This document shows, piece after piece, positions 1 to 40,086 of a stretch of 40,086 nucleotides of DNA. Numbering within the stretch: position 1 is the stretch's first letter; every line of letters begins with the position of its first letter. The position numbers and the translations under genes were made by a program. The notes beneath the pieces are model-generated. The model was not told the origin of the DNA and did not search any database. It saw only the letters and a list, made by a program, of their open reading frames with translations. Source of the DNA: a virus; the IMG/VR virus record IMGVR_UViG_3300046169_000008, positions 1 to 40,086 of that record. The stretch is one strand, 5' to 3'.

Positions 1-50
1 GCCTCTTTTTCTTTCTTACTCTTGCAGTCTTTAAACCAAGCTGCCTTCAT
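1..50 (-). CDS. Hypothetical protein, N-terminal part (gene crosses the contig join)
   Basis: This is the first part of a small gene whose ATG (50..48) overlaps the portal stop codon in an ATGA arrangement. The first 16 codons read MKAAWFKDCKSKKEKE and then leave the window at position 1. Joining position 1 to position 40086 keeps the frame open into the segment 39894..40086, giving one 80-residue charged protein. I do not recognise the family. Its place between portal and scaffold suggests a head-assembly or virion role, which is inference from position only. Confidence 0.8.
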   Translation of the reverse strand, partial: MKAAWFKDCKSKKEKE

Positions 51-1840
51 TCAATAGGCTCCTCTAGGGCTTGCTCAGGGGCAGGTTCTAGTTCCTGCAT
101 ACCTTGTTCAGCCTTTTCCTCTTGCTCTGCTTCAAACTCGACCTGAGCCTCTGTGACAACCTTCTGTGTCTCCAGCTGTTCAGACACTGCAATGTTCTCA
201 CCAAACAAGGCTGGTTCACCTAACTCATCTGCAAGCAAACGAGCAAACTCTTTACCTGACAGGTGAGACCCGATACTAGGATCAGATGCCTTGATCTGGT
301 ACATCGTTGTAAGGCTCTGCACTCTTTGAGCACGTTCAGCAAAGTGACGAGCACCCATCGGAATAATCTTACCGTTAGCCTTGATGTCATCACGAGTAAT
401 CTGAGTAAAGAAGTAAAGCCCTGTATCCTCGTTTAGAACCTTGGCTGTGTCTTCGTAGTCCATATTACGACGAGCCACTTCAAGCATAGCATTCAAGATA
501 GGCTCAAGGAACACACGTTCAAAGTGAGCAGTCTTGTGTTGGAAGATACGGCCAGCGGCTGTCATCAACTGGTTAACTTCAAAGGCTGTCTTTTCACCAG
601 CACTACGGATACCCATAGCCTCACGAGGAGCACCAGCCATCATCTCCATCTTAGCTTCCAACTCTCTAATCTGGAAGTCAGCATTCAAGGCAGTTGAGTC
701 AGGTACAAGATAACCTACATCGCCTTCATCACCCAAGTAAATACGAGCATTAGGTTCAAAGTCAAAGTCCTCTACGTCACCACGTATCTTCAATACAGGA
801 TAAGCAATCTGATCGAATACGTCTGCCTTGAGATTCTCTAGGTGGTCAATGCGGTACTGCATACCTACAAGATTGTCTAGTGGACCCATGCTGTAAAGGT
901 TGTCAGGACGATCACGCCAGCCTACATGGAAGATAGGGTCACGACCTAAGAAGCTAGGGTTCTCCTCGTTTGACAAAACGTAAGCACGATCTACAATGGT
1001 GATGATACGGTTGTTCATAAACTTACCAGTACCTGTGTCGTAGATGTCACCGTAGAAAGTAAGAATCTCTACGTAATCTGACTCATAGTAATCAGTTAAG
1101 TTGTCAAACCCATCAGCTGTAAAGCCTTCCGACTTGTTTACATCAATGTCGTTACCTTTAGCTGCACCACGATTGCCTAGCATCTTGTCAAAGATGTCAG
1201 CCATGTAATCCTTGTCAGGTGTGTTCTCAACCATACGTTGAACTTCACCTAAGGTTAAGACAGAACGAATAATCTTAGGTGTGTCAGCAAACTCAGCAGC
1301 AATAGGGTTAAAACAAATATCAAAAGGAGAGATACGAACTAGCTTGGGGCCAACGTAATTGACAACCCGATCTCCATCCTCGAACTCTGTCACCTTACGT
1401 TGATAGTCTACTGTAGCAAAACAGTTACCATACTGGATGTAGTCGTTAATAAGTTTACTTGTAGTATTTACGAAGTCAGACTGACGTAGCTTGTTTTGCA
1501 TGTAGGCTTGAATGATGTCACGTTTAATCTTAACATCTGAATCAGAATCTGTAGCCTCAAAACGAAACCAACGCTTCTGTGGAAACAAAGCAGCAAAGTA
1601 GTTAGCATGTAAGTTATCAGCAATCTGTGTTAGCTTTGGAGTAGTTGTAGAGTTAGACCAAGGCAACTTGCTGTTGCTTGTGGTACGAGTGTCTGTAGCA
1701 TAAACGTAGTTACGCAACTCTTTCCACTCTTCAATCTTTTCAGAACGAGAGTTATTCCAAGATGACCAGCGATTAGAGATGTCCACAGCTAAGGCGTGTG
1801 GGTCAATAATGCTTTCAATGTCAATAGTCGTGCCAGCCAT
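47..1840 (-). CDS. Portal (head-tail connector) protein
   Basis: A 597-residue protein with the size and character of podovirus portal proteins, the dodecameric ring at one capsid vertex through which DNA is packaged and ejected. The N-terminal third contains LPWSNSTTTPKLTQIADNLH, a pattern I associate with marine podovirus portals, and the middle includes PIFHVGWRDRPDNLYSMGPL. The C-terminal 40 residues are acidic and glutamate-rich. It lies downstream of the large terminase and just before a small gene and the scaffold, as expected for a portal. It has its own consensus promoter in the 60-bp gap before it (1869..1897). Assignment is from recognised sequence style and gene order. Confidence 0.88.
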   Translation of the reverse strand: MAGTTIDIESIIDPHALAVDISNRWSSWNNSRSEKIEEWKELRNYVYATDTRTTSNSKLPWSNSTTTPKLTQIADNLHANYFAALFPQKRWFRFEATDSDSDVKIKRDIIQAYMQNKLRQSDFVNTTSKLINDYIQYGNCFATVDYQRKVTEFEDGDRVVNYVGPKLVRISPFDICFNPIAAEFADTPKIIRSVLTLGEVQRMVENTPDKDYMADIFDKMLGNRGAAKGNDIDVNKSEGFTADGFDNLTDYYESDYVEILTFYGDIYDTGTGKFMNNRIITIVDRAYVLSNEENPSFLGRDPIFHVGWRDRPDNLYSMGPLDNLVGMQYRIDHLENLKADVFDQIAYPVLKIRGDVEDFDFEPNARIYLGDEGDVGYLVPDSTALNADFQIRELEAKMEMMAGAPREAMGIRSAGEKTAFEVNQLMTAAGRIFQHKTAHFERVFLEPILNAMLEVARRNMDYEDTAKVLNEDTGLYFFTQITRDDIKANGKIIPMGARHFAERAQRVQSLTTMYQIKASDPSIGSHLSGKEFARLLADELGEPALFGENIAVSEQLETQKVVTEAQVEFEAEQEEKAEQGMQELEPAPEQALEEPIE

Positions 1841-1868
1841 AATGACTCCTAGTCCTAGCTATGTGATA

Positions 1869-1897
1869 ATAATACCACACCTTAATTTCTTTGTCAA
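1869..1897 (-). promoter_or_regulatory. Sigma-70-type promoter for the portal gene
   Basis: On the reverse strand TTGACA (1897..1892) is followed by exactly 17 bp and TATTAT (1874..1869), with TGG directly before the -10 box. It occupies the gap between the large terminase stop (1901) and the portal ATG (1840). Three other promoters in the window have the same layout. Confidence 0.75.
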
Positions 1898-1900
1898 CTG

Positions 1901-3445
1901 CTAAAAAGCTACACCACCGAATTTGGGGTGGAATACTACATTGTTTTCTTGACTTCTTATTTTTCTTACAGACATACTTGGCTTGACTGCCACCTCAACT
2001 GCTGCTGCTAAACAGTCTTTACAGTCATCGTGTGCTGGGTTATGTGACACAAGTTCTTCTTCTAACACTTGACAGTTACCACCACGGTAATGGTACATCT
2101 GTAAGTTGTCGTATCGTGGCTCAAGAGTAGCAGCAATCCGTTCTTCTTTGGAACCTTGATGCCTGTTTGGTCTATGCTCATCAATCTTTAAAGCTAGACC
2201 GTTAGGTTTAATGTAGTTATCTTTTAGTTCAGATACAATAGCTGACTGAGCAGCAGTACATTCAGCTCGTAGTTTCCTGAAGTCCCAGCGATTAAGGAGG
2301 TCAAGGATGTGCCGGAAGTACTCAGAAATCTTGTCTGTTTTAAAACGATCAATGTCTAAAACATATACGTTATTTTCATAGTCCACTCCAATGACGACAA
2401 TGGCAGTGTAGTCGGAACGCTTACTGACACTGTAAGCAAAGTCCACAGCTGCACTAACATTTAGTTTACGTCCTTGGTAGTGCCATTGCCCATTGTCACG
2501 GCTAAGATGTTTACGTTCATAGTACTGGAACTTTTCATAAGCAATAGGTTGAGTATCAGGATCAGTCGGGTCATTGTAGTACTGAGCACGAAACTGTACA
2601 CGGTCTAGGTACTGCCCACGTTTCTTGGCTAGGATTTTAATATCGAAACCAAACATCTTACCATCTTTGCGAAGCTGTCGAGGCCAGAGAAAGTCACCAG
2701 TGCCATCACCGTTATCCTCTACTGCTTTTTCCATTACTTCGTAGATACTCTCTTTACCTGTTAACTCACCCTTGTCTGTGTATATGTCTTCTTCCATACC
2801 CATCAGATCAGAGTACAAGTCCTTAGGATGGTAACGTGTACCTACTACCCATTCTCTAGCTTCACTACCCTCAATAGATGATAGCAAAGAGTACTGGGAT
2901 TTAACTTTGTTACGACCTTCCCCAGTGTACGCATTTTCAAATACCACAACATCATCAAGAACTGCAATGTCACAGTGCATCCCAGTAAGGGAAGTAGTGA
3001 GACCACCAGTAAATATAGAAGGGTCACGTATGGCTTCCTTCTTACGGTCTGGGTGATCCAGAGCAATCTCAGATGTAGTCCACTTCTCTCGTTTACTCTC
3101 ATCTTTGTTTAGATGTTCAGGCCAGTACTTCTGGTGTATGTCTGACTCAAAGATGTTCTTAATAAACGATAGCTGTTTCTGAGCTAGGTTAGATGTAGCT
3201 GAGATGTAAAGTACCCGTAGGGTGGGGTTCTTAGTTAACTCCCAAGCTACTCTATAAGCTACCATAGCTGACTTACCGTGGTCACGAGGAAATAAGAGTA
3301 ACTGATGAGTTTTAGCTTCTTGTCTGGTCCACCACTTACACACATCTTCGTGACAATTTCCTAGTACACGTTGAGGTGCTACAAGTTTGATAAATGTAAC
3401 AAGACTGCGTTCAGCAGCTTCTCTTATTTCCTGTGCAGTAGCCAT
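1901..3445 (-). CDS. terL: Terminase large subunit
   Basis: A 514-residue DNA-packaging motor. The N-terminal ATPase domain has a Walker A-like stretch, FPRDHGKSAM, around residues 52-61, and a Walker B motif, CDIAVLDDV, at about 158-166. The C-terminal RNase H-like nuclease domain shows VSAAVDFAYS around 330-339 (candidate first metal-binding Asp 335), RAECTAAQSA near 393-402 (candidate Glu 395) and an Asp-rich HDDCKD near the end. The family translocates DNA into the prohead and cuts it. The Walker A reads RDHGKS, in the style of T7-like terminases. It is preceded by a small unknown gene and followed by the portal. Confidence 0.93.
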   Translation of the reverse strand: MATAQEIREAAERSLVTFIKLVAPQRVLGNCHEDVCKWWTRQEAKTHQLLLFPRDHGKSAMVAYRVAWELTKNPTLRVLYISATSNLAQKQLSFIKNIFESDIHQKYWPEHLNKDESKREKWTTSEIALDHPDRKKEAIRDPSIFTGGLTTSLTGMHCDIAVLDDVVVFENAYTGEGRNKVKSQYSLLSSIEGSEAREWVVGTRYHPKDLYSDLMGMEEDIYTDKGELTGKESIYEVMEKAVEDNGDGTGDFLWPRQLRKDGKMFGFDIKILAKKRGQYLDRVQFRAQYYNDPTDPDTQPIAYEKFQYYERKHLSRDNGQWHYQGRKLNVSAAVDFAYSVSKRSDYTAIVVIGVDYENNVYVLDIDRFKTDKISEYFRHILDLLNRWDFRKLRAECTAAQSAIVSELKDNYIKPNGLALKIDEHRPNRHQGSKEERIAATLEPRYDNLQMYHYRGGNCQVLEEELVSHNPAHDDCKDCLAAAVEVAVKPSMSVRKIRSQENNVVFHPKFGGVAF

Positions 3446-3447
3446 AC

Positions 3448-3675
3448 TTATGCAGCAGCTTCTTCTTTTTGTTCTGGCGCTTCTAATGATTCAGCAAGCA
3501 TTTTAACAAAGGCGTCTCGGCCCACGTTAAGCTGATCCAAGTTAAATTGCGCAGACCCTAGCTTACGATCCAGATCATTGATGTGGTTCAACATAGTCTT
3601 CTGTGCGTCAGTCATGTCTTCGATGTTGTATTCGATGTTGTTGACGGTGATGAGGTTCTTTTCATTTTTACTCAT
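3448..3675 (-). CDS. Small conserved phage protein (DUF6447-like?)
   Basis: A 75-residue protein starting MSKNEKNLITVNNIEYNIED. I chose the ATG at 3675 because AAGGAG lies just upstream; a longer reading to 3723 has no such site and would overlap the previous gene. The pattern of an 'INxxEYxIEDM' start followed by an amphipathic helix resembles short proteins near tail genes in marine phages that I associate with DUF6447, an uncertain recollection. The C-terminus is Glu/Ala-rich. It stops 2 nt before the terminase start, so the two are probably translated together. Function is unknown. Confidence 0.7.
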   Translation of the reverse strand: MSKNEKNLITVNNIEYNIEDMTDAQKTMLNHINDLDRKLGSAQFNLDQLNVGRDAFVKMLAESLEAPEQKEEAAA

Positions 3676-3697
3676 GACAGTCTCCTTTAAGTTTGAG

Positions 3698-3919
3698 TTA
3701 CGAGTTGGCTGCGATTGCAGCATTGGCGGCAGTCATATCTTCTGTAGTCCAGAAGTCTTTGGCTACCATGATTTCCAGATGCTCGACATTACGAGCAACT
3801 GTGTCTGTCCAGTCAGCATCTTCCATGCCTTCTGGTTGTCCAGCGTTAATCAGGTCAACAGAGTGACCCATTGCTGTGTAGTGTTGTGCGATTTCTTCTG
3901 TGGTTGGTGTATCAGTCAT
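3698..3919 (-). CDS. Small hypothetical protein in the tail-fibre region
   Basis: A 73-residue acidic protein (MTDTPTTEEIAQHYTAMGHS...). No membrane segment or signal peptide is visible. The start follows AAGGAGAAAGAC, a good ribosome site. It sits between a probable tail-associated small protein and the short gene before terminase. Family not recognised. In marine podoviruses this position often holds tail-fibre accessory proteins, but nothing in the sequence proves that. Confidence 0.65.
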   Translation of the reverse strand: MTDTPTTEEIAQHYTAMGHSVDLINAGQPEGMEDADWTDTVARNVEHLEIMVAKDFWTTEDMTAANAAIAANS

Positions 3920-3929
3920 GTCTTTCTCC

Positions 3930-4193
3930 TTATGACGGTTTAGGGTGAGCCTGCTTCACGGCTAAAATCTTAGTTTTCCAAGCATCAAGACCGTTGTGAT
4001 AGATGTCATCAAGTTGATCTTCTATGCTTGGGTATGCTGCGGCACGAGATTCTTTATAAGCGTGTGCGGCAACCTCTGCATCAACCGCTGCTTCATCATA
4101 ATCAACGACATTGCCATCTGCATCATAGGCAACAAAATCCACAGTTGTAGCAACATTTGGATATAGCTTGTGTATTGCTTCCAGCTTATGCAT
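3930..4193 (-). CDS. Small tail-fibre-associated conserved protein
   Basis: An 87-residue protein. The C-terminal half carries YPSIEDQLDDIYHNGLDAWK, a motif seen in many small proteins downstream of tail fibre genes in marine phages (phrases of the type 'YPSI-DQLD-iyh-G'). Its start overlaps the end of the 930-residue fibre gene by 8 nt, so translation is probably coupled. A role in fibre assembly or as a fibre chaperone is inference from position and from the recurrence of this motif; no enzymatic residues are evident. Confidence 0.72.
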   Translation of the reverse strand: MHKLEAIHKLYPNVATTVDFVAYDADGNVVDYDEAAVDAEVAAHAYKESRAAAYPSIEDQLDDIYHNGLDAWKTKILAVKQAHPKPS

Positions 4194-6978
4194 TGTCTAT
4201 CTCCATTAAAATCATGATTGAAGCACCATCTGATGCGTTGACATAATGTGTCCCTCCGCCATCGTAACTTATTTTATAAGTAAGCGCAGATGTGCTGTTT
4301 GGGCTATCAACCCAATAGAAAGGATGAACACACTGATTCGAGGAGTTAAATCTAAAATACTGGTATTCTCCGAGTTGAGTTCCATTCCTATACCTATAGT
4401 ATTCTGCCCCACCATCGTACTCTGTGGAAATCTGGCCCATCATTATTATTTTAGAAGTTGTTGCAGTTGGGGTAATGGTGGCACTTACCGCATCTATTTT
4501 TACACCAGCACTTCCACTGACCTGTGACTGGTTTATGGTAGAAACGACCTGCAAAACCTTGCCTCCCCCAGCACCACCAATGCCTGTCCAAGTACCACTT
4601 GAGTCACAGTGCGCCCTTACGTTACCATCCCCATCCGACAACACGATGTTGTTGCTTGAGGTGCGGATGTCCAAGCCGTTTTCATTGCCGTTGTAGCGTC
4701 CTATGATGGTGTTTCTATTGCCAGATTGCATTTGATTACCAGCACCATCACCTACAAAAGTGTTGGAAGTTCCTGTGCTGTAGTATCCAGCAAGACGCCC
4801 AAGATAAGCATTTCTCTCGCCCGTACTATTAGTGTACCCCGCCTGATACCCTACCGCAGTGTTGTTGCTTGCGGTGGTGTTGGAGTACAAAGCAGAATCA
4901 CCAATCGCAACATTGGTGGTGCCTGTAGTATTGGAGGTCATAGCACCACTGCCCAAAGCAGAGTTGGACGCACCTGTTGTATTTGCCCCAAGAGCAGAGT
5001 TACCTACGGCTGTATTTTCATTTGCAGTGGTGTTCGCATCAAGCGCAAGTCTACCAATAGCCGTGTTTTGTGAACCTGTAGTATTACTATACCCAGCTTG
5101 ATAGCCAACAGCAGTGTTGTTGGATGCGGTGGTGTTGGTTTCTAAAGCAGATCGACCAATAGCTACGTTATTTCCACCAGTAGCGTTTGAGTACAATGCA
5201 GCACTACCTATCGCTATATTATTTGAAGCCGATGTATTAGAATATGCCGCCCTATCACCAAGAGCCACATTATACTGTCCGCCACCATTTGTACGTAAGG
5301 CAGTATTACCAAGAGATGTATTTCTTTCACCCGAAGTATTACCATACCCCGCTTGATACCCCACAGCGGTGTTGTAGGATGCGGTGGTGTTGGCTTCTAG
5401 AGCCTCACGACCAACAGCAGTGTTATTTGCTCCAGTCGTGTTAAAGTGCAACGCTTGATAGCCTAAAGCACTGTTGTTATTAGCTGTCGTATTGTTAGCT
5501 AGTGCCTGACGACCAACAGCTACGTTTTCTTCACCAGTCGTATTATCATAGAGTGACTGATACCCAACTGCTGTGTTGTTGCTTGCGGTGGTGTTGGACT
5601 GGAGTGCATAAGAACCGTAAGCCGTGTTGTACTGACCAGTAGTGTTTGCAGTTAACGCTATATAGCCTGAAGCAACATTGTAGCCGCCAGTTGTATTTGC
5701 ATACAATGCATTATAACCAAGAGCAGTATTAAGAAGCCCACTAGTGTTACTATACAGTGTTTTATGACCAACTGCGGTATGACCATTTACGGTACTTGCA
5801 GAGTATAATGACTGATAACCTACCGCAGTGTTGTTGCTTGCGGTGGTGTTATTCGTAAGTGCATCACGACCCAATGCGGTATTATATGACCCCGTTGTGC
5901 TTCGCTCTAAGGCTCCCTCACCGACTGCAACTAGTTCTGCACCTGTTGTATTAGCTGCTAAAGTGTTCATGCCCACGGCAGTATTATAAGAAGCTGTCGT
6001 ATTGTTACCTAAGGAAAACCCGCCAATGGCTACATTAGATGCCCCAGTTGTGTTGTCTTGTAAGGCTGTATGGCCCAAAACAGTGTTGTAAGACGCTGTA
6101 GTATTCGCATACCCTGCGGATTTACCAATAAAGTTATTGCCAGTTCCAGTAGTATTACTATACCCAGCTTGATACCCAACCGCAGTGTTGTTAGATGCGG
6201 TGGTGTTAGCTTGTAAAGCTGAACGACCCAATGCCACATTATTAGAGCCTGTTGTGTTGCTGTCTAAAGCACCCACCCCTACTGAAATTGTATCTGAGCC
6301 TGTTGTATTTGCTAACATTGAATTGAAGCCAAGCGAAACGTTGTTTTGCCCGCTTGTGTTTGCTGTCAAAGACGCAGAACCAATTGCTGTGTTTCTTGAC
6401 CCACTTGTAAGCGCATCTAAAGCAGTATTGCCCAACGCCACGTTGCCTGTACCAACAGGATAATTCCCATCCAGCTTGATTGTGCCGCCATCGATTGACA
6501 CGTTGCCTGTAAAGGCTGCGCCTGTTTCCATTGCAGCGCCAGCAGCGGCCACGTTAGTCGCATCAGTTACGTCAGCGCCAGCTTCAATACCCGCTAGTTT
6601 GCTCTGCTCTGCATCACTGAACTCGTTAGTGTCAGCATTGCTTTCATACGCAGTCTTAATCTCAGCGGCAGTTTGATCTGCTGTAGCACCAGCCTCAATG
6701 CCATCTAGCTTAGTGCCATCTGCTGATACATCACGGCCATCTACGTTTCCAGATACGACCAGATTGGGAACTGTGAGATCACCAGTCATGGTATCGCCAG
6801 AGGTATCTACTTTACCTGTAATGGAGCTTTCTTTAGCTAAGGGGTGACCACCCGCAGTAGAGCCATCATGGACAACAACTGTATCTTTTGTTGTATCAAT
6901 AGTGAGTTCACCCTCAGCACCTGTAAAGGTGGAGTGTTCTGTAGTAGTCCCACGGCGTCTTTTAATCTGCGTTGTCAT
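4186..6978 (-). CDS. Repeat-rich tail fibre / receptor-binding protein
   Basis: A 930-residue fibre. Residues 1-50 (KRRRGTTTEHSTFTGAEGEL, then TVVVHDGSTAGGHPL) resemble the N-terminal domain of major tropism determinant proteins. A coiled stretch with LDGIEAGA repeats follows (about 88-150). Residues ~179-740 are built of about 24-residue units such as NNTAVGYQAGYSNTTG, like the left-handed beta-roll heads of trimeric adhesins and many phage fibres. The last ~125 residues are a non-repetitive globular tip with Tyr-rich loops, the likely receptor-binding knob. It directly follows the coiled-coil fibre gene with an ATGA overlap, so the two may form one composite fibre. Confidence 0.88.
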   Translation of the reverse strand: MTTQIKRRRGTTTEHSTFTGAEGELTIDTTKDTVVVHDGSTAGGHPLAKESSITGKVDTSGDTMTGDLTVPNLVVSGNVDGRDVSADGTKLDGIEAGATADQTAAEIKTAYESNADTNEFSDAEQSKLAGIEAGADVTDATNVAAAGAAMETGAAFTGNVSIDGGTIKLDGNYPVGTGNVALGNTALDALTSGSRNTAIGSASLTANTSGQNNVSLGFNSMLANTTGSDTISVGVGALDSNTTGSNNVALGRSALQANTTASNNTAVGYQAGYSNTTGTGNNFIGKSAGYANTTASYNTVLGHTALQDNTTGASNVAIGGFSLGNNTTASYNTAVGMNTLAANTTGAELVAVGEGALERSTTGSYNTALGRDALTNNTTASNNTAVGYQSLYSASTVNGHTAVGHKTLYSNTSGLLNTALGYNALYANTTGGYNVASGYIALTANTTGQYNTAYGSYALQSNTTASNNTAVGYQSLYDNTTGEENVAVGRQALANNTTANNNSALGYQALHFNTTGANNTAVGREALEANTTASYNTAVGYQAGYGNTSGERNTSLGNTALRTNGGGQYNVALGDRAAYSNTSASNNIAIGSAALYSNATGGNNVAIGRSALETNTTASNNTAVGYQAGYSNTTGSQNTAIGRLALDANTTANENTAVGNSALGANTTGASNSALGSGAMTSNTTGTTNVAIGDSALYSNTTASNNTAVGYQAGYTNSTGERNAYLGRLAGYYSTGTSNTFVGDGAGNQMQSGNRNTIIGRYNGNENGLDIRTSSNNIVLSDGDGNVRAHCDSSGTWTGIGGAGGGKVLQVVSTINQSQVSGSAGVKIDAVSATITPTATTSKIIMMGQISTEYDGGAEYYRYRNGTQLGEYQYFRFNSSNQCVHPFYWVDSPNSTSALTYKISYDGGGTHYVNASDGASIMILMEIDNA
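4850..6460 (-). repeat. Tandem repeat array inside the fibre gene
   Basis: The DNA encoding the central fibre region contains many near-identical units of about 72 bp, typified on the + strand by ctgataccc...gcagtgttgttgct and ggtggtgttgg. The encoded cores are NNTAVGYQ, NTALG and NNVAIG, separated by NTT/NTSG. Some copies (around 4850, 5120, 5370, 5570, 5830 and 6190) are almost identical at DNA level while intervening units are diverged, suggesting a higher-order period of about 240-280 bp. Unit boundaries are approximate. Confidence 0.8.
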
Positions 6979-8057
6979 GCTGCGATACTCCCATAGTCAG
7001 CGGTTTCCCCAGCTGAATCTGTAATAAGTCCAAAGTCCTGAAGATAGCTCAAGGACTCAATTAATGATATTGCTCCAGCTGCTGCTGTACTGGCTGCACT
7101 ACTAGCTGTGACAGCAGAGGCTGCTGCATTCGTTTCTGAAGTAGTTGCATTTGCTTCACTTGTTGCTGCGTTGCTTGCTGATGTTGCTGCCGCAGTCTGA
7201 GAAGCCAAAGCTGCACTAGCTGAACTAGCTGCATTAGTTTCTGAGGTAGCGGCATTGGTTGCTGAGGTAGATGCCTCACTTGCTTTAGTTGTTGCTGTAG
7301 CTGCACTTGCAGCAGCATTTGTTTCTGATGTGGATGCTTCGGATGCCTTGGTTGTAGCTGTAGTAGCCGAAACAGAAGCTGAGGATGCTGAGGATGCAGC
7401 ATTAGTTTCAGACGTAGAGGCGTTAGTTTCTGAAGTAACAGCATTTGTTTCTGAAGTAGCTGCATTGCTTTCAGACGTAGCAGCATTAGATGCGGAGGTA
7501 GCTGCGTTAGATGCTGACGTAGAGGCTGCATTGGCTGAACCTAAAGCAGACGTAGCAGATAACGCAGCATTGGTCTCAGAAGTGGAAACATTAGAAGCAG
7601 AAACAGAAGCCTCAGATGCCTTCGTTGTAGCAGTAGAAGCAGATGTAGCAGCATTGGTTTCTGAAGTAGAAGCATTAGTCTCAGCTAGTTCTGCATTGGT
7701 TTCAGCTGTCTGGGCTGCTGTAGCACTGGTAGCCGCAGCGGTAGCACTAGCAGAAGCCTCAGCTGCTTTAGTTGTAGCAGTTGTAATACCTGCCTCAGCA
7801 GTTGCTTGGGCTGTCTGAGCAGCAGCTAAAGCGGTAGCTGTAGTCTGTACTACATCCTGACCATTAACAAACAGAGCATTAGCATTTAGAATATCATTAT
7901 TGTTTAAGTCTAGGTCAGCCTCCAGAGCATTAGGAGTACTGCCATCTAAAGATAAAGTATTATCGAATGCTTCTCTGATATTTTCAAAGTTAGCATTTAA
8001 CACCTCAGTAGAGTTAAACCCTGACTGTAGTGTAGTTACTGTTGGTTTTTTAGCCAT
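6975..8057 (-). CDS. Tail fibre shaft protein with Ala/Ser/Thr heptad-like repeats
   Basis: A 360-residue protein. The N-terminus (about 1-75: TTLQSGFNSTEVLNANFENI, then LDLNNNDILNANALFVNG) matches the attachment domain common to podovirus fibres. Residues ~80-330 consist of repeats such as TSETNAATSAS and TTKASEAS, low-complexity coiled-coil shaft sequence found in phage side fibres. No globular tip is present: the protein ends at IAA and the next gene begins in an ATGA overlap with the 930-residue fibre. A two-protein fibre, with this as the virion-proximal adaptor, is the simplest reading. Confidence 0.83.
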   Translation of the reverse strand: MAKKPTVTTLQSGFNSTEVLNANFENIREAFDNTLSLDGSTPNALEADLDLNNNDILNANALFVNGQDVVQTTATALAAAQTAQATAEAGITTATTKAAEASASATAAATSATAAQTAETNAELAETNASTSETNAATSASTATTKASEASVSASNVSTSETNAALSATSALGSANAASTSASNAATSASNAATSESNAATSETNAVTSETNASTSETNAASSASSASVSATTATTKASEASTSETNAAASAATATTKASEASTSATNAATSETNAASSASAALASQTAAATSASNAATSEANATTSETNAAASAVTASSAASTAAAGAISLIESLSYLQDFGLITDSAGETADYGSIAA

Positions 8058-8058
8058 C

Positions 8059-8556
8059 TTAGTTAATCAACCCAATCCTTGCTGCATCATCTTCTGTATC
8101 AGCTTTATCCATAGCAGCTTGCTTCAAAGCACCATCTAACTCATCCTTAGACGGGCGACCACGCTTACGTCCATTACCATCTAAGTAACCTGCATCAGCT
8201 AAATACTTCTGAGCATTGTAACTAGCCTTACCCTCATTAAGATCATTAATCATGTTCTTAACTGTACGAGCCTTTAGCTTGAGTACTAACTCTTTCTGCA
8301 TCTGTACGTGATGTTTCTTGAACCACGATAGGTTACACAGATTTTCCCAAACGGAATAGTCCCCAAACACAGCCATTGCAAACTCGTACTCTGTAGGGTC
8401 TTCCATTTCAATATAGATTTTATGAAGGGACTTGTAAGTTGTACCAGCTACAATATGATCTCTCTTCTTTAAAGAATATAAAGTTAAGCTGTTACGGGTA
8501 TCTGGTAGTGTTGTCTCATAGAACCAAGTCTTACTAGGTTTCTTAGCCATTGTCAT
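8059..8556 (-). CDS. Probable terminase small subunit
   Basis: A 165-residue basic protein, first gene of the reverse block. It begins MTMAKKPSK, so the ATG at 8550 is an equally good start; neither has a strong Shine-Dalgarno. The middle contains VWENLCNLSWFKKHHVQMQK, a helical region, and the C-terminal part has an AT-hook-like GRKRGRPSKDEL (about residues 128-139) followed by an acidic tail. Small size, DNA-binding look and association with terL (five genes downstream) suggest the DNA-recognition terminase subunit. This is inference: small terminases are poorly conserved, and a transcription regulator is possible. Confidence 0.55.
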   Translation of the reverse strand: MTMAKKPSKTWFYETTLPDTRNSLTLYSLKKRDHIVAGTTYKSLHKIYIEMEDPTEYEFAMAVFGDYSVWENLCNLSWFKKHHVQMQKELVLKLKARTVKNMINDLNEGKASYNAQKYLADAGYLDGNGRKRGRPSKDELDGALKQAAMDKADTEDDAARIGLIN

Positions 8557-8664
8557 TACCTATTAAAGAAGGAAGGAGATAGACTGTAACTGGTACTAGC
8601 TACAATCTACTCCTATCTTGTTTATCCCTGTAAAGGTATATAGCAGGGGGGACATCTTAATATT

Positions 8665-8693
8665 ATTATACACATACTGATTCAGGTTGTCAA
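8665..8693 (-). promoter_or_regulatory. Consensus sigma-70-type promoter for the reverse (virion) block
   Basis: On the reverse strand TTGACA (8693..8688) is followed by exactly 17 bp and a perfect TATAAT (8670..8665), with GTG directly before the -10 box. It lies about 110 bp upstream of the first reverse gene. Both hexamers match the bacterial consensus completely, so it should be strong and should use unmodified host polymerase. Confidence 0.85.
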
Positions 8694-8719
8694 CACCTAA
8701 TTTACTTTTTATTAAAATT

Positions 8720-8766
8720 AATTCTAGACTGTGCTTATTGTACTTGTTTATCTAGGGTCTAGAATT
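8720..8766. repeat. 10-bp perfect inverted repeat in AT-rich DNA
   Basis: AATTCTAGAC at 8720-8729 and GTCTAGAATT at 8757-8766 are perfect reverse complements 27 bp apart. The left arm begins 27 bp beyond the -35 box of the reverse promoter. It could be a two-site operator or part of an origin; the wide spacing makes a simple transcription terminator unlikely. Confidence 0.6.
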
Positions 8767-8841
8767 TCTGTTAGTAAATATTTTTGTGTGTTGTACATAC
8801 AAGAGGCAACCCCCGACCCCCCTCCCGCCTGTTGCCATTAT

Positions 8842-8853
8842 GCAACATGTTGC
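8842..8853. promoter_or_regulatory. 12-bp palindrome, operator candidate
   Basis: GCAACATGTTGC is a perfect palindrome at 8842-8853, with further GTTGC/GCAAC half-sites nearby (GTTGCC at 8831-8836, GGCAAC just left of the C-rich patch). It lies 17 bp upstream of the candidate forward promoter at 8870-8899. The arrangement of clustered half-sites is typical of repressor or activator binding, but no cognate regulator gene is identified. Confidence 0.4.
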
Positions 8854-8869
8854 GCATGGGCCACACCTG

Positions 8870-8899
8870 TTGTAATTGTGACACATGTTATGTTATACT
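8870..8899 (+). promoter_or_regulatory. Candidate forward promoter for the early block
   Basis: TTGTAA (8870-8875) and TATACT (8894-8899) are 18 bp apart on the forward strand, with TTATAC one base earlier giving 17 bp. It is the best forward-strand match I find between 8557 and 9475, but would leave a leader of about 570 nt before the first early gene. That leader includes the possible RNA structure and two hairpins. Confidence 0.4.
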
Positions 8900-9251
8900 G
8901 TAACAATTTAGATGCGGTGTTAAACCCAAAGCACTAGCCACATACCTTAACCCACTGAAACAATTACAATAACTAGTTAACTCAACCAATATTCTTTTAT
9001 TCCCATTATATAGTCTTAAACCACCGGGATAAATTAATTTGTAAATCGTGCATTTTTTACTTGAACCCCGAATCGAATCGTGCTCTTTATTGGTCATCGG
9101 CAAACGAACACCGGATCAACCGCCACGGCAAATGAATCCAACATGAGTTACCGAGCAAGGCCTAGCAATCAAGAGGGCCACGGAATACAGACTAAATTAA
9201 GACTTGACTAAGAATACAGAATATGCAGACTGAATAACAAGACGACACATA

Positions 9252-9331
9252 GACTAGCTTAAGGACAGCGTCCAAGATACGGGGCGGTAGAACGGTGACT
9301 TGAATCAGCCCGTCAAATGCTGGGGCTAGTC
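9252..9331 (+). ncRNA. Possible branched structured RNA in the early leader
   Basis: GACTAGC (9252-9258) pairs perfectly with GCTAGTC (9325-9331), closing an 80-nt region. Inside it GGAC/GTCC (9263-9273) can form a small hairpin and ACGGGGC (9279-9285) can pair with GCCCGT (9308-9313) with one bulge. The 7-bp closing stem is tRNA-like in length, but no T-loop, D-loop or plausible anticodon arm can be placed, so I do not call a tRNA. Evidence is base pairing in one sequence only. Confidence 0.3.
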
Positions 9332-9335
9332 GTGT

Positions 9336-9389
9336 TTGATTGATACAGAGGCATCTTTTCCTCCCGATAGGTGTCTCTTTATCAATCAA
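9336..9389 (+). repeat. Intergenic hairpin copy 0 (divergent, longest stem)
   Basis: Arms 9336-9355 and 9370-9389 pair over 20 positions with one C/T mismatch and two G-U type pairs, around a 14-nt loop. The inner arm (GAGGCATC with GGTGTCTC) is the class B form of the later copies. AGAGGAG follows, then an ATG at 9400 opening a four-codon ORF that ends at the TGA inside hairpin copy 1. Confidence 0.8.
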
Positions 9390-9408
9390 CCAGAGGAGAA
9401 TGAATTGG

Positions 9409-9458
9409 GGTTGACTTATCGGTGGCACCTTGCAAGGGTGTCACTAGATAAACCAAAC
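9409..9458 (+). repeat. Intergenic hairpin copy 1 (class A)
   Basis: Starts with GGTTGACTTATC, has inner arms GTGGCACC and GGTGTCAC around a short TTGCAAG loop region, and ends with GATAAACCAA. A GAAAGGA ribosome site and the ATG at 9475 follow directly. Confidence 0.88.
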
Positions 9459-9474
9459 CGAAAGGATAAGACCA

Positions 9475-9702
9475 ATGGTCACACTGACACACGTAACCGA
9501 AGTAGACACAATGCTAGAGGCGGTGAACATGGTTAAAGGTGCCTTATACGTTCCAGAATGGGTGTATAACACTGATAACCTAGACGCTTTCATCGTATCC
9601 ACAAAAGCACCTTATCACGGTCGGATATACGTTGACACTATGACGGGGGAAATCCGTGACGCCACCAAAGAGGAACACGATAGGTTTTGCATAGAGGGTT
9701 GA
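9475..9702 (+). CDS. Small early hypothetical protein (hairpin-flanked)
   Basis: A 75-residue protein (MVTLTHVTEVDTMLEAVNMV...), soluble in character, with IYVDTMTGEIRDATKEEHDR near the C-terminus. The ATG follows GAAAGGATAAGACCA. The stop codon TGA (9700-9702) is part of hairpin copy 2, so gene end and hairpin start are fused. Family not recognised. As one of the first genes of the forward block it is likely expressed early and may act on the host; this is positional inference only. Confidence 0.7.
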   Translation: MVTLTHVTEVDTMLEAVNMVKGALYVPEWVYNTDNLDAFIVSTKAPYHGRIYVDTMTGEIRDATKEEHDRFCIEG

Positions 9703-9745
9703 CTTATCAGGAGACATCTGCAATGGTGTCTCTCAATAAACCAAC
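9697..9745 (+). repeat. Intergenic hairpin copy 2 (class B)
   Basis: GGTTGACTTATC, then inner arms GAGACATC (9711-9718) and GGTGTCTC (9725-9732) around TGCAAT, then AATAAACCAAC. The upstream gene stop TGA is within the left arm, and AAGGAG plus the ATG at 9761 follow. Confidence 0.9.
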
Positions 9746-9760
9746 TCAAGGAGTGAGACT

Positions 9761-9976
9761 ATGGAAATCGAAAGAGTGGAAGTAACTTTGAAAACATGCA
9801 AGAGCATGACAGATCAGCTGGAAAACCTAGGGGCTAAAATTATAACTGAAAGCCTAGGTGACCAGATAGTTAAAAAAGCCCAGAACAGTAAGGGGAAGAC
9901 TTTGTTCAAGGCTATTGTGTACGATAACGAATCGGTGCTGGTATCGTATCCAAAGGGACTGTTTGACAAAATGTAA
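9761..9976 (+). CDS. Small early hypothetical protein (hairpin-flanked)
   Basis: A 71-residue basic protein (MEIERVEVTLKTCKSMTDQL...) with a predicted beta-alpha-beta flavour and one Cys. The start follows CAAGGAGTGAGACT, an ideal Shine-Dalgarno spacing, and this AAGGAG-to-ATG module is almost identical before the gene at 10045. The TAA stop lies 5 nt before hairpin copy 3. No family recognised; probable early gene. Confidence 0.7.
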   Translation: MEIERVEVTLKTCKSMTDQLENLGAKIITESLGDQIVKKAQNSKGKTLFKAIVYDNESVLVSYPKGLFDKM

Positions 9977-9981
9977 GAAGG

Positions 9982-10031
9982 GGTTGACTTATCAGGAGAC
10001 ATCTGCAAGGGTGTCTCTCAATAAACCAACC
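9982..10031 (+). repeat. Intergenic hairpin copy 3 (class B)
   Basis: Near-identical to copy 2: GGTTG pairs with CAACC on the outside, GAGACATC (9996-10003) with GGTGTCTC (10010-10017) inside, loop TGCAAG. It begins 6 nt after the upstream TAA and is followed by AAGGAG and the ATG at 10045. Confidence 0.9.
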
Positions 10032-10044
10032 AAGGAGTGAGACT

Positions 10045-10260
10045 ATGACATATAGAATTAACATTGCAGAAGGCAAAGGCCGCAACTGGAATGATACGGG
10101 CTTGCAGTACAGTCATTACTATGCTGTCGAGACAGACTATGAGGAGACAATGATTAGAATTGTCGAGGACTTGAGGCAGGTATATCCATACCCGGCTTAT
10201 GACATCACGGTGACTAAGTCTACTACAACTAGCACAAGATTGCCGATGGATTTGGGTTGA
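10045..10260 (+). CDS. Small early hypothetical protein (hairpin-flanked)
   Basis: A 71-residue protein (MTYRINIAEGKGRNWNDTGL...) rich in Tyr and Thr, ending in a Leu-Gly just before the TGA that belongs to hairpin copy 4. The start is set by CAAGGAGTGAGACT. There are no membrane segments. Not similar to its neighbours at protein level, although their upstream DNA is nearly identical. Function unknown. Confidence 0.7.
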   Translation: MTYRINIAEGKGRNWNDTGLQYSHYYAVETDYEETMIRIVEDLRQVYPYPAYDITVTKSTTTSTRLPMDLG

Positions 10261-10304
10261 CTTATCGGTGGCACTCTGCAAGGGTGTCACTAGATAACTT
10301 AATC
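10255..10304 (+). repeat. Intergenic hairpin copy 4 (class A)
   Basis: Left arm GGTTGACTTATC, inner arms GTGGCAC and GTGTCAC, right arm GATAACTTAATC. The right arm differs from copies 1 and 5, yet most outer pairs are kept through G-U pairing. The stop TGA of the upstream gene (10258-10260) is inside the left arm; CAAGGAG and the ATG at 10318 follow. Confidence 0.88.
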
Positions 10305-10317
10305 AAGGAGCAAGACT

Positions 10318-10902
10318 ATGCAATTTGTACGCAACATCAACGCAGTGTTTAAGCAAGCTCAACCACATGAGATAAAGCACGGCAAGACATGGTATCGTGA
10401 CGCATTGAAAGAGTGTGAGGACATGGCGGCATGTTATCAACTGCCAGTCCATATCGTAGCAGGAGTAGTGGCAGCATTGTCACCGACTAACAAGTGGGAA
10501 CGTAACCTAGTCGATGCAGCCAACATGTGCAAAGTGTTTACAGATGGAGGATATGTAGAAGATTGTGCTCCTTGCACGTACACCAAGATGCGAGACAAGG
10601 CATGGTCTATCTTGCAATCCATGCCACATAATGTAGAGGATGTAGCTTTTATCCTCAATGGGCCTAAGATAACAGACTTCTACCTATGCATCATGGGGCA
10701 TGATGTTTGTGTAATTGATGGTCACGCATGGGGCATTGCCTTCAAGGACAGACGCAACATGCAGGACGTACCAAGTATCGGTAAGCGGATGCGTAAGGAA
10801 TTGCAGCAGGCCTACAGCAGAGCAGGCAAGAAGCATGGTCTCACCGCCTATCAGATGCAGGCCGCAACATGGGTCACATGGAAGCGCATCCACAATGTCT
10901 AA
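10318..10902 (+). CDS. Conserved phage protein, possibly HhH-glycosylase-like
   Basis: A 194-residue protein. The stretch VAALSPTNKWERNLVDAAN (about 50-68), a later KITDFYLCIMG and VCVIDGHAWGIAF (about 130-142) form a pattern I have seen in phage hypothetical proteins (I associate it with DUF7178; recollection, not a search). The order of a helical 'aLSP.n.W..n..da' segment, a 'K...Fy..I' segment and an aspartate in 'v.iD.Ha' recalls the layout of HhH-GPD DNA glycosylases, so a base-excision or modified-DNA role is possible. It is flanked by hairpin copies 4 and 5. Confident as a gene, weak on function. Confidence 0.6.
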   Translation: MQFVRNINAVFKQAQPHEIKHGKTWYRDALKECEDMAACYQLPVHIVAGVVAALSPTNKWERNLVDAANMCKVFTDGGYVEDCAPCTYTKMRDKAWSILQSMPHNVEDVAFILNGPKITDFYLCIMGHDVCVIDGHAWGIAFKDRRNMQDVPSIGKRMRKELQQAYSRAGKKHGLTAYQMQAATWVTWKRIHNV

Positions 10903-10908
10903 GAAGTA

Positions 10909-10957
10909 GGTTGACTTATCGGTGGCACTCTGTAAGGGTGTCACTAGATAAACCAAC
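10909..10957 (+). repeat. Intergenic hairpin copy 5 (class A)
   Basis: GGTTGACTTATC, inner arms GTGGCAC and GTGTCAC, loop with TGTAAG, then GATAAACCAAC. It begins 7 nt after the TAA of the 194-residue protein gene and is followed by CAAGGAG and the ATG at 10971. It is the last copy; later gene junctions lack the motif. Confidence 0.9.
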
Positions 10958-10970
10958 AAGGAGTAAGACA

Positions 10971-11204
10971 ATGGAAAGACAAACAAACATAATGGTGTCA
11001 GCTGACATTGAAATGATGTTTGCGAGTGGCACTGTCGAAACATTTAGGTTGTCAGATATACCTTGCACTTGGGTATGGGATGAATCATCTAGGGAAGCGG
11101 CAGAATACTGGGCAGCATGTGACCATGTGTCAAACAATTATAAATTCGATTGGATGTCGATAAAGAGTTGGACGGGTTCGCCAGTCAAGAAAGAGAATGT
11201 CTGA
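10971..11204 (+). CDS. Small early hypothetical protein
   Basis: A 77-residue protein (MERQTNIMVSADIEMMFASG...) rich in Trp and acidic residues, with DIPCTWVWDESSREAAEYWA in the middle. The ATG at 10971 is fixed by the AAGGAGTAAGACA module after hairpin copy 5; an open frame continues upstream but through the hairpin. It is the last gene of the hairpin-linked series. Function not recognised. Confidence 0.68.
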   Translation: MERQTNIMVSADIEMMFASGTVETFRLSDIPCTWVWDESSREAAEYWAACDHVSNNYKFDWMSIKSWTGSPVKKENV

Positions 11205-11331
11205 CCTGCCACCTCATATAGAGGTAGAAATTTCTAGGCTGGGGGTTGTCAAACCAATCAAGGTATGCAAGCCTGAGCCTACACCACCACCAAGTCCATC
11301 ATGGGATGGCAAAGGGGAATGTCCCTACTAA
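11197..11331 (+). CDS. Very small Pro-rich hypothetical protein
   Basis: A 44-residue frame, MSDLPPHIEVEISRLGVVKP, then a PTPPPSPSW segment and a CPY ending. Its ATG overlaps the end of the previous gene by 8 nt, and a weak purine-rich AAGAAAGAG precedes it. A proline-rich tail and two Cys are visible. Supported by tight coupling, reasonable composition and a gap otherwise left empty; could still be chance. Confidence 0.45.
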   Translation: MSDLPPHIEVEISRLGVVKPIKVCKPEPTPPPSPSWDGKGECPY

Positions 11332-11379
11332 CCTAAGTCCTACGCAGTGTAGGCAATGTAGCAACAAGGAACTAAAGCT

Positions 11380-11715
11380 ATGACAACTATCAATGTAACA
11401 ACCCGCCCAATCATGAAGACAATCAACCAAGCATTCTACGACAAGTACACTGGTCACTTCACAAAGGCAAAGATTCATACTTACAACTACAGCATGATTG
11501 ATGATCTCTTGATTGAGAAAGATGCAGAGATGACAAGCCAAGCCATTGCTGACCAACTGAATGAATCAGCGGAGAGGGTAGAGTACCGCCGACAAGTCCT
11601 GTTGCGTGAGAAAATGATCCAACCTAAGCGTATCGGTAAGCGCCTGCGTAAGATCATGCAGCTGCAACAAGCCAAGGCTGACATCGAGAATCAAATCAAA
11701 GCACTGGAAGGATGA
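11380..11715 (+). CDS. Hypothetical protein with HTH-like segment
   Basis: A 111-residue basic protein. The region MTSQAIADQLNESAERVEYR (about 51-70), followed by RQVLLREKMI, has the rhythm of a winged helix DNA-binding domain, and the C-terminus (KIMQLQQAKADIENQIKALE) is a short coiled coil. It could be an early transcription regulator. A small CCTAC/GTAGG hairpin at 11339-11353 precedes its CAAGGA ribosome site. Regulator role is inference. Confidence 0.6.
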   Translation: MTTINVTTRPIMKTINQAFYDKYTGHFTKAKIHTYNYSMIDDLLIEKDAEMTSQAIADQLNESAERVEYRRQVLLREKMIQPKRIGKRLRKIMQLQQAKADIENQIKALEG

Positions 11716-11736
11716 TCTAGTAGAGGAGATGGTGTA

Positions 11737-12015
11737 ATGCCTAAGAAAATCAAAACAGAACTGACCCGTGATGAAGTACTCAAACTGCTGGAGATTTACA
11801 CCTGTATGGACAGCATGATTGATGACACGGTGGAGATGATGGATGTCCGAATGTCACAACTCAGTGACCTGCGAGATAAGGCACACACACTAAAACGTAT
11901 GTTTGACTTCCGTCCAGCCATAAACGAGGATGGTAACCCTAACCACTGGAAGCCATGCGTATTGCCTGACGATCCTGAGGCATGGTTTTACGAAAAGGAA
12001 GAGACAAATGGATAA
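11737..12015 (+). CDS. Hypothetical protein
   Basis: A 92-residue acidic, mostly helical protein (MPKKIKTELTRDEVLKLLEI...), ending in FYEKEETNG. The start follows GAGGAGATGGTGTA. It overlaps the next gene by 8 nt, part of a tightly packed run of small genes from 11380 to 12378. No known domain recognised. Confidence 0.62.
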   Translation: MPKKIKTELTRDEVLKLLEIYTCMDSMIDDTVEMMDVRMSQLSDLRDKAHTLKRMFDFRPAINEDGNPNHWKPCVLPDDPEAWFYEKEETNG

Positions 12016-12181
12016 GCTAGAACTATACACGAGTGAACTGTTGATGCTCAAGGAATTACTTAAGGATGACATGGAACAAACACATTTGGGTGAGGTTGAG
12101 TATGATGACGTTGATCTAATGCAATACTACCTTGATCGTGCCAAGGTGTTAGTTAAAGTAAAGGAGTTACTAAACCAATGA
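12008..12181 (+). CDS. Small helical hypothetical protein
   Basis: A 57-residue Leu/Glu-rich protein, MDKLELYTSELLMLKELLKD and on, probably a single helical hairpin. I chose the ATG at 12008 because GGAAGAG lies just upstream and the longer frame would run far into the previous gene. It ends in an ATGA overlap with the next gene, so translation is coupled. Confidence 0.6.
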   Translation: MDKLELYTSELLMLKELLKDDMEQTHLGEVEYDDVDLMQYYLDRAKVLVKVKELLNQ

Positions 12182-12378
12182 GTGTATGCGGAGAGATTGA
12201 GACAGCAGAGAGCCTAATCAAAAGTCTCACCAATCAATACGATTATCTGATCGAGCAGCATGGGCGGGGTGTCCGTCCATCGTGGGTATCTGAGGAACTA
12301 AGTCACTTAGGTATGCGGATACAGGATGCCAATGCCAGACTAGCACTGTTGCTAAATGGCAACAAGGCAGAGTATTGA
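12178..12378 (+). CDS. Small hypothetical protein
   Basis: A 66-residue protein (MSVCGEIETAESLIKSLTNQ...), helical, ending NGNKAEY. Start ATG overlaps the upstream TGA, and AAGGAG lies 12 nt upstream. It resembles short coiled-coil helper proteins only in general composition. Last gene before the promoter-like region of thyX. Confidence 0.6.
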   Translation: MSVCGEIETAESLIKSLTNQYDYLIEQHGRGVRPSWVSEELSHLGMRIQDANARLALLLNGNKAEY

Positions 12379-12390
12379 TGTGAAAGGGGG

Positions 12391-12418
12391 TAGACGTATC
12401 GGAATTGTTTGGTATAAT
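12391..12418 (+). promoter_or_regulatory. Candidate promoter for thyX
   Basis: A perfect -10 box TATAAT (12413-12418) lies 16 bp after TAGACG (12391-12396), a partial -35 match (TTGACA would be consensus). The -35 side reads GGTAGACGTATCGG, which resembles the GGTTGACTTATCGG start of the hairpin repeats. It is the only 90-bp gap in this part of the block. Confidence 0.45.
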
Positions 12419-12468
12419 AAGTATTACGGATGCCCCCTGATACAGAGGCAAGACAAGGAGAGCAAGAT

Positions 12469-13134
12469 ATGATTGAAGTAACTTACATTGACCACATGGG
12501 CAGTGACCTGACAGTAGCTAACGCAGCAAGGGTATCATTTGGTAAGACAAGTGAGATGGAAGATGATCCATGGGGGCCACCACGCCTCAAGAAGAAAGAT
12601 GATAAGCTGATCCGGTATCTTGCAAGAGAGAAACATATCAGCCCATTCGGTCACTGCTTCGCATCCTTCCACATCAAGGCTCCGATCTTTGTAGCACGGC
12701 AGCTAGTGAAGCATAAGTTCTTGAGATGGAATGAGATCAGCCGTAGGTATGTCGATGATGAACCTGAGTTCTATACACCAGATGCGTGGCGTGGACGTAG
12801 TGCTGACAAGAAGCAAGGTTCTGATGGTGTTGTATCAACAAGTCAAAGTATAATGACTTCATCTTCAAAGGCTAACATGTGGTCACTTAGATACTATCAA
12901 ACATTACTGAACCAAGGCGTAGCACCAGAGCAAGCACGTATGGTACTACCACAGTCTACTATGACAGAGTGGTATTGGTCAGGTAGCCTTGACGCCTTTG
13001 CTGATATGTGTAGGCTAAGGATTACACCGGATACCCAATACGAGAGTAGACAGGTAGCCCTTGGTGTAGATAAAATAATGTTAAGAATATTCCCTGTATC
13101 ATGGGAAGCACTTGAAGGGTACGGTAATGACTAA
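12469..13134 (+). CDS. thyX: Flavin-dependent thymidylate synthase ThyX
   Basis: A 221-residue protein that makes dTMP from dUMP using FAD, NADPH and methylene-tetrahydrofolate. The early SFGKTSEMEDD, HISPFGHCFASFHIKAPIF (about 56-74) and RQLVKHKFLRWNEISRRYV are family hallmarks. The ThyX signature RHR-X7-S appears as KHK-X7-S (residues 81-91), so both arginines are lysine. The C-terminal RLRITPDTQYESRQVA matches the usual dUMP-binding end of the fold. The start at 12469 follows AAGGAGAGCAAGAT. It heads the nucleotide-metabolism genes and is preceded by a promoter candidate. Confidence 0.93.
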   Translation: MIEVTYIDHMGSDLTVANAARVSFGKTSEMEDDPWGPPRLKKKDDKLIRYLAREKHISPFGHCFASFHIKAPIFVARQLVKHKFLRWNEISRRYVDDEPEFYTPDAWRGRSADKKQGSDGVVSTSQSIMTSSSKANMWSLRYYQTLLNQGVAPEQARMVLPQSTMTEWYWSGSLDAFADMCRLRITPDTQYESRQVALGVDKIMLRIFPVSWEALEGYGND

Positions 13135-13309
13135 GTATGTAAGTGAACCCGTCAAGATAACTGACATAACAGAGCATGAGGATGGCAGTGCCACGTTGCA
13201 GGTAGAGTGTGACCCAAAGACATTCGCTGCTATCTTTAATGTAGGCTTCGTGTCACTGATTAAGACAGGCTTATACTGGGAGACAGACAATGATAAGACC
13301 CATGACTGA
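13127..13309 (+). CDS. Small hypothetical protein
   Basis: A 60-residue protein (MTKYVSEPVKITDITEHEDG...) with a compact beta-rich look, VGFVSLIKTGLYWE near its end. It overlaps thyX by 8 nt and the next zinc-ribbon gene by 8 nt. A GAAGGG sits upstream of the ATG. Similar short proteins occur beside thyX and DUF3310 genes in marine phages, but I cannot name the family. Confidence 0.6.
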   Translation: MTKYVSEPVKITDITEHEDGSATLQVECDPKTFAAIFNVGFVSLIKTGLYWETDNDKTHD

Positions 13310-13424
13310 TGAAGAACGTAAGGCATCTCAAGAACGTGATGAAAAGAACAAGTGGCGCAAGTGTGTCAGTTGTGGTAATGCAAGTAGAGGCACATGGTGT
13401 AGCTTCTGTCTGGAGGAAGAATGA
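13302..13424 (+). CDS. Mini zinc-ribbon protein
   Basis: A 40-residue protein with CVSCGNASRGTWCSFC, two CxxC pairs 9 residues apart, a typical treble-clef or ribbon zinc site. The N-terminal half is highly charged (MTDEERKASQERDEKNKWRK). An in-frame ATG at 13290 would add four residues (MIRP). It overlaps genes on both sides, ending in ATGA with the DUF3310 gene. Zinc binding is a reliable inference; target is unknown. Confidence 0.6.
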   Translation: MTDEERKASQERDEKNKWRKCVSCGNASRGTWCSFCLEEE

Positions 13425-13735
13425 TTAGCAGTGAGTGGAAGAGACTAGTGAAAGAACATGAAGACTTTAAGGAGAATGTAATGGCAGAGCACACATCAGA
13501 GGACATCGTGCAGGAGCCTGAACACTATGCACGTTGGAAGATTGAGCCTATCACATACATCATGCTGAATGGCTTTGACTTCTGGCGTGGCAACATCATC
13601 AAGTATGCTAGTCGTGCAGGGTTTAAGTCATACTCAGGTAAGACAAAGGATGCCAGTGAGATACTTGATCTTCAGAAAGTAATCCGTTATGCTGAGATGC
13701 GTATTAATCAACTGGAAGGAAAGGAGAAACTGTAG
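13421..13735 (+). CDS. DUF3310 protein (nucleotide-kinase-like phage protein)
   Basis: A 104-residue protein with the DUF3310 core: EPEHYARWKIEPITYIMLNG (about 32-51) followed by FWRGNIIKYASRAGFK and a DLQKVIRYAEMRI helix. The family is very common next to replication genes in tailed phages and is sometimes annotated as nucleotide kinase without strong evidence. Two starts are possible: 13421, with GGAGG 4 nt upstream, and 13481 (MAEHTSED), with a better AAGGAG 6 nt upstream. Confidence 0.85.
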   Translation: MISSEWKRLVKEHEDFKENVMAEHTSEDIVQEPEHYARWKIEPITYIMLNGFDFWRGNIIKYASRAGFKSYSGKTKDASEILDLQKVIRYAEMRINQLEGKEKL

Positions 13736-13983
13736 TGTTTACTATAGAGTTTGAGTTTGACCACGTTAAGGTTGTATCAATGGATGAAACAGGAGAGCAT
13801 GACGATCTGCACCTGTACATTACAGATGATGGGACAGTTTTTCTAGCACAGACAGAGCTAGATGCAGATACAGATGATGATGAAGATATTATCTGTGTCA
13901 AGTATCAACAACTGCTTGACATCCTAGCATCTTTACATCAGGCTGAGGGTACATACCAGAATAGAAAGAGGAGTATGAATTGA
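13735..13983 (+). CDS. Acidic hypothetical protein
   Basis: An 82-residue, strongly acidic protein (FTIEFEFDHVKVVSMDETGE..., then DADTDDDEDIICV). It starts with GTG (13735), which overlaps the previous TAG; AAGGAG lies 9 nt upstream and no better start is available. A highly acidic short protein could be a DNA mimic, but similar composition also occurs without that role. Family not recognised. Confidence 0.6.
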   Translation: MFTIEFEFDHVKVVSMDETGEHDDLHLYITDDGTVFLAQTELDADTDDDEDIICVKYQQLLDILASLHQAEGTYQNRKRSMN

Positions 13984-13985
13984 CA

Positions 13986-14165
13986 ATGGAATTTCTTTAC
14001 GGGGCTGTGACAATGTACCTTCTAGGTGTACTGTTTTTCTATGAGGCCTTCACACCTAATGATGGCGAGGAAAGAGGTTATTTCTACACCTCAGCTGTCT
14101 GGCCCTACATTGCAATTAAGTTAATCGTTATGCGATTATTCTATGGTAAACAAGAAGAGGACTAG
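13986..14165 (+). CDS. Small membrane protein
   Basis: A 59-residue protein beginning MEFLYGAVTMYLLGVLFFYE, one clear hydrophobic helix at about 3-22, then a polar loop and a second weaker hydrophobic segment (AVWPYIAIKLIVMRLF, about 37-52). The ATG at 13986 is 3 nt after the previous stop; a TTG at 13980 is also in frame. It probably sits in the inner membrane. A role in host takeover or superinfection exclusion is possible but unsupported. Confidence 0.6.
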   Translation: MEFLYGAVTMYLLGVLFFYEAFTPNDGEERGYFYTSAVWPYIAIKLIVMRLFYGKQEED

Positions 14166-14167
14166 AC

Positions 14168-14347
14168 ATGCGCTGTTATATATGTAATGCTATGACACAA
14201 GGGACAGAGATATATTGGGAAGAGAAAACTCAGGACTGGTCACCATGTCCCAAGTGTGTAGCCAAGATCAAGGAGGCAGAAGAGATTGAGCTATTCGATG
14301 GAATACGAACACAAGAAACACCAGCCATGCCAAAGTTGCGGGAGTAG
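14168..14347 (+). CDS. Small zinc-ribbon protein overlapping the primase-helicase start
   Basis: A 59-residue protein with C-x2-C (CYIC, residues 3-6) and C-x2-C (CPKC, about 27-30), again a zinc-ribbon layout. Its last 62 nt overlap the start of the primase-helicase gene in another frame, and the AAGGAGG inside it serves as that gene's ribosome site. Function unknown; this is the second tiny zinc protein in 1 kb. Confidence 0.58.
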   Translation: MRCYICNAMTQGTEIYWEEKTQDWSPCPKCVAKIKEAEEIELFDGIRTQETPAMPKLRE

Positions 14348-15866
14348 TGATGGTGTTTACCCACATGCAGATGGCGACTACTGTTACGTCTGTAAAACAA
14401 AAACATTCAATGACGAGGAGGAAGTTATGCAAGCTCAGTCACATCTTACTGCGGTCAAGCCTCTGCCACCCGTAACAGGTACGCCTGCTGCTATCTCTAG
14501 CCGTGGCCTGACCAAGGCTGTTGCTGAGAAGTACAAAGCCCTAACCTCAAACGATAAGGTCAACCTGATCTATACCTTGAACGGTAAACCAACAGGCTTC
14601 AAGGAACGTGGCTTAGAAGAGAAGACATTCAAGTTCAATGGTAACGCACAGGCTGACCTATTCGGGCAGTCAGCATTCTCTAAGGGTGGTAAGTCAGTCA
14701 CCATAACAGAGGGTGAGTTCGACGCAATGGCTGCGTACCAAATTCTGTTCATGTCTGAGCCATGTGTTTCAGTAATCAATGGTGCATCAGGTGCAGTCAA
14801 GGACTGTAAACGTAACTATGAATGGCTCGATAGCTTTGAACGTATCAACATCTGCTTCGACAGTGACAAGGCAGGTCAGGATGCAGCAGTAGCTGTTGCT
14901 GAGTTATTTGATCCACGTAAGGTACGTCTAGTCAAGATGGTGCTCAATGATCCTAACGACTTCATACTTAGAGGTCGTGAACGTGAGTTCATCGACAGTC
15001 ACAAGAAGGCTGGTCCCTTTACCCCGGATGGTATCGTATCCGGTGTGGAACTGTATGATCTAGTGAGCACACCACCAAGCTACGACTGTGTGCCGTATCC
15101 TTTCGATGGTCTCAATGACATGACCAAAGGTCTACGCACTGGAGAGTTGATTACCTTTGTGGCTGGTACTGGTGTCGGTAAGACACAGGTTATGCGAGAG
15201 ATACTGTATAGCCTAATCACACAAGACAAAGGAAACGTGGGTACACTGTTCTTGGAGGAGCCAGTACGTGACACAGGCTTAGGCATGATGTCCCTTCACG
15301 CAGATAAGATGTTACATCTACCCGATACCGAATACACAAAGGAAGAATTTGATAATGCGTATCAGGCCACTCTTGGAAGCAATCGTGTCTATCTGTATGA
15401 CAGTTTCGGCAGTAATACTGTTGAACGTATTGTTAGCATGGTTCGTTATCTAGCCCGGTCATGTGACTGCAAGTACATCATCCTTGACCACATAAGTATT
15501 GTCGTGAGTGACCACGCCAAGGATGAACGCAAAGCATTGGATGAGATTGTCACCAAGCTCAAGACGTTAACAGTAGAGCTTGACATCTGCTTACTTATGG
15601 TGTCTCATCTTAACAGGGACAAGAACCGTAAGCCACCAGAAGAGGGAGGTACTATCAACCTACAAGACATCCGAGGCACGGCAGGTATCGGTCAGCTGTC
15701 CAACATAATCGTTGCCCTAGAAAGAAACACACAGGCAGAGGATGAGTTGGAACGTAATACCACAAAGGTACGTGTCATCAAGAACCGATTCACAGGCGAG
15801 ACAGGTGTAGCAGATAGCTTGCTTTACTCACGCCACACAGGTAGACTTACAAGTTACGGAGGATAG
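14286..15866 (+). CDS. DNA primase-helicase (T7 gp4-like)
   Basis: A 526-residue bifunctional enzyme that unwinds the fork and makes primers. An N-terminal zinc motif (C15, C18, C33, C36), a TOPRIM domain (TEGEFDA at 141-147, FDSDKAG at 191-197) and a RecA-type helicase domain (Walker A GTGVGKT at 294-300, later LEEPVRDTG and an HLNRDKN motif) are in the T7 order. The start is probably TTG at 14286: AAGGAGG lies 9 nt before it, while the first ATG (14298) is 21 nt away. The polymerase gene follows after 3 nt. Confidence 0.93.
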   Translation: MSYSMEYEHKKHQPCQSCGSSDGVYPHADGDYCYVCKTKTFNDEEEVMQAQSHLTAVKPLPPVTGTPAAISSRGLTKAVAEKYKALTSNDKVNLIYTLNGKPTGFKERGLEEKTFKFNGNAQADLFGQSAFSKGGKSVTITEGEFDAMAAYQILFMSEPCVSVINGASGAVKDCKRNYEWLDSFERINICFDSDKAGQDAAVAVAELFDPRKVRLVKMVLNDPNDFILRGREREFIDSHKKAGPFTPDGIVSGVELYDLVSTPPSYDCVPYPFDGLNDMTKGLRTGELITFVAGTGVGKTQVMREILYSLITQDKGNVGTLFLEEPVRDTGLGMMSLHADKMLHLPDTEYTKEEFDNAYQATLGSNRVYLYDSFGSNTVERIVSMVRYLARSCDCKYIILDHISIVVSDHAKDERKALDEIVTKLKTLTVELDICLLMVSHLNRDKNRKPPEEGGTINLQDIRGTAGIGQLSNIIVALERNTQAEDELERNTTKVRVIKNRFTGETGVADSLLYSRHTGRLTSYGG

Positions 15867-15869
15867 GAC

Positions 15870-17621
15870 ATGGAGGTAGTGTTCGACATAGAGACAGATG
15901 GCTTGAACCCTACAGTCATTCATGTCATGGTAGCCAAGGAGTTAGGGGTCAAGGGTAACTACATCATCCGTGGTCCCAAGGCCTTCGCTAAGTTTGCTCC
16001 CAAGGTATCCAAGTGGATAGCTCACAACGGTACAGGCTTTGACTGCAAGGTAGTAGAAAACTTGTGGGGCTACAAGATTCCTCTGTCTAAACAAGTAGAT
16101 ACACTTGTACTGTCTCGCCTGTTTAATCCTATGCGTAAGGGTGGTCACAGTCTCAAGTCATGGGGCATACGTCTTGATGAGTACAAGGGTGAGTTCAATG
16201 ACTGGTCTCAGTACTCAGAAGAGATGAAAGATTACTGCAAGCAAGATGTTAAGGTCACTGAGCTAGTGTATCAGGAGCTACTGAAGGAAGGTTCTAAGTT
16301 CAGTCAAGCAAGTATTGATCTTGAGCATCAGGTCCACGCAATCATGTGTGAGCAAGAGGCCAATGGATTTCTACTTGACACTGATCTAGCACAGGAAATA
16401 TACACCACCTGTCTAGCTGAAACCAATCGTATTGAGAGAGACATCAAAGAGTTCATGGTTCCCATTGCTGTTCCAGTCAAAGAGGTCAGCCTCAAGTACA
16501 AGAAAGACGGTAGCATCTTTGCCAATCAACTCTTGGAGGGCTGCAATGTACAGGGTGATTACACCAAGATCTTGTGGGAAGAGTTCAACCTTGCATCTCA
16601 ACCTCAGATTAACAAGAGGCTTAATCGTCTTGGTTGGAAGCCTACAGTCAAGACTAAGGGTGGTGACAGTTATAAAATTTGCCCAGAAAATTTAGCCACT
16701 ATACCTGACACTGCACCTCAGGCAGTTAAGGGTCTCAAGACATGGAAGGTGTTAGAGACACGTTGGAAGCTGGCCTCTGAGTGGTTACAAGGATCGCAGG
16801 GTGATGGTAGGGTACACGGACAGGTCATCACACCGGGTGCTGTGACACACCGTGCTGCACACCGTGGTCCTAACATGGCAAACATTCCATCTGTACCTCA
16901 CGGTAAGGATGGTATCCTGTGGAAGATGGATGGCATGTACGCATCTGAGTGTCGGCAGGCTTTCACTGTACCTGAGGGTAAGTTGCTCGTAGGTACGGAT
17001 GCAGCAGGTATCCAGTTACGAGTGCTTGCACATTACATGAACGATCCTGTATATACAGAACAGGTTATTGATGGAGACATCCACACGTTTAATATGAATG
17101 CGTTGGGTAAGTTCTGTAAGGACAGGCCCACAGCTAAGACATTTATCTACGCCTTCCTGCTAGGGGCAGGTGTGGGTAAGATTGCAGAGATACTTGGTTG
17201 CAATGCAGCACAAGCAAACAAGTCTATGCAAAACTTCTACGAGGCACTGCCTACACTCAAGAGACTAAAGAGTGAGGCTGCTCGTGCTGCCAGTATGGGT
17301 TGGATGAAAGGTCTTGACGGACGTATCCTGTCTATTGGTAGTGAACACCTTGCCCTGTCTGTTTATCTACAGGGTGGGGAAACCGTCATCATGCGCCTTG
17401 CCAATCTACTATGGTACAGCAAAGCAAAGAAGGAAGGCTTGAACTTCAAGCAGTGTGCATGGGTACATGACGAATGGCAAACAGAGGTTGACGCAGATCA
17501 AGCAGAAAGGTTAGGTGAACTACAGGTGCAAGCCATTAAAGATGCTGGCACTTTCTTTAAACTCAACTGCCCTATGGATGGTGAAGCAAAAATAGGCAGA
17601 AACTGGTTAGAAACTCATTGA
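15870..17621 (+). CDS. polA: Family A DNA polymerase with 3'-5' exonuclease
   Basis: A 583-residue replicative polymerase. Exonuclease motifs: DIETDG (6-11), HNGTGFD (52-58), DYCKQD (121-126). Polymerase motif A DAAGIQLR (377-384), motif B R419-PTA-K423-TFIY (to 427), motif C HDE (533-535). Tyr 427 matches T7 Tyr526 and E. coli Phe762. Two positions are unusual: the usual motif A Glu (E. coli E710) is Gln 382, and the motif B Tyr (E. coli Y766) is Leu 431. At 583 residues it is about 120 shorter than T7 gp5 and probably lacks a thioredoxin-binding loop. Confidence 0.94.
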   Translation: MEVVFDIETDGLNPTVIHVMVAKELGVKGNYIIRGPKAFAKFAPKVSKWIAHNGTGFDCKVVENLWGYKIPLSKQVDTLVLSRLFNPMRKGGHSLKSWGIRLDEYKGEFNDWSQYSEEMKDYCKQDVKVTELVYQELLKEGSKFSQASIDLEHQVHAIMCEQEANGFLLDTDLAQEIYTTCLAETNRIERDIKEFMVPIAVPVKEVSLKYKKDGSIFANQLLEGCNVQGDYTKILWEEFNLASQPQINKRLNRLGWKPTVKTKGGDSYKICPENLATIPDTAPQAVKGLKTWKVLETRWKLASEWLQGSQGDGRVHGQVITPGAVTHRAAHRGPNMANIPSVPHGKDGILWKMDGMYASECRQAFTVPEGKLLVGTDAAGIQLRVLAHYMNDPVYTEQVIDGDIHTFNMNALGKFCKDRPTAKTFIYAFLLGAGVGKIAEILGCNAAQANKSMQNFYEALPTLKRLKSEAARAASMGWMKGLDGRILSIGSEHLALSVYLQGGETVIMRLANLLWYSKAKKEGLNFKQCAWVHDEWQTEVDADQAERLGELQVQAIKDAGTFFKLNCPMDGEAKIGRNWLETH

Positions 17622-17646
17622 CATATACGTTGTGGCAGTGTATTAT
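17618..17646 (+). promoter_or_regulatory. Sigma-70-type promoter for the ssb-exonuclease gene group
   Basis: TTGACA (17618-17623) and TATTAT (17641-17646) are exactly 17 bp apart, with GTG directly before the -10 box. The -35 overlaps the polymerase stop codon. It is about 33 bp before the ssDNA-binding protein start and can boost expression of this abundant protein. Confidence 0.75.
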
Positions 17647-17678
17647 AATCAAACAGACTAACGCCAAAGGAGAAATAA

Positions 17679-18218
17679 ATGGCTGATAAAAAAATCGTAC
17701 TCAAAGATGTTGAAGTTTGCTGGGCTAAACTACAGGAGCCAGCACTCAAGTACATGTCAGAGACAGAGACAGAGTTCACTGTAGCAATCAAGATGAATGA
17801 CCAGCTTGAACGTCTCATGACTGACTTCAAGTTGAATAAGAAAGTCAAAGAGGGTAAAGATACTACCTTCGATGGTGCTCGATTCATTCAGATTGGGCTT
17901 GACCACAAGACACGTGGTGGCTGGACACGTTACGGTGAGGTCTACGATAAGAATGGTAACCCATCAGAGTCCTTAGTGGGCAATGGTTCAAAGGTAAACA
18001 TGTTTGTATCTATTGGTAACAGCCAGTACGGTAACATCATTAAGTTGGGTCACCTGTCTCACATGGAGCAAGAGACTAAGGAGATGTACTTTGACTTCTG
18101 TCAAGTCATGGAGCTAGTAGACTTTGAGCAATCATCTGCTGTTATCAAGTCTAATGCTGTTAACACGGCAGTGGATGCAGTACCAGAGGAAGAGATGTCC
18201 ATTCCATTTGAGGTGTAA
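17679..18218 (+). CDS. Single-stranded DNA-binding protein (T7 gp2.5-like)
   Basis: A 179-residue protein with an OB-fold look: KDVEVCWAKLQEPALKY at the N-terminus, then GWTRYGEVYDKNGNPSESLV and FVSIGNSQYGNI, and a C-terminal tail DAVPEEEMSIPFEV that is acidic with an aromatic near the end. In the family the acidic tail binds polymerase and helicase. Strong AAAGGAG ribosome site and its own promoter suggest high expression. It is placed right after the polymerase gene and before the exonuclease. Confidence 0.82.
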   Translation: MADKKIVLKDVEVCWAKLQEPALKYMSETETEFTVAIKMNDQLERLMTDFKLNKKVKEGKDTTFDGARFIQIGLDHKTRGGWTRYGEVYDKNGNPSESLVGNGSKVNMFVSIGNSQYGNIIKLGHLSHMEQETKEMYFDFCQVMELVDFEQSSAVIKSNAVNTAVDAVPEEEMSIPFEV

Positions 18219-18221
18219 AGA

Positions 18222-19085
18222 ATGACTAAAGATATTGATAGCCTGATCGAAGATGTCTATGCTGTACTTACTGATGGTTACACATCGACAGAGGAAAACG
18301 AGAAGGTTATCGATACCTTTGGTGACAGCCTCAAGGACTTGCTCCGTTCTCGTTTAAAACCCCGTACAGGAAAGGGATCGACACTCCGCCTGTCAGCAAT
18401 CGGTAAGCCTGCTCGTCAACTATGGTATGACAGTAAGGGACACATCCGTGAGACTATGACTGGCGATAAGCTACTCAAGTTTCTGTACGGGGACATCATC
18501 GAGGAGATACTACTTACTCTTGCTAAACTATCAGGACACAGTGTGACACATGAGCAAGAGAGGGTGAAGGTTGCAGGCATTACAGGACACATGGACGCAG
18601 TAATTGATGGTCATGTAGTTGATGTAAAGTCTGCCTCCCCTTCAGCCTTCAAGAAGTTCTCTCAGGCAAGCCTAGCTGTTGATGATCCATTCGGATACAT
18701 GCAGCAAATCTCTGCCTACAGTGAGGCTGTACCTGACAACAAGGGTGTAGCTTTCTGGGCGATGAATAAGGTAGATGGTTCACTCGTGTTGTACCAGCCA
18801 TCTGAGGACTTACTACCTGACACACAAGAACGTGTCACTGAATTGATAGAAGTCTTAGCCTCTGACACACCACCTGAACGGTGCTACGAGGCTGAGTTCG
18901 ACTACAAGACAGGTAACGAGAAGCTGGCTATCGGTTGTGTTTTCTGTGACTTCAAGAAGGAGTGTTGGAAAGATGCAAACAATGGAGAGGGTCTCAAAGG
19001 GTACAAGTATGCAGCTATGCCGTTTCCCCTGTACCTTACCAAGGTGGTAAAGGAACCAAGGGTTGCGGAGATAGACGTTGCCTAA
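18222..19085 (+). CDS. PD-(D/E)XK exonuclease with Fe-S type Cys cluster
   Basis: A 287-residue nuclease. GHMDAVIDGHVVDVKSASP (about 122-140) gives the catalytic Asp 125, Asp 134 and Lys 136, and QISAY (162-166) matches the Cas4/RecB Q-x3-Y motif. Cys 221, 239, 242 and 248 (spacing C-x2-C-x5-C at the end) resemble the iron-sulfur staple of Cas4 and AddB nucleases. The position suggests the role of T7 gp6, the exonuclease for host DNA breakdown, primer removal and recombination. The next gene overlaps its end by 8 nt. Confidence 0.85.
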   Translation: MTKDIDSLIEDVYAVLTDGYTSTEENEKVIDTFGDSLKDLLRSRLKPRTGKGSTLRLSAIGKPARQLWYDSKGHIRETMTGDKLLKFLYGDIIEEILLTLAKLSGHSVTHEQERVKVAGITGHMDAVIDGHVVDVKSASPSAFKKFSQASLAVDDPFGYMQQISAYSEAVPDNKGVAFWAMNKVDGSLVLYQPSEDLLPDTQERVTELIEVLASDTPPERCYEAEFDYKTGNEKLAIGCVFCDFKKECWKDANNGEGLKGYKYAAMPFPLYLTKVVKEPRVAEIDVA

Positions 19086-19479
19086 GAAGTTAACTACCCG
19101 ACAACGAGCACTCAAGGCTGGGTATAGGTCTGGCCTTGAGGAACAAACAGCTAAGATGTTAAAGAAGAAGAAGGTCAAGTACACCTACGAAGAGACCAAG
19201 ATCAAGTGGGAAGACTTCAAGATCAGGACGTACACACCAGACTTTGTTCTTCACAACGGCATCATAATAGAAACCAAGGGGCGCTTCACAGCTGCCGATA
19301 GACGTAAACACCTTGAAATTAAACGACAATACGGGACAGAACATGACATCAGGTTCGTCTTCAGCAACAGTCGTGCCAAGTTATACAAGGGTGCCAAGTC
19401 TTCATACGGTGATTGGTGTGATAAGCATGGGTTTCTTTACGCAGACAAGGAGATACCAGAGGAATGGTTAAATGAATGA
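19078..19479 (+). CDS. Endonuclease I, Holliday-junction resolvase (T7 gp3-like)
   Basis: A 133-residue resolvase. Residues Glu 21, Asp 55, Glu 65 and Lys 67 (YTPDF and IIETKGRF) match the catalytic set of T7 endonuclease I, almost at identical numbers. LYKGAKSSYGDWCDKHG near the C-terminus is also conserved. The start is TTG at 19078, overlapping the end of the exonuclease gene; the first in-frame ATG would remove the catalytic Glu. It cuts branched DNA before packaging and can degrade host DNA. Confidence 0.94.
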   Translation: MPKKLTTRQRALKAGYRSGLEEQTAKMLKKKKVKYTYEETKIKWEDFKIRTYTPDFVLHNGIIIETKGRFTAADRRKHLEIKRQYGTEHDIRFVFSNSRAKLYKGAKSSYGDWCDKHGFLYADKEIPEEWLNE

Positions 19480-19651
19480 CGATTTGACTACCCGCATTAT
19501 TGAACGGTTCAGTATTGAGGAGATAGCAGATGCTGTGGGTATCACACCTTACATGTTTGTCCAAGCATTTGCAGATGAAATAGTTGACAACCTTGGAGCC
19601 TTGTCAGATATTGACCACGGTTTCACAACAAAGATAGAGGACTACGAATGA
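19472..19651 (+). CDS. Small HTH-like hypothetical protein
   Basis: A 59-residue acidic protein. SIEEIADAVGITPYMFVQAF (about 14-33) has the spacing of a helix-turn-helix. It overlaps the previous gene by 8 nt and ends ATGA into the mazG gene, so it is surely part of the same translation chain. DNA binding is inference; the acidic character makes a protein partner equally possible. Confidence 0.6.
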   Translation: MNDDLTTRIIERFSIEEIADAVGITPYMFVQAFADEIVDNLGALSDIDHGFTTKIEDYE

Positions 19652-20004
19652 TTACACAAGAAGACATCGACGCATTCAAGATTGTAGACGTTACACCTAT
19701 TGACTATTCCTATTGGGTGGAAGATAAGATCGTAACGGAAGGTGACACCCGTTTGATTGAGAACACTCTTGGTCTAGTAGGTGAGGCTGGTGAGGTAGCT
19801 GAGAAGATCAAGAAGTATCTCAGAGATGACGGAAAGATCAGTCAGAAGGAGATCATCAAGGAGCTAGGGGATGTGGTGTTTTATGCTACAGCACTGTCCA
19901 ATTACTTTTACAGTAATCTCTCAGAGGTTATGCAAACAAACATGGACAAGTTGAATGATCGTGCTAAACGTGGTACGATTAAAGGGTCAGGGGATAACAG
20001 ATGA
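19648..20004 (+). CDS. mazG: MazG-like nucleotide pyrophosphohydrolase
   Basis: A 118-residue all-alpha NTP pyrophosphatase. The metal site is visible as GEAGEVAEKIKK (Glu 46, 49, 52) and KELGDVVFY (Glu 72, Asp 75). Phage MazG proteins hydrolyse dGTP and dCTP preferentially in tested cyanophage cases, and were formerly thought to lower ppGpp. It is next to RNR, glutaredoxin and PhoH, a common marine-phage grouping. It overlaps genes at both ends. Confidence 0.87.
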   Translation: MITQEDIDAFKIVDVTPIDYSYWVEDKIVTEGDTRLIENTLGLVGEAGEVAEKIKKYLRDDGKISQKEIIKELGDVVFYATALSNYFYSNLSEVMQTNMDKLNDRAKRGTIKGSGDNR

Positions 20005-20198
20005 AAAAGAAATGGCTAAACAATATCTTTGTGAGGTTCTTGAGGTACTCAGTGATGTGGTCAGAACACCGTCAAGCTATCAAACATCTTAACACGCTTT
20101 CAGACAGGCAGCTTAAAGATATTGGTCTTAACCGTGGTGATATTGACCGCATGGTATGGTTAGAAGAAGACAAAACAATGCGAGGACGAGGCGAATGA
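20001..20198 (+). CDS. DUF1127-like small protein
   Basis: A 65-residue basic protein. HLNTLSDRQLKDIGLNRGDI (about 29-48) matches the DUF1127 pattern 'L..LsDreL.DIGl.RgdI', a family abundant in alphaproteobacteria. In Rhodobacter sphaeroides a DUF1127 protein (CcaF1) binds RNA and influences RNA turnover. The N-terminal 25 residues are Trp- and Arg-rich. It overlaps mazG and RNR by 4 nt each, so it is co-translated with RNR. A phage copy could act on host RNA or on the phage mRNAs. Confidence 0.78.
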   Translation: MKKKWLNNIFVRFLRYSVMWSEHRQAIKHLNTLSDRQLKDIGLNRGDIDRMVWLEEDKTMRGRGE

Positions 20199-22096
20199 GC
20201 AACCTACTACCAACAGACTACCAGACCTTCATTGCTACCTCACGGTATGCACGTTGGCTTGAAAAAGAAGGACGCCGTGAAAACTGGGGTGAGACAGTCT
20301 CTCGTTACATGGACAACATTGTACGTCCTGTTGCTGGTGATAACACCTACATCAACGACATCGAGGAGGCTATCCTTAACCTTGAGGTGATGCCATCTAT
20401 GCGGTCACTCATGACAGCAGGACCAGCTGCTTCTCGTGACAACACTTGTATGTACAACTGTTCGTATCTACCCGTAGATGACCTTAAGGCCTTCGATGAG
20501 GCTATGTTTATCTTGCTCTGTGGTACTGGTGTCGGGTTCTCCGTCGAGCGCCAGTTCATCAGCAAGCTCCCAGAAGTGCCGCAACTCTTCGAGAGTGAGT
20601 CTGTCATTGTCGTTAAGGATAGTAAGGAAGGTTGGGCTAAGGCTCTCCGTCAAGTTATTGCACTCCTATACAGTGGTGAAATCCCTAAGTGGGATGTGTC
20701 TAAGGTTCGTCCAGCTGGCGCTCGTTTGAAGACATTCGGTGGTCGTGCCTCTGGTCCAGCACCTTTGATTGATCTGTTTAACTTTGCGGTCAACACATTC
20801 CGTGCAGCAGAGGGACGTAAGCTGTCATCTGTAGAATGCCATGACTTGATGTGTAAGATTGGTGAGGTAGTTGTTGTTGGTGGTGTACGCCGCAGTGCTA
20901 TGATCTCTCTGTCTAACCTGTCAGATGATCGTATGCGTCATGCTAAGTCAGGTGCATGGTGGGAGAACAATCCTCAACGTGCCTTGGCAAACAACTCAGT
21001 CTCTTATACAGAGAAGCCAGATGCTCCGTCATTCATGCGTGAGTGGACATCCTTGGTTGAGTCAGGCTCAGGTGAACGTGGTATCTTCAACCGTCAGGCT
21101 TCAAAGAAACAGGCTGAGAAGAATGGTCGCCGTGATCCTAACTTCGAGTTCGGGACCAACCCGTGTTCGGAAATAATTTTGCGACCAAATCAGTTTTGCA
21201 ACCTAACGGAGTGCGTAGTACGTGCTACAGATGACTTCGACACCTTGGCTCGTAAGGTTAAGTTGGCTACAATCTTGGGTACGATCCAATCTACCTACAC
21301 TAAGATGCCTTACCTCCGTAAGGTGTGGTCTGTTAACACAGAAGCTGAACGTCTATTGGGTGTAAGCCTTACAGGTATCATGGATAACCCCTTAATGACC
21401 AGTAAGAATGCTGGCCTAGATAAAACATTGGAGAAACTACGTGACATTGCTATCGAAACTAACGCTGAGTGGGCTGGCCTTCTCGGTATTCCTGTTGCTG
21501 CTGCTATTAGCTGTGTTAAGCCATCTGGAACAGTCAGCCAACTCGTTGACTCAGCCTCTGGGATTCACGCCCGACACAGTGATTACTACATCCGAACCGT
21601 TAGAGGAGACAACAAAGACCCCTTGACACAGTTCATGATTGACCAAGGTATCCCATCGGAGCCATGTGTTATGAAGCCAGATCAGACTACCGTGTTTAGC
21701 TTCCCTATGAAGTCACCCACCAATGCTGTTACACGTAACGACACAACAGCTATCGAGCAACTGGAGACATGGTTGACATACCAACGTCACTGGTGCGAAC
21801 ACAAACCATCCGTGACAATCTCAGTCAAGGATTGTGAGTGGGTAGAGGTAGGTGCCTTCGTATACAAACACTTCGATGAGATGTCAGGTGTGTCATTCTT
21901 GCCACACTCAGATCACACCTACCAACAGGCACCTTACCAAGACTGCGATAAGTCAGAGTATGAAGAGTTACTATCTCATATGCCTCCAGCTATTGACTGG
22001 TCAGAGTTGGCAGAGTATGAACAAGAAGACAACACCTCAGGTAGTCAGACTATGGCTTGCTCAGGTGACGCATGTGAAATCGTAGACCTAACATAA
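20195..22096 (+). CDS. nrdJ: Class II (adenosylcobalamin-dependent) ribonucleotide reductase
   Basis: A 633-residue single-chain RNR converting ribonucleotides to deoxyribonucleotides with B12 as radical source. Visible motifs are DNTCMYNCSYLPVDD, LCGTGVGFSVERQF, FGTNPCSEIIL with the radical-site Cys and Glu, and SCVKPSGTVSQLVDSASGIH. The C-terminus has the Cys pair ACSGDACEIVD for reduction by a thiol protein. No separate small subunit gene is present, which supports class II. I chose the ATG at 20195. Glutaredoxin follows after 9 nt. No intein is seen. Confidence 0.93.
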   Translation: MSNLLPTDYQTFIATSRYARWLEKEGRRENWGETVSRYMDNIVRPVAGDNTYINDIEEAILNLEVMPSMRSLMTAGPAASRDNTCMYNCSYLPVDDLKAFDEAMFILLCGTGVGFSVERQFISKLPEVPQLFESESVIVVKDSKEGWAKALRQVIALLYSGEIPKWDVSKVRPAGARLKTFGGRASGPAPLIDLFNFAVNTFRAAEGRKLSSVECHDLMCKIGEVVVVGGVRRSAMISLSNLSDDRMRHAKSGAWWENNPQRALANNSVSYTEKPDAPSFMREWTSLVESGSGERGIFNRQASKKQAEKNGRRDPNFEFGTNPCSEIILRPNQFCNLTECVVRATDDFDTLARKVKLATILGTIQSTYTKMPYLRKVWSVNTEAERLLGVSLTGIMDNPLMTSKNAGLDKTLEKLRDIAIETNAEWAGLLGIPVAAAISCVKPSGTVSQLVDSASGIHARHSDYYIRTVRGDNKDPLTQFMIDQGIPSEPCVMKPDQTTVFSFPMKSPTNAVTRNDTTAIEQLETWLTYQRHWCEHKPSVTISVKDCEWVEVGAFVYKHFDEMSGVSFLPHSDHTYQQAPYQDCDKSEYEELLSHMPPAIDWSELAEYEQEDNTSGSQTMACSGDACEIVDLT

Positions 22097-22105
22097 GGAA
22101 TAAGT

Positions 22106-22351
22106 ATGTACACCATCATCACTCGTGACCAATGTAACTTCTGTGACTCAGCCAAAGCCCTACTGAAAGGAGTAGGGCAGGGCTACACAGAGTACAACGT
22201 ACAAAGCCCTAGCTCTAAGTGGGTGCTGACCTTGTTAAAGCAAGCCGGACGTAAGACCGTACCTCAAATCTTTTCTTCTGACGGTACATACATTGGAGGT
22301 TACTCCGAACTGAAGAACTTGATTGGTGAACCAGAAGGGGTGCTAGAATGA
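22106..22351 (+). CDS. Glutaredoxin
   Basis: An 81-residue protein, MYTIITRDQCNFCDSAKALL, with a C-x2-C site (CNFC, 10-13), then TVPQIF (about 51-56) containing the cis-Pro and IGGYSEL with the GG glutathione-side motif. It most likely reduces the C-terminal Cys pair of the class II RNR encoded just upstream. Ribosome site AAGGAATAAGT; it ends ATGA into the next gene. Confidence 0.92.
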   Translation: MYTIITRDQCNFCDSAKALLKGVGQGYTEYNVQSPSSKWVLTLLKQAGRKTVPQIFSSDGTYIGGYSELKNLIGEPEGVLE

Positions 22352-22794
22352 GTGCTGTAAGGAAGACATTTAATCGTGCTTTGTATGAGGCCTACGATGC
22401 CCCTGCTCGTAATGCTCTTGTGTTCCACCTTGAGAGTAAGGGTCACACCATCGTTAACAACGAGGAGAACTACAACGTAGACGTAGTGTCCCAGAAGGGA
22501 GGGTACACTTACTACAATGAGGTCGAGGTCAAGACAGCATGGAAAGAAGACTGGCCTACACACTGGACTGAGATACGAATACCTGAACGGAAGCAACGTC
22601 TACTTGACAAACACGAGGGAGTGAATGGTGTTTTAAACTTCTACATCTTTCGTCCAGACTTTAAACAGGCATGGCGGATCAAGGACACACTGTTAAAACA
22701 AGACAGTTTAAAGGAGGCCAAAGGTAGGTACATCCAGAAGGGTGAGAAGTTCTTTCATATTCCTTACGTTGAAGCGGAGTTAATTAAACTATGA
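22348..22794 (+). CDS. Hypothetical protein, possible PD-(D/E)XK nuclease fold
   Basis: A 148-residue protein. YNVDVVSQKGGYTYYNEVEV followed by KTAW (about 43-66) places Asp, Glu-Val and Lys in the order D...E-x-K/V-x-K found in the nuclease superfamily, with hydrophobic strands on both sides. The rest is Trp- and Lys-rich. Nothing else identifies substrate. It lies between glutaredoxin and phoH in an overlapping chain. Nuclease call is tentative; the gene itself is secure. Confidence 0.6.
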   Translation: MSAVRKTFNRALYEAYDAPARNALVFHLESKGHTIVNNEENYNVDVVSQKGGYTYYNEVEVKTAWKEDWPTHWTEIRIPERKQRLLDKHEGVNGVLNFYIFRPDFKQAWRIKDTLLKQDSLKEAKGRYIQKGEKFFHIPYVEAELIKL

Positions 22795-23501
22795 ATAATG
22801 TTGAACCCCTAACAAAGCCTTCAAAGACACGGCGTAAAACAAACTACAAGGGGGCTAGTACTAAGAAAACATCTGGGTTAACACCTAGAACAGACAAACA
22901 AAAGGAGTTCATAGATGCCCTTTCGTCATCGAATCAAGTATTTGTTCTTGGTCCAGCTGGAACAGGTAAAACTTATGTCACGGCAACGGTGGCATCGGAC
23001 CTATATACGACTAAACAAATTGATAAAATCGTTATCACGAGGCCGCATGTGGCGGTGGGTAAAGAACTTGGTTTCCTGAAGGGTGACCTAGCAGAGAAGA
23101 CTATGCCTTGGGCTTTACCTGTACTGGATGTCTTAGAGAAACACTTAGGGAAGGGAACAGTTGAAACAGGTATCAAGAATGGCAACATTGAGATGGCACC
23201 TCTTGCACTTATGCGTGGGCGTAGCTTCGATAATGCCTTCATAATCGTAGATGAAACTCAGAACATAACCACACATGAGTTAAAGATGTTGCTTACTCGT
23301 GTTGGTTCTGAGTCAACCATTGTGCTTAATGGAGATGTCCAACAGTCAGACCTCAAAGAAGCTGACGGACTATCGAAGGTCATACACCTAGCCAAGAAAC
23401 ACATGCTCCCTGTACCTATCATTGAGTTTGGTGTGGATGACATTGTCAGGAGTGACATCTGTGCTCAATGGGTTAAGGTGTTTATGAAAGAAAACATCTA
23501 A
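22791..23501 (+). CDS. phoH: PhoH-like P-loop ATPase
   Basis: A 236-residue ATPase. Walker A LGPAGTGKT (53-61) and Walker B FIIVDETQN (150-158) are in PhoH order, with the ITRPHVAVGKELGFLKGD segment (82-99) typical of the family. The first 35 residues are basic. PhoH is a common marine phage marker of unsettled function; links to phosphate stress and RNA metabolism are reported in bacteria. It is the last gene of the forward block, ending 4 nt before the terminator region. Confidence 0.92.
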   Translation: MNNVEPLTKPSKTRRKTNYKGASTKKTSGLTPRTDKQKEFIDALSSSNQVFVLGPAGTGKTYVTATVASDLYTTKQIDKIVITRPHVAVGKELGFLKGDLAEKTMPWALPVLDVLEKHLGKGTVETGIKNGNIEMAPLALMRGRSFDNAFIIVDETQNITTHELKMLLTRVGSESTIVLNGDVQQSDLKEADGLSKVIHLAKKHMLPVPIIEFGVDDIVRSDICAQWVKVFMKENI

Positions 23502-23504
23502 ACA

Positions 23505-23546
23505 AAAAGAAACCCCCTTGGAAATACTCCTTGGGGGTTTTGTTTT
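23505..23546. terminator. Bidirectional intrinsic terminator between convergent blocks
   Basis: AAACCCCC (23510-23517) pairs with GGGGGTTT (23533-23540); the inner GG/CC also pair across a TT/TT bulge. On the forward strand it is followed by TTTTGTTTT, and on the reverse strand by TTTCTTTTTGTTT, so it can stop transcripts from both sides. It lies exactly between phoH and the last reverse gene. Confidence 0.88.
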
Positions 23547-23667
23547 AATAACCTTTAGATTTCTTTTTAGTAGACTTTTTCTTCTTAGGCTTCATGTCTG
23601 AGTCCTTCATAAGTTTTCCATTGGGCATGTAGTGGTATCCCTTAGGTGCTTTCTTTTTAGCTGGCAT
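23545..23667 (-). CDS. Tiny Lys-rich protein
   Basis: A 40-residue protein starting MPAKKKAPKGYHYMPNGKLM and ending in a lysine-rich tail (KPKKKKSTKKKSKGY). The start overlaps the previous stop as TAATG. The 'GYHYMPNGKLM' segment occurs in small basic proteins of marine phages in my recollection. Charge suggests nucleic-acid binding or packaging with DNA; function is unknown. Last gene of the reverse block, its stop is within the terminator. Confidence 0.62.
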   Translation of the reverse strand: MPAKKKAPKGYHYMPNGKLMKDSDMKPKKKKSTKKKSKGY

Positions 23668-23891
23668 TACTTCTTCCTCTTCTTTCCTGATGCAGTTGTG
23701 GACCAATTAACCCGCTTTGGTCCTGTCTTTTTAGCAGCCTCACTCTTGCTGATCTTACCAGCCACCTTCTTAGGGCGGCATGCTGGGTAACCCCTCTTAC
23801 TTTTAGTGGCTGACTTGCGACCACAGGCCTTACCTGTCTTTACATCACGCCAGTCTTCAGCAAACCACTTACCTAGTCCACCCTTAGCCAT
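23667..23891 (-). CDS. Small basic conserved protein
   Basis: A 74-residue protein: MAKGGLGKWFAEDWRDVKTG, then ACGRKSA and a RGYPACRP element with paired Cys. This pattern recurs in marine phages (I associate it with DUF5872, unverified). About one third of residues are Lys or Arg. Start and stop both overlap neighbours as TAATG. Function unknown; abundance in the late block and the charge suggest a virion or DNA-binding role. Confidence 0.72.
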   Translation of the reverse strand: MAKGGLGKWFAEDWRDVKTGKACGRKSATKSKRGYPACRPKKVAGKISKSEAAKKTGPKRVNWSTTASGKKRKK

Positions 23892-24064
23892 TATGATTTC
23901 CTCTTTACCCGATTATCTTTACCGGACCACTTACCACCCTTCTCTTTGTACCACTTAGAAGCCCAAGCATTCGCATAAGCTGACGGGTACACCTTGAATT
24001 TCTTCTTGGCAGCTGCCTTAGCACGTGACCATAGTGCCGGATTGGACGGTTTAGGACTAGCCAT
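23891..24064 (-). CDS. Small basic protein
   Basis: A 57-residue protein, MASPKPSNPALWSRAKAAAK, followed by VYPSAYANAWASKWYKEKGG (about 26-45). The 'PSAYAN-WA-KWYK' motif recurs in short marine-phage proteins. It is basic, with five Trp/Tyr-rich positions. Both gene junctions are TAATG. The reading frame is clean and fills what would otherwise be a gap. Function unknown. Confidence 0.72.
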   Translation of the reverse strand: MASPKPSNPALWSRAKAAAKKKFKVYPSAYANAWASKWYKEKGGKWSGKDNRVKRKS

Positions 24065-24252
24065 TATACACTCTCCCCTACTTTAAAACAATTTGGTTTA
24101 GCATAGATGCCATTGCTTATCAGTGTAGCAGCCATGTTAACTGCATCTTGCTCACACTCTAAACGGGTGTACCATAAGTTACTCTCGTTACCCATCGTAA
24201 TACAAGAGGAAGCGTCAAGGGTTTGACAAGCCATGACTACAGCTAACCACAT
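24064..24252 (-). CDS. Small secreted or membrane-anchored Cys protein
   Basis: A 62-residue protein, MWLAVVMACQTLDASSCITM and on, with a hydrophobic N-terminus (possible signal or lipobox-like LAVVMAC, Cys 9) and four Cys in total. I chose the ATG at 24252, which makes a TAATG junction; a GTG at 24258 is less likely. Cys at 9 with a short hydrophobic lead would fit a spanin-type outer-membrane lipoprotein, but the segment is short and this is uncertain. Confidence 0.58.
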   Translation of the reverse strand: MWLAVVMACQTLDASSCITMGNESNLWYTRLECEQDAVNMAATLISNGIYAKPNCFKVGESV

Positions 24253-24518
24253 TACCACTTAACCTTGTTAGCCCAGTAGGCAGCTGACATTTTACCCTTG
24301 GCAATGTTCTTGGCATGACGGGCCTTGAACGCCTTGTTACGGGCTGATCCATCAGGGCTACCCTTCACACCCTTTTGACCAAACCGGATAGTCTTGATCT
24401 TGTCGCCTTCCTTGGCTACTACAACATGGGACTTAGTAGCATGATTGGGTGTAGCCTTAGGTTTATTAAACCCTGATACGCCTGCTCGTTTTAACCGTGG
24501 ATCTTTTTCTTTAGCCAT
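24252..24518 (-). CDS. Conserved small basic protein
   Basis: An 88-residue protein. MAKEKDPRLKRAGVSGFNKP, then SHVVVAKEGDKIKTIRFGQK and a C-terminal RHAKNIAKGKMSAAYWANKV are highly typical of a family found in many marine phages, unnamed by me. Net charge is strongly positive. Both ends are TAATG junctions. Likely a virion or DNA-associated protein, by charge and position. Confidence 0.75.
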   Translation of the reverse strand: MAKEKDPRLKRAGVSGFNKPKATPNHATKSHVVVAKEGDKIKTIRFGQKGVKGSPDGSARNKAFKARHAKNIAKGKMSAAYWANKVKW

Positions 24519-24874
24519 TACTCCATACCACCTTTCATATCCCTGTGGTCCCTGCCAATGTACTTGAGGTCATTCTCAATGACAGCTACACGCTGTTTAA
24601 TTTTGTTAACTTCGTTGATGGTCCTAGACATACTCGCAAGTTCATCCCAGATGTCATCTATCTCGTCCCATAGATTTTCAAGCTCCATCGAGTTGTCCAG
24701 AACGTCACGCTTTAGGTTTACACTATCCTCGATAGCCATACGAGAACCTAGCTGACTAACAGTCTCCTCTAAGTTGGAGATAGTAGCAGACTGTTGAGAC
24801 ACCCACCACACACCACCTGAGAGTTGTACTGCCATAGCTAGGACTAAGGCTATAGGAAGTTTTATATTATCCAT
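24518..24874 (-). CDS. Membrane-anchored coiled-coil protein
   Basis: A 118-residue protein with one hydrophobic helix (LPIALVLAMAVQLSGGVWWV, 6-25) then a long coiled coil with heptads (NLEETVSQLGSRMA...). The layout, an N-terminal anchor and a long periplasmic helix, fits an inner-membrane spanin or a holin partner. It resembles the neighbouring 81-residue protein in layout, as if the two were partners. No catalytic residues. TAATG at both ends. Confidence 0.6.
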   Translation of the reverse strand: MDNIKLPIALVLAMAVQLSGGVWWVSQQSATISNLEETVSQLGSRMAIEDSVNLKRDVLDNSMELENLWDEIDDIWDELASMSRTINEVNKIKQRVAVIENDLKYIGRDHRDMKGGME

Positions 24875-25119
24875 TAGTCATTATCCCTACTAGATTCCAT
24901 CATTTCACGTATTGACTTTATATTCTCATCCATACGACCCAGAGTTACAGCCTGAGACTGCATGATAGTTGTCAAGTTATTTAACCTAGTCTCATGTTTA
25001 CTTATGTCACGAGCATTCAGGTCAATAGCACTAGCTAGGCTAGAGACATACCACACCAAAGCACCCGTCTGAAACAAGATGCCTACAAGGAATGTAATTG
25101 ATATATTCTTATCTTTCAT
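24874..25119 (-). CDS. Small membrane-anchored coiled-coil protein
   Basis: An 81-residue protein: one hydrophobic helix (ISITFLVGILFQTGALVWYV, about 6-25), then a helical region (DISKHETRLNNLTTIMQSQA) ending SSRDND. I use the ATG at 25119, 1 nt after the previous stop, since the longer frame would lie inside the upstream gene. Like its neighbour, probably in the inner membrane with a periplasmic coil. It could be part of the lysis set. Confidence 0.62.
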   Translation of the reverse strand: MKDKNISITFLVGILFQTGALVWYVSSLASAIDLNARDISKHETRLNNLTTIMQSQAVTLGRMDENIKSIREMMESSRDND

Positions 25120-25120
25120 C

Positions 25121-25543
25121 TTACTTAGCAAACCCCGCACCAAAATATAATCCAACGATAGCTGACACAATGTGTGTGTCCAGCGGTGTGATGACGAACC
25201 CTTGGGCAGACTGCCATACAATCTGCTTGTCAGGTCCAAACAGGAAGTTCCAGAAACCACCTTGTACTTCTGTGTACCCTACAAACACGGGTACTTCTGG
25301 ATACCACACAGCTACTAGCTTAGGTAGTACGATGATTGAAGTTACAGCTGAGAGTGCTATGATCCTACGTGTCCACGCAAAGTGTTTGTCTTTTGATCCA
25401 TACTCTCTGGCTGTGTTAGTTGCTCCTATGAGCATTGCTTGTTGTTCAGCCTTGTTCTTGTTGCTCTGACCCCAGATAGACATGACACCACCGAGGATCG
25501 TGGAGAAAAGCATAGTGATTAATTCTAAAGGGAGTCCGAACAT
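25121..25543 (-). CDS. Multi-span membrane protein, holin candidate
   Basis: A 140-residue protein with three probable membrane helices: about 6-25 (LELITMLFSTILGGVMSIWG), 61-81 (IIALSAVTSIIVLPKLVAVW) and 122-139. It is located between a virion gene and the small coiled-coil membrane proteins, near the lysozyme-like gene, as expected for a holin. No family match that I can name, so holin is inference from topology and neighbourhood. Confidence 0.6.
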   Translation of the reverse strand: MFGLPLELITMLFSTILGGVMSIWGQSNKNKAEQQAMLIGATNTAREYGSKDKHFAWTRRIIALSAVTSIIVLPKLVAVWYPEVPVFVGYTEVQGGFWNFLFGPDKQIVWQSAQGFVITPLDTHIVSAIVGLYFGAGFAK

Positions 25544-26334
25544 TATACTTTACCTAAGTTAATAACCATCTCTGTTTCGAATGGCTTACCTTCTTCTTTT
25601 AAGGACTCTTGTTTTGCGTAACCAATAAGTGAAGCTGCCTCAACGGGATTAGAGATAGAAGCTGTTAAAATTTCAAGGGCTTTCTTGTCATCCCCTGCCT
25701 TCTTAGCCTGCCAGTACGCTTCCCTTTTCTTACCTTTATTAAAATTGTATGTGTTACGAATTATGACATTACCTTCTTCACCTACAGAAAAGTTAAGACC
25801 TCCAAGTGTCCGAGCCAGACGTAGATCTGGGTTAAATAAACCAGACAAGGGACCACTCTTTAAAACATCTTGTTCAGAAGTTCCAAAGTCGCCATAGTCT
25901 AGGCTACTACGTCCTTCTGCTTGAGCTTTTGCTACTGCCTTCTTTAAAGTTTCAATGTCAGTATCGTTTAGATCGTCTTGAGTGAACTCACCACCAGCAT
26001 TTAGAAGGTTGCCAGCAAAGAACCTAAACTCAGATGTACCAAAGTCTGATATGACATCAGTTACTTTGGAGACACCTTCTGTTAACACATCTAAAGGGGA
26101 TGTTACTTCCCCAACGGCTTCACTGACTTGAGATGCTGAAGGTAAACTCTCTATTGCATCTGCTGCAAACTCAGCACCGGAAGACATCAGTTGACTTGCC
26201 TGATCTACTACACTTTGTAAGATGTTGCCACCTTCTTGAACTACATCCTCTACAGTTTCCTGAATAACTCCAGCTGTCTCTTGAGCTACGCTTGTCGCTT
26301 TAGCAGGTTTATCTTTATCCCAGAAGTTAGCCAT
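25543..26334 (-). CDS. Virion-associated protein with shared NFW-KDKPA N-terminus
   Basis: A 263-residue protein. It starts MANFWDKDKPAKA, nearly the same as the lysozyme-like protein upstream (NNFWEKDKPASA). The middle is Ala/Val/Ser-rich and helical; the last third (KKREAYWQAKKAGDDKKALE, then NPVEAASLIGYAKQESL) has TPR-like helices. No enzyme motif recognised. The shared leader and the gene chain suggest that both proteins go to the same place, probably the virion. TAATG junctions at both ends. Confidence 0.65.
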   Translation of the reverse strand: MANFWDKDKPAKATSVAQETAGVIQETVEDVVQEGGNILQSVVDQASQLMSSGAEFAADAIESLPSASQVSEAVGEVTSPLDVLTEGVSKVTDVISDFGTSEFRFFAGNLLNAGGEFTQDDLNDTDIETLKKAVAKAQAEGRSSLDYGDFGTSEQDVLKSGPLSGLFNPDLRLARTLGGLNFSVGEEGNVIIRNTYNFNKGKKREAYWQAKKAGDDKKALEILTASISNPVEAASLIGYAKQESLKEEGKPFETEMVINLGKV

Positions 26335-26873
26335 TAGTTCCCAATCTCCCCAATAACCTTATCAAGGGTAGAGTTATCTACATACTTGAAGCCTTCCCAA
26401 ACAGACCTTAGGTTAGCACGTTTACCTGCACTGTCTTTTCCACGGCTTACAGCATCCCTTGCTAAATACAGGAATATATCGTCCTGTGTCTTCTTGTTGA
26501 ATACTGTATCAGCTGGTAGACCCATAGCCTTAACTGCGTTACGTAAGGTAGTACCTACGATCTGGTACTTACCCATAGGGGTAGAGGTGAGACCTTTCTT
26601 GTAAGCCTCAGTCTGCTTACCTAAACGAGGCTTGACGTACCTCCCGTACTCTCCAGATGGTTGAGAGAAGTCTATCAGTTCACCAACAGTCTTGGTTGAT
26701 ACTTGATAGCCTTTAAAGGGTGTATCCTTTGCCTCAAAGTTTCCGTAAAGAGTATCATAAGAACCAGCCTCTACTTTTTCAAGTGTTTGTTGAGTAGTGG
26801 ACTCAGGTTCTAGACTAGCCTCAACAACAGGAGCACTAGCAGGTTTATCCTTTTCCCAGAAGTTATTAGACAT
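26334..26873 (-). CDS. Lysozyme-like (transglycosylase type) virion protein
   Basis: A 179-residue protein. After the NNFWEKDKPASA leader (2-13) the core contains GELIDFSQPSGEYGRYVKPR, STPMGKYQIVGTTLRNAVKA and DDIFLYLARDA, the layout of phage lysozyme-like or lambda-R-type (GH104) lytic transglycosylases. Likely the catalytic Glu is in SGEYG. It either opens peptidoglycan during DNA entry or acts at lysis. The start at 26873 is 4 nt after the upstream stop; a longer frame to 27071 lies inside the previous gene. Confidence 0.75.
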   Translation of the reverse strand: MSNNFWEKDKPASAPVVEASLEPESTTQQTLEKVEAGSYDTLYGNFEAKDTPFKGYQVSTKTVGELIDFSQPSGEYGRYVKPRLGKQTEAYKKGLTSTPMGKYQIVGTTLRNAVKAMGLPADTVFNKKTQDDIFLYLARDAVSRGKDSAGKRANLRSVWEGFKYVDNSTLDKVIGEIGN

Positions 26874-26877
26874 TGCT

Positions 26878-28884
26878 TCACTCACTTTTAATTCTAACTG
26901 TTTTGGTGGGGTCACCAGAAGCAATGTAATGAGCACCAACAGGAACCATAGAATATGCTTCTTCATTCGAAATACTCCAAGGGTTGTCAAACGTCCCCTG
27001 TTCAGGGCGTGGACTTGTTTGTGTTTCAGATGATACAGTAGTAGTGTTTTCATCAAGGGCATTCGGTCCAATGTCTATCTTTAATTTAGCTGCACTATCT
27101 TTAAAGAACTTCAACCGTTCAGGAATACCTGCAACCTGAGAGTACTTTCCTGACATACCTTTCCACAGTGAGCTATTAAGTACCTCAGTAGCAGCCTCAA
27201 AATCACTATAAGACTGTCTATCAAACTCGATCTTTCCTTGACTTGCAAGACGGTTTTTAAGAAGTGTCCGTGCAGAAGCCCCTTCCTTCCACATAGCCTC
27301 AAAGTCACCACCGTAGTAGGTAGAAGCGACAGCTGCTAACTGTTGAAATACAGGATCATCTGTGTTAGTGAGGACAAACTTACCTGTTTCCATGTCAATA
27401 CCAATACCGGGTATTGTCTGTACACGACCAGCTGCAATACGTCCAAAGAGTGCTTGGTTATGTTGTAGTGCAGCACCCATTTGTGCTCGTAAGTTAGCTG
27501 CGATACGACCACTCTCTCCACCAGCTGCCTCAAGGGCTGCAAGACTATTTAGATTGTTGTTAGAAAACAAGCTATCCATGTACTTAGTAGACTGCTGGTC
27601 GTTTTGAGTGAGGGAGTAAGCTAAAGATGTCACACTAGAAGCATAGGCATTGACTGCCTCTGGGGTTGTGAGACCATTCTTAGGTAAAGATTGAATGACG
27701 CCACTGTGATAGGTCATGCTTCTTGCCTGTCTTACCAGATTTCTTTCTGAGAAAGCAGCGGCTACTTCTGGAGGAAATACTACATCAGCTGGAGGGACTG
27801 GAACAAGACCGTTATCACCAGATAATGCAGCACCACTAGGGGATACTCCCATCAATTCAAGAACAACTGGGTCTGGGTTCAATGATTTGTAGTCAACTGT
27901 CTCTGGCGTGTAGTCAGAAGCTATAGCAGCTTTTAAATCGTCTGTAGCATTCGCTGCAATTTGTGCCATAACTGCTGGGTCTTTAAATGCCAATGCTGCA
28001 AGAGGGGAGCCACCATCCTTCAAGGCAATCTGAGCCATTAAAGTAGTAGCAGCTTCTGTTGCTCCCTTCATGTCGTAGTCCTGTAAGGCTTCAAAGGTTG
28101 CATCAATTGCGTCCAATCGACCCTTCATTATCTCCCATCTCTCTTGGGCTTCTTGACCAGCTGGCTTCTGGAAAGCAGGTTGAGATTTAAGAAGTACAAA
28201 AGCATCCCTCATCTGTTGTAAGCTACGTATATCGAAGTTGCCGCCAGCTTGTTCAACACGAAGGGCTGCACTTACTGTAGCTGTAAAACTGTCAAGTGTC
28301 TTGATGTTCTGATCGTAACCAGTATTCCAGTCGATGTTGCCTTGGAGTGTACCCGCATTGGTTGCTACTTGAAAGGCTGAGTAAGTTTCTACTGCTCGTT
28401 GAGCAGCCACTTCATTAGAGATAGTCTCCCCGTTAGCCTTGGCTTTCTCTAGTTCTTGCTGGATGTACCCTGCTTGGAAGGCCGCAGAGTTTTGATTAAA
28501 CTGGTCTATCTTAATATCAACTAGAGACGGTGCTTGCTTAGGGACAATGTAAGGGTCTGTGCCAATTGTTTGAATAACGAGAGCCTTTTCTTCGTCATTC
28601 ATGGAGAGTGTAGCAAATACTGATCCGTACTTTAGGGCCAAATCTTCAGTACTCATTCCTTTGCTTTTATCTTGCTGGGCATTTCTTAACTCAGTTTTAA
28701 ATGTAGCAGAATCCCTGTCGGATTGAGTAGCTTTAGCAGGCGTGGTTTGTGCACTAGCAAAGGAAGCCCCAACATCTAACAAACCACCTACAACACCCGC
28801 AGCAATTGAGGTGTTAGATACTTGAGTAACTGGTTGAGGTGCGGCGGCTGCACCAGATACATTTTGATCTAGGGTAAATGGCAT
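26878..28884 (-). CDS. Internal virion protein
   Basis: A 668-residue protein, MPFTLDQNVSGAAAAPQPVT at the start, then mostly long helices rich in Ala, Gln and Ser. It follows the giant core protein and precedes the lysozyme-like gene, the place of a T7 gp15-type ejection protein. I use the ATG at 28884, with AAGGAG 6-7 nt upstream; the longer frame would overlap the previous gene. No catalytic motif. The role is inferred from size, composition and order. Confidence 0.72.
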   Translation of the reverse strand: MPFTLDQNVSGAAAAPQPVTQVSNTSIAAGVVGGLLDVGASFASAQTTPAKATQSDRDSATFKTELRNAQQDKSKGMSTEDLALKYGSVFATLSMNDEEKALVIQTIGTDPYIVPKQAPSLVDIKIDQFNQNSAAFQAGYIQQELEKAKANGETISNEVAAQRAVETYSAFQVATNAGTLQGNIDWNTGYDQNIKTLDSFTATVSAALRVEQAGGNFDIRSLQQMRDAFVLLKSQPAFQKPAGQEAQERWEIMKGRLDAIDATFEALQDYDMKGATEAATTLMAQIALKDGGSPLAALAFKDPAVMAQIAANATDDLKAAIASDYTPETVDYKSLNPDPVVLELMGVSPSGAALSGDNGLVPVPPADVVFPPEVAAAFSERNLVRQARSMTYHSGVIQSLPKNGLTTPEAVNAYASSVTSLAYSLTQNDQQSTKYMDSLFSNNNLNSLAALEAAGGESGRIAANLRAQMGAALQHNQALFGRIAAGRVQTIPGIGIDMETGKFVLTNTDDPVFQQLAAVASTYYGGDFEAMWKEGASARTLLKNRLASQGKIEFDRQSYSDFEAATEVLNSSLWKGMSGKYSQVAGIPERLKFFKDSAAKLKIDIGPNALDENTTTVSSETQTSPRPEQGTFDNPWSISNEEAYSMVPVGAHYIASGDPTKTVRIKSE

Positions 28885-28885
28885 C

Positions 28886-31800
28886 TTATTCTCCTTGAGC
28901 AGCTTGTGCTGTAATTTGTGAACCTGCTGACTGCCCACGAGCACGCCTAACTAAGTCTGTCATAGTGTCTAACCGTACAACGGCCCTGTATAATTTGGTT
29001 TGGTTCTCTGTTGAGAAGCCACCATCTTCAATAAGGTTAAGAGCATCATTGTAAAGCTCCTTACCTTCTTTCATTTTATCAGGTTCTCCAGTAGAAATCA
29101 AGGCCAAACCTTTAGATGCCCAAGTATCTATTCGTCTACGGGCATCCTTGAACTTAGCATCCTCTTTGTAGGAGATGTCTTTAGCATCATAAAAGTTAAG
29201 GACTTTCATAGGGGTAGCACCACCAAAAACAGATGCTACAAGACCTAAACTAACCTCTTCTTCTGAGAAGGAACCAGCCATACTACGGCGTTTACTACGA
29301 TACTCCCCAGTTTCAATTAACTCGACTACTTTAGAGTAAAGGTCAATTGTCTTTACCTCCCGCATCATTACCTTGAAATCTTCATAGGCTACCTGATTAT
29401 GTCCACCGACCAAAGCTGAGAGAGTATTCCTCAAAGACTTTAGACCTTCCGTACCAATCTGTACTGATGGACCACCAAGGGTAGACCAGAGTGGGTCTTC
29501 AGCAAATAGTTCTGTGTACTGCTGAACAAGACCACCTAAAGGTGCGATACGTGTGCCTAAGGATACGTCTGTTCCTACGCCTTGAGACAGTACCCAATCA
29601 AACAAGCCAAACTTAACTGCGTTTAATGCAGCTGTAGAGTCTTGATCTTCTGGGTCAATACCTAAAGCTACCATTGCGGCTGTTACCCGTGGAGGAAAGC
29701 CCATACCTCGTGTTCCAAACATAACAGTATTGGTTGCAACCATACGAGCACGTTCTGCTTTAGTAAGATCACGACCAATCATTATGTTATCTAGGAAACG
29801 GTTGGTGTAGGACATCCACTGTGTAGCTAATCCCAAGATTGGGCCTTCCTGATAGGCACCTTTCTGCCCAGATGTCATACGGAAACTAAGAACCTGTTCA
29901 CGGTTTGCTACGTACTGTAATCCTGTTTCACTGAAGACATCATCAGATACTTTTCTAGCACCATGTTCTACGACAGCAGTAGCAGCGGATGCAATACGTC
30001 CGTAAAGTTCACCAATCTTAAAGGGTGTTAGACCTCTTTCCAAAAGTTCGGAGGCTTTTGTCTGGCTGCTATTAAAAGTATCACCACTGCGTTCCAAAAC
30101 AGACGTACCGATGATGTCTCTACCTGACTCACGCATGTACCGTACAGTATCTAACAACTCTTGCTTGGTCATACCAGTGAAACCATTGACATACATAGCA
30201 TCAATGTCTTTAGCTGCTGCCTTAGGTGTCTTCAACATCAGGTGTGCTATGACTGGAGTAGCAGCCGTAGCCTTTGCACCAGCCTTAGGAGAGATAGCCA
30301 TGATCTGTGCAACGTGAGAGGCATTGAGAACCATCTGGTCAGGGTTAAGGAAACCCATCTTTAGGTGAAAAGCAAAGGCTCTTGCCCTACCAGCTGCACC
30401 ACCAATCCAGTCCTCAGGTTTTGTCTTCAAACCCTTACCAAAACCAAACACGCCTTCATCATACAGGCTCTGAGCCATCATAGTAAAAAGTGTATTCTCT
30501 TTGTCAGCCCTGTCATGCAGCCCAAGACGCCGTTTGATTACGTCCTGTTGGTCACGCATGTCTGCGTCTACTGACTTAGAACCTTTACCACCCTTAATAC
30601 GTCCAAGACGAATGAAGTCTTCTGGGTTAGAAGGAATAGGTCCATCAAATTCTACGTTACCTAATCTCTTAGCTTTTAGAACCCAGCCATTGACAGCAGC
30701 CTGAGTTGCTTTATAATGAGTGTAACGGTAAGCAGAAGATTGGAACTGTTCTATGATGTTTGTGATAGGGTCTTGGTTGCCTACACGAGCACCGCCATAC
30801 TCTAGTAGAGGAGTATCACCACGTTTACGGGACACACGCATAGACTGGTACTCACCTACAGTCATGCCTTGACCTTCTACGATCTCAGCATCAACCTTCT
30901 GATCCCTACGTTTCACCTCGAACTTAGCTGTAAAGGGTTCATCGTGCTTAGTAGCCAGTAACTTCAAGTCCTCAAAGTTCTTAATTGAACTAGGGTTCCA
31001 AGAGTTGTTAGCTACGATAACTGCATTAACACGAGCAAGGTCATCCCCTGAGATACCTAAGTCTTTTATGTGTTTAATACCTGTAGATTTAAAGATAGGG
31101 GATAGTACATCAGCAATGTTATTAAGTTCTTTAGAAGCCTTTTCAGCATTCTTGGCACTGAATGAACCTATGAGAGTACGGAAACCTTTTGTAGCTTTCT
31201 TACCTCCAGCAAGAACTGGCTCAAACATAGACCCAACAAAGAAGTTAATGGTCTCGTTGTTTCGTGAACCGCCTACGTTGTATCCTAGTACATCTGACTT
31301 CTGAGGTACACGAGCATCTACAACATCTGTAACATACTGGTAGTTTGTACCGTCAGGAGTTTTGTATGGTTGATCCAGTTTGTATACAATTCTCTCAGCA
31401 GTTTGAGAACCTTTAATACGACCCTGTAATCGGCTGTACACAACGTCATCGTCAGCTGCCTTAGCAATAACACCGATACCATCATAGCCTGTATTGATAG
31501 TTACTGCCCAACCACCCCGGTTAGTTACATTCTTTAGTATCTCAGTAGCTTTGACATTCCAAGCTGCGTTGTTGAAGTCAGTAAGAGCACGGTAGGCAGT
31601 GAGTTGCTTTTCAGTAGGCATCTTACCAGTAACTTGAAAGAAGTCCATTGTGAACTTCTCTGAACTAGGAGCACCTCTCTGTGCAGCTAAGTCTACTTCT
31701 GCATCACCTTCGATGTTATCACGGTAACGTGTCATTACCTTGTTAACTTCTTCATACTCCTGTTTACTTAGGCTACGAATGTCTTTAAAAGACTTGTCAG

Positions 31801-33367
31801 CAATCTTACTTACACGAGAAACAAGCCCTTCAGCTGCGTTAATCATAAATCCTACACGAGGTCCAACAGTAGTTTGACCAGCTGAGAACAATCTAGCTGC
31901 TGCCCTTTTAACAAAGCCCTCATCTACTGTTACGTCTTCCAACTCTTTAGCTAGTCGGCTAGTGTCAATACGTTCCTCATACCGCAAGTACCAGCCACGT
32001 TTGTTTTCTTTTAATCCATAACCCTTTTCTAAGTCATCGGCATTACGGCGTACAGGTGTGTAACGAGGATCAAAGTTAACGGCTTCTTGTGCCTCTTTCT
32101 TAGTAGCAAAAGCTGCACCGTTCTCTGACTTACCTAAAATTGCTGAATAGATGAAGTTGTCTGAGTCCTCAGCCCGTCTACGAGATACTTTTACAAAGGC
32201 ATTAGTTGAACTAGCCATAAGACGATTAGCTACTTTCTCCGTAGCCTCGTTTAGACTGTCTATTGTAAATGTCTTACCAGAGAAAGGAGACTGCATGATG
32301 CGTGACATATCGTCAAACAGCATTGATGCCTTGGTTCCCTCAATAACTGTAGCCGAATGAGGTACTGGTGTAGCAGGATTAGGGTCTAGTGTTGTGGGTC
32401 CAGCCTTACCAGATACAGAGCTAGGAGCTTGACCTGTGTTGTGCTGAATGATTGTAGCTTTAGCACCAGCTACGTCACCCTTAGTGGCTGTCACAACCTC
32501 AGATGCTGACTTAGCTTTAAGAACATTCTCTACAGTCTCACGAGTAGCAGCTGAACCTGTGATAAGTTTACGACCACCTGCAACTGCTAACCGACCAGCG
32601 GTCTTAGTCACACCAAGAGTAGCAATATCTGCTAGAGATAGGAGCTGATTGAATCCAGCATTTTCGTCAGTACCAAAGTTATCTACAAGTTCTTGGACAT
32701 CTTTTAGACCCTCGTACTCACGAATGTTGAAAAGACCTTTTCTTTCTACATCGTCTAGCTCTGCTTCCCAGTAGGCATCAAACTCTTCTGGTTCCATAAA
32801 CAGTGTGTCGGCATACTCTTTAGACTTAAAAGAATCTTTACGAATAGCCATCTCAATCACGCCAATTGTAAAGTCTCGTACAGTGTTTAGAGTACCAGCA
32901 GCCAACCACTTAAAAGTAGATGGATCATTCTTCTCTAGCCGTTCAGCAATGCGCTTGTTAATCAACTCATAGTTAGTCAACATACGTAGAGTTTCTTGGT
33001 TAACCGTATCATCGTCAACCATCATAATACTTGAGAAGATAAACTCACGAGGAGAGACAGCAACCTGCTTACGGTCTACATGTTCCTGTGCTAAACGACC
33101 AGCCTCTTCTACAGGTACACCCGCATCGTAAAGTGTCTCAAGGAATACGTTAAGGTCAGGGAATTGTTTAGCTAATCCCTCGTGTGTCATATCCTCAGAA
33201 AGACGAGCCTCTGATATTACAGCAGGGTCAACTTCAAGTAGTAAGGATTGCTCCTCTACTTTCTGTTTTTCAAGAGGAGAAGTAGGATCGAGAGGTTCTT
33301 TTTGCACTACCTCAGAAACATCTTCTGAATCTGCTAGTAGTTCCTCTAAGGAAACGATGCTATTCAT
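28886..33367 (-). CDS. Giant internal core (ejection) protein
   Basis: A 1493-residue protein, the longest here, as T7 gp16 (1318) is in T7. Mostly helical; the late segment LKMGFLNPDQMVLNASHVAQ (in the last third) and GLPTRF-like membrane-proximal parts resemble core proteins that form the channel for DNA entry. I see no lysozyme domain at its N-terminus, which T7 gp16 has; the lytic activity seems to be on the separate 179-residue protein. AAGGAAAA ribosome site before the ATG. Confidence 0.82.
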   Translation of the reverse strand: MNSIVSLEELLADSEDVSEVVQKEPLDPTSPLEKQKVEEQSLLLEVDPAVISEARLSEDMTHEGLAKQFPDLNVFLETLYDAGVPVEEAGRLAQEHVDRKQVAVSPREFIFSSIMMVDDDTVNQETLRMLTNYELINKRIAERLEKNDPSTFKWLAAGTLNTVRDFTIGVIEMAIRKDSFKSKEYADTLFMEPEEFDAYWEAELDDVERKGLFNIREYEGLKDVQELVDNFGTDENAGFNQLLSLADIATLGVTKTAGRLAVAGGRKLITGSAATRETVENVLKAKSASEVVTATKGDVAGAKATIIQHNTGQAPSSVSGKAGPTTLDPNPATPVPHSATVIEGTKASMLFDDMSRIMQSPFSGKTFTIDSLNEATEKVANRLMASSTNAFVKVSRRRAEDSDNFIYSAILGKSENGAAFATKKEAQEAVNFDPRYTPVRRNADDLEKGYGLKENKRGWYLRYEERIDTSRLAKELEDVTVDEGFVKRAAARLFSAGQTTVGPRVGFMINAAEGLVSRVSKIADKSFKDIRSLSKQEYEEVNKVMTRYRDNIEGDAEVDLAAQRGAPSSEKFTMDFFQVTGKMPTEKQLTAYRALTDFNNAAWNVKATEILKNVTNRGGWAVTINTGYDGIGVIAKAADDDVVYSRLQGRIKGSQTAERIVYKLDQPYKTPDGTNYQYVTDVVDARVPQKSDVLGYNVGGSRNNETINFFVGSMFEPVLAGGKKATKGFRTLIGSFSAKNAEKASKELNNIADVLSPIFKSTGIKHIKDLGISGDDLARVNAVIVANNSWNPSSIKNFEDLKLLATKHDEPFTAKFEVKRRDQKVDAEIVEGQGMTVGEYQSMRVSRKRGDTPLLEYGGARVGNQDPITNIIEQFQSSAYRYTHYKATQAAVNGWVLKAKRLGNVEFDGPIPSNPEDFIRLGRIKGGKGSKSVDADMRDQQDVIKRRLGLHDRADKENTLFTMMAQSLYDEGVFGFGKGLKTKPEDWIGGAAGRARAFAFHLKMGFLNPDQMVLNASHVAQIMAISPKAGAKATAATPVIAHLMLKTPKAAAKDIDAMYVNGFTGMTKQELLDTVRYMRESGRDIIGTSVLERSGDTFNSSQTKASELLERGLTPFKIGELYGRIASAATAVVEHGARKVSDDVFSETGLQYVANREQVLSFRMTSGQKGAYQEGPILGLATQWMSYTNRFLDNIMIGRDLTKAERARMVATNTVMFGTRGMGFPPRVTAAMVALGIDPEDQDSTAALNAVKFGLFDWVLSQGVGTDVSLGTRIAPLGGLVQQYTELFAEDPLWSTLGGPSVQIGTEGLKSLRNTLSALVGGHNQVAYEDFKVMMREVKTIDLYSKVVELIETGEYRSKRRSMAGSFSEEEVSLGLVASVFGGATPMKVLNFYDAKDISYKEDAKFKDARRRIDTWASKGLALISTGEPDKMKEGKELYNDALNLIEDGGFSTENQTKLYRAVVRLDTMTDLVRRARGQSAGSQITAQAAQGE

Positions 33368-33376
33368 TTGTTTTCC

Positions 33377-33898
33377 TTACGGTTGAGTAGGAGCAGACGG
33401 TTGAGTAGGAGCAGTAAACATTCTAGGTGCTATAAAACTCGCTGCCGATCCAGCTACCTTAAACCCTAACTTGGAGAGGTCTCCATACGTTTGAGCCTGA
33501 CTTTGGAAGGTTGAAATCTCAGAACTCAAACCACTCATTTGTGTTCCGAAACCTAGTTCTGAACCAAGAGCTGATCGACCTGCACCTACTGCCCCAGCCA
33601 ATCCAGAACTCTCGGCTGTACCAGCTGCCTGTGCAGAAGCCCTTGCTCGTGCAGAGGCTAGAATATTGGATCGAATGGCTGCACGGCGTTGACGCCTAGC
33701 TTGGAGTTGCTGTGCTTTTTCTTGCCTTTCAGCAGCCGCTTGTGCTGCCTTACCCGCTTTCCTTGCATTAACTACTCCAGAAATTGCTCCAACAGTTCCA
33801 GCTACAGCCAAACCGCCCACAACTGATGCAGCCGTAAGAGTACCCGCAACTCCTCCAGCTACTCCGAGTGTTGTCCCAATTGCCGTAAAAACAGCCAT
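33377..33898 (-). CDS. Internal virion protein (T7 gp14-like)
   Basis: A 173-residue protein. The first ~45 residues are a Gly/Ala/Val-rich hydrophobic stretch (TLGVAGGVAGTLTAASVVGG), followed by an Arg/Gln/Ala helix (AAQAAAERQEKAQQLQARRQ) and a Gly/Ser-rich C-terminus with a short PTQPSAPTQP repeat. This pattern is usual for gp14-like core proteins that form the outer-membrane pore in T7. It sits directly before the giant core protein. Confidence 0.78.
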   Translation of the reverse strand: MAVFTAIGTTLGVAGGVAGTLTAASVVGGLAVAGTVGAISGVVNARKAGKAAQAAAERQEKAQQLQARRQRRAAIRSNILASARARASAQAAGTAESSGLAGAVGAGRSALGSELGFGTQMSGLSSEISTFQSQAQTYGDLSKLGFKVAGSAASFIAPRMFTAPTQPSAPTQP

Positions 33899-33899
33899 G

Positions 33900-34370
33900 T
33901 TAAAACTCCTTCATGTAGTGGGTCTCAGCTTTAGAGTAACCCTTTTTTTCGTATACTGCTGATAAGTCTGTTACGTTCTCTAAAAAAGTCATGCCGATAT
34001 ACTTTACACCTTGACCTCTAGCCCAATCTTCGTAAGACTTCATCAACCTAAATCCTGCTGTACTGTTCCTAAAGTCTTTATTAACGAACCAAGCCACTTC
34101 AGTTGAAACTCTTTCGGATGAAAAGAAAGGCTCGTTATACATAGCGCAAATAAAGCCGACTATCTCGTTGTCTATCTCTGCAACAAGAGTAATAAAGTTC
34201 TCCAACGGTAGTGTCTGAAGAAAAACTTCTTGTGTTTTATTTGCATCCCACGAGTAAGGTACTTTAGACTCTTTGTGAAATTGTTTGAAGAGGATTAAAC
34301 AGTCTAGCGCATCTTCTTCTGTTGCTTCTCTAATATTAGTAGGTGTTGTTTTTACCACCAAGAACCTCAT
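33900..34370 (-). CDS. GNAT-family N-acetyltransferase
   Basis: A 156-residue protein with the GNAT fold: NIREATEEDALDCLILFKQF near the N-terminus, then LVAEIDNEIVGFICAMYNEP (strands 3-4), VNKDFRNSTAGFRLMKSYED (acetyl-CoA loop region) and SAVYEKKGYSKAETHYMKEF at the C-terminus. The usual Q/RxxGxG/A signature is replaced by RNSTAG. The start overlaps the tail-tube gene by 35 nt. GNAT genes in this position, between tail tube and core proteins, occur in other podoviruses; the substrate is unknown. Confidence 0.85.
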   Translation of the reverse strand: MRFLVVKTTPTNIREATEEDALDCLILFKQFHKESKVPYSWDANKTQEVFLQTLPLENFITLVAEIDNEIVGFICAMYNEPFFSSERVSTEVAWFVNKDFRNSTAGFRLMKSYEDWARGQGVKYIGMTFLENVTDLSAVYEKKGYSKAETHYMKEF

Positions 34371-36459
34371 ATCCTACTAGGTGAAAGTCTTTACCTGTTG
34401 CACTCTCGAACCTAAGTTTCATTGAACGACCACGACCACGTACCTTAGACTTAGTTACTATTGTATCTGTAGGATAGTTAAAGGAACCTAAATCGTCTGG
34501 GTCTACTACCGGAACATCTTTTAGTTTGTAAATCTCACGGGGAGTGCTGTTAGCCTTGCTCAAGTTCCAAGACACAGACATCAAACAACTAGAGGGATTG
34601 ATGAACTCGTATCCTGCTCCACTCACTGTGTAACCATCTTCAGTTACTCGCATGTACGTTGTAATGTAAGGAGCAGTCTTGAAGGTTGTCATGTCACCCA
34701 TGAAGTCATAACCAGCTTCAGCAAAGCTCTGGTAGTCAGCATCGCCCCAATCAAGGTAACTGTCACCACGGAATGTTGCAAAGGTCATCTTACCAGTTGC
34801 ACCATCTCGTACAAGAACTTTTATCTCACTGTCACCTTGTAGGTAGTCCCGATACAATGTAGCAATCACGTTGTCTGCACCGTTAACAATAGTGTCTGCA
34901 CCGTTGACCACTTGTGTCTCAGTAGAAGTAGAGCCTAAACCAGCGTAGTAAGATGTACCGATAACATAACTTGTGTCTGTTTCTTGGTCTGCTATCTTCC
35001 AAGGATAGAAAGCCTGTAGAGCTAAATCCATAACAAGTATATTATTGTACTTGTACTCTATTGTTTCATCTGCATCTGGGTAAAACCAAAGAACCCTCTG
35101 GTTAACTTTGTCGTACTCCACGTGGATTTGTGCTTTCTTCTCGTTTGGAATACTGTTCCAGAAAGTCTGTATCGTAGAGAGAGAAAGGTTCTGGGCGGTA
35201 GGTACGTTAAGACTTTCACCCTGTTGTATTGCGTAGATACCAGTCTTACTCCACCAAACGGGCAAACCATCTGCTACCACAAAAGAGTTTTCATTGGTCA
35301 GACCTGTGTCACTGATACGAGTGATAGCGTACTCTGTAGCACGGAACACGTTGTCAACACCAGCAACAGCCCACACACCGTTCTCAGCAAACACTAGAAG
35401 GGATGCCCCGATAACGTGTAGCTTGCGGATATTGTGTGCATCAGGGATGCTTACCACGCCACCGTCAGTGTCCAGCAGGTCACTAATGATCTCTGATGTA
35501 GGGTCATATACCTGAAAGCAGTTACCTACGTCAGCAAGCCTCTCCGTTAGTCTGGAGAAGTAGACCTTACCGCCATTCTTAGCTGAGTCAATACCTGCAT
35601 AGAAGACACGACCAGCATAGGCAGCAACTGTACGGAACCTAGCTGTCTCAACTTCTGTTGTTAAACCAGAACGGACCTTGTTAAAGACATCTACGACAAA
35701 GTGACCATTGGCTGCAAGAGATGAACCAGAATAAATCTCTTCCCAGTCTGTTGCATTAAAGGCACCGTTAGCATCCTTACCTGCGTACCACGCATGTGTC
35801 AGGGCAAAAGTGTAAGTTGTGGGCCCACCGCCTTGGCCCCAGCCTACGTTCTTAGCATCGTAAGTACGTTCAGATGAAGGGCTAGAGTCATTCTCAAAGT
35901 ATTCACTTGTGACTTCTACATCAGAACCCTGCCACTCAAAGTCTCTCTCTTTAAATGCAATAGTTGTTTCAGAAAAAGTCTGAGCTACTGTATCAAATTC
36001 CACAAAGAAAGTATTAATCGCTGGTGAAGCAACGATCAATGCACCATTCAAGGAGGTTACTTGGATACGTTCATCTGAGGGGGAGAGGTTGTTAGATGCG
36101 GAGTGACTGTTTAAGTTTACAGTATCGGCATACTTATTTGCTGACAAAGGATCAGCTGACTTCTCGTAGAAGTAAAGTATATTGTTTACTTGGACTACTA
36201 GAAATTCTAGGTTAGGTTGACCAGCTACGTTGTACCAGTCCAGTGTGTTGACCAAAGCACCCTGAGGTACAGTCACATCTGAAAGAACGTAGTTCTCCTC
36301 TAGGGTAAGAGCCTTACGTCTACGCCGTGTACCATCACGTTCCAAGGCACAGTTAAGCTCATCTACAGATGCGTTCTCAGGGAACGTAAGCTCAGAAGCC
36401 TCAGTGATGAGACCTTTGATGAAGGTATTAACCGTTCTCTGTATCAGGCTCTGTGGCAT
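34336..36459 (-). CDS. Tail tubular protein B-like (nozzle) protein
   Basis: A 707-residue protein: MPQSLIQRTVNTFIKGLITE, then ASVDELNCALERDGTRRRRK, the opening typical of gp12-like nozzle proteins in podoviruses. Beta-rich throughout, with repeated GxxVYFSR-like strands (GGKVYFSRLTERLADVG). It follows the 105-residue protein and tail tube A and precedes the GNAT gene. It forms the distal part of the short tail. Overlaps the upstream gene by 32 nt. Confidence 0.83.
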   Translation of the reverse strand: MPQSLIQRTVNTFIKGLITEASELTFPENASVDELNCALERDGTRRRRKALTLEENYVLSDVTVPQGALVNTLDWYNVAGQPNLEFLVVQVNNILYFYEKSADPLSANKYADTVNLNSHSASNNLSPSDERIQVTSLNGALIVASPAINTFFVEFDTVAQTFSETTIAFKERDFEWQGSDVEVTSEYFENDSSPSSERTYDAKNVGWGQGGGPTTYTFALTHAWYAGKDANGAFNATDWEEIYSGSSLAANGHFVVDVFNKVRSGLTTEVETARFRTVAAYAGRVFYAGIDSAKNGGKVYFSRLTERLADVGNCFQVYDPTSEIISDLLDTDGGVVSIPDAHNIRKLHVIGASLLVFAENGVWAVAGVDNVFRATEYAITRISDTGLTNENSFVVADGLPVWWSKTGIYAIQQGESLNVPTAQNLSLSTIQTFWNSIPNEKKAQIHVEYDKVNQRVLWFYPDADETIEYKYNNILVMDLALQAFYPWKIADQETDTSYVIGTSYYAGLGSTSTETQVVNGADTIVNGADNVIATLYRDYLQGDSEIKVLVRDGATGKMTFATFRGDSYLDWGDADYQSFAEAGYDFMGDMTTFKTAPYITTYMRVTEDGYTVSGAGYEFINPSSCLMSVSWNLSKANSTPREIYKLKDVPVVDPDDLGSFNYPTDTIVTKSKVRGRGRSMKLRFESATGKDFHLVGYEVLGGKNNTY

Positions 36460-36745
36460 TAAGTTCTTCCTTTTTGGCCTTACGAGCCTTGTACCTATCG
36501 TTAACAGCTTTTCTAGCAGTAGTTTTCTTTAGAGCTAGGTGGGACTTAACAGCATTTAAAGCTGATTCAATACCAGTCCAACGTCCACTTAACTCAACTG
36601 GAACCTGTGCTCCGTTCTCATACTTAACTGCGTAGAACTTAAAACCATCTTGAGGTTTGTAAACTACGAGTGCCTTTTCTGTTTTAGTGCTAAGAACTTT
36701 TACTTGCTGACCGTCTTCACTTCTAATTAATTCAACGTCTACCAT
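36428..36745 (-). CDS. Hypothetical protein between tail tube genes
   Basis: A 105-residue basic protein (MVDVELIRSEDGQQVKVLST...) with a C-terminal Lys/Arg-rich helix (NDRYKARKAKKEELNATEPD). It overlaps both neighbours (14 nt and 32 nt). No family recognised. Its place between the two tail-tube genes suggests a tail-assembly role, inference only. Confidence 0.65.
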   Translation of the reverse strand: MVDVELIRSEDGQQVKVLSTKTEKALVVYKPQDGFKFYAVKYENGAQVPVELSGRWTGIESALNAVKSHLALKKTTARKAVNDRYKARKAKKEELNATEPDTENG

Positions 36746-37490
36746 AGTTGTTCTTTGGCCTTCCTACATTTAAACGGTGCATATCGTTTTGTACATACAC
36801 CTTTTGACGCCTTGCTGACTGCTCGATCTTAGGGTCTGCTCCAGACTTAAAGAGAGACATAGCCGTGGACTTAGCTTCAGCCAACATAAACGGAAACATT
36901 ACATCGTCTACATCTGGAATGAAGGTATCTGAGAAGGAATCAAAAGTAGGGTACTTAGTTCCGTAGGCCCGTGTCTTGGAGGATGTGAGGGTACTATCTA
37001 CTGATGCCATGTAAGAATCAAGTACTACATTCTCATCGTCGAAGGATGTGTAGTAGGATGGCATTATATCATTACGAATAAGGAGAGTACTATCTGAAGC
37101 TACATCTGGAACTTGTAGTACGTTAGATGCCAAGCTATCCCTACGATCTGACAAACCAAAGAACTCATCTGGGCTGAGGTAAGTCAAACGTCTGTATTCT
37201 ACTCCGCCTACTTTCCGAGATACGTTGTAATCTAAGAACTCAATATCCTTTACACGGGTAGGAAATGAGAAGTGTGTAGGTCTAGCAGAACTGGAGAAAG
37301 AAGTTAACTTGATAGACTGAGCATGTTCAGGAATTATACGAGTAGCAATGAGATTGAAGTAAGTATTCTCAATAACTTTAGCAATCTGTTCAGCTTCATT
37401 TGAATCAGAAATACTGTTGATCTCCTCCGAATCCATATCGGACAAGATGTTCTGGACCATTGCGAGGAGAGTCATCTTCATGTTATGCAC
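36732..37490 (-). CDS. Tail tubular protein A-like (adaptor) protein
   Basis: A 252-residue protein; the EQIAKVIENTYFNLIATRII segment (about 35-54) and later YRRLTYLSPDEFFGLSDRRD are typical of gp11-like adaptors linking portal and nozzle. The frame opens with GTG at 37490, but the ATG at 37481 (MKMTLLAMV) sits right after the upstream stop and may be the real start, giving 249 residues. It precedes the nozzle gene in the usual podovirus order. Confidence 0.8.
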   Translation of the reverse strand: MHNMKMTLLAMVQNILSDMDSEEINSISDSNEAEQIAKVIENTYFNLIATRIIPEHAQSIKLTSFSSSARPTHFSFPTRVKDIEFLDYNVSRKVGGVEYRRLTYLSPDEFFGLSDRRDSLASNVLQVPDVASDSTLLIRNDIMPSYYTSFDDENVVLDSYMASVDSTLTSSKTRAYGTKYPTFDSFSDTFIPDVDDVMFPFMLAEAKSTAMSLFKSGADPKIEQSARRQKVYVQNDMHRLNVGRPKNNYGRR

Positions 37491-38055
37491 TCATTCCAAT
37501 AATTGATACGTAAATATTAGCATAGTTTACATCTACGTTGTCTGCACTAGCTTTAGTTTTAATCTCAATGTAATCATTTTGAGCTAATGCTGTAAGACCT
37601 GTTACACTAATAGAACCCCAACTTCCAGAGCCTATAGAACGTATAGCCCTTGATCCTACAATCTCTGTACCGTTCTTAAACAAAGCCCACTCTACATCTT
37701 TAGAGCTACCTGAGGCCTGAGACGATGACATAGTAACATTAATTAAACCTGTAAGGCTCGTAGTATCATCATACCTAAACCGTAGGTTTGGGCTGGTTAC
37801 TACTGTAAAGCCCGATGTAACAGTAGAAGCTATAGAAGGTGACAAGAACTTCTCTGCAATATCTGTATCAATAGAATAAGCATAAGGAGAGGAGTGATTA
37901 AAAGCTGTAGCTGCCCCTAGATGCCTATGAATAGGTTGCCATGTACCACTACCAGAACCATTAGCAACGTATGCTTCACCACTGTTAGCAGCAGCTACAC
38001 CCTTAGGTTCGTGTAAAGCACTACCTGTTAATGATGAATGTTCTACGTTAGCCAT
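37483..38055 (-). CDS. Head decoration / minor structural protein
   Basis: A 190-residue protein. VEHSSLTGSALHEPKGVAAA (about 3-22) is a leader common in small virion proteins of marine phages, followed by a Gly/Ser linker and a beta-rich domain with a C1q/jelly-roll look (about 80-190). It follows the major capsid gene and has its own consensus promoter. Likely decorates the head or forms head fibres; inference from motif and order. Confidence 0.7.
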   Translation of the reverse strand: MANVEHSSLTGSALHEPKGVAAANSGEAYVANGSGSGTWQPIHRHLGAATAFNHSSPYAYSIDTDIAEKFLSPSIASTVTSGFTVVTSPNLRFRYDDTTSLTGLINVTMSSSQASGSSKDVEWALFKNGTEIVGSRAIRSIGSGSWGSISVTGLTALAQNDYIEIKTKASADNVDVNYANIYVSIIGMSA

Positions 38056-38091
38056 GATATGTTATCCTTACCGGAGGGACTTGTTAAGACT

Positions 38092-38120
38092 ATTATACAC
38101 ACAAGTAAAATAGTTGTCAA
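38092..38120 (-). promoter_or_regulatory. Consensus promoter downstream of the capsid gene
   Basis: On the reverse strand TTGACA (38120..38115), exactly 17 bp, then TATAAT (38097..38092), with GTG before the -10. It is 37 bp upstream of the decoration-protein ATG and can serve the head, tail and core gene group. Confidence 0.85.
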
Positions 38121-38134
38121 GTATAAAAGAGTAA

Positions 38135-38158
38135 GAGGAGGAGATTTCTCCCCTCCCC
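38135..38158 (-). terminator. Hairpin after the capsid gene, weak terminator candidate
   Basis: On the reverse strand GGGGAGGGGAG, AAAT and CTCCTCCTC form an imperfect hairpin starting 11 nt after the capsid stop, followed by TTACTCTTTT. The inner GGAG/CTCC is perfect, the outer part has two mismatches. Directly followed by the next promoter, an arrangement that would separate capsid expression from the downstream genes. Confidence 0.45.
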
Positions 38159-38169
38159 TTGTAATTATG

Positions 38170-39111
38170 TTACGCCAAAGGCGCAGTCATAACTGTTACC
38201 AAGTTCTCTGGACGGTACAATTTCATACCATAACGTGCAGTAGTTACAAACTCTGTACGCTGGTAATCTTTGTTGTACTCTGTGTCCACGTTTGGCATCT
38301 GACGCCATGCACCTACGAAAGGCAACACTGTCTGATCCGCAGAGAAGAACATGTTGGTGATTGCGTTGTTGACAGTTGTACCACCGATAGTTTCAGCAGC
38401 TTCTGTCTTCAGGTAGTTCGATGTATATACATCAAAGCCGTAGATGTTAGCAACAAAGGACATGCCAGTTGCGATACCATCACGAACAATACCTTCCCAA
38501 CGTGGGTTGTTAGATACGTTTGTCAACTGAGACAGTGTGTTCATCTCAAATTCAACAGACGGATCAACGATAGCAACGAGGTTGCGCTGTGGTACTTTAC
38601 CAGTTTTCAAAGCACGAAGTGCCTTAGCAAAGTCTTCAACAGCAATCTTGTTACCTGAGCCAGAACCAAGCATACGGTGGTCAACGCCATTGATTGCGTT
38701 ACCATTGTCTACTGTTTGCTGACCACCCAAAGCCATGATGTCTGTCTCAAGACGTTCCATCAAAGCACGTTCTTGCAGAGGCACGAACTGTGACATGATT
38801 TGGTTTGAGTAGTAAACATCCTGCATCGCTTTGTTAGTGATGTAGTTACCAGCCTGAAGGTACTCAGTGATGGTGAACGTAAACTGTGCATCATCAATTG
38901 GGTCATATGTGACCGCAGCATCTTCAGTGTAGTCGTTAACGGTTGCATCACCCAAGGATGGGATTTTGAATGTATCACCATCTGGGAAATCATTCAACCA
39001 GTTAACGTATTTCATACCTTGCAGTTCGTCCCGCAAGATTTCTTTAAGCTCTGCACCCCAAACTTCTGCACGTTTGGCTAATGCGAGAGTAGCTACTGTA
39101 TTACCAGCCAT
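38170..39111 (-). CDS. Major capsid protein
   Basis: A 313-residue protein, MAGNTVATLALAKRAEVWGA, of the HK97-like fold as in other podoviruses: an N-terminal helix, FTFTITEYLQAGNYITNKAM (about 76-95) in the E-loop/P-domain part, then LVAIVDPSVEFEMNTLSQLT and a C-terminal YGMKLYRPENLVTVMTA strand. It lies directly downstream of the scaffold. AAGGAA ribosome site. Followed by the terminator-like hairpin and a new promoter. Confidence 0.88.
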   Translation of the reverse strand: MAGNTVATLALAKRAEVWGAELKEILRDELQGMKYVNWLNDFPDGDTFKIPSLGDATVNDYTEDAAVTYDPIDDAQFTFTITEYLQAGNYITNKAMQDVYYSNQIMSQFVPLQERALMERLETDIMALGGQQTVDNGNAINGVDHRMLGSGSGNKIAVEDFAKALRALKTGKVPQRNLVAIVDPSVEFEMNTLSQLTNVSNNPRWEGIVRDGIATGMSFVANIYGFDVYTSNYLKTEAAETIGGTTVNNAITNMFFSADQTVLPFVGAWRQMPNVDTEYNKDYQRTEFVTTARYGMKLYRPENLVTVMTAPLA

Positions 39112-39123
39112 TGTTCTATTCCT

Positions 39124-39891
39124 TTATTTATAGAAGCGGTCACCCAAACGGTCGGCATCTGCCATCATTTGCCGTTGGGTAGACGGTTTATAGTATAGTG
39201 TCGAGTTCTCCCGACGAAGTTTCTGGTAGTAACCAAAGTCTTTGTCAGAAGATGCTTGCATTGTAGAACCCTCAGTACGAATGCTCCCCTGCACTAACGG
39301 AGAAGGCTTAGGTGCTGACTGTCCCATTAACTGCATAAATGCAGTAGGGGATTTAGCAGCCATACCTTGCAGCTCAGAAATAGGTAACCCAAGTTCATTA
39401 GCTTTCTGCTGTACTACAGATGATGCTTCAGTTCCATAGGTTTGTGCAAGTTCCGACTCAACGATTGCAATGTTGTTTTTAGCAACACTTTCTTGCTCTC
39501 GTTTCCTCAGGGTCTGTTCAACTAGGCTCTCAATGTTTGCTTCACTCGAAGTGGGCTGGGTGTTAGCTGTATTCGAAGTGCCACTAGTATTGTTGTTGGG
39601 GTCAAGAAGTTCGGTTGTGGATTCCGAGGCCATTTCTTCCATCTTATTAGTAACTCCAAGTTTGTAGGCTTGTTTTTCTAGGTCAGCTTTTAAAGCAGCA
39701 TTTTCTTGTTTCATCTGTTCGATAAACTTATCTGCTTCCAGCTTGCCCTTTGCTAACGCCTCTACATCATTGAACTTACGTCCTTCTCCCACAAGATCAC
39801 CTAAGACTGAAGGGCTGGTTGGCTCTTCAAAGGCTGATACTTGTTCACTCTGTGTTGCGGGGGTCACCTGCTCCTCAGAAAATACACTCAT
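39124..39891 (-). CDS. Capsid scaffolding protein
   Basis: A 255-residue acidic, helical protein, with a coiled coil KFIEQMKQENAALKADLEKQ (about 52-71), a Gln/Asn/Thr-rich linker and a basic C-terminus (LGDRFYK) that in scaffolds contacts the capsid. Located between the small contig-join gene and the capsid gene, as usual. Not catalytic; removed after assembly. ATG is preceded by AAGGATTAACA. Confidence 0.82.
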   Translation of the reverse strand: MSVFSEEQVTPATQSEQVSAFEEPTSPSVLGDLVGEGRKFNDVEALAKGKLEADKFIEQMKQENAALKADLEKQAYKLGVTNKMEEMASESTTELLDPNNNTSGTSNTANTQPTSSEANIESLVEQTLRKREQESVAKNNIAIVESELAQTYGTEASSVVQQKANELGLPISELQGMAAKSPTAFMQLMGQSAPKPSPLVQGSIRTEGSTMQASSDKDFGYYQKLRRENSTLYYKPSTQRQMMADADRLGDRFYK

Positions 39892-39893
39892 TG

Positions 39894-40086
39894 TTAATCC
39901 TTGTCTAAGTTAATAAGGTCCAACACAGTGGTCACTGCTCGATTGAACCCGTTGCGATCTGCTTGCTTGTATGCCCACGATGGTGAGTCATAGTCTGCGG
40001 CAGGGGTAGTATCCTTTAGCATAGGCTCTAGGATTTCTTTAAGGCGGTCTAAACTCTCTCTGTTTGAGTGGAGAACCTGACTTACT
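39894..40086 (-). CDS. Hypothetical protein, C-terminal part (gene crosses the contig join)
   Basis: This is the remainder of the gene that starts at position 50. From 40086 downward the frame is VSQVLHSNRESLDRLKEILE and so on, ending NLDKD with TAA at 39896..39894, 2 nt before the scaffold start. The 193 nt here plus 50 nt at the other end make 81 codons exactly. The protein is 80 residues, charged and mostly helical, with SWAYKQADRNGFNRA in the second half. I do not recognise the family. Confidence 0.8.
   Translation of the reverse strand, partial: VSQVLHSNRESLDRLKEILEPMLKDTTPAADYDSPSWAYKQADRNGFNRAVTTVLDLINLDKD

Follow-up and report, generated by a model that had tools for sequence, protein, structure and literature searches.

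A family of stop-to-start hairpins as the apparent seam of a single-gene cassette array in cobavirus-like phages

The early RNase III sites of phage T7 (R0.3, R0.5, R1, R1.1 and R1.3) are irregular hairpins of ~45–60 nt, each lying between an early-gene stop codon and the next ribosome-binding site (RBS), in the part of the genome that enters the cell first. When we folded them at the approximate positions given in the literature, they showed a two-part stem with an internal loop. In cluster K mycobacteriophages, the ESAS are imperfect inverted repeats of 17 bp that are coupled to a 13-bp SAS (GGGATAGGAGCCC) and lie on the gene-sense strand, just ahead of the RBS and start of numerous non-structural genes that are unrelated to each other (PMC3203893). 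The PeSLs of T4-like phages (Arbiol 2010; Comeau 2014), as far as the accounts in PMC4503421 and PMC5931544 describe them, combine an early promoter with a terminator stem-loop, recur in a gene-plastic early region and have been proposed to provide the homology that mediates modular shuffling. Integrons hold single-gene cassettes separated by imperfect hairpins, the attC sites.

The hairpins described here share features with all four systems: the size, irregularity, two-part stem and stop-to-RBS position of the T7 sites; the gene-sense inverted repeats of ESAS, placed upstream of many unrelated genes; the repetition in a plastic early region that characterizes PeSLs; and the single-gene cassettes of attC arrays. 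An earlier note on this DNA had named ESAS as the nearest analogue. Its anatomical part stands, as the inverted repeat lies directly upstream of gene starts, but the defining SAS motif is absent from the window, with 0 matches at up to 2 mismatches. ESAS also stay with their own gene family (PMC3203893), whereas the element described here changes partners.

Six related hairpins among the early genes of a cobavirus relative

We analyzed a 40,086-bp uncultured virus contig from an IMG/VR record (hereafter the window, at its full length). Its DNA polymerase is 75–76% identical to the DNA polymerases of SIO1, ICBM1, ICBM3 and P12053L, and the window was therefore placed among the cobaviruses (Zobellviridae, Cobavirinae) – podoviruses that infect marine roseobacters and, unlike T7, have no RNA polymerase of their own (PMC6918029). 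Among the Roseobacter cobaviruses to which the window is related are SIO1, ICBM1 and CRP-5. It encodes a T7-type endonuclease I (PF05367) and an exonuclease; an integrase of the tyrosine recombinase type (PF00589) is absent from the contig, with 14 of 14 controls positive, and no phage-encoded RNase III was found in the window. On the – strand, positions 4186–6978 carry the gene for a 930-aa tail protein that has an Mtd_N (major tropism determinant N-terminal) domain.

A single family of ~50-nt hairpins is represented six times at positions 9333–10958, at the beginning of the rightward early genes. ICBM1 has annotated genome ends, and the position that matches the array comes after its direct terminal repeat – which, by extension from the ICBM1 ends, would make the array genes of the window the first into the cell. 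A candidate early promoter with an extended –10 type element (TGTTATACT) lies at 8891–8899 (+ strand), and the early transcript would start from it. TGTTATAMT or a close variant is kept at the matching place in ICBM1, SIO1 and P12053L, the ICBM1 counterpart sitting within the annotated direct terminal repeat. Upstream of the array is a conserved non-coding leader (9094–9332, + strand), in which TCATCGGCAARCRAACACCG and other blocks are invariant in 10 sequences including ICBM1 and SIO1; the blocks that are invariant from the window to these two phages include TCATCGGCAARCRAACACCG and GAGCAAGSCCTAGCAA. The leader is predicted to form a long-range stem (GACTAGC/GCTAGTC), has no Rfam match and appears to be missing from P12053L.

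All six hairpins reported by the earlier note were confirmed, with fitting ends (9389/9391, 9458, 9746, 10031, 10304 and 10958) and fold z-scores of –7.3, –4.2, –4.8, –4.9, –7.0 and –5.3 for copies 1–6; for each, 0–1 of 200 shuffles folded equally well. The statement that they occur nowhere else also held. A covariance scan without filters across all 40 kb returned the six + strand copies and their antisense images, found no seventh copy and gave a next-best match of E = 0.42.

Hairpin 1 (9333–9391; 32.3 bits, E = 2e-5) forms the fixed left boundary of the array. It is a diverged member that keeps the usual stem length (21–22 bp) with a different lower stem (TTGATTGATA/TATCAATCAA) and has a longer loop containing UCCUCCC. 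Hairpins 2–6 are mutually 69–96% identical; GGTTGACTTATC, previously assigned to copies 1–5, is actually common to these. A type A core (GGTGGCAC/GTGTCACT) is found in hairpin 2 (9408–9458; 74.1 bits), in hairpin 5 (10254–10304; 67.1 bits), which has a variant 3' end and contains the stop codon of gene F5, and in hairpin 6 (10908–10958; 70.9 bits). A type B core (GGAGACATC/GGTGTCTCT) is found in hairpin 3 (9696–9746; 57.2 bits), which contains the stop codon of gene F20, and in hairpin 4 (9981–10031; 62.9 bits). A further hairpin before thyX (12385–12440; AGGGGGTAGACGTATCGG...CCCCCT), which is like GGTTGACTTATCGG at 2 mismatches, matched none of the covariance models and is either unrelated or a remote relative.

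Hairpins 1 and 2 are separated by a gene-less gap of ~16–18 nt (9392–9407, + strand) that holds an RBS remnant and the start of a mini-ORF (ATGAATTGGGGTTGA; ATG-AAT-TGG-GGT-TGA). The gap recurs in the related locus L010 and is an apparent empty cassette. The cassette genes of the window, all on the + strand, are F20 (9475–9702; 75 aa), F6 (9761–9976; 71 aa; 76% identical to CRP-5 gp01), F5 (10045–10260; 71 aa), F1 (10318–10902; 194 aa; DUF7178/phrog_3842) and F21 (10971–11204; 77 aa). F20, F5, F6 and F21 are ORFans; F20 has no PHROG or Pfam match and occurs elsewhere in L010 only. Contrary to the picture of hairpins at consecutive gene junctions, copy 1 stands behind the conserved non-coding leader and not behind a gene. 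Of three copies said to hold the upstream stop inside the left arm, copies 3 and 5 do so (stops ending at 9702 and 10260), while in copy 2 the stop is only that of the mini-ORF. Similarly, an AAGGAG-to-ATG module is common to copies 3–6 but not to copies 1 and 2 (AGAGGAG, CGAAAGG).

In relatives, the slots hold GP88 (PF17338) and a gene with a weak S-adenosylmethionine (SAM) lyase match (PF23780; 28.2 bits, cut-off 28). An early gene family with such a borderline lyase match lies behind or beside hairpins at L042 1535–1918, L044 314–712 and L054 2569–2985, and a SAM-lyase-like gene adjoins such hairpins in ICBM1, P12053L and L054. SAM lyase is the T3 gp0.3-type anti-restriction enzyme, for which T3 uses its first early slot. 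The cassette cargo is in line with host-takeover functions and may include anti-defence genes.

Conservation of the fold and its setting between cistrons

Among 34 distinct copies, 95.3% of pair cells were paired and 10 of 19 pairs had changes on both sides. The covariation score was 0.295 against 0.163 for shuffled data (0 of 500 shuffles reached it), and slid structures all scored far worse. This alignment was fitted to the covariance model; hence 18 diverse copies were independently re-aligned with MAFFT, and RNAalifold predicted the same stem with 12 of 20 pairs compensated. The opposed bases comprised 497 Watson-Crick, 115 G-U, 7 A-C and 23 other pairs. If selection acted on the palindrome as double-stranded DNA, G-T and A-C oppositions would be expected at the same frequency, because a G-T on one strand corresponds to an A-C on the other. 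The observed excess of G-U over A-C, 16-fold, therefore indicates that the sense strand is read as RNA (or as a single strand), and it disfavors the DNA operator that had been among the roles first suggested. Selection on the sense RNA fold is strongly supported by these patterns of substitution.

A stem of ~21 layers, or two helical turns, is kept (5' arm 21.9 ± 1.4 nt), similar in size to the stems of the T7 sites, while the loop (3–14 nt) and parts of the stem vary; fold stability is about –20 kcal/mol. Several features are conserved beyond pairing: GGTGTCAC in the right arm, TTAT/ATAA, an invariant G-U pair beside a bulged A and invariant C-G/A-U pairs in mid-stem. These bases would leave room for a specific RNA-binding protein. 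They are what one would expect if a phage or host protein, or RNA polymerase as at the HK022 put sites, recognized each hairpin as an RNA operator or antitermination signal and so controlled translation or elongation of the early operon. The repetition of the element, as for co-regulation, and the small winged-helix proteins encoded near the array in some relatives (ICBM1 gp7, PF14090) would also suit such recognition. We nevertheless consider it unlikely: the loop, where such recognition usually takes place, is free to vary in both length and sequence, the stem core differs, with compensation, among the type A, type B and ICBM variants, antitermination would not need one copy per gene, and the analysis turned up no candidate RNA-binding protein.

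Almost every copy is flanked by a stop codon upstream and an RBS downstream. The stop is found between 7 nt inside the hairpin and 9 nt before it (–7 to +9 nt) in 34 of 37 cases, and most copies end 12–18 nt before the start codon. No T-run or U-tract follows the stems of the window copies; each is followed by an RBS instead, and an intrinsic terminator was rejected on these grounds. Sigma-70 promoters in the repeat were likewise rejected, as promoter-like sites showed no excess over shuffles and none fell inside the repeat unit.

The tight stop-hairpin-RBS spacing, the stable fold and the lack of a terminator would all be compatible with a passive cistron insulator or stabilizer of 3'/5' ends, which would work without cleavage by blocking exonucleases, by halting the drift of ribosomes from one gene to the next or by shielding the RBS from the coding sequence ahead of it. 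However, the predicted unpaired fraction of the RBS was 0.558 with the hairpin and 0.569 after its in silico removal. Sequestration or opening of the RBS was rejected on this prediction, a direct translational effect is not supported, and a fixed two-turn length would be unnecessary for an exonuclease blocker. We regard passive insulation as a plausible but rather unlikely account.

Distribution of the family and exchange of single genes

A covariance model built from eight copies (model R1) was run over 657 kb of related loci, over IMG/VR contigs fetched by the right-arm pattern and over contigs around the GP88 gene. The family is present in ICBM1, ICBM2, ICBM3, P12053L, CRP-5 and ~25 IMG/VR metagenomic contigs; ICBM1 has two copies. 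Of the 16 additional contigs that the right-arm pattern brought in, 14 have recognizable cobavirus genes. Covariance-model searches found no copy in SIO1, CRP-4, CRP-13, CRP-9, HMO-2011 or T7; in T7, neither model R1 nor model R2 detected sequence homology. Since several cobaviruses (SIO1, CRP-4) do without the element, it is not essential. Two HMO-2011-like phages carry one copy each – IMG/VR contig G001/L092, upstream of GP88, and isolate CRP-2, at 169–218 between the gp01 stop and the gp02 RBS, where both genes are unrelated to any cobavirus cassette. The spread of the element to HMO-2011-type phages shows that exchange takes place among phage families with hosts in common.

The core pattern had 0 matches in 84,980 bacterial and archaeal genomes, which led us to reject a host repeat (REP/ERIC-like). 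A known RNA family was rejected because the hairpin had 0 covariance-model matches in Rfam, at the gathering cut-off and at E ≤ 5. DUF7178 contigs outside the cobaviruses had no hairpin matches; the hairpin therefore belongs to the phage context and not to the DUF7178 gene, and an element bound to DUF7178 was rejected. In L078 and L089, from other marine phages, unrelated hairpins of ~20 bp occupy the same stop-to-RBS place just upstream of the GP88 start, and the stop-hairpin-RBS anatomy may be wider than the hairpin sequence family.

Likeness of copies is 0.80 within and 0.67 between genomes. The mutual identity of copies 2–6 in the window might by itself reflect a recent chance duplication of one junction in one genome, without function – the conclusion that the earlier note had tied to a lack of copies in related phages. 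We give this next to no credence: homologues across Cobavirinae and in HMO-2011-like phages form a diverged, covarying family that extends to an unrelated phage group, and they refute it.

We compared gene families around hairpins in 30 loci. What comes after hairpin 1 differs among close relatives, with five arrangements: hairpin 2 and F20 (window, L010), F5 (L007, L014, L015, L038), F6 (L008), F1/DUF7178 (L012) or F14 (L016). Homology breaks in the right arm and RBS, at window 9398|10010 against L007, 9398|9725 against L008 and 9398|10283 against L012, each with an overlap of ~28 nt that equals the right arm plus RBS. L015 and L038 agree exactly up to the ATG and then continue with DUF7178 or GP88. 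L010 and L012 lack hairpin 6 and F21 from stop to stop, with the homology blocks at 10900 and 11196 directly adjoining, and L008 joins a window-type leader and hairpin 1 to CRP-5-type replication genes. In pairwise comparisons of nine related genomes, with counts that are not independent, the junction element in both genomes holds 49 of 72 homology-block ends against ~10–17 expected. Most other ends fall at the F1 stop, in the leader or near the F1 5' end.

These comparisons strongly support the hairpin-plus-RBS as the seam of a single-gene cassette array. They also bear out the proposal that the junction is the conserved unit, and the clustering of breakpoints strengthens its proposed role as a recombination boundary at which single genes are exchanged. 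Such clustering would likewise be seen if the element worked in DNA only, with no RNA role, as a palindromic operator or as a recombination site – a cruciform cut by endonuclease I, or the target of a site-specific system. The T7-type endonuclease I that the phage encodes belongs to a family that cuts cruciforms. A DNA-only element is nonetheless very improbable, as the 115-to-7 ratio of G-U to A-C and the constant orientation to genes point to the sense RNA, there is no integrase, and most exchanges can be explained by simple homology across the right arm and RBS.

Modular shuffling in a plastic region, as proposed for PeSLs, is thus found here. Unlike PeSLs as the accounts above describe them, the hairpin copies have neither an above-chance promoter nor a T-run, and the repeated unit is stop-hairpin-RBS within one operon. 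Unlike attC sites, they come with no integrase and, by eye, no R''/R' box arrangement, include a conserved RBS and show selection on the sense RNA. The T7 sites differ in another way: the junctions described here resemble one another closely enough to act as seams for exchange. Identities as terminator, ESAS, PeSL, attC or host repeat were all rejected. By comparison with these systems, the hairpins would constitute a new RNA element family whose working resembles the T7 processing sites, with cleavage putative, and whose genomic role resembles that of PeSLs, and which lacks a defining feature of each of ESAS, PeSL and attC.

A putative processing signal at exchangeable junctions

We propose that the hairpins are T7-like intercistronic sites of RNase III-type processing or stabilization that also serve as a recombination seam and keep the cistrons independent. 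We put the probability of this reading at about 0.6, with cleavage as its putative part. In this reading, the six hairpins represent one sense-strand RNA element, borne by the phage, that sets the cistrons of the early mRNA apart. Transcription would start near 8900 from a host-polymerase promoter, and each hairpin folds in the transcript into ~21 layers, equal to two turns of A-form helix, interrupted at fixed places by an internal loop or bulge. RNase III-type processing or stabilization at the hairpins, as between T7 early genes, would give each cistron its own protected ends and its own RBS, such that it could work whatever its neighbors. Ordinary homologous recombination, with endonuclease I and the exonuclease, would insert, delete or swap single genes at the junctions, without breaking expression because every gene carries the same junction. 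At the leading genome end, the array would then let host-takeover and anti-defence genes be plugged in without a recombinase. In short, one signal in the mRNA seems also to be the seam at which genes plug into the array.

RNase III-type processing had been one of the roles suggested by the earlier note; covariation and the strand-specific G-U pairs strengthen it at the mRNA level, where it stays putative. An alphaproteobacterial RNase III cleaves T7 R1.1, at atypical sites and with a preference for longer duplexes, and the S. meliloti enzyme reportedly requires a longer duplex than its E. coli counterpart (PMC6121014). Against RNase III, the stems contain G-U pairs and bulges; against RNase III alone, GGTGTCAC and TTAT/ATAA are conserved beyond pairing, which the enzyme does not require.

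More tentatively, and at somewhat less than even odds, the portable stop-hairpin-RBS module may be an undescribed RNA family that serves unrelated roseophage families as a universal cistron adaptor. Any gene would be expression-ready wherever it landed, in an integron-like but recombinase-free cassette array at the leading genome end. The proposal offers a concrete, testable answer to how lytic phages could swap small host-takeover and anti-defence genes singly while the polycistronic operon stays intact – the processing or insulating signal and the recombination homology would be the same 70 nt. The covariance model provides a handle on fast-changing early cassette arrays, and hence on new anti-host genes, in abundant marine phages.

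The UCCUCCC in the loop of hairpin 1 (9357–9370) is an anti-Shine-Dalgarno-like motif. UCCUCCC loops also occur in similar hairpins beside GP88 genes (L014 766–828, L015 1834–1894, L095 1912–1967 and L098 2687–2742), and the CCUCCUCCC loops of alphaproteobacterial sRNAs resemble the motif (PMC3927594). By analogy, it is possible that the loop forms a pseudoknot with the adjacent RBS or mimics the ribosome.
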